Source: an uncultured Erysipelotrichaceae bacterium
Lineage (GTDB): Bacteria; Bacillota_I; Bacilli_A; Erysipelotrichales; Erysipelotrichaceae
DNA: 32,601 nt
Direction of reading: 5' to 3'
Assembly (NCBI GenBank): GCA_902786245.1
Contig: CADABS010000047.1
Location: 1 to 32,601, forward strand
The notes under the pieces were generated by a model. That model was not told where the DNA came from. It saw only the letters and a list, made by a program, of their open reading frames with translations, and searched no databases. Every line of letters starts with the position of its first letter. Within the stretch, counting starts at the first letter, position 1. Position numbers and translations under genes: made by a program. Shown here piece after piece: positions 1-32,601 of this stretch.

Positions 1-92
1 GGACACCCTTGAACTTGGCTAAGCCTTAGGGGTTACCACCCTTGGCTGGAGGTACCTTTCAACCTCCAAGATATGTGCCATGCCCGGCACAC
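1..92. other. Structured stretch of unknown identity, possibly the end of a non-coding RNA
   Basis: No convincing gene is seen here. Read on the plus strand it folds into consecutive hairpins: ACCCU with AGGGGU around positions 5-33, CUUGG with CCAAG near 41-70, and GUGCC with GGCAC at about 75-90. The stretch CCUUGAAC...GGGGUUACC loosely recalls the 3' strand of the 6S RNA central bubble, but the closed hairpins that follow do not fit the 6S closing stem. Strand and identity are unresolved because the element runs off the window edge. Confidence 0.25.
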
Positions 93-93
93 G

Positions 94-132
94 TAAAAAA
101 ACATCTGCGCATGCATACATGTGCAGATGTTT
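94..132 (-). terminator. Rho-independent terminator of the C26 hydrolase gene
   Basis: A 15-bp stem (AAACATCTGC at 99-108 and CATG at 110-113 pairing with CATG at 118-121 and GCAGATGTTT at 123-132, one G-T wobble) has a four-base loop. On the minus strand it is followed by seven T residues, so it terminates the gene ending at 153. A weaker T run on the plus side could also stop transcription from the left. Confidence 0.8.
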
Positions 133-152
133 TAAGTAAAGAATAAATGGTT

Positions 153-851
153 TTATTTGCGGCACATCCTGATGAATGTTCTGGCAAGTTCCTGATGGCA
201 TTCATCATGGATCATCCGTTCCGGATGCCACTGTACAGCCAGGACATTTTCTTTTTCGAATGCTTCGATGATGCCGTCATCGCTCATCGCCGCAAGGGTG
301 AATCCTTCCGGTACCTCGCGGGCAGCCTGATGATGGAAGGAATTGACGCCATGGCGGTCGGAGAAAATTCTGTGGATGACCGTATCATTCATGAATGTGC
401 AATCATGGACTGCCTGGCTGCGCTCTGCCGGTGGATCGAAATTGCGCTGGTTGTGCTCATTGCCGTTATAGGTCGGAATGTCCTCGATCAGCCGCGCGCC
501 TTCTGCGACCGTGATGACCTGGATGCCCCGGCAGATGCCGAGAACCGGTTTGTTTGCTTTCCGGAATGCCCGGTACAGCATGAAATCGGATGCTTCGATA
601 TCCTCCGGTGTTGTTTCGCAGACATAGTCCGATCCGTATTTCTTCGGATCGATATCGCCGCCGCCGGTGATGAGCAGACCGTCGAAAACCTCGGCCGCAT
701 ATTCTGCTTCTTCTTCGGTATATGCCTTGACAACAGCGGGGAATCCGCCGGCATTCTGGATGTAATCGTAGTAGCTGTCGTTGTTCAGAAAAACGCGGTT
801 GTCATTCTCTGTTTTATCTCTTGCCGTCATGGCGATCATGACTGTTTTCAT
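153..851 (-). CDS. Gamma-glutamyl-gamma-aminobutyrate hydrolase family protein (peptidase C26)
   Basis: This is a 232-residue class-I glutamine-amidotransferase-like hydrolase of the PuuD family. In that family the enzyme cleaves gamma-glutamyl amide bonds, for example gamma-glutamyl-GABA from putrescine breakdown. The nucleophile elbow GICRG places Cys107 after an LLITGGGDIDP segment, and the QWHPE motif supplies His209 and Glu211, completing the Cys-His-Glu triad. The start at 851 is preferred over an in-frame ATG 36 bases upstream because GGAGG lies just before it and the conserved core begins with MKTVMIAMT. It stands alone, divergent from leuS, with its own -10 box and terminator. The substrate is not shown by the sequence; no puu pathway genes are nearby. 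Confidence 0.88.
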   Translation of the reverse strand: MKTVMIAMTARDKTENDNRVFLNNDSYYDYIQNAGGFPAVVKAYTEEEAEYAAEVFDGLLITGGGDIDPKKYGSDYVCETTPEDIEASDFMLYRAFRKANKPVLGICRGIQVITVAEGARLIEDIPTYNGNEHNQRNFDPPAERSQAVHDCTFMNDTVIHRIFSDRHGVNSFHHQAAREVPEGFTLAAMSDDGIIEAFEKENVLAVQWHPERMIHDECHQELARTFIRMCRK

Positions 852-875
852 GGGTGTTCCTCCGTATTTCCGTCT

Positions 876-904
876 ATTATATGACAAATGCGAATTTCAT
901 TGAA
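876..904 (-). promoter_or_regulatory. Promoter of the C26 hydrolase gene
   Basis: On the minus strand a perfect TATAAT sits at 881-876, about 25 bases before the start codon. The -35 hexamer at a 17-bp spacing is TTCAAT, which is weak and overlaps the -35 of the divergent leuS promoter. Confidence 0.5.
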
Positions 905-928
905 GTTTTTATATGTATTTGCTAATAT
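900..928 (+). promoter_or_regulatory. leuS promoter
   Basis: TTGAAG (900-905), a 17-bp spacer and TATAAT-like TAATAT (923-928) form a good vegetative promoter. Transcription would begin near 935, at the 5' edge of the T-box leader. Confidence 0.75.
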
Positions 929-934
929 GACTGT

Positions 935-1136
935 GTTGCGTTGAAACGGACCAGTAGCAGCTGAACATGGCAGAGAGAACCGGCGGACGGTGCAAGCCGG
1001 CACATGTGATAATCTGTGAACTCACCCGCGGAGCAGCCGCATCTGCAGCGATAGAAGCAGGCAAGAGTGCACATGATCCATGTGAACTAAGGTGGTACCA
1101 CGCTCACAGCGTCCTTAGAGAAGGACGTTTTTATTT
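935..1136 (+). promoter_or_regulatory. Leucine T-box riboswitch with terminator/antiterminator
   Basis: This leader senses uncharged tRNA-Leu and controls leuS by transcription attenuation. The specifier region reads GAA-CTC-ACCCGCGGAG, with CTC (Leu) at 1021-1023. The stem III hairpin is CACATG at 1070-1075 with CATGTG at 1079-1084. The T-box bulge sequence GGTGGTACCACGC is at 1091-1103. The antiterminator pairs CTAAGG (1087-1092) with CCTTAG (1113-1118). The competing terminator is CGTCCTT/AAGGACG (1110-1127) followed by a T run. An ORF reads through this leader in the leuS frame, but the RNA motifs show it is non-coding. Confidence 0.92.
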
Positions 1137-1149
1137 GGAGGGAAAATCA

Positions 1150-3552
1150 ATGGCTTACAATCATAAGGCAACAGAAGAAAAATGGCGCCGCTACTGGGAA
1201 GAAAACAAGACGTTCAAAACGGACGCATGGGATTTCAGCAAGCCGAAGTTCTATGCCCTGGACATGTTTCCGTATCCCAGCGGAGCAGGTCTGCATGTCG
1301 GACACCCGGAAGGATATACGGCAACGGATATCGTTTCGAGAAAGAAGAGAATGGAAGGATACAATGTCCTGCATCCGATGGGATTCGATTCCTTCGGTCT
1401 GCCGGCAGAGCAGTATGCGATCAATACCGGCAATCACCCGGACAAGTTCACAAAGGACAATATCGAATTCTTTACGAAACAGCTGAAGAATCTCGGCTTC
1501 TCCTATGACTGGGACAGAGAAGTATCCACCTGCGATCCTTCTTTCTATAAATGGACGCAGTATATCTTTACGCTGCTGTTCAAAGACGGCCTGGCAAAAT
1601 GCGTCGATATGCCGGTCAACTGGTGCGAAGAACTCGGTACGGTTCTGGCCAATGACGAAGTCATCGACGGAAAGAGCGAGCGGGGCGGCTATCCGGTCAT
1701 CCGCAAGAACATGAAGCAGTGGGTCATTGATATCGTTGCCTATGCCGAAAGACTGCTGGAAGGACTTGAAGAGATCGACTGGCCGGAAAGCACAAAGGAA
1801 ATGCAGAGAAACTGGATCGGCAAATCCACCGGTGCGCATGTCAAATTCATGGTCGACGGCTTTGATGAATCCTTTACCGTATTCACGACAAGATGCGATA
1901 CGCTCTTCGGTGCGACCTACTGCGTACTGGCACCGGAACACCGTCTGGTCAGCCTGATCACGACTGCAGAACAGAAAGAAGCGGTCGATGCATATGTCCG
2001 TGCATGTGCGACCAAGTCGGATCTTGAAAGAACCGAACTGAACAAAGACAAGACCGGTGTATTCACCGGCGCCTATGCCATCAATCCGGTCAACGGAAAG
2101 AAGATTCCAATCTGGATCTCCGACTATGTACTGGCAACCTACGGCACCGGTGCGATCATGGCGGTTCCTGCCCATGATACCCGCGACTATGAATTCGCAA
2201 AGAAATTCGGTCTCGAGATCATTCCGGTCCTGGAAGGCGGAAATATCGAAGAAGAAGCCTGGACAGAAGACGGTGTGCATATCAACAGCGGCTTCATGGA
2301 CGGCATGAACAAAGAAGATGCGATCAATGCGATGATCGACTGGCTGACGGAGAGAGGCCTGGGCGAAAAGAAGGTCAACTACCGCATCCGCGAATGGATC
2401 TTCGCCAGACAGCGCTACTGGGGCGAACCGATCCCGATCGTTCATATGGAAGATGACAATCTCATCGCGCTGCCGCTGGAACAGCTGCCGCTGATCCTGC
2501 CGGAACTCGATGATTACAAACCGTCCGCCTCCGGCGCTTCGCCGCTGGAAAAAGCTACGGACTGGGTCAATGTCGAAATTGACGGCAGAAAGGGTAAAAG
2601 GGAAACCAGCACCATGCCGGGCAGTGCCGGAAGTTCATGGTACTTCCTGCGCTATATCGATCCGCACAATGAAAATGCGATCGCCGATCCGGAACTGATG
2701 AAGCACTGGCTGCCGGTCGACCTCTATGTCGGCGGACCGGAACATGCGGTCGGACATCTGCTCTACAGCCGTATGTGGAACAATTTCCTCTATGACAAGG
2801 GAATCGTTCCGGTCAAAGAACCGTTTGCCAAGCTCGTCCACCAGGGCATGATCCTGGGTGCCAACGGCATCAAGATGGGCAAGCGCTATCCGGAATACAT
2901 CGTCGATCCGAATGTCATCGTCGATGTCTACGGTGCCGATACGCTGCGTCTGTATGAAATGTTCATGGGGCCGCTGGAAGCCAGCAAGCCCTGGAGCGAA
3001 CAGGGTGTCGAAGGCGCAAGAAAATGGATCGACCGTGTATGGCGTCTGTGCATGGAGAGCGAAGATAAGATCACCGATGAAGCGACACCGGAACTTGATT
3101 ATGTATACAACTACACGATCAAGAAGGTCACCGATGATATCGATACGCTGAACTTCAATACCGCGATCAGCCAGATGATGATCTTCATCAACGAGTGCTA
3201 CAAGGCGGAAAAAGTCAACCGGGATATGATCATCAACTTCATCAAGGTCCTCAGCCCGATCGCTCCGCATGTCTGCGAAGAGATCTATCATGCCTATACC
3301 GGTGAAGATACACTGGCATATGCGGCATGGCCTTCCTACAGCGAAGAAGCGCTGGAGAAAAGAAAAGTCGAGATCGCAGTACAGGTCAACGGCAAGGTCC
3401 GCGGCAAGTTCAGCGCCGATATGGATACGCCGAAGGAAGAGCTCGAAAAGGCAGCATGCGCACTGGATTCGGTCCAGAACTTCATCGCCGGCAAAGAGAT
3501 CAGAAAGATCATTGCGATCCCCAACAAGATCGTCAATATCGTTGTGAAATAG
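1150..3552 (+). CDS. leuS: Leucyl-tRNA synthetase
   Basis: This 800-residue cytoplasmic class-Ia synthetase charges tRNA-Leu, the usual length for bacterial LeuRS. The HIGH signature is HVGH at residues 49-52. The second signature is KMGKR at 575-579 rather than the textbook KMSKS, a variant I believe is common in clostridial relatives, so it is not taken as a defect. The CP1 editing domain contains the [19 protein letters not shown] segment, and the C-terminus ends with the typical [10 protein letters not shown] region. The start at 1150 follows GGAGGG at 1137-1142 and begins [16 protein letters not shown], as in relatives; the upstream in-frame extension is T-box RNA. It appears monocistronic. 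Confidence 0.97.
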
Positions 3553-3557
3553 GCAGG

Positions 3558-3590
3558 AAAGCACAGGCTCCGGAAGTCTGTGCTTTATTT
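3558..3590 (+). terminator. Terminator after leuS
   Basis: A 9-bp stem AAAGCACAG/CTGTGCTTT with an 11-base loop is followed by ATTTCTG. The T run is short, so termination may be partial before glnS. Confidence 0.65.
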
Positions 3591-3715
3591 CTGTTCTGCA
3601 GAAACATGCCGATGTCTCAACATATGCATTATGAAACAATCGGCTGTACCCATTGAAGAGGTTTTAGGTTATACTTTTGTGGTGGCATGGAAGATGCCTG
3701 TAAAGGAGAACAGCT

Positions 3716-5452
3716 ATGGCAGAAGAAATGAAGGAAACAGCTGCGGAAGAAGTCAGCGTCAACCGCAACTTTATCTATAACTTTATCGAGGAAGATATCG
3801 CACCGGGCGGACAGTTTGAAGGGATGACGGTGCATACCCGCTTCCCGCCGGAACCCAACGGCTACCTGCATATCGGACACTGCAAGGCACTGTGCATCGA
3901 TTTCGGCATGGCCGAGAAATTCGGCGGCATCTGCAACCTGCGCATGGATGATACGAATCCGGCCAAGGAAGATACCGAATACGTCGACGCGATCCAGCAG
4001 GATATCCACTGGCTCGGCTTTGACTGGGGCGACCGTTTCTTCTACGGTTCCGATTATTTCGAGAAAGACTATGAATATGCCATCGAACTGATCAAAAAGG
4101 GACTGGCATATGTATGCGAGCTGACACCCGAGCAGTTCCGCGAATACAGAGGCGATACATCGACACCGGCCCGTTCTCCCTACAGAGACCGTCCGGTTGA
4201 AGAAAACCTGCGTCTGTTCGAGAAGATGAAGAACGGCGAAGTGGAAGAAGGAAAGATGACCCTGCGGGCAAAGATCGATCTGGCCAGCGGCAATTTCAAC
4301 ATGCGCGATCCGGTCATCTACCGCATCCGCTATATCAACCATCACCGTCAGGGCACGAAATGGTGCATCTTCCCGATGTATGACTTTGCCCATCCGATCC
4401 AGGATGCGCTGGAAGGAATTACCCATTCGCTGTGCTCGCTGGAATATGAAGACCACCGGCCGCTGTACAACTGGGTCGTCGAGAATGTTTCGATCCCGTA
4501 TCACAAGCCCAGACAGATCGAGTTCGCACGGCTTGGCATCGATCATACCGTCATGTCCAAGCGCAAGCTCAGACAGCTCGTGGAAGAAGGCTATGTATCG
4601 GGCTGGGATGATCCGAGAATGCCGACGCTGTGCGGTCTGCGGAGACGCGGCTATACGGCTGCATCGATCCGCAATTTCTGCGAATCCATCGGTGTTGCCA
4701 AGAGCTCGAATACGATCGAATTCCGGGAACTGGAAAGATGCCTGCGCGATGATCTCAACGCTTCGGCGGAAAGAACCATGGCCGTTCTGCATCCGGTGAA
4801 ACTGACAGTCACCAACTATCCGGAAGGACAGTCGGAGACATTCCAGGTTGAAAACAATCCGACCGATCCGGCAGCCGGCACCCATGAAATCACATTCAGC
4901 CGGGATCTCTGGATCGAAGCGGATGACTTCCTCGAAGAACCGATTCCGAAATACAAGCGCATGTATCCGGGCAATGAAGTCCGTCTGAAGGGTGCATATC
5001 TGGTCACCTGCACCGGCTGCGTCAAGGACGAAAACGGCAATGTCACAGAGGTTCTGTGCGAATACGATCCGGATTCCAGAGGCGGCGATCCGGCGGACGG
5101 ACGCAAGGTCAAGGGTGCGACGATCCACTGGGTCGACCGCAATAACTGCCTGGATGCCGAGGTGCGTCTGTATGACAACCTGTTCACCGATCCCAATCCG
5201 GACGGACCGGACAAGAACTTCCTGGATGCGCTCAATCCGGAAAGCCTGACAGTCCTGAAAAACTGCAAGGTCGAGAAATCGATGCAGGAAGTAGCAGCGG
5301 AATTCGATACAAGAGAAAACCGCACCGGCACGAATGCGCCGACATTCCAGTTCATGCGGATCGGCTTCTTCTGCCTCGACAACCGCGACAGTTCGGCAGA
5401 GCATCTCGTCTTCAACCGCAGTGTATCGCTGCGCGACGGGTTTAAAAAATAA
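3716..5452 (+). CDS. glnS: Glutaminyl-tRNA synthetase
   Basis: This 578-residue class-Ib synthetase attaches glutamine directly to tRNA-Gln, close to the roughly 550-residue bacterial norm. The N-terminal segment [12 protein letters not shown] puts HIGH at residues 52-55, and MSK (residues 280-282, in [13 protein letters not shown]) is the second ATP-binding signature. The C-terminal anticodon-binding beta-barrel is present (the [13 protein letters not shown] and HWVDRNN regions). GlnRS rather than GluRS is indicated by the overall eukaryote/proteobacteria-like architecture. TAAAGGAG precedes the ATG. A TATACT at 3670-3675 may be its -10 box, but I see no good -35. Most Bacillota instead make Gln-tRNA through GatCAB. 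Confidence 0.96.
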
Positions 5453-5455
5453 TGA

Positions 5456-5480
5456 AAGAGACGCAAAGTGCGTCTTTTTT
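5456..5480 (+). terminator. Terminator after glnS
   Basis: GACGCA (5460-5465) and TGCGTC (5469-5474) form a short stem with a three-base loop followed directly by six T residues. Confidence 0.85.
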
Positions 5481-5539
5481 GAATGATTGTCGGAAATCCA
5501 ACCATTTATCACCATGATATGGCTATGAAAATGGATTTT

Positions 5540-5548
5540 TGGTATAAT
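5540..5548 (+). promoter_or_regulatory. Extended -10 promoter of scpA, very close to the start codon
   Basis: TGG-TATAAT (TATAAT at 5543-5548) is an extended -10 element. Only 11 bases separate it from the scpA ATG at 5560, so the mRNA would begin about 4-5 bases before the start codon. No clear -35 is visible. Confidence 0.6.
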
Positions 5549-5559
5549 CGACAGGTAAT

Positions 5560-6297
5560 ATGGAAGAATTCAAGGTAACGATCGATGACTTTGACGGTCC
5601 CCTGGACCTGATGCTGCATCTGATCAGAGAAAAAGAACTGGATCTGATGAACCTGGATATCAATGTCCTGACCGATCAGTATATTGCCTATCTCAACCGG
5701 ATGGAACAGATGCATCTGGAAGTGGCAAGCGAGTATCTGGTGGAACTGGTGATCCTGGTCGAATATAAGTCGAAGCGGCTGATTCCCGGACCGAAAGAAG
5801 ATCTTGAGGGGAACTATGAGGAAGACCCGAAGGAACGTCTGGTCCGCAGGCTGCTGGAATACCAGCAGTATAAAGAGGCCGGCACCGAGCTGCAGAGCAT
5901 GTTTGAAAGCCGGCAGAAGAAGATGGGCCGGCCGATGTCTTCGGAAGCGGACGCATTCATGCACAGCGATGAGGATATGCGCTACAGCGGCAATCCCTAT
6001 GAACTGATGAAGGCGATGCGCCGGGTCCTGATGCGGGTACAGCTGATGCGGCCGGTGGAGACGCGCTATACGGTGAAGGAAATCTCCATGGAAGACCGGG
6101 AACTGGAAGTGGTCGCCAAGCTGGACCGGCTGCCGTCCACATTCCGGTTTGAAAATCTGCTGGATGACTGCCGCGATCTGCCGATGTTCATTGCGACATT
6201 CCTGGCAGTCCTGGATCTTGCCCGTCAGCACAAGCTGGTATTCACCGTCGATGAAAGCGATACGATCTGGTTTTCCAGAGGGGAGAGTTATGCATGA
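5560..6297 (+). CDS. scpA: Segregation and condensation protein A
   Basis: ScpA is the 245-residue kleisin subunit of the bacterial SMC condensin. It bridges the two SMC heads and binds ScpB, acting on the nucleoid in chromosome compaction and segregation. The N-terminus is family-typical (MEEFKVTIDDFDGPLDLMLHLI, then EYLVELVILVEYKSKRLIP), and the C-terminal winged helix ends in FLAVLDLARQHKLVF. The length is normal. The start is fixed by this conserved N-terminus, although no good Shine-Dalgarno is present (only ACAGG) and the -10 box is 11 bases away. It overlaps scpB by four bases (ATGA), indicating translational coupling of the two condensin partners. Confidence 0.95.
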   Translation: MEEFKVTIDDFDGPLDLMLHLIREKELDLMNLDINVLTDQYIAYLNRMEQMHLEVASEYLVELVILVEYKSKRLIPGPKEDLEGNYEEDPKERLVRRLLEYQQYKEAGTELQSMFESRQKKMGRPMSSEADAFMHSDEDMRYSGNPYELMKAMRRVLMRVQLMRPVETRYTVKEISMEDRELEVVAKLDRLPSTFRFENLLDDCRDLPMFIATFLAVLDLARQHKLVFTVDESDTIWFSRGESYA

Positions 6298-6995
6298 GTG
6301 AAAAAGAATGCACATGGGAAATCGATGACAATCTGACCGTCGTCTCCTCCGAGTCTGATAATGCCGCAGAGATCGGCGAAGCAGCGGAAGAAGCTGTTTC
6401 CGTGGAAGAAGAAAAGGAAACGGTGGAAGGCAGCGAAGAAGAGATCTTCCTGCATATGGCCGGATGCCTGGAAGGTCTGCTGTTTCTGACCGGCGATGAC
6501 GGCATCTCCGTGGAACAGGCGATGGATGCCCTGGGCACGGACAAGGAAATGACCGAACGTCTGTTCGATCATCTGCAGAAATACTATCTCAATGAGGAAA
6601 GGGGCATTGAAATTGCCCGTTTCGGTTCGGTATACAAGTTTCTCAGCAAGGCATACGTGCATGAATATGCCGTCAAGCTCTTTCAGATTTCCAAGGAGAT
6701 GCGCCTTTCCAGCGCAGCCCTGGAAACCCTGGCAATCATCGCCTACAAGCAGCCGGTCACCCGGGTCGAGATCGAAGAGATCCGCGGGGTCGGCGCAGAT
6801 GTCATGCTCAGAAAGCTGGAGGCGCGCGGTCTGATCAGAGAAGACGGGCGCAGCGAAGCACCGGGAAGGCCGATCCTCTACTCGGTAACGGATGAATTTC
6901 TGGACGCGTTCCAGCTGCTGAGTCTGGATGAACTGCCGGAACTGCCGAAGTTCGCATCGGATCAGGAAGGGACGGATGATCTTTTCGGGCAATGA
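6294..6995 (+). CDS. scpB: Segregation and condensation protein B
   Basis: ScpB is the 233-residue partner of ScpA in the SMC-ScpAB condensin. It forms a dimer of tandem winged-helix domains. The core starts near residue 50 (HMAGCLEGLLFLTG), and the second winged helix carries the diagnostic LAIIAYKQPVTRVEIEEIRGV. The end, SVTDEFLDAFQLLSLDELPELP, is also typical. The first 45 or so residues form an acidic, Glu-rich extension not part of the conserved fold. The C-terminus is short, with little tail. The gene overlaps scpA and the following lipoprotein gene by ATGA junctions, so all three are likely cotranslated. Confidence 0.95.
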   Translation: MSEKECTWEIDDNLTVVSSESDNAAEIGEAAEEAVSVEEEKETVEGSEEEIFLHMAGCLEGLLFLTGDDGISVEQAMDALGTDKEMTERLFDHLQKYYLNEERGIEIARFGSVYKFLSKAYVHEYAVKLFQISKEMRLSSAALETLAIIAYKQPVTRVEIEEIRGVGADVMLRKLEARGLIREDGRSEAPGRPILYSVTDEFLDAFQLLSLDELPELPKFASDQEGTDDLFGQ

Positions 6996-7780
6996 AAAAG
7001 ATATGGATAGTGACAGCCGCCGCACTGATGCTGTGGGGGTGTGCTGAACCGCCGGTACAGGCGGAAGAAGAAACTGAAGCACAGACAGAGACTGCGGAAA
7101 CGGAAGTCTATGAGCCGGTCTATGCATGCCGGACCATCAATTACTACGATTATGAAAAACCCGTACCGGAATCCGAGCCGATCGAGGATGTCTATTTCAC
7201 CGATGTGCTCATGGGTGGCGATTCCCGGATGGGATCCCTGTATCTCTATTCCGACCTCGGGGCAAAAGGCGCGGAGATCCATTATGTCACTTCGCTCAGC
7301 CTCTGGCGGATCTATGATGCCTATATGGCGACTGCCGATGCGCCGCTCTATGATCTGATGATCTCGACGACCCGTCACAACATCTATCTGCTCATCGGCA
7401 TCAATGAGATCCGGGGCGCTGATTTTGAGGCCTGGAAAAGCGAGCTTTCCAGCATTGTGCAGGAACTGAAACAGGCAAAGCCGGACGGAAACATCTATCT
7501 GATCCTGGCATACCATCCCCGCTATCTCTCGGACATCACCGATGAACAGCTGGCAGCCCGGGTGGAAGAAGAAAATCAGAAAATGCGGGAAATCGCAAAG
7601 GAAAACAGTATATACTTTATTGATCCGGATGAAGCGCTGGATGATGAAACCGGTGTTCTGCGGGAAGATCTGACCTGGGACGGTCTGCATCTAAACACAG
7701 AAGGCTCGCAGCTCTTCGCGGATTATATCGCATCACATGTCGTGAGGGAGGAAAGATATGTTAAAGAAATTTGTGAGTAG
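6992..7780 (+). CDS. SGNH/GDSL-type hydrolase lipoprotein
   Basis: This 262-residue protein is exported and lipid-anchored: the signal peptide ends in a lipobox LMLWGC (Cys17), followed by an acidic Thr/Glu-rich linker to about residue 50. The hydrolase fold is marked by block I GGDSRMGSL, block III GINEI and block V DGLHL, which supply the Ser, Asn and Asp/His of SGNH enzymes. Family members remove O-acetyl or ester groups from cell-wall glycans, exopolysaccharides or lipids; the substrate here is unknown. It is coupled to scpB by an ATGA overlap and to the next lipoprotein gene by a 23-base overlap, an unusual place for surface proteins. Confidence 0.85.
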   Translation: MKKIWIVTAAALMLWGCAEPPVQAEEETEAQTETAETEVYEPVYACRTINYYDYEKPVPESEPIEDVYFTDVLMGGDSRMGSLYLYSDLGAKGAEIHYVTSLSLWRIYDAYMATADAPLYDLMISTTRHNIYLLIGINEIRGADFEAWKSELSSIVQELKQAKPDGNIYLILAYHPRYLSDITDEQLAARVEEENQKMREIAKENSIYFIDPDEALDDETGVLREDLTWDGLHLNTEGSQLFADYIASHVVREERYVKEICE

Positions 7781-8258
7781 CGTACTGGCAGTACTTCTGC
7801 TGGCCGGATGCGCCGGCGGAAAGAAAGCCGATGCCGATGCCGAGACAAACGAATCTGCAGCTGCGGATATCGCTGCAGAAATCGTTAATGAGCTGAATAT
7901 GTCAGACAGTCTGAGCGCCATGAAAGACCGGGCGGTATACGGTGCTTTTTTGGGCATGGTCTATGACAACGAGGATGACCTGGCAGTCGTCCCGGACTGT
8001 GCGGCATACAGAGGCTCCGATAACAGTTCCGATACCGTTGCCGTTTTCAGAACGACGGATGCCGGCGCGGTAAAAGATAAGATCACTTCCTATCTGGCAG
8101 ACCAGAAGGCCAATTCCAGCATGTACAACCCGGACGAGCTTTTCAAGATTTCCAATGCGGTCGTGGAGACATCGGCTGCCGGCGATCTTGTCATTCTCGT
8201 CATCTGCGAAGAAATCGAACCGGCCCGGGCTGCCGTCAACAAGGCACTGGGAAAATAA
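7758..8258 (+). CDS. DUF4358-like lipoprotein
   Basis: A 166-residue lipoprotein: signal peptide MLKKFVSSVLAVLLLAGC with the lipobox Cys at residue 18, a short Gly/Lys/Asp linker, then a compact domain of roughly 120 residues. The pattern of paired YGAFLGMVYDNEDDLAVVPDCAAYRG, VAVFRTTDAGAVKDKI and LVILVICEE segments resembles the DUF4358 domain found in Bacillota lipoproteins. Its function is unknown. GGAGG sits before the start, inside the end of the SGNH gene. A terminator follows, so it is the last gene of the scpA operon. Confidence 0.75.
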   Translation: MLKKFVSSVLAVLLLAGCAGGKKADADAETNESAAADIAAEIVNELNMSDSLSAMKDRAVYGAFLGMVYDNEDDLAVVPDCAAYRGSDNSSDTVAVFRTTDAGAVKDKITSYLADQKANSSMYNPDELFKISNAVVETSAAGDLVILVICEEIEPARAAVNKALGK

Positions 8259-8284
8259 CAGCTCCTTTTCAGGGAGCTTTTCTG
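8257..8284 (+). terminator. Terminator of the scpA operon
   Basis: AGCTCC (8260-8265) pairs with GGGAGCT (8272-8278) across a loop of T/C residues; CTTTTCTG follows. The flanking AACAG/CTGTT extends the stem. Confidence 0.7.
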
Positions 8285-8302
8285 TTATGAAGGAGAAGAA
8301 AA

Positions 8303-9598
8303 ATGATTGAACGGTATTCAAGAAAATGCATGCGTGACATCTGGAGCGAAGAGGCGAAATTCCAGGCCTGGCTCGATGTCGAAATCCTCATCGATGAAGC
8401 CTGGAGCGAACTCGGTGAGATCCCGAAAGAAGATGTGGAAAAGATCAGAGCCAATGCCCGTTTTGATGTGAACAGGATCCTTGAGATCGAAGAACAGACC
8501 CGCCATGATGTCGTCGCCTTCACCAGATGCGTTTCCGAAAGCCTCGGCGAAGAGCGCAAATGGGTCCATTACGGTGTCACTTCCACGGATATCGTCGATA
8601 CGGCCCAGGGCCTGCGCTTCAAGAAGGCAAATGCCATCCTGCGCCAGGATATTCTCGATTTCATGGAGATCCTGAAGGAGAACGCCCTGAAGTACAAGGA
8701 TACGATCATGATGGGCCGGACCCATGGCGTCCATGCCGAGATCACGACCTTCGGCATGAAGTTCGCGCTGTGGTATGAAGAGATGAAGAGAAACCTGGAA
8801 CGGTTCGACCTGGCTGCCGCCGATGTGGAAGCCGGCAAGATCTCCGGTGCCGTCGGTACATTTGCCAATATCCCGCCGTTTGTCCAGGATTATGTCTGCG
8901 AGCATCTCGGCATCCATTCCGCTGCCATCAGCACCCAGATCCTCCAGCGCGACCGGCATGCGCATTATTTCGCAACCCTGGCTCTGATCGGTGCGACCCT
9001 GGAACAGATGGCGACAGAAGTCCGCCACCTGCAGAGAACCGAAGTCCGGGAAGCAGAGGAACATTTCAACAAGGGACAGAAGGGCTCCAGTGCCATGCCG
9101 CACAAGAGAAACCCGATCGGCTCCGAGAATATCTGCGGCTGTGCAAGAGTTCTGCGCGGCTATATGGTTACGGCCTATGACGATGTCCCGCTCTGGCATG
9201 AAAGAGATATTTCGCACAGCTCCGCCGAGCGCATCATTGCGCCGGACGCAACCGCGCTGCTCGACTATATGCTCACCAGATTCGGCCGGATCCTGAAGAA
9301 TCTGACCGTCTTCCCGGAAAACATGGAAAAGAATATCTGGCTGACGGAAGGCGTCATCTTCTCGCAGCGGTTCATGCTGAAGCTGGTCGAAAAGGGCTGG
9401 CCCAGAGAAAAGGCCTATGATACGGTACAGCCCCAGGCCATCAAGGCATGGGAGGAGCACCGTTCCTTCCGCGATCTGATCACTGCTGTTCCGGAAGTCA
9501 CGGAAACGCTGACACCGGAAGAAATCGATGACTGCTTCGATCCGATGTATCATGTCCGCAACATCGATACGATCTTCAAGCGGGTCGGTATCCTGTAA
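8303..9598 (+). CDS. purB: Adenylosuccinate lyase
   Basis: PurB (431 residues) cleaves fumarate from SAICAR and from adenylosuccinate, two steps of purine synthesis. The fumarase/aspartase superfamily signature [16 protein letters not shown] is intact and contains the flexible catalytic loop. [10 protein letters not shown] and GRTHGVHAE are the other two conserved regions, the latter with the His of the active site. Length is normal for Bacillota PurB. The start follows AAGGAGAAG with good spacing and gives the standard [15 protein letters not shown]-terminus. It is flanked by terminators on both sides, so it is transcribed alone and away from other pur genes. No purine riboswitch or PurR box is apparent in the short upstream gap. 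Confidence 0.97.
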
Positions 9599-9610
9599 TA
9601 TATTCATATG

Positions 9611-9636
9611 CGCGCCCTGTATCGGGCGCTTTTCTT
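9611..9636 (+). terminator. Terminator after purB
   Basis: GCGCCC (9612-9617) and GGGCGC (9624-9629) form a GC-rich stem followed by TTTTCTT. Confidence 0.85.
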
Positions 9637-9692
9637 CTGCGTATTCTTTGCCGGTTTATTTTTCAACCTTCTGTGTTTTCATCTTCTGCTTA

Positions 9693-9701
9693 TGCTAAAA
9701 T
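9693..9701 (+). promoter_or_regulatory. Extended -10 promoter placing ftsW on a leaderless mRNA
   Basis: TGC-TAAAAT (TAAAAT at 9696-9701) is an extended -10 element. Seven bases lie between it and the ATG at 9709, the normal distance to a transcription start, so the mRNA would start at the A of AUG. No Shine-Dalgarno precedes the ATG. Confidence 0.55.
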
Positions 9702-9708
9702 TGATGGC

Positions 9709-10935
9709 ATGACAGCAATGAAAAAAACACAGACAGCCGGACGGCATAAGATTCCTCTGATCATGCCGGATAAATATGACCGGCTGATTCATATTTCGAT
9801 CATGGGCCTGCTTTTATTCGGCATCGTCATGGTCGGCAGCGCCTCCATGGGACTTTCCGTAGGCAACAGCCGCTATCTGCTGATGACGGTCCTCAAGCAG
9901 ATCGTTTTCGGTATGATCGGCTATGTCGGAATGTGCTTTTTCGCCAATCAGTTTACCCTGGCACAGCTGAAGGGAAACCGCTTTGTTTCCTATGTCTTTC
10001 TCATGATCATCGCACTGCTGGTCTGTCTTCTGTTTCCGCCGCCGGCGGGAACCGATACCAGAGCCTGGCTGCGTGTTGTCATTGCCGGTGTCGAAGTCAG
10101 TATCCAGCCTTCGGAATTTGCCAAGCTGATGGCAATGGCCATCGTTGCGGCATACTGCGGCGATATCAATAAGAAGTTCGATAACACCCGGCAGATGCTG
10201 ACAAGACCGCTGGGATTCATCTTTGTGATGTGCTTTATCATCACGGTCCTGCAGGATGACTTCGGATCGGCTTTCGTCATTTTCATCATCACCTGTGTCT
10301 GTCTGCTGATCCCGAACCATCCCCAGATGAAGAAGACGCAGATCACGCTGAAGGTGCTGTTCTGTCTTGCGGTCATCGCTTCGGTCTATATTCTTTCGCC
10401 GGCCGGTGAATCGCTGATCGAGAATTTCAGTTTCCTCAAGGATTATCAGAAAAACAGATTCCTCTCGGCGGTCGACCCGTTCCGCGATCCGTATGACACC
10501 GGTTTCCAGCTGATCAACGGTCTGGTCTCCTTTGCGTCCGGCGGATGGCTGGGCAGGGGATTCGGCGGTTCGATCCGCAAATACATGCAGTTCCCGGCTG
10601 CCAATACGGACTATATTCTGGCGGTGTTGGTGGAGGAACTCGGCATTGCCGGATTCCTGGCCCTGATGGCAATGTACTGCACGATCATGTTTCAGCTGCT
10701 GCGCTATGCCCAGAAGATCCATTCCGAAAAGGCCAAGATCATTCTGTGCGGCGTTGCCGTGTATCTGCTCGTGCATATGCTGCTGAATATCGGCGGTGTT
10801 ACCGGTCTGCTTCCGCTGACCGGCGTACCGCTGCTGATGATTTCTTCCGGCGGTTCTTCGGTCATGAGCTTCATGGTCGGTATCGGGCTGTGCCAGGGGA
10901 TCATCAGCGCATTCAACCGGGGTGAGATCCAATGA
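9709..10935 (+). CDS. ftsW: FtsW/RodA/SpoVE-family peptidoglycan glycosyltransferase, probably FtsW
   Basis: A 408-residue SEDS-family integral membrane protein of about ten helices that polymerises lipid II glycan strands with a class-B PBP. The first helix carries GIVMVGSAS, characteristic of FtsW. The conserved WLRV..GVEVSIQPSEFAKL region, the NTDYILAVLVEELGI segment with its catalytic-region Asp, and the C-terminal TGVPLLMISSGGSS motif are all present. FtsW rather than RodA is favoured by the SAS motif and by the rsmD-coaD neighbourhood, which lies near ftsW in Bacillus. ATG 9709 is chosen for its place after the -10 box; ATG 9718 is the alternative. An ATGA overlap links it to rsmD. Confidence 0.85.
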   Translation: MTAMKKTQTAGRHKIPLIMPDKYDRLIHISIMGLLLFGIVMVGSASMGLSVGNSRYLLMTVLKQIVFGMIGYVGMCFFANQFTLAQLKGNRFVSYVFLMIIALLVCLLFPPPAGTDTRAWLRVVIAGVEVSIQPSEFAKLMAMAIVAAYCGDINKKFDNTRQMLTRPLGFIFVMCFIITVLQDDFGSAFVIFIITCVCLLIPNHPQMKKTQITLKVLFCLAVIASVYILSPAGESLIENFSFLKDYQKNRFLSAVDPFRDPYDTGFQLINGLVSFASGGWLGRGFGGSIRKYMQFPAANTDYILAVLVEELGIAGFLALMAMYCTIMFQLLRYAQKIHSEKAKIILCGVAVYLLVHMLLNIGGVTGLLPLTGVPLLMISSGGSSVMSFMVGIGLCQGIISAFNRGEIQ

Positions 10936-11489
10936 GAATCATTGCCGGGGAGTATTCCTCCCGCCGCATCGATGCGCCGAAAGGAAATGCCACCCGTCCG
11001 ACTCTGGACAAGGTCCGGGAAGCGGTGTTCTCTTCCCTGGGGACATGGTTTGAAGGAGGCTGTTTTCTGGATCTGTATGCCGGCAGCGGTGCCAACGGTT
11101 TTGAAGCGCTCTCGCGGGGCATGGACAATGCGGTATTCTGCGATATCTCCGGGGCTGCCATGGCAGTCATTAAAAACAATGCGAAATCACTGGGCTGCAC
11201 AGAGCAGTGCCGGTTTCTGCATATGAAAGATACAAAAGCACTGCAGATCCTCAATGAAGAGGGCATGGCTTTTGATCTGATCTATCTCGATCCCCCGTAT
11301 ATGAAACAGCACAATGCGGATATACTGCTGTATATCGATCGTGAGGGAATGCTGAAGGAAGACGGAAGGATCGTCATCGAATCATCCGCCTCAGATGTCT
11401 ATGAAGAACAGTACGGCAGTCTGATGCGGTACAAAGAAGTCCGCTACGGGATTACAATGATTTCATACTACAGGAGGAAACAGAAATGA
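10932..11489 (+). CDS. rsmD: 16S rRNA (guanine(966)-N2)-methyltransferase
   Basis: RsmD (185 residues) methylates N2 of G966 in 16S rRNA using SAM, during 30S assembly. The N-terminus MRIIAGEYSSRRIDAPKG and RPTLDKVREAVFSSL are family-typical. The SAM-binding motif I is FLDLYAGSGANGFEALSRG, and the catalytic motif IV is YLDPPY. Length matches the family. It overlaps both neighbours by four bases (ATGA); the rsmD-coaD pair is widely conserved in Bacillota. Confidence 0.94.
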   Translation: MRIIAGEYSSRRIDAPKGNATRPTLDKVREAVFSSLGTWFEGGCFLDLYAGSGANGFEALSRGMDNAVFCDISGAAMAVIKNNAKSLGCTEQCRFLHMKDTKALQILNEEGMAFDLIYLDPPYMKQHNADILLYIDREGMLKEDGRIVIESSASDVYEEQYGSLMRYKEVRYGITMISYYRRKQK

Positions 11490-11965
11490 AAGCGTGCTAC
11501 CCGGGAACCTTTGATCCGATCACAAAAGGACATCTGGACATTATTGAACGGAGCGCAAAACTGGTGGATGAACTGGTCGTACTGATCATGGTCAATCCCC
11601 GCAAGACCTGTCTGTTTACGGCAGAAGAAAGAAAGAAAATGATCGAGGACTGCCTGTGCGAAGTCGGTTCGCCGGCCAATGTCCGGGTCGAAATCGGCTC
11701 CGGTCTGACCGTCGAGTATGCCCGGGCACTCGGCTGCCGGCAGATCGTCAGAGGCATCCGCGCGGTCACCGATTATGAATATGAACTGCAGCAGGCAACC
11801 GCGAACATGATGATCGATGAAAGCATCGAAACGACGTTCTTCATCGCCAAGCCGGAATTCTCATTCCTCAGTTCTTCCGTCGTCAAGGAGATCGCTTCCA
11901 ATCACGGCGATATCTCCAGGATGGTGCCGGCTGCGATCTGTGAAGAAGTTCTGCGCAAGTACTGA
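11486..11965 (+). CDS. coaD: Phosphopantetheine adenylyltransferase
   Basis: CoaD (159 residues) transfers AMP to 4'-phosphopantetheine, the penultimate step of coenzyme A synthesis, usually as a cytoplasmic hexamer. The nucleotidyltransferase motif TKGH is at residues 13-16 within YPGTFDPITKGHLDII, and the second motif region EFSFLSSSVVKEIASNHGDI is intact. Length is standard. It starts inside the end of rsmD (ATGA), preceded by AGGAGGAAA, and is the last gene of the ftsW-rsmD-coaD unit before a terminator. Confidence 0.97.
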   Translation: MKACYPGTFDPITKGHLDIIERSAKLVDELVVLIMVNPRKTCLFTAEERKKMIEDCLCEVGSPANVRVEIGSGLTVEYARALGCRQIVRGIRAVTDYEYELQQATANMMIDESIETTFFIAKPEFSFLSSSVVKEIASNHGDISRMVPAAICEEVLRKY

Positions 11966-11987
11966 TGCATTAATAATAAGGATAACG

Positions 11988-12018
11988 GATCCTGTCTGAA
12001 AGAAGACAGGGTCTTTTT
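11988..12018 (+). terminator. Terminator after coaD
   Basis: GATCCTGTCT and AGACAGGGTC form a 10-bp stem with one wobble and a short A/G loop, followed by TTTTT. It separates coaD from the heat-shock operon. Confidence 0.85.
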
Positions 12019-12025
12019 CATGTTT

Positions 12026-12052
12026 TTAGCACTTGGTTCTTGACAGTGCTAA
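12026..12052 (+). promoter_or_regulatory. CIRCE operator 1 (HrcA binding site)
   Basis: TTAGCACTT, nine bases, then CAGTGCTAA: each arm matches the CIRCE consensus (TTAGCACTC-N9-GAGTGCTAA) at eight of nine positions. It overlaps the -35 TTGACA at 12040-12045, so bound HrcA would block RNA polymerase. Confidence 0.95.
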
Positions 12053-12068
12053 ATCAAAGACGTAGTAT
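12040..12068 (+). promoter_or_regulatory. Promoter of the hrcA heat-shock operon
   Basis: A perfect -35 TTGACA (12040-12045), a 17-bp spacer and TAGTAT (12063-12068) form a strong vegetative promoter embedded between and within the two CIRCE elements. Transcription would start near 12075. Confidence 0.8.
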
Positions 12069-12069
12069 A

Positions 12070-12096
12070 TTAGCAGGCAAGCGAAAAGAGTGCTAA
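12070..12096 (+). promoter_or_regulatory. CIRCE operator 2, with a degenerate left arm
   Basis: TTAGCAGGC, nine bases, then GAGTGCTAA. The right arm is a perfect consensus match and the left matches seven of nine. It lies exactly 44 bp downstream of operator 1, over the transcription start and just upstream of the hrcA ribosome-binding site (GGAGG at 12098-12102). Confidence 0.8.
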
Positions 12097-12110
12097 CGGA
12101 GGTGAAAGAG

Positions 12111-13136
12111 ATGCTGACGCCAAGACGTATTGAGATCTTCAAAGCGATCGTCGATGAATTCATCAAGACAGCGGAACCTGTCGGGTCGAAAACGCTTCAG
12201 CAGAAATATCATCTCTCGTATTCCAGCGCAACGATCCGCAATGACATGCAGGTGCTGGAAGAAATGGGGTATCTGGAAAAGACGCATACTTCCAGCGGCA
12301 GAGTGCCCAGTACACTGGGCTACAAGTTCTACTGCGAAAACCTGCTGGAGAATTCCGGCATCGATAAACGCATGGAAGTGGCGATCCGCGAAGCGTTTGA
12401 TGTTTCCAACATGAATATCGAGGATGCCGTGCATCAGAGCTGTGCGATCCTCTCGGAAATGACAAACATGACCGCCGGTGCCATCGGTCCGGATTCATCG
12501 ACCCAGACACTGGAACATATCAAACTGTTCCCGATCGATGAAAGAAACGCGGTATGTGTATTCATTACCAACAGCGGCCATACGGAAACCAAGAACTTCC
12601 ATTTCGATGAAGATATTCCGTTTACCGACATCGAGACATGTACGGATATTCTCAATACCCGTCTGCGCGGTGTGCGGATCACGGATCTGGCGGAGCGCAT
12701 GCAGGAACTGAAACCGCACCTGAGTGCTGTCGTGCAGCGTCATGATCTTCTGTTTACGGCATTCGTCAAGGCATTCATCCGCTTTGCCAGTGAAAACGTC
12801 TACTTCTCCGGCAAGGACAGAATGCTCTATCATCCTGAATTCGAAGATATCAACCGGCTCAAGCAGCTGATGTCGATGTTCGATGATTCCTCGGTATGGC
12901 GTTCTCTGACCGGCAAAGACGGAGCGGTAGCGGTAACGACAAAAGGCACAAGACTGACATGGTATGACGATCTGGCAGTGGTCCGCTCGCCATTCAAGGT
13001 GAATGACAGCGAAAGCGGAGAACTGATGGTCGTCGGACCGAGCCGGATGGACTACGACAAGGTCATCGCCATGCTGGGATATGCCGCCCGCATGATCGAG
13101 AAGATGTACAACGCAGGAGGAAAGAACGATGAGTGA
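12111..13136 (+). CDS. hrcA: Heat-inducible transcription repressor HrcA
   Basis: HrcA (341 residues) binds CIRCE and represses class-I heat-shock genes; its folding typically depends on GroEL, which couples repression to chaperone supply. The N-terminal winged helix is clear (LTPRRIEIFKAIVDEFIKTAEPVGSKTL, then SYSSATIRNDMQVLEEMGYL and HTSSGRVPSTLGYKFY). The GAF-like and dimerisation regions follow, ending with VVGPSRMDYDKVIAMLGYAARMIEKMY. ATG 12111 follows GGAGGTGAAAGAG; GTG codons upstream are less likely. It is first in its own operon and therefore autoregulated. It overlaps grpE by eight bases. Confidence 0.97.
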   Translation: MLTPRRIEIFKAIVDEFIKTAEPVGSKTLQQKYHLSYSSATIRNDMQVLEEMGYLEKTHTSSGRVPSTLGYKFYCENLLENSGIDKRMEVAIREAFDVSNMNIEDAVHQSCAILSEMTNMTAGAIGPDSSTQTLEHIKLFPIDERNAVCVFITNSGHTETKNFHFDEDIPFTDIETCTDILNTRLRGVRITDLAERMQELKPHLSAVVQRHDLLFTAFVKAFIRFASENVYFSGKDRMLYHPEFEDINRLKQLMSMFDDSSVWRSLTGKDGAVAVTTKGTRLTWYDDLAVVRSPFKVNDSESGELMVVGPSRMDYDKVIAMLGYAARMIEKMYNAGGKNDE

Positions 13137-13683
13137 TGAAAAAGAAGTAAAAGAAGAGCAGACGGCTGCGGCTGAGGAAACAGAAGAAATCGCAGAGGAA
13201 GAAACTCCTGCGCAGGAAGAAAAAGATGAAATCAGTGAGCTGAAGACGCAGATCAGCGAGCTGCAGGATCAGGTTGCGATTCTGAAAAACGAATATGCAA
13301 AGGCCTATGCGGATACGGAAAACACCCGCAAGCGGCTGACCAATGATTTTGAACAGAGAAACAAATACAGGATCCAGTCATTCGCCCTCGAGATCCTGCC
13401 GGTGCTGGATAACTGCGAAAGGGCACTGGCCCAGGAAACAAGCGATGAAGCATACCGCAAGGGCGTTGAAATGATTTACGGACAGCTTCGGACAGCGCTG
13501 GAAAAAGAAGGCGTAAGTGAAATCGAAGCGGAAGGTAAACCGTTCGATGCCAACTGGCATCAGGCCCTGATGATGGAACATCAGGACGGTACGGAACCGG
13601 GAATTGTACTGCAGGTACTGCAGAAGGGATATAAGCTGAAGGACCGCATTCTTCGTGCGGCAATGGTCAAGGTCAGCGAATAA
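13129..13683 (+). CDS. grpE: Nucleotide exchange factor GrpE
   Basis: GrpE (184 residues) releases ADP from DnaK and so drives the chaperone cycle, also acting as a thermosensor in some bacteria. A disordered acidic first 40 residues leads into a long coiled coil (ISELKTQISELQDQVAILKNEYAKAYADTENTRKR). The beta domain with the signature LEKEGVSEIEAEGKPFDANWHQAL...VLQKGYKLKDRILRAAMVKV is intact. It overlaps hrcA and precedes dnaK by 18 bases. Confidence 0.97.
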   Translation: MSDEKEVKEEQTAAAEETEEIAEEETPAQEEKDEISELKTQISELQDQVAILKNEYAKAYADTENTRKRLTNDFEQRNKYRIQSFALEILPVLDNCERALAQETSDEAYRKGVEMIYGQLRTALEKEGVSEIEAEGKPFDANWHQALMMEHQDGTEPGIVLQVLQKGYKLKDRILRAAMVKVSE

Positions 13684-15555
<1,872 letters not shown>

Positions 15556-15570
15556 ATCTGAAATGACAAT

Positions 15571-15604
15571 GCAGGATGCGGAACGGATTGATTCCGCATT
15601 CTGT
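15571..15604 (+). other. dnaK-dnaJ intergenic hairpin
   Basis: AGGATGCGGAA (15573-15583) pairs with TTCCGCATTCT (15592-15602) with one G-U wobble, extendable by a C-G pair, around an eight-base loop. It has no T run, so it is not a standard terminator. A role in mRNA processing or in lowering dnaJ relative to dnaK expression is plausible but not shown. Confidence 0.65.
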
Positions 15605-15627
15605 GCTTAAGGAAAGGCAGGAGAGAT

Positions 15628-16767
15628 ATGGCGGATAAAAGAGATTATTATGAGGTCCTGGGGATATCCAAAGGGGCGAGCGAGGATGAAATAAAGAAGG
15701 CATACCGTTCTCTTGCCAAGAAGTATCATCCCGATATCAACAAGGCACCGGATGCGGCGGAGAAATTCAAGGAAATCAATGAGGCCTATGAGATCCTCAG
15801 CGATCCCCAGAAGCGGGCCAATTACGATCAGTTCGGCTTTGCCGGCAATGATCCGAATTACGGCGGCTTCTCACAGGGATTCAGCGGCGGATTTGACGAT
15901 ATCAATGATATCTTCTCTTCGTTCTTCGGCGGCATGGGCGGTATGGGCGGCTTCTCGCAGTCGCGTTCTTCCCGCAGATCCAGTTCCCCGCGCAAGGGCG
16001 AAGACAAGTTCATGCGTCTGACGATTTCGTTCATGGACGCATGCTTCGGTGTGAAAAAGACGATCACCCTGAACGTGGACGAAACATGTACATCCTGTAA
16101 GGGAAGCGGTGCAGCAAGTCCTTCCGATGTCGAAACCTGCAATACCTGCCATGGCAGCGGAACGGTGATTTCCCAGCAGCGTACAGCCTTCGGCGTCTTC
16201 CAGACGCAGGGCGTATGTCCGGACTGCGGCGGCAGCGGCAGAAAGGTACGCAAGCCGTGTCCGGAATGTTCCGGCAGGGGCTATATCCGCAGAAAGACCG
16301 ATGTCGATGTGGATATTCCGGCAGGTATTTCCTCCGGCCAGCAGCTGCGTGTGCAGGGCAAGGGCGAACGGGGTGAAAACGGCGGCCCCAACGGCGACCT
16401 GTATATCGAAATCATCGTCCAGCCCCATGACAAGTTTGAAAGAGACGGCAGAAACATCTATCTCGATATCCCTGTCAGCGCAGTCGATGCGACCCTGGGT
16501 ACGACGGTGGATGTGCCGACGATTCATGGCGATGTGGCGATGAAGATCCCGGCCGGCACCCAGAACGGAAAGCAGTTCCGTCTGAAGGGCAAAGGCGTCA
16601 AGGAGGTCAACGGCAGCCGGATAGGCGATCAGATCGTGACCGTCAATATAACAGTCGATACAGATCTTTCCAGAAAAGAAAAGGAACTCTATAAGCAGCT
16701 GCAGGAAATGCAGGGCAAACGGGAAGGCGAAAGCGTCTGGAACCGCTTCAAGAAGAGTTTCTCGTAA
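15628..16767 (+). CDS. dnaJ: Chaperone protein DnaJ (Hsp40)
   Basis: DnaJ (379 residues) delivers clients to DnaK and stimulates its ATPase. The J domain (residues 1-70) has the HPD motif in [11 protein letters not shown] Gly/Phe/Ser-rich linker with GGMGGMGGF follows. The zinc-binding domain has four CxxCxGxG repeats ([32 protein letters not shown]), all cysteines intact. The C-terminal beta-sandwich domains end normally. It is separated from dnaK by 72 bases containing a hairpin, and has its own strong GGCAGGAGAG. Confidence 0.98.
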
Positions 16768-16801
16768 CCGCATGAATCATGCCTGAAAGGAGGTGTGATG
16801 T

Positions 16802-19366
16802 ATGAATATCGAACAGATGACAGAACAGCTACAGCAGGTGATCATGGAGGCTGTGCAGAATGCGAAACAGACGCAGTGCTCTGAAATCAGTGCTGCCCAT
16901 ATTCTGCAGGCGATGCTTTCCGATGACAATCTGGACGGCATCTGGCAGCGTACCGGAATGAATAAAGAGGAAATGCGCAGAATCGTTGAAGACAGTCTTT
17001 CCTCTCTGCCGCATATCAGCGGCGATTACGATCCGGGTCTGTCAAGATACGTCTCAAAGGCATATACCAATGCCCTTGAGATCATGAAACAGCTCAAAGA
17101 CAGCTATATGAGCACAGCCGTATTCCTCATCGGTCTCTGGCAGACAGAAGATCCGCTGATCAGTCAGATCAGAAGGAAATACGGTGTTGCGGACAGGGAC
17201 ATTCTGGCCGCGGAAAAAGAAAGAAGAGGTGGCATGACAATGGATGAAAAGACAAATGAGAGCCAGCTCGACGCATTAAGCAAATACGGACATGACCTGG
17301 TCAAAGACGTCAGAGACGGCCGGATCGATCCGGTCATCGGCAGGGATGAAGAGATCCGCAGAGTCATCGAGATCCTTTCCCGCAAGACGAAGAACAACCC
17401 GGTCCTGATCGGTGAGCCGGGCGTCGGCAAAACAGCGATCGTCGAAGGACTGGCATGGCGTATCATGAAAGGCGATGTGCCGCTGGGACTGAAAGAAAAG
17501 AGACTGATCGAACTTGACATGGGTGCACTGATCGCCGGTGCCAAGTACAGAGGCGAATTCGAAGAAAGACTCAAGGGTGTACTGAAGCAGGTACAGGAAG
17601 CCGACGGCGGCATTATCCTGTTCATCGATGAACTGCATAACCTGGTCGGTGCGGGCAAGACCGAAGGCTCCATGGATGCGGCCAATCTGCTCAAGCCGAT
17701 GCTGGCAAGAGGCGAACTCAAGTGCATCGGTGCGACGACCTTTGATGAATACCGCAAATATATCGAAAAAGACAGAGCGCTGGAACGCAGATTCCAGAAG
17801 ATCATGGTTGCCGAGCCGACCGTGGAAGATACGATCAGTATCCTGCGCGGACTCAAAGACAGATTCGAATCGCACCATGGTGTACAGATCAAAGACGAAG
17901 CGATCATCGCGGCTGCGACCCTGTCGAACCGCTATATCACCGACCGGTTCCTGCCGGACAAGGCAATCGACCTGATCGATGAAGCATGTGCTTCGATCCG
18001 GGTGGAAATGGATTCCATGCCGGCGGAACTGGATGAGCTTTCCCGGCATATCATGACCCTGCAGATCGAAGAAACATCCCTGAAGGATGAAGTAGACGAG
18101 CGGGCAAAAGAACGTCTGGAAGAGATCAGACGGGAACTGGCAAATCTGAATGAAGAAAAAGAGGCTAAGTTCTCGCAATGGCAGCACGAAAAGAAGCAGC
18201 TGGATTCCCTGAAGGATTCCAAGGAACAGCTGGAAAAGGCAAAGCTCGATCTCACCCAGGCGGAAAATGATGCGGACTATGAAAAGGCCGCAAAACTGAA
18301 ATACGGTACGATCCCGGAACTGGAGAAGCAGATCGCGGAAGCGGATAAGCTCAATGAAAGCCGGATGATCCAGCAGGTCGTCGATGAAGATATGATTGCC
18401 AAGGTCGTATCGAGATGGACGCATATCGAAGTTGCCCGTCTGATGTCGACGGAAAGACAGAAGATCCTGCATCTGCCGGAGGCTCTGAAAGAAAGAGTCA
18501 TCGGCCAGGACAAGGCGCTGAAGCTCGTGTCTGATGCGATCATGCGTTCCAAGGCCAATATCCAGGATGAAAACAGACCTCTCGGTTCGTTCCTGTTCCT
18601 CGGTCCGACCGGTGTCGGCAAGACCGAAGCAGCCAAGGCACTGGCCCAGCAGCTGTTCGATGACGAATCGAAGATCGTCCGCATCGATATGTCCGAATAT
18701 ATGGAAAAGTTCAGCGTATCCAGACTGATCGGCGCGCCGCCGGGATATGTCGGATATGAAGAGGGCGGACAGCTGACCGAAGCCGTACGCCGGGCACCGT
18801 ATTCGATCGTCCTGCTCGATGAGATCGAAAAGGCGCATCCGGATGTATTCAATATCCTGCTGCAGATCCTCGATGACGGACGGATCACGGATTCCAAGGG
18901 CGTTACCGTGGATTTCAAGAATACGATCATCATCATGACCAGCAACCTGGGTTCACAGTTTGCCTTTGAGACAGATCCCGATGCCAGGGAAGAACATTAT
19001 CTCGATGAAGTGCATAAGTTCTTCAAGCCGGAACTGATCAACCGTATCGATGAGATCATCGTGTTCAATTCTCTGAGCAATGATGTTCTGCGCAGAATTG
19101 CGGACAAGTTCCTGCATCAGCTGGAACTCCGGCTGAATGACAAGGATATTTCGCTGATCGTGACCGATGCCGCAAAGCAGCGGATCATCGCATGCGGTGT
19201 CGACCCGGTATTCGGGGCAAGACCGATGAAGCGTCATATCCAGCGGGAAATCGAAACGGAAGTGGCCAAGGTCATTCTCGAAAACCCGGATATCCAGGGA
19301 CATACGATCGTCGTTGACGCAGAAGACGGAAAATATGATGTCTTCGTCAACGAAAGAATGAGCTGA
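16802..19366 (+). CDS. clpB: ATP-dependent disaggregase ClpB
   Basis: ClpB (854 residues) is a hexameric AAA+ machine that rescues aggregated proteins with DnaK/DnaJ. The N-domain occupies residues 1-140. The first AAA+ module has Walker A GEPGVGKT at 204-211 and Walker [11 protein letters not shown]. The coiled-coil middle domain, which binds DnaK and separates ClpB from other Clp ATPases, spans roughly 400-530. The second module has Walker A GPTGVGKT at 601-608 and the GYVGYEEGG pore loop. There is no ClpP-binding loop, as expected. It lies 34 bases after dnaJ behind AAAGGAGGTG, inside the CIRCE operon. A second ribosome-binding site at codon 145 suggests a short form. Confidence 0.98.
17225..17242 (+). 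promoter_or_regulatory. Internal ribosome-binding site and start in clpB
   Basis: AGAGGTGG precedes ATG at 17234 (codon 145) and ATG at 17240 (codon 147), in frame. Initiation here would give ClpB without its N-domain. E. coli makes such a short form from an internal start at codon 149, so the position matches closely. Confidence 0.5.
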
Positions 19367-19378
19367 TCATAAACAAAG

Positions 19379-19403
19379 GGAGTGCGCAGATATTGCGCAC
19401 TCC
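19379..19403. terminator. Bidirectional terminator between clpB and the orphan gene
   Basis: GGAGTGCGCA (19379-19388) and TGCGCACTCC (19394-19403) form a perfect 10-bp stem with a five-base loop. It abuts the stop codon of the minus-strand gene at 19404. T-rich sequence follows on the minus side (CCCTTTGTTT); the plus side has only TTAA. Confidence 0.7.
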
Positions 19404-19760
19404 TTAATCGTTTTTCGGTTCCAGCAGATCATCCAGAGATATGTTCAGATCGTCCTCCAGACTCTTTTCATACAGCTCATCGATCTGTTCATCGATGGTC
19501 GGGGGTATGACCGGTTCTTCGTCAAAGCCGAGAATCGGTATTTTTGTTGTTTCTTCCCGTACCGACTGCTCGATGCGGATGATCCTGCGGATCGGTATCT
19601 CGGTCTGAAAGAGACCGTTCAGCAGGGCCAGGTGCAGATCATCATCGCTTTCATTGAGAAAATCCTTCGGATTTGCGACATAGCCGGAATCGGCAGTGCC
19701 GTCATCCAGGGTCACCGTGATGAATTTATTCAGATACGGGAGTATTTCTTCTCTGTTCAT
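19404..19760 (-). CDS. Hypothetical protein, 118 residues
   Basis: I do not recognise this protein. It is soluble and acidic, with no signal peptide or membrane segment. The N-terminal half (residues 1-65) alternates short hydrophobic strands, with the segments ITVTLDDGTADSGYVANP and DLHLALLNGLFQTEIPIRRIIRIE suggesting a small beta-barrel. The C-terminal half is a Pro-containing linker and an acidic helix (IDEQIDELYEKSLEDDLNISLDDLLEP). It follows the HAD gene by 16 bases but has no Shine-Dalgarno. Instead a TAGAAT -10 box lies six bases before the ATG, so it may be expressed from its own leaderless mRNA. Codon use matches its neighbours. Confidence 0.75.
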   Translation of the reverse strand: MNREEILPYLNKFITVTLDDGTADSGYVANPKDFLNESDDDLHLALLNGLFQTEIPIRRIIRIEQSVREETTKIPILGFDEEPVIPPTIDEQIDELYEKSLEDDLNISLDDLLEPKND

Positions 19761-19766
19761 AAACTA

Positions 19767-19796
19767 ATTCTAGGCTTCATTCCTGCATAAAATCAA
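19767..19796 (-). promoter_or_regulatory. Promoter of the 118-residue gene, leaderless
   Basis: On the minus strand TTGATT (19796-19791), an 18-bp spacer and TAGAAT (19772-19767) lie just ahead of ATG 19760, with six bases between the -10 box and the start codon. The promoter overlaps the end of the upstream HAD gene. Confidence 0.6.
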
Positions 19797-20619
19797 TATG
19801 TTCTTCCAGCCATTGGGCAAGTCCGTCTTTGCGGCAGTGGCCGCAGACATCGGTCGCATGTTTCCGGACGGAAGGCATGGCATTGGCCATGGCGATGCGC
19901 ACGGCGCATTCCTGCATCATCGGCAGATCGTTTTCGCCGTCCCCGGCACAGGCGCTGTCGGCAGGGGAGATGTTTTCTTTTTCCATGACGGACCGCAGGG
20001 CACTGCCTTTGGAAACATCTGCCCGCATGATCTCGATCCACATCGGATTGGTATAGAAAGCCGAATACCGCCGGGGATCCAGACGGCTCTGTGCTTTTGC
20101 CAGTACGAAATGAAAAGAAGCGAAGCAGACTTTGCCGAAGGTTCTGGAGGTGAGCTCTTCCCGGTGTGAACTGATTTCCGTGAAACTGTAATATTTGCCC
20201 TGCAGGCGCTTGTACAGTGTACCTGCTTTCCGGGCAGCAGTGAGAAACGGCCGGTAGAGCATCGAGGCAAAGTGATGGGTCTGATCATCCCAGACCGCTT
20301 CCATGACCATCGGATACTTCTCCATCAGGGTGCAGAGCAGTTCCATATCTTCTTTTTCCAGCACGCTGCCGTAGATATGTGTCTTTGTCCGGCTGTCATA
20401 GATATCCTGGCCGTTGGTGCAGATGGCATAATCATAGATGTCATCCGGGACATTGCGGCGGACGCTGTAGAACGGCCGGCCGGTGCATAATACGACAATG
20501 ATGCCGCTTCTGCGCATATTTCTGAGATCATCCGCAGCCCGCTGCGAAACCTTTGCCCATCCCGAGAAAAGGGTTCCGTCCAGATCGGTTGCGAACATTC
20601 TGATTTTCTTTTTTTCCAT
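19777..20619 (-). CDS. Cof-type HAD-IIB family phosphatase
   Basis: A 280-residue cytosolic HAD hydrolase. Motif I is FATDLDGTLF with both Asp residues, motif II is VLCTGRP, motif III Lys is in DVSKGSALRSV, and motif IV is GDGENDLPMM. The insertion between motifs II and III is a large C2B cap, which marks the Cof/YbiV group acting on sugar phosphates, FMN or similar small phosphoesters; the substrate cannot be told. The start lacks a Shine-Dalgarno and lies six bases after a -10 box. The adjacent downstream gene is the 118-residue orphan. Confidence 0.9.
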   Translation of the reverse strand: MEKKKIRMFATDLDGTLFSGWAKVSQRAADDLRNMRRSGIIVVLCTGRPFYSVRRNVPDDIYDYAICTNGQDIYDSRTKTHIYGSVLEKEDMELLCTLMEKYPMVMEAVWDDQTHHFASMLYRPFLTAARKAGTLYKRLQGKYYSFTEISSHREELTSRTFGKVCFASFHFVLAKAQSRLDPRRYSAFYTNPMWIEIMRADVSKGSALRSVMEKENISPADSACAGDGENDLPMMQECAVRIAMANAMPSVRKHATDVCGHCRKDGLAQWLEEHIDFMQE

Positions 20620-20625
20620 ACAGGC

Positions 20626-20654
20626 ATTTTAATATGAATGAGTAGCGGAAACAA
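20626..20654 (-). promoter_or_regulatory. Promoter of the Cof-type HAD gene, leaderless
   Basis: On the minus strand TTGTTT (20654-20649), a 17-bp spacer and TAAAAT (20631-20626) precede ATG 20619 with six bases between the -10 box and the start codon. Confidence 0.6.
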
Positions 20655-20665
20655 TTGCTTCATTG

Positions 20666-20671
20666 TATAAT
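20666..20671 (+). promoter_or_regulatory. -10 box of the small membrane protein gene
   Basis: A perfect TATAAT lies 27 bases before ATG 20699. The hexamer at 17-bp spacing (TAGCGG) is a poor -35. Confidence 0.5.
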
Positions 20672-20698
20672 AGACGCGTTGTTTATTCAGAGGTATTT

Positions 20699-21220
20699 AT
20701 GAGCGATACATTGAATTATATTCTCGGTACAGTATTTATCGGCATCGGCATCTTCATGATCGTCCAGTGGATCCGCTACCGTAAGAAGATCATCATCCAG
20801 GACCAGCAGTGGGGCTATCTGCGGATCGCATTCCTGGTACTGGGTCTTGCGACATTCATGTCATTGATGACCGGCGTATACAACGGTGTTCCCATCAGTG
20901 GTTCGGAACTGTACAGAATCATGTCGATCCTGATCGCGGTCACGGCATTCCTTTCCTATCATGACGGTATCGGCGAAGAGGGCATGGTCTCGGCCGGCCG
21001 GTTCACCCCGTGGTCCAAGGTCCGCTCCTATGACTTTGAGAAAAAGGAAAAGACGACAGCCGTCTATTTCCTGGTGGAATCGGGCAAGGACAGCAAACCG
21101 GATGAATACAAGACCAAGGAACTTGACTTTGCGGCAAAGGACCATGCGTCGCTGATGCGCTTCCTGGAGATCAATCTGGGCCGCAAATACACAAGAATGA
21201 AGAAAAGAACAAAGAAATGA
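20699..21220 (+). CDS. Small membrane protein of unknown function (DUF5673-like)
   Basis: A 173-residue protein with three predicted membrane helices: about residues 5-23 (LNYILGTVFIGIGIFMIVQW), 40-58 (YLRIAFLVLGLATFMSLM) and 70-85 (ELYRIMSILIAVTAFLSY). A soluble C-terminal domain of about 85 residues follows, with a WSKVRSYDFEKKE segment and a basic end. The arrangement recalls DUF5673 proteins, in which a Trp-containing strand follows two or three helices; this assignment is tentative. AGAGGT before ATG 20699 fixes the start. A terminator overlaps the stop codon, and an IS end lies immediately after the terminator's T run. Confidence 0.75.
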   Translation: MSDTLNYILGTVFIGIGIFMIVQWIRYRKKIIIQDQQWGYLRIAFLVLGLATFMSLMTGVYNGVPISGSELYRIMSILIAVTAFLSYHDGIGEEGMVSAGRFTPWSKVRSYDFEKKEKTTAVYFLVESGKDSKPDEYKTKELDFAAKDHASLMRFLEINLGRKYTRMKKRTKK

Positions 21221-21248
21221 AATACACTGCAGTGTGTTTCATTTTTTT
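21219..21248 (+). terminator. Terminator overlapping the membrane protein stop codon
   Basis: GAAATACAC (21219-21227) pairs with GTGTGTTTC (21232-21240) across a four-base loop and is followed by A and seven T residues. The accessory block begins right at the end of this T run. Confidence 0.85.
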
Positions 21249-21272
21249 CTGACAGTAAACAATTCTGGTGAT
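21248..21272 (+). repeat. Terminal inverted repeat, outer left
   Basis: 25 bp starting TCTGACAGTAAACAATTC. It is the exact reverse complement of 23759-23783 at the right end of the complete copy. Confidence 0.9.
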
Positions 21273-21313
21273 AGAACACAACTGAACTATAATGGAATAG
21301 CCAAATATAGAAA

Positions 21314-21390
21314 TACTTAAGCAGCTATCTGGCTCAATGTTTGGCGACATCTCCGGCCGGATGGCTGCTTAAGTAAGCGGAGATGTCATT
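21314..21390 (+). promoter_or_regulatory. Transposase leader with interleaved inverted repeats, copy A
   Basis: Arm A (21314-21332) pairs with A' (21357-21375) as a 19-bp stem with two G-U pairs. Arm B (GACATCTCCG, 21346-21355), in the loop of A:A', pairs with B' (CGGAGATGTC, 21378-21387). B' contains the GGAG ribosome-binding site of the transposase ATG at 21391. The same layout exists in the second copy at 22739-22812. Confidence 0.85.
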
Positions 21391-21435
21391 ATGTCAGCAG
21401 AGAATTCGTTTACTGACCTTGTTTTCAGTTTATCT

Positions 21436-21568
21436 CAGATGCGGCAGAAAGATCAAACGCGGTTCTATATTTGACTATATCGACGGAAAACTGTATTGTG
21501 AGAAATGCAGCAGGGCAAAGCACGACCGGGATCTTCTGGAGCTGTTTGCTTTGCCCGATGATGACTGA
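21436..21568 (+). pseudogene. Truncated C-terminal tail of a zinc-ribbon protein
   Basis: The frame reads RCGRKIKRGSIFDYIDGKLYCEKC and then an acidic end (LLELFALPDDD) with a stop at 21568. CEKC is a complete knuckle, while only one Cys of the expected first knuckle remains, at the first codons after the IS junction. The gene's 5' part has been lost or separated by copy A. An ATG in this frame inside the IS leader (21383) could yield a fusion peptide, but nothing suggests it is functional. The family is not identified. Confidence 0.7.
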
Positions 21569-21590
21569 AACATGAATACAGGAGTTGAAT

Positions 21591-21938
21591 ATGCCCAGAC
21601 AATCGATTTTTGATATGTCCTTTTCCAAAGTGTTTCCCATGCTGGTGCAGAAAGCAGAACGGAAAAACAGAACACGTGCTGAAGTTTATACGGTCACTGA
21701 ATGGCTGACAGGCTATACAGCGGAACAGATCGATGCGGCACTGGAATCGGATATGACATACGGTGTGTTTTTCACGGAAGCACCGGCTTATAACAGCCGG
21801 GCTGAACTGATCAAGGGAAAGATCTGCGGTGTACAGGTGGAAACGATCGAGGATCCCCTGATGAAACAGATCCGCCAGCTCGATAAACTGGTCGATGAGC
21901 TGGCAAAAGGAAGACCGATGGAAAAGATACTGAGATGA
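21591..21938 (+). CDS. DUF2200 family protein
   Basis: A 115-residue soluble protein matching the DUF2200 family closely. Family-typical segments are IFDMSFSKVFPMLVQKAERKNRTRAEV, the ITEWLTGY-like VTEWLTGYTAEQI, and the C-terminal KICGVQVETIEDPLMKQIRQLDKLVDELAKG followed by a PMEKILR end. Function is unknown; the proteins are widespread as single small genes in bacteria. ATG 21591 follows AGGAG; an in-frame TTG two codons upstream is less likely. It overlaps the next gene by four bases (ATGA), starting a run of three coupled genes between the two IS copies. Confidence 0.9.
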   Translation: MPRQSIFDMSFSKVFPMLVQKAERKNRTRAEVYTVTEWLTGYTAEQIDAALESDMTYGVFFTEAPAYNSRAELIKGKICGVQVETIEDPLMKQIRQLDKLVDELAKGRPMEKILR

Positions 21939-22138
21939 AACGGAACACATATATTTTTGTGACTGTCCTGGTCATGCTGGGAATAACACGTATGGCTGTG
22001 CGCATCATAGATGCCACGGCAGGGATCGATGATGATGTTCTGCTGCTGGCGGTGTTCCTTGCGGTCATGAATCTCATATTTGCTTGGATCAGCCGGAAAC
22101 TGTACCGGATCATTGATAAAGGAGCAGAACAGAAATGA
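21935..22138 (+). CDS. Small two-helix membrane protein
   Basis: A 67-residue protein with two hydrophobic helices, about residues 5-23 (TYIFVTVLVMLGITRMAV) and 35-54 (VLLLAVFLAVMNLIFAWI), joined by an acidic turn (DATAGIDDD) and ending in a basic tail. I do not recognise a family. Its ATGA overlaps with both neighbours argue that it is a real gene translated in coupling with the DUF2200 and DUF1801 genes. Confidence 0.75.
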   Translation: MKRNTYIFVTVLVMLGITRMAVRIIDATAGIDDDVLLLAVFLAVMNLIFAWISRKLYRIIDKGAEQK

Positions 22139-22542
22139 AATGGAAATGTCCTAAATGCGGAAGGGAATTCAGCAGGATCGATCAGCAGCACTATTGCGGA
22201 AAACCGGAAACGATCGATGAATATATTGAATCCCAGGATGAACCTGTACAGGAAAAACTGAGAGAAGTCCGTTCGATCATCAGATCTGCGCTTCCGGAAG
22301 CGGAAGAACGGATGTCATGGTCTATGCCTACTTATTGGAGAGGACGCAACCTGATCCATTTTGCGGCATCCAAAAAACATCTTGGAATCTATCCGGGAGG
22401 AGAAGCCACCACGGTGTTTGCGGAAGAACTGAAAGACTATGATGTCAGTAAAGGGACGATCCGACTGCCGTATAACAAAGAACTTCCGGAAGACTTAATC
22501 AGACGTATAGCTGTATGGTGCTGTGAACAGTACAGCAAGTGA
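22135..22542 (+). CDS. DUF1801 domain protein with an N-terminal zinc ribbon
   Basis: A 135-residue protein. Residues 1-22 form a compact metal-binding motif, CPKCGREFSRIDQQHYC, with a CxxC knuckle and a later His/Cys. The rest is a YdhG/DUF1801 domain: TIDEYIESQDEPVQEKLREVRSIIRSALPEAEERMSWSMPTYW, then HFAASKKHLGIYPGG and IRLPYNKELPEDLIRRI. DUF1801 proteins have a frataxin-like fold in known structures, and YdhG has been linked to iron handling in Bacillus; the role here is unproven. It is the last gene of the passenger trio. Confidence 0.88.
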   Translation: MKWKCPKCGREFSRIDQQHYCGKPETIDEYIESQDEPVQEKLREVRSIIRSALPEAEERMSWSMPTYWRGRNLIHFAASKKHLGIYPGGEATTVFAEELKDYDVSKGTIRLPYNKELPEDLIRRIAVWCCEQYSK

Positions 22543-22588
22543 AACGCAGATGTCATAGTGCTGCAAAGCAAATCGAAAATGATCAGAC

Positions 22589-22622
22589 ACGGCAGGAGAT
22601 CATCTCCCGCCGTTTCAATTTG
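22589..22622 (+). terminator. Probable terminator after the passenger genes
   Basis: ACGGCAGGAGA and TCTCCCGCCGT form an 11-bp stem with one A-C mismatch and a three-base loop, followed by TTTCAATTT. The rest of the gap to 22672 shows no gene; it contains an AT-rich GGATATAATAATC stretch of unclear meaning. Confidence 0.7.
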
Positions 22623-22672
22623 TATGGGCAGAGGATATAATAATCATAAAGAAGAACCACCCTGAAAAATAA

Positions 22673-22697
22673 TCTAACAGTAAACAATTCTGTTGAT
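22673..22697 (+). repeat. Terminal inverted repeat, inner left
   Basis: 25 bp starting TCTAACAGTAAACAATTC. It differs from the right-end repeat at two positions, while the outer left repeat of copy A is a perfect match. Confidence 0.88.
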
Positions 22698-22738
22698 AAA
22701 ACTCAACTGGACTATAATGAAATAGCCAAATATAGAAA

Positions 22739-22815
22739 TACTTAAGCAGCCATTCGGCTCTATGTTTGGCGACATCTCCGGCCGGATGGCTGCTTAAGTA
22801 AGCGGAGATGTCATT
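22739..22815 (+). promoter_or_regulatory. Transposase leader with interleaved inverted repeats, copy B
   Basis: Arm A (22739-22757) and A' (22782-22800) form a 19-bp stem with one G-U pair; arm B (22771-22780) and B' (22803-22812) form a perfect 10-bp stem. B' contains GGAG at 22804-22807, the ribosome-binding site of ATG 22816. A TATAAT at 22713-22718 upstream is the probable transposase -10 box, so its transcript would include all four arms. Confidence 0.85.
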
Positions 22816-23756
22816 ATGTCAGCAGAGAATTCGTTTACTGACCTTGTTTTCAGTTTATCTGTCCGTAAGAACAAAGAACAGTACGACGTCACCGATTTTG
22901 AAGAATTGACGATCAAATACGATTGCAAAGCTTCATGTCCAGCATGCGGATCAGTCAATTCTGTATCCGACGGATCAACGCCGGATGGTCTTAAACGGTT
23001 CCGGTGCAAAGACTGTGGCAAGCGGTTTGCCTTATTGAGCAATACAATCTTCCATTCCACCAATAAGAGTTTTGATACATGGGCAGAATATCTGACCCTC
23101 ATGACATTCAATGTACCTCTTGAAATGACAGAAGAACTGTGCGGCATATCTCATCCCACAGCTATGCTGTGGAGGAAGAAAGTATTCGCTGCAGTAAATG
23201 GATACCAGGAACATCTGTACCTGAGAGATCGCATCTGGATTGATGAAACATATCTGTATGACAGTTCTCTGTTCATGAAGATGATTACAAGAAGAAACGA
23301 GGACTATCAGAAGTTCAGTTATGCATTGTTGTAGCTATAGATATTCATAAGAACACCTATGCGGTGATTTGCGGCCATGGAAAGCCCTCTTCTGAACGCA
23401 TCCTTGAAGCTCTGAAGGATCATATTGTTCCGGGATCGACATTAGTACACGATGGCGAACATGCACATAATGCTTTGATCAGAGAACTTAATCTTGTGGA
23501 TGAAGCCTATAAGGCAGACCTCAAAGATAAGAACTATCTTGAGAACATGGCTCTTATCAACAATATGTGTTCCTGGCTTAAGAGATATCTCTACCGTTTC
23601 ATAGGCATGCGGATAGATAGCCTGCAATCATATCTGAACTGGTTTGTATACCTGTTCAGAGTGAAAGGTGCTGCAGAAAGATGGCCGAAGATGAATCGTA
23701 TCTTATGGCATCTGGTATTGACAGACACCACCTATAAACGAGCATCTAAACAGTAA
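22816..23756 (+). pseudogene. IS1595-family transposase, frameshifted
   Basis: The first frame (22816-23268) encodes a zinc ribbon (CPAC...CKDC), a helix-turn-helix region (EMTEELCGISHPTAMLWRKKVF) and the first catalytic Asp in IWIDETYLYD. The frame then shifts at about 23266-23271: from 23271 a second frame continues VHEDDYKKKRGLSEVQLCI and VVAIDIHKNTYAV, reaching the second Asp (STLVHDGEHAHN) and an NNMCSWLKRYLYR motif that fits the DDN/K type. Restoring one base (a T in TCT-CTG) rejoins the frames into a protein of about 313 residues, normal for the family. No slippery heptamer is apparent, so a disabling deletion is the simplest reading. Confidence 0.88.
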
Positions 23757-23758
23757 GC

Positions 23759-23783
23759 ATCACCAGAATTGTTTACTGTCAGA
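23759..23783 (-). repeat. Terminal inverted repeat, right
   Basis: The 25-bp right end of copy B, perfectly inverted relative to the copy A left end at 21248-21272. Confidence 0.9.
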
Positions 23784-23797
23784 CTTTTTTTTATGCA

Positions 23798-23806
23798 TGT
23801 TATGAT
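23798..23806 (+). promoter_or_regulatory. Extended -10 promoter of the DUF4230 gene
   Basis: TGT-TATGAT (TATGAT at 23801-23806) lies 22 bases before ATG 23829 and just outside the IS right end. No convincing -35 is seen; any -35 contacts would fall on the IS-adjacent T run. Confidence 0.45.
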
Positions 23807-23828
23807 GAAATCAGTGAGGTAAACGGCT

Positions 23829-24752
23829 ATGGCGGATCATAATCTGAAGACCGATATCAAAGTGGAAACGAAGGAAAACGAAACAACCGCAAAGCAGCAG
23901 AAGGATGCCGAAGCGATCGCACAGCGTCAGAAGCAGGCAGCGGCAGATGCAGAGAATGCCCGGAAACAGGCAGAGAAGCAGAAAGAAGAAAAACAGGCAG
24001 GGAAAGAAGCACAGCCGCAGGTGCCGGAGACTGTGATCGGTGCGGCAGCTGCCGCATTGTCTCTGGCGGCAGAGAAATCACCCAAGCGCTGGAGCGATTT
24101 TTTCCGGGGTCTGGCAGTCGGCTTCCTGTGCGGTATTCTGTGCTTCTGGCTCATCGGCAATGCGTCATCGCTGTTCTCTTTGGGCAGTGAACATGATGTC
24201 ATGATCGATGATGAAGGATTCCATGGCTATACGGCTGCGGATTTTGAAAATACGATCCTGAGCGCTGCCAGTGAACATCAGGAACTGATCGTCATGGAAC
24301 AGCCGCTGTCGATCCAGACGACTTTGACGAAAGCAGGACTGGGCAGTCTGCCGATCTTCTCCAAGGTCAAAAATGTCACGTACTACGGCAGCGGTATCTA
24401 TACGGTCGATCTCTCCTGCATCAGCGCTTCGAAGATCCGGGTAGATGAAGAAGCGCACACGGTGAAGGTATCCATTCCCCATGCCGTATTGCAGTATATC
24501 CAGCCCGATCTGCAGGCAGCCGAGTTCGATGATACCGAGAAGGGGTGGCTGGCATTCGGCGATATCACCCTGACGGCGGAAGAGCAGAATGAACTGGAGC
24601 AGTCGGTAGAGAATTCGATGCGGGAAAGACTGGTGGAAAAGGAACTGTTTGAACAGGCAGACAGACTTGCGCTTTTAAAGACATGGGAGATCTTCCAGCC
24701 TTTGATTACCGCGGTTTCACCGGAATACACGGTCGAAACAGTTTTTGAATAA
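23829..24752 (+). CDS. DUF4230-like membrane-anchored protein
   Basis: A 307-residue protein. The first 70 residues are a highly charged Lys/Glu/Gln/Ala segment predicted to be a cytoplasmic coiled coil. A single membrane helix follows at about residues 92-115 (GLAVGFLCGILCFWLIGNASSLF). The remaining 190 residues would be extracytoplasmic and look like DUF4230, with alternating strands such as ELIVMEQPLSIQTTLTKAG, NVTYYGSGIYTVDLSCI and VKVSIPHAVLQYIQPDL and a long C-terminal helix. Function is unknown. It has its own promoter and GTGAGGT ribosome-binding site. It is not coupled to the NAD operon. Confidence 0.75.
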   Translation: MADHNLKTDIKVETKENETTAKQQKDAEAIAQRQKQAAADAENARKQAEKQKEEKQAGKEAQPQVPETVIGAAAAALSLAAEKSPKRWSDFFRGLAVGFLCGILCFWLIGNASSLFSLGSEHDVMIDDEGFHGYTAADFENTILSAASEHQELIVMEQPLSIQTTLTKAGLGSLPIFSKVKNVTYYGSGIYTVDLSCISASKIRVDEEAHTVKVSIPHAVLQYIQPDLQAAEFDDTEKGWLAFGDITLTAEEQNELEQSVENSMRERLVEKELFEQADRLALLKTWEIFQPLITAVSPEYTVETVFE

Positions 24753-24758
24753 CAGGTC

Positions 24759-24786
24759 TTTACAGAACAGAGAATCATGGTATGAT
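24759..24786 (+). promoter_or_regulatory. Promoter of the nrtR-NAD salvage operon
   Basis: TTTACA (24759-24764), a 16-bp spacer and TATGAT (24781-24786) with an extended TGG motif. Transcription would start near 24793, inside the palindromic operator. Confidence 0.65.
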
Positions 24787-24788
24787 TG

Positions 24789-24809
24789 TTATAGTCAAAA
24801 TGACTATAA
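24789..24809. promoter_or_regulatory. Probable NrtR operator
   Basis: A perfect palindrome: TTATAGTCA, AAA, TGACTATAA. It lies between the -10 box and the ribosome-binding site of nrtR, over the expected transcription start. NrtR repressors usually bind palindromes of about this size upstream of NAD genes, so autoregulation of the whole operon is the likely reading. Confidence 0.85.
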
Positions 24810-24818
24810 GGAGTTACG

Positions 24819-25679
24819 ATGGAACCTGTAAACGAACGCGGAGAGACTCTGGAACAGTTTCTGGAACGCTATGATGATTCAATGTACAGACATCCCAGCA
24901 ATACCGTCGACATGGTCATGATGACCGTGCAGGACGGTGCCCTGAAGATCCTGCTGGTGAAGCGGAGAGACCATCCGTTTATCCATGACTGGGCACTGCC
25001 GGGCGGCTTCATCAATTTCGATGAGGATATGGAAACCGCGGTGCTGCGGGAACTGCAGGAGGAGACATCGATCTGTCAGCGGACGTATTTCCGGCAGCTG
25101 TATACCTTCGGCAATGCGGACCGGGATCCCCGTACCAGAGTCATTACGACGGTTTATCTGTCAATGACGCCGCCGGAAACGATCAGAGATACAAAGGCCG
25201 GCGATGATGCGATGGATTCAGCCTGGTTCACGATCTCAAAAAAGACGCTGGAGGCAGACAGCGGCGGAAGAAAATCCGTGCTGGATCTTGTCTGCGAAGA
25301 AAAAGGTGTCCGTATCTCCTATGAGATCACGGATACGGTAAGGTCCAACTATATTGAAACACGCTCGCAGCTGCGTCCCGATTCAGGTGCGAAGCTGGCA
25401 GCGGACCATGTCAAGGCCGTGAACATGGCCATGGACCAGGTGCAGCACCGGGCTGCCTCGACCGGGATCCTGTTCAATCTGCTGCCGGAGAGCTTTACCC
25501 TGCGGCAGGTGCAGACAGCCTATGAAGCAGTCATCGGGCATCCGACCGATACCGGCAACTTCCGCCGCGATATCAAGAAGATGCTGGTGATGACAGGTGA
25601 AAAAACAAAAACCGGCGGCAAGCCTGCCGCTTTGTACAGATTCAATCCCATGTACGCATATCTGGAGGAAAACCTATGA
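24819..25679 (+). CDS. nrtR: NrtR-family transcriptional regulator (Nudix domain plus winged helix)
   Basis: A 286-residue repressor of NAD metabolism. Residues 25-170 form a Nudix-like domain with PGGFINFDEDMETAVLRELQEET, close to the Nudix box GX5EX7REUXEEXGU; in NrtR this domain binds ADP-ribose or related NAD metabolites rather than acting mainly as a hydrolase. The C-terminal winged helix (about 215-286: FNLLPESFTLRQVQTAYEAV, NFRRDIKKMLVMTGEK, KPAALYRFN) is the DNA-binding part. It heads pncA-pncB-nadD-nadE and sits behind a palindromic operator, which strongly supports NrtR over a plain Nudix hydrolase. AAGGAG precedes the start. It overlaps pncA by four bases. Confidence 0.93.
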   Translation: MEPVNERGETLEQFLERYDDSMYRHPSNTVDMVMMTVQDGALKILLVKRRDHPFIHDWALPGGFINFDEDMETAVLRELQEETSICQRTYFRQLYTFGNADRDPRTRVITTVYLSMTPPETIRDTKAGDDAMDSAWFTISKKTLEADSGGRKSVLDLVCEEKGVRISYEITDTVRSNYIETRSQLRPDSGAKLAADHVKAVNMAMDQVQHRAASTGILFNLLPESFTLRQVQTAYEAVIGHPTDTGNFRRDIKKMLVMTGEKTKTGGKPAALYRFNPMYAYLEENL

Positions 25680-26200
25680 AAAATGTACTGATCGCCGTTG
25701 ACATGCAGAATGACTTCATCGACATGTCCCTCGGCACCCCGGAAGCACAGCAGATCATTGACCGTGTCGTCAGGGAAATCGAAGATCCTGCTTATGACAC
25801 CGTCATCGCAACGATGGATACCCATCCTGAAAACTATATGGAAACCTTCGAAGGCAGACACCTGCCGGTCGAACACTGCATCAAAGGCACAGAAGGATGG
25901 CAGATCAATCCGGCTGTTAAGAAAGCCCTGGATGCCCGCGGTGCAGTGATCATTGAAAAGCCGACATTCGGCAGCGAAGAACTCTGTGCGCTGATGAAAA
26001 GCGAAAAGCCGGAGTGTATTACGCTGATCGGTCTGTGCACGGATATATGCGTGCTTTCCAATGCAATCATGATCCGGGCAGCGCTGCCGGATACCGTCAT
26101 CCGTACGGTTGCCCCGGCCTGTGCTGCGACAACCCCGCAGAAACACGAAGCAGCCCTGGCCGTGATGGCTTCCTGCCAGATCGATATTATTGAGGAGTGA
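25676..26200 (+). CDS. pncA: Nicotinamidase
   Basis: A 174-residue isochorismatase-fold amidohydrolase that converts nicotinamide to nicotinate, the entry step of deamidated NAD salvage. The catalytic triad is visible as Asp9 (AVDMQNDFI), Lys95 (IIEKPTFG) and Cys125 (GLCTDICVLSN). Metal-binding and nicotinamidase-specific segments DTHPENYMETFEGRHLPVEHC and IKGTEGWQI separate it from generic cysteine hydrolases. Its ATG lies in the nrtR stop region (ATGA), and pncB starts four bases after its stop. Confidence 0.95.
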   Translation: MKNVLIAVDMQNDFIDMSLGTPEAQQIIDRVVREIEDPAYDTVIATMDTHPENYMETFEGRHLPVEHCIKGTEGWQINPAVKKALDARGAVIIEKPTFGSEELCALMKSEKPECITLIGLCTDICVLSNAIMIRAALPDTVIRTVAPACAATTPQKHEAALAVMASCQIDIIEE

Positions 26201-26204
26201 AACT

Positions 26205-27722
26205 ATGAGCAACATTCATGCTGAACCTTATATTCCCGATGAAGATTATGACAATCCTGCCATGGTTACCGACTTCTATGAATTTACGATGGCCAATGCG
26301 CTCTTTGAGCACGGATACAAGGATACCGTTATGGTATTCGATATGTTTTTCCGCAAAAACCCGGACAATCTGGGCTATGCGATCAGCTGCGGCCAGCGCA
26401 AGCTGATCCGCTTCCTGCAGAACTACCATTTCACGGACCGGGATATCACCTGGCTGCGCTATAAGGGCATGAGCGAAGAGTTCTGCGAATACCTGCGCAC
26501 CTACCGCTGGAAAGGCGACGTATACATGATGAAAGAAGGTACCGTTGCGTATCCGCAGGTGCCGATGGTACGGATCGAATGCGATATGGCCGGTGCGATC
26601 CTGATCGAGACATATCTGCTGCAGACGATGAATTTCCATTCCCTGATTGCGACCAAGGCGACCAGAATCACCGGACTGAATATCCACCGTCCCCGCAATG
26701 TCATGGAATTCGGCACCCGCCGGGCTCAGGGCGAATCGGCCGGCAATGACGGTGCCTATGCGTCGATTCTGGGCGGCTGCATCGGTACGGCCAACTGCCT
26801 GGCGGAAATGAAATTCGGTCCGGCAGTCAAAGCGGTCGGAACGATTGCCCATTCGTTCATCGAATTCTTCCCGAGTGAATTTGAAGCCTTCAAGGCCTAT
26901 GCGGATACCTATCCGGATAATGTTTCACTGCTTCTGGATACCTACAGCATTTTTGAAAGCGGTCTGCCGAATCTGATCAAGATTGATGATTATCTGATCA
27001 GAAAATATCCGGATGACCCCAACCGCAGAGTCAAGAGCGCCCGGATCGACTCCGGCGACCTGGCCCGCGGCTACAAGCGTCTGCGCAAGGCACTGGATGC
27101 GGCTGGCAAGCCGTATATCAAACTGGTCGCTTCCAATTCTCTGGATGAGAAGAAGATGATCAATATGGAACTGTATGAAGGCGCCCGTTTTGATTCCTAT
27201 GGCGTCGGTGAGAATCTGATCACCTCTGCGACCGATCCGGTCTTCGGGGGTGTCTATAAGCTGGTGGCGGTCAAAGAAGCAGACGGCACCTACACACCGA
27301 AGATGAAGTGCTCCGATTCGGTCACCAAGGCAATCATCCCCGGCAAGCTGATGGCATGGCGTCTGTTTGATGAAGAAGGCAAGGGACAGTGCGATATCAT
27401 CGCTCTGGACAGCGAAGAATTCCGGGCCGGCGATGAGATCGAAGTCATCAACCTCGATCCGGATGCCTATCATGCAAGACGTACGGTCAAGGCGTACCAT
27501 ATTGAAAAACTGCTCGTTCCTCATATGATCGGCGGTGAGCTGGTCATCGATCTGCCGGATATCGAAACAAAGAAAGCATATATCCGCGATCAGCTGGAGA
27601 ATAAGGTCTGGGAGAGCGAACTGCGTCCGGAAATGCCGCATCAGCACTATGTCGACCTGACCCTGAAAGTCGCCGATGTACGGGCAAAGATGTATGAAAA
27701 GCTGCACGGAGGCAGAATTTGA
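26205..27722 (+). CDS. pncB: Nicotinate phosphoribosyltransferase
   Basis: PncB (505 residues) makes nicotinate mononucleotide from nicotinate and PRPP, normally driven by ATP hydrolysis. The N-terminus PAMVTDFYEFTMANALFEHG is typical. The region EFGTRRAQGESAGNDGAYAS contains the family's active-site Arg cluster, VGTIAHSFIEFFPSE has the autophosphorylated His, and SARIDSGDLARGYKRLRKALD contributes to PRPP binding. Length fits the larger Bacillota-type PncB. ATG 26205 is supported by GAGGAGTG immediately upstream. It overlaps nadD by four bases. Confidence 0.96.
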   Translation: MSNIHAEPYIPDEDYDNPAMVTDFYEFTMANALFEHGYKDTVMVFDMFFRKNPDNLGYAISCGQRKLIRFLQNYHFTDRDITWLRYKGMSEEFCEYLRTYRWKGDVYMMKEGTVAYPQVPMVRIECDMAGAILIETYLLQTMNFHSLIATKATRITGLNIHRPRNVMEFGTRRAQGESAGNDGAYASILGGCIGTANCLAEMKFGPAVKAVGTIAHSFIEFFPSEFEAFKAYADTYPDNVSLLLDTYSIFESGLPNLIKIDDYLIRKYPDDPNRRVKSARIDSGDLARGYKRLRKALDAAGKPYIKLVASNSLDEKKMINMELYEGARFDSYGVGENLITSATDPVFGGVYKLVAVKEADGTYTPKMKCSDSVTKAIIPGKLMAWRLFDEEGKGQCDIIALDSEEFRAGDEIEVINLDPDAYHARRTVKAYHIEKLLVPHMIGGELVIDLPDIETKKAYIRDQLENKVWESELRPEMPHQHYVDLTLKVADVRAKMYEKLHGGRI

Positions 27723-28345
27723 AAGCGCTCGTATTCGGCGGCGCGTTCAATCCTCCGACCAGAGCGCATATCGATCTGGCTGAAGCTGCCCTGCAGCAGT
27801 GCGGATGTGACAGGGTGATCTTTGTCCCGACGAAGATGCGCTATATCGAAGAAGATCAGAAGAAAAACTTCGCATTCACTGATGCGGAGCGTCTGGCGAT
27901 GCTGAAAAGCATTGCGAAAAACCGTTCCTGGATGGAAGTATGCGATTATGAACTGACAGCACCGCAGCAGCCGCGCACCTATGAAACGCTGTGCCATCTG
28001 AAAGAACAGGGATATGAATGTACATTGCTGTTCGGCTCGGACAAGCTGCCGGAACTCGAACACGGCTGGAAATATGTCGGAGAAATCTGCCGTACATTCG
28101 GCATCGCGGTCATGGAAAGAAGCGGCGACGACTGTCAGGCGGTCATTGACAATGATCCGTATCTTTCTTCGCTGCGTCCGTATATCCGCATCGTAACAAC
28201 ACCGGAATCCTATCACGGTATTTCTTCCAGCACGGTCAGACAGCTGTACAGCAGTGTTCTTAAGGATCTGGAAGAGATCCGGGCACTGGTACCGGAGGAA
28301 CTTGACGGACTGATGGGGTATCTGAAAAAGGAGACAGAATCATGA
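27719..28345 (+). CDS. nadD: Nicotinate-nucleotide adenylyltransferase
   Basis: A 208-residue nucleotidyltransferase that converts nicotinate mononucleotide to deamido-NAD. The N-terminus is FGGAFNPPTRAHIDLAEAAL, a variant of the usual GGxFDPxHxGH in which the first His is Thr and the Gly is Ala. The second motif is HGISSSTVRQLY. The segment LLFGSDKLPELEHGWKYVGEI matches the NadD-type substrate region. The start is TTG at 27719, set by GGAGG at 27708-27712 and by the conserved N-terminus; it overlaps the pncB stop. The operon position between pncB and nadE supports the assignment despite the variant motif. Confidence 0.9.
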   Translation: MKALVFGGAFNPPTRAHIDLAEAALQQCGCDRVIFVPTKMRYIEEDQKKNFAFTDAERLAMLKSIAKNRSWMEVCDYELTAPQQPRTYETLCHLKEQGYECTLLFGSDKLPELEHGWKYVGEICRTFGIAVMERSGDDCQAVIDNDPYLSSLRPYIRIVTTPESYHGISSSTVRQLYSSVLKDLEEIRALVPEELDGLMGYLKKETES

Positions 28346-30291
28346 ACAACCGGATGATCAAAACGGCGGCCGCCGTGCCGTCTCTCAGGATCGCAGATCC
28401 TGTATACAATACGGAAATCATCACCCGGATGATGCTGGAACATAAAGACTGCGGCATCATCGTCTTCCCGGAACTGTGCATGACCGGCTACACATGCGCA
28501 GATCTGTTCCAGCAGAAATGGCTGCTGGACGAAGCACAGAACTGTCTTGTTAAGATTGCGGAGGCAAGTGCGCAGTGCCCCGGCATGACGGCGGCGGTGG
28601 GCTGTCCCTTGCCGTATGGCAATGATCTGTACAATACGGCCGTGATCATCAGCGAAGGGAAGATCCTCGGTGTCATCCCCAAGCAGTATATTCCGGTATA
28701 CGGGGAATTCTATGAGGGCAGATGGTTCGCTTCGGGAAAAAAGATCCGCAATCAGACGATCCGGATCAATGGCGGAGATGTACCGTTCGGAACCGACCTG
28801 CTGTTCAAAGATGACAAGAGCGGTGCGGTGCTGGGAGCGGAGATCTGCGAAGATCTCTGGGTACCCGATCCTCCGTCCGTGCATGCATGCCTGGCGGGAG
28901 CGAATATCATCATCAATCTTTCGGCCAGCGATGAAATCATCGGCAAGCAGGAATACCGCCGGGATATCGTACTGCGCCAGAGCAGCAGCTGCTACTGCGG
29001 CTATATCTATGTATCGGCAGGCACCGATGAATCTTCCACCGATCTCGTATTCAGCGGACATTCGCTGATCGCCGATAACGGCAGACTGGTAAAGGAAGTC
29101 ATTTTCCCTGAGGAAAACCATGTGGAAACCGGACTGATCGATCTCGACATGTCCTTCTATAACCGTACCCATGCCGGTACCTTTGAAACAGACCTGTCCC
29201 CATACCGGATGATCAGTACTTCGATCCGGCCTCTGCAGGGATATCAGATCTCGGCAAAAGAACTGGCTGCGGCGCTGAAAGAAGAACACTACCGGGTCGC
29301 GGCATATCCGTTTGTGCCTTCGGATGAATCCGACCGGGCAGAACGGTGCAGAAAGATCCTGCAGATCCAGGCGAACGGACTTGCGACAAGAGTCCGCCAT
29401 ACCGGCATCAAAACACTCATCATCGGCATTTCCGGCGGTCTGGATTCGACGCTGGCGCTGATCGTCTGCCATGAAGCACAGAAGCTGATCAGGGATATCC
29501 GGATCATCGGCTATACGATGCCCAATGAAGGCAATACGACTTCATTGACATACAACAATGCCATGGATCTGATGAAGACCCTTGGAGCAGAGATCCGGGA
29601 AGTACCGATCGGCAGAGGTGTTGCGGAACATCTGGAAGACATCGGACACGGCGGCGTATATAAAGGTGAAGGCGATACCACCTATGAAAATGCCCAGGCC
29701 AGAATGCGTACGTATATCCTGATGGATGCGGCGAATATGGAAAACGGTCTGGTCGTCGGCACCGGCGATCTTTCCGAACTTGCTTTGGGCTGGTGCACGT
29801 ACAACGGCGACCATATGTCCATGTACGGTGTCAACGGCAGCGTACCCAAGACGCTTGTCCGCTATATCTGTCAGAGCTATGCATATGAATGCGGCGATGA
29901 TGAACTGAAGCGGGTCCTGCTTTCCATCGCGGATACACCGATTTCACCGGAACTGACACCGAACAAAGACGGAGAAATCGCCCAGAAGACGGAAGACAAG
30001 ATCGGCAAATACGATCTCAATGACTTCTTCCTGTACTATGTACTCCGCTACGGCACCCAGCCGGCCAAGATCATTGCCCTGGCCATGCGGGCATATCCGG
30101 GTCTGGAAGAGGAAGAAATCAAAGAAGCGCTGCGCCGCTTTGCGAAGCGTTTCTTCTACCAGCAGTTCAAGCGTTCCTGTCTGCCGGACGGACCAAAGGT
30201 CGGTTCTGTTACGCTCTCGCCGAGAGGCGACTGGCGGATGCCTTCGGATGCCTCCCCGGCACTGTTCCTGCAGAAAATCGACGAAGCATGA
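28342..30291 (+). CDS. nadE: Glutamine-dependent NAD+ synthetase
   Basis: A 649-residue two-domain enzyme that amidates deamido-NAD to NAD, the last step of the pathway. The N-terminal nitrilase-type glutaminase has the triad Glu44 (VFPELCMTGY), Lys114 (IPKQYIPVYGEF) and Cys169 (GAEICEDLW). The C-terminal synthetase has the ATP pyrophosphatase P-loop SGGLDS at 364-369 and GTGDLSELALGW. Because it carries its own glutaminase it can use glutamine as the nitrogen source. It overlaps nadD (ATGA) and ends the operon before a terminator. Confidence 0.97.
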   Translation: MNNRMIKTAAAVPSLRIADPVYNTEIITRMMLEHKDCGIIVFPELCMTGYTCADLFQQKWLLDEAQNCLVKIAEASAQCPGMTAAVGCPLPYGNDLYNTAVIISEGKILGVIPKQYIPVYGEFYEGRWFASGKKIRNQTIRINGGDVPFGTDLLFKDDKSGAVLGAEICEDLWVPDPPSVHACLAGANIIINLSASDEIIGKQEYRRDIVLRQSSSCYCGYIYVSAGTDESSTDLVFSGHSLIADNGRLVKEVIFPEENHVETGLIDLDMSFYNRTHAGTFETDLSPYRMISTSIRPLQGYQISAKELAAALKEEHYRVAAYPFVPSDESDRAERCRKILQIQANGLATRVRHTGIKTLIIGISGGLDSTLALIVCHEAQKLIRDIRIIGYTMPNEGNTTSLTYNNAMDLMKTLGAEIREVPIGRGVAEHLEDIGHGGVYKGEGDTTYENAQARMRTYILMDAANMENGLVVGTGDLSELALGWCTYNGDHMSMYGVNGSVPKTLVRYICQSYAYECGDDELKRVLLSIADTPISPELTPNKDGEIAQKTEDKIGKYDLNDFFLYYVLRYGTQPAKIIALAMRAYPGLEEEEIKEALRRFAKRFFYQQFKRSCLPDGPKVGSVTLSPRGDWRMPSDASPALFLQKIDEA

Positions 30292-30302
30292 CAATCAGGC
30301 AG

Positions 30303-30331
30303 TATGCGTCAATGCGCATATTGCTTTTTTT
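30303..30331 (+). terminator. Terminator of the NAD operon
   Basis: TATGCG (30303-30308) and CGCATA (30315-30320) form a 6-bp stem followed by TTGC and seven T residues. The T tract also overlaps the next gene's promoter. Confidence 0.65.
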
Positions 30332-30349
30332 GTGCATTTCAAAGATAAT
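30321..30349 (+). promoter_or_regulatory. Promoter of the HAD-like gene, leaderless
   Basis: TTGCTT (30321-30326), a 17-bp spacer and GATAAT (30344-30349). Seven bases separate the -10 box from ATG 30357, and there is no Shine-Dalgarno. Confidence 0.6.
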
Positions 30350-30356
30350 TCTGTTC

Positions 30357-30989
30357 ATGAAAACACTGATCTGGGATTATAACGGCACGATCATCGATGA
30401 TGTGGAAATGTGCCTGCGCATAGAAAACGGCATGATGGAAAGAAGGCAGATGGCTGTCTGGCCGCAGTCGCTGGAAGCGTACCGGGATGCATTCTGTTTT
30501 CCGGTGATCGATTACTACTACAAGCTCGGCTATACCTTTGAGAATGAAACCTATGAGGATATATCCGTGGAATTCAATGATCTGTATAAAGAACACTTCC
30601 ATGAATGCGGCCTGATGGACGGCTTTGAAGATAAAATCACAGAAGCAATTGACAAGGGCTACCGCAATGTCATTCTCAGTGCCTCCAGGCACGACGCATT
30701 GAATGCGCAATGCCGGAAACTGGGCATTGAAAAGTATTTTGATGAGATCCTCGGCATCGACAATTATCTGGCCGGATCGAAGATCGATATGGCGCTGCAG
30801 TGGATGAAGAACAGCGGCACATCGCCGGATGAATGCATGTATATCGGCGATACCCAGCATGACTATGACACGGCCAAAGCACTCGGCATCAGTCATATCG
30901 TCCTGATCAGCTGCGGCCATCAGTCAGAACGGGTACTGCGTCAGTACTGTGAGAATGTAGTACCGTCTCTGCGGGAGGTAAACCTGTGA
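30357..30989 (+). CDS. HAD superfamily protein with an altered motif I (DYNGT)
   Basis: A 210-residue HAD subfamily IA-type protein. Motif I is LIWDYNGTIID: the nucleophile Asp7 is kept, but the second Asp, the usual general acid/base, is Asn9. Motif II is VILSAS, motif III Lys is in GSKIDMALQW, and motif IV is YIGDTQHDYDTAKALG, all intact. A helical cap lies between residues 15 and 85. The substrate is unknown; the Asn could reduce phosphatase turnover or shift the reaction. An in-frame start 69 bases upstream is rejected because that region is the terminator and promoter. It overlaps the methyltransferase gene by four bases (GTGA). Confidence 0.88.
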   Translation: MKTLIWDYNGTIIDDVEMCLRIENGMMERRQMAVWPQSLEAYRDAFCFPVIDYYYKLGYTFENETYEDISVEFNDLYKEHFHECGLMDGFEDKITEAIDKGYRNVILSASRHDALNAQCRKLGIEKYFDEILGIDNYLAGSKIDMALQWMKNSGTSPDECMYIGDTQHDYDTAKALGISHIVLISCGHQSERVLRQYCENVVPSLREVNL

Positions 30990-32113
30990 AAATGTGTCCT
31001 GTCAGTAAAAAATGCGGCGGCTGCGCATATCTGCAGATGCCGTATGAAGAACAGCTGCAGATGAAAAAGGAACAGGTGCAGAAACTGTTCGGAAAGATCC
31101 CGGTCGGGGAAATACACGGCATGGAGGATCCTTATCATTACCGCCATAAGGTATATGCGACGTTCTACCGCGACCGGAAAGAAAAGATGCATGCCGGCAT
31201 CTATGAGAAAAACAGCCACCGGCTGCTGGATTCTTCGATGTGTCTGATCCAGGATGTCAAAGCCAATCAGATCCTGCAGACGATCTGCCATATCGCGGAT
31301 GATATGCATATCGAACCCTATGACGAAGATAGAAATACCGGTGTCCTGCGTCATGCGTATATCCGGGTATCGGAAGCAGAAGGGACGGTTCTTTTGGCCA
31401 TTGTCATCGGCAGCAGGTTTCTGCCCGGCTCAAAGAACTTTGTCAGCAGACTGCGGGAAGCGCATCCGGAAATCGAAACGGCTGTGCTCAATTACAATCA
31501 CGCCAGAACATCGATGATTCTGGGACCGAAAGAAGATATTCTTTTCGGCAGGGGATATATCACCGACCGGATCAGCGGTCTGCAGTTCAGGATTTCATCG
31601 AAATCGTTCTACCAGGTCAATCCTGTCCAGACAGAGAAACTGTATGCCCGGGCGATTGGACTTGCCCGGCTGAAGAAGACGGATACGGTTCTGGATATGT
31701 GCTGCGGTATCGGTACGATTACACTTGCGGCGGCAGGATCCTGCCGGCAGGCCGTCGGTGTTGAAATCAATGCGGAAGCGATTGCGGACGCTAAGGTCAA
31801 TGCGAAGATCAATCAGATGCAGAATGTATCGTTCTATGCCAGCGACGCTTCTGAATATATGAAAAGAATGAAACTGCATCCGGATGTCATCTTCTTTGAT
31901 CCGCCCCGTTCTGGTATGAGTGAAACAGCACTGAAGGCAGCCGGAAAGGCAGCGCCTTCCAGAATCGTTTATGTATCCTGCAATCCGGAAACACAGGTCC
32001 GCGATATACGTATTCTGAAATCCTTCGGATACAGAATACAGAATCTGGAACTCTTTGATCTCTTTCCGTTTACAGAACACGTCGAGACCGTCTGTCTACT
32101 AACACATTCTTGA
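30986..32113 (+). CDS. 23S rRNA (uracil-C5)-methyltransferase, RlmCD/RlmD-like
   Basis: A 375-residue TrmA/RumA-family SAM-dependent m5U methyltransferase. The Fe-S cluster cysteines are C4, C10, C13 (CPVSKKCGGC) and probably C86 (SSMCLIQD). The Rossmann motif is VLDMCCGIGTITLAAAG, motif IV is VIFFDPPRSGM, and the nucleophile Cys332 is in YVSCNPETQVRDI. An N-terminal TRAM domain present in many relatives is absent. Relatives modify U747 and/or U1939 of 23S rRNA; the exact site cannot be told. GTG 30986 follows GGGAGG with good spacing; ATG 30992 is the alternative but would sit just before the first Cys. Confidence 0.92.
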   Translation: MKMCPVSKKCGGCAYLQMPYEEQLQMKKEQVQKLFGKIPVGEIHGMEDPYHYRHKVYATFYRDRKEKMHAGIYEKNSHRLLDSSMCLIQDVKANQILQTICHIADDMHIEPYDEDRNTGVLRHAYIRVSEAEGTVLLAIVIGSRFLPGSKNFVSRLREAHPEIETAVLNYNHARTSMILGPKEDILFGRGYITDRISGLQFRISSKSFYQVNPVQTEKLYARAIGLARLKKTDTVLDMCCGIGTITLAAAGSCRQAVGVEINAEAIADAKVNAKINQMQNVSFYASDASEYMKRMKLHPDVIFFDPPRSGMSETALKAAGKAAPSRIVYVSCNPETQVRDIRILKSFGYRIQNLELFDLFPFTEHVETVCLLTHS

Positions 32114-32143
32114 GGAAAAAGAGCTGAAAAAGCCTGAAATACT

Positions 32144-32198
32144 GGGATTTCCGTCACGGGAGCAAGTTCCGCTTCGAGTGATGGAAACCCTCTTTTTA
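32144..32198 (+). terminator. Terminator after the RNA methyltransferase gene
   Basis: A long stem: GGGATTTCCGTCAC (32144-32157) with GTGATGGAAACCC (32178-32190), one bulged A and one G-U pair, topped by a 20-base loop that may form an inner AGC/GCT pairing. TCTTTTT follows. Confidence 0.8.
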
Positions 32199-32235
32199 TG
32201 TCAGCGAAAACCTGTCAAAGGAGAGGGGGGAGGCT

Positions 32236-32388
32236 ATGAATTTACTATTTCAGAAAACGAGTCAACGATTTTGCTATTTTGGGCAAAACGAGAAAACGAT
32301 TTTTCTATTTGGTGTGGGTCGAGACTATGAGTTTACTGATGAAGAGATTTTAGATTTCGCAACCAGCTTTAACATTTCAGGGATATAA
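32236..32388 (+). CDS. Small ORF, 50 residues, unknown
   Basis: A 50-codon ORF starting MNLLFQKTSQRFCYFGQNEK and ending FATSFNISGI. An exceptionally strong purine-rich ribosome-binding site (AGGAGAGGGGGGAGG) ends just before ATG 32236. The middle is encoded by two imperfect copies of a 28-29-bp repeat that differ by one base in length, so the second copy is read in a different frame from the first. The C-terminal half (GRDYEFTDEEILDFATSF) looks like ordinary soluble protein. The region is visibly more AT-rich than the rest of the window. I do not recognise a family; it may be a remnant of a larger gene. Confidence 0.5.
   Translation: MNLLFQKTSQRFCYFGQNEKTIFLFGVGRDYEFTDEEILDFATSFNISGI
32254..32312 (+). 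repeat. Imperfect tandem repeat inside the small ORF
   Basis: Unit 1 (32254-32282, 29 bp) and unit 2 (32285-32312, 28 bp) share AAAACGAG, AACGATTTT and CTATTT..GG, separated by two bases. Differences are a TC/AA change, one G/T change and one missing T. Confidence 0.8.
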
Positions 32389-32467
32389 ATGTTCGGTTTG
32401 ATTGGTAGACATGGGTATGCCTTACAATTACAATAATGTTAAAAATAATTGCAAAGGTGAGAAATAT

Positions 32468-32601
32468 ATGAGAAAATACTACTTAGACAATATCAGATGG
32501 GCAACTGTAGTTTTGGTTGTCATTTATCATGTGATTTACATGTATAATGGCGAAGGCATTCTCGGAGGAGTTGGAAAGATTACTTCTCTTGATGTGCAGT
32601 A
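32468..32601 (+). CDS. Acyltransferase family 3 membrane protein, 5' part only
   Basis: The first 44 codons are visible; the gene continues beyond the window. MRKYYLDNIRWATVVLVVIYHVIYMYNG matches the first helix of acyltransferase-3 (OafA/YrhL-like) proteins, in which a charged start and the helix with a conserved Arg and His lead into about ten membrane segments. These enzymes O-acetylate surface polysaccharides or other exported molecules. AAAGGTGAG precedes ATG 32468. Codons are AT-rich compared with the genes to the left, suggesting different ancestry. The 79 bases between it and the small ORF show only AT-rich promoter-like sequence (TTGATT at 32398-32403, TACAAT at 32423-32428). Confidence 0.72.
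   Translation, partial: MRKYYLDNIRWATVVLVVIYHVIYMYNGEGILGGVGKITSLDVQ

Follow-up and report, generated by a model that had tools for sequence, protein, structure and literature searches.

A conserved leader RNA with two predicted, mutually exclusive folds ahead of IS1595-type transposase genes

Does the leader of a transposase mRNA fold in two ways, and could this limit the translation of the transposase? The question is raised by the window, a stretch of 32,601 nucleotides of contig CADABS010000047.1 from an uncultured Erysipelotrichaceae bacterium. A sequence-only reading had described two interleaved inverted repeats over the Shine-Dalgarno (SD) sequence of a transposase gene and proposed that they form a switch. 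As shown in Table 1, the leader of the second copy of the element (22725-22815, from the predicted transcript start to the transposase start codon) contains three interleaved helices 5′ of the transposase, with the arms in the order C-A-C′-B-A′-B′. A:A′ crosses both C:C′ and B:B′, and the latter two lie side by side and are compatible. The gap between A′ and B′ is AG only; since two bases are too short to cross a 20-bp helix, full A:A′ and full B:B′ are mutually exclusive, as had been proposed. The arm coordinates, the spacing, and three arm-A changes opposite G residues also proved correct on recheck, while the two-helix switch itself turned out to be incomplete: A:A′ and B:B′ are both present, but the third helix C:C′ had been missed. 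In every sg1 leader, the predicted -10 box lies 6-7 nt from arm C. With this fixed spacing, arm C is expected at about +1, and the transcript would start there.

Table 1. Features of the leader, the transposase gene, and the ends of the insertion sequence in the window
Feature	Position	Strand	Remarks
Left terminal inverted repeat, second (inner) copy	22673-22697	+	matches the right end, 23759-23783
Predicted -10 box, TATAAT	22713-22718	+	box ends 6 nt 5′ of arm C
Arm C, GCCAAATATAGA	22725-22736	+	pairs with C′, 12 bp; first 12 bases of the predicted transcript
Arm A	22739-22758	+	pairs with A′; 20 pairs, one of them G-U
Arm C′, TCTATGTTTGGC	22759-22770	+	pairs with C; 5′ half of the A:A′ loop
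Arm B, GACATCTCCG	22771-22780	+	3′ half of the A:A′ loop; anti-SD; 10 Watson-Crick pairs with B′
Arm A′	22781-22800	+	pairs with A
Arm B′, CGGAGATGTC	22803-22812	+	contains the SD sequence GGAG, 22804-22807
IS1595-like transposase, N-terminal part (172 aa)	22816-23334	+	broken by a frameshift
Transposase, C-terminal part, other frame	23364-23756	+	homology of that frame begins near 23268
Right terminal inverted repeat	23759-23783	+	matches the left end
Upstream leader copy	21300-21387	+	C 21300-21311, A 21314-21333, C′ 21334-21345, B 21346-21355, A′ 21356-21375, B′ 21378-21387

One insertion sequence is represented in the window by two left ends but only one right end. By the transposase domain of the intact relative L014 (NF033547, 87.4 bits with a cut-off of 75; zinc domain NF050000, 37.2 with a cut-off of 28), the host element is an IS1595-family insertion sequence. 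The two transposase halves of the window score under the full-domain cut-off. Compared with L014, about a dozen codons are missing near the start of the transposase gene of the second copy (22673-23783), and a frameshift lies near 23268. The window transposase is probably inactive in spite of a well-preserved leader. Perfect 8-bp target duplications flank L014, L045, and five 528-bp derivatives, while the flanks of the window copy are alike at one of eight positions at the inner left end and at seven of eight at the outer one (CATTTTTT/CTTTTTTT). The outermost inverted repeats delimit a 2.5-kb unit (21248-23783) with DUF2200 and DUF1801 passenger genes between the two left ends; the moved unit may be a composite. 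The genome of the window has at least four further copies, 80% identical (L003-L006, on contigs C36, C87, C64, and C25), which stop at contig ends inside the leader and are therefore collapsed in the assembly. Another genome, G125, has about a dozen copies of the internally deleted 528-bp derivative (L059, L066, L068, L070, and L072 among them), in which the leader and the N-terminal transposase half are missing and the C-terminal half stays open. A programmed transposase frameshift, prompted by half-length matches in G125, was rejected because those matches are the deletion derivatives.

The upstream leader copy lies 1425 bases 5′ of the inner copy, and its transposase gene is truncated after about 15 codons. 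Arms A′, B, and B′ are identical between the two copies. Arm A differs at 21326/22751 (T/C), 21329/22754 (C/T), and 21330/22755 (T/C), every one opposite G, and a fourth difference (A at 21336, T at 22761) disrupts one C:C′ pair in the truncated upstream copy. The sequence-only reading had taken the pairing-preserving changes in arm A as a sign of selection on the RNA. Two copies make a weak case for this, but homologous leaders elsewhere support it, with compensatory changes in every helix under shuffle and slide controls. In a main set of 16 leaders aligned to a model with A:A′ only, 95.9% of the cells pair, compared with 88.1% after shuffling and 33-40% with the partners slid. Double changes were found at 24 of the 42 pairs (C, 6/12; A, 15/20; B, 3/10), and the shuffle mean was 10.1 with none of 500 shuffles equal or higher, counts that are to be read as support and not as probabilities because the rows are related. 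Arm B is undercounted here since some rows (L081 and its kin) are shifted in that helix; when 23 rows including sg2 were registered by hand, double changes occur at 8/12 (C), 16/20 (A), and 10/10 (B) pairs.

Is it the RNA or the DNA that is constrained? Palindromic arms could bind dimeric proteins, and the covariance model weakly matches the minus strand too, so that the inverted repeats might be operator or transposase-binding sites or cruciforms with RNA folding incidental. However, G-U cells outnumber A-C cells by 62 to 9 over all helices, by 42 to 1 in A:A′, and by 11 to 1 in arms A and C of seven sg3 leaders, an excess that indicates constraint on the sense RNA. Moreover, B′ is tied to the ribosome-binding site, and the perfect target duplications of the leaderless 528-bp derivatives argue that these elements can move without the leader DNA in cis. 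Such a DNA-level role is scarcely credible. Damaged helices were found in copies with broken transposases: L086, L090, and L091 have reading frames of 15, 66, and 21 codons, while the helices are kept in L074, L077, L078, L081, L134, L083, L087, and L113 (322-337 codons). This coincidence of helix decay with a broken transposase was counted for a switch.

The three helices can be combined into two predicted states. In state 1, A:A′ (20 bp) forms alone and the SD sequence is free; in state 2, C:C′ (12 bp) and B:B′ (10 bp) form together and the SD sequence is buried. In most leaders, 0-6 kcal/mol separate the overall minimum from the best fold that lacks A:A′, each of the two lying at about -30 to -44 kcal/mol. 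Larger gaps among complete leaders were found for the truncated upstream copy (9.0), L126 (7.6), L113 (8.0), the broken element L090 (6.6), L167 (11.7), and L174 (5 to 10 by the end chosen). When A and A′ of the window leader were fixed and the rest was dinucleotide-shuffled, none of 200 sequences reached the -40.6 kcal/mol of its fold without A:A′ (mean, -22.6); thus, the arrangement in the window is more than chance. The same shuffle was applied to 15 leaders, and in 13 of these none of the 200 trials came down to the energy of the alternative fold. Although A:A′ ranges from 16 to 25 bp between groups, the folds stay energy-matched. The best predicted fold of the window leader changes with RNA length: C:C′ at 48-68 nt, A:A′ at 72-84 nt, and C:C′ with B:B′ at 88-92 nt. 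With about ten bases added, A:A′ is lower again, and the sign of the energy difference varies with the cut point of the RNA. Sequence comparison and predicted energies therefore support two folds that exclude each other and lie close in energy, one of them burying the SD sequence.

An SD-covering B:B′ is present in sg1, sg2, and sg3, with only 6-7 bp in sg2. In all groups, B′ spans the SD sequence or the bases immediately ahead of the start codon; the SD motif is absent from B′ of L034, L058, and L065. Two further arrangements were noticed at the start codon. In sg2 (L087, L088, L089, L090, L063, L113, and L126), C″ (GCCAGACC) and the anti-SD sequence B″ (AAATTCCTC) lie just after the start codon, inside the coding start, and can pair with C′ and B′, with covariation with C′ in L089 and L090; this pairing can provide a second way of hiding the start region. 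In L083, L134, and L081, the beginning of the transposase gene (TTATGTCTGA) is similar to arm A and able to pair with the 3′ portion of A′, potentially another way of hiding the start codon.

Is this leader common in IS1595 elements? Close relatives were first gathered by transposase searches of the family and the genus. With a covariance model (R1) built from eight leaders and A:A′ as the sole helix, the leader was detected in 19 of the 272 family genomes searched; at the level of the order the figure is 20 of 315, one of these being from another family. Scanning the GTDB collection with a sequence pattern yielded 31 matches, 18 true ones and 13 chance matches without the helices; the true ones are nearly all titled Erysipelotrichaceae or Solobacterium and come from gut samples. 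A second model (R2), built from the diverged group sg2, added further copies such as L148. A third clear group, sg3, was first seen on a plasmid of Tenericutes bacterium MO-XQ. A pattern search for sg3 in 210 genomes of the phylum gave, apart from the genome of the window, five positive genomes, which belong to two other families of the class and often have several identical copies; a reversed control pattern gave no match.

A class-wide search found L157 in another family, with the same topology, few shared letters (TTTGCGAATTGA/TCAATTCGCAAA, CTTAAGCAATCATCAA/TTGATGGTTGCTTAAG, and TTCCTTC/GAAGGAA), and an intact IS1595 transposase downstream. A topology scan 5′ of other IS1595-like genes gave the candidates L017, L019, L034, L058, and L065, directly before the start codon. 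In the shuffle control (n=210; maximum 31, mean 5.7), the maximum was exceeded by L017 (35) and L157 (33), while L019, L034, L058, and L065 (29-31) are not above it. Because they have a B:B′ of 9-10 bp adjoining the start codon, these four likely share the architecture, but this is not certain. The topology recurs before transposases that are 24-33% identical to that of L014, with leader sequences almost unrelated. The architecture was not convincingly present in the copies examined of ISSag10, ISCco2, and ISCaje5, or in those of Collinsella, Niallia, Pontibacillus, and Helicobacter pylori, and the weak match L158 was dropped for the lack of it. Two pattern scans of viral contigs found nothing, and searches of plasmid and phage DNA gave no close copy. 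Thus, the leader is a real and conserved RNA architecture that exceeds the first description in both spread and complexity. It belongs to one section of the IS1595 family, and many elements of this family lack it.

What would such a leader do? Control of translation is strongly suggested by the sequence comparisons, and I consider it probable that the leader acts in cis as an RNA with two states, has no recognisable ligand pocket, and restricts the translation of the IS1595-type transposase. Since A:A′ leaves the SD region largely free and B:B′ buries it, A:A′ is most likely the ON state and C:C′ with B:B′ the OFF state, as judged from the predicted folds. In the proposed mechanism, the mRNA would start at arm C. 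The ON state would be the long A:A′ hairpin with C′ and B in its loop and the SD sequence exposed; the OFF state would consist of the hairpins C:C′ and B:B′, the latter burying the SD sequence. As the arms emerge in transcription, the most stable fold would pass from C:C′ to A:A′ and back to C:C′ with B:B′. The leader would then probably be a kinetic or partitioning switch that gives little transposase per transcript. The simplest reading, drawn by analogy, is that transcripts would partition between the folds as they are made: in the aapA3 type I toxin mRNA, metastable hairpins form successive exclusive folds during transcription, some hiding the SD sequence (PMC6733600). A bolder proposal, offered here as a tentative one, is that the leader is an aptamer-less kinetic RNA timer, widespread in this DDE insertion-sequence group, which would run OFF-ON-OFF on each transcript and allow translation only briefly after synthesis.

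It was considered whether simpler or different roles explain the same data. A static, SD-hiding hairpin could keep translation low as in IS200, with A:A′ and C:C′ as aids to folding or stability and no switching in the cell. Such hairpins are known from IS200 and ISPpu9 (PMC12594629, PMC8450116), and low transposase output alone would favour B:B′. However, this reading leaves A:A′ as the longest and best conserved helix (15/20 double changes), yet incompatible with B:B′, and it does not fit the energy match kept across the range of A:A′ lengths; it is rather unlikely. The fold might instead be picked by a trans-acting factor, namely the transposase itself through autoregulation, a host protein, or an antisense RNA, as an antisense RNA acts on the ISPpu9 leader (PMC8450116). 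Certain motifs are indeed retained as sequence: GCCAAA..TTTGGCGAC in all sg1 and sg3 leaders, across families and despite divergence elsewhere, and TTAAGCAG..CTGCTTAA in sg1 and sg2. Their retention goes beyond what base pairing demands. They are missing, however, in the groups of the same topology L065 and L034, and GCCAAA and TGGCGAC are missing in L157, so that a response element of this kind seems improbable, even more so than static repression.

If a short ORF (MFGDISGRMAA, 22762-22797) were translated, ribosomes passing B and A′ could open the structure as in a leader-peptide attenuator. In most sg1 leaders this ORF starts with ATG, is uninterrupted, and stops within A′, but its start codon is ATT in L084 and missing in all sg2 leaders, its length and stop vary, no good SD sequence lies upstream, and pairing accounts for the conserved letters. 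A conserved, translatable ORF was thus not found, and attenuation of this kind is very improbable. A transcription terminator was rejected because a U-run after A′ or B′ is not consistent across leaders. A separate small RNA acting in trans, for which there is a precedent in the regulatory RNA made from the IS200 tnpA leader (PMC12594629), or a ligand-binding riboswitch, of which two-state leaders are typical, deserves hardly any credence: every intact case found adjoins a transposase start, Rfam gave no family at its gathering score (the best were microRNA models far under threshold), and the leaders of sg1, sg2, sg3, L157, and L065 share no conserved unpaired core, which argues against a ligand. 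The cis-acting two-state RNA thus remains the preferred reading.

Transposase leaders that control translation are already known. The 5′ UTR of IS200 tnpA has one stable stem-loop hiding the ribosome-binding site (PMC12594629). As here, the hairpin lies in the leader of a transposase mRNA; unlike here, the transposase is of the IS200/IS605 type, and the leader is described without a matched alternative fold of three interleaved helices. The structure of the ISPpu9 tnp 5′ UTR likely includes the ribosome-binding site as well, weakening it raises translation, and the RNAs Asr9 and Ssr9 are involved (PMC8450116); in contrast to the leader described here, it is opened by antisense RNA, belongs to a different insertion sequence, and has not been described with a C-A-C′-B-A′-B′ arrangement. 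ISSag10, ISCco2, and ISCaje5 belong to the same transposase family without showing the architecture in the copies examined, and ISSag10 and ISCco2 have a plain GGAGG ahead of the start codon. The hok mRNA, like that of aapA3, passes through successive mutually exclusive folds during transcription. Both are toxin-antitoxin mRNAs under antisense RNA control, while the product here is a transposase and not a toxin; there is no homology, and the likeness is one of working only. A search of the open-access literature gave no report of such a leader for IS1595, and the three-helix, two-state form in this IS1595 clade is new to Rfam and to the papers searched.

Transposase synthesis must stay low, and for many DDE insertion sequences I know of no established means by which this is achieved. 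The leader offers one clade a specific and easily tested answer. To my knowledge, natural energy-matched two-state RNAs without a ligand pocket are uncommon, and the diverged set of leaders is a good test bed for models of co-transcriptional folding. If the timer reading is true, transposition would be tied to fresh transcription at the donor site. The leader suggests that these elements carry a built-in RNA control on how often they jump.
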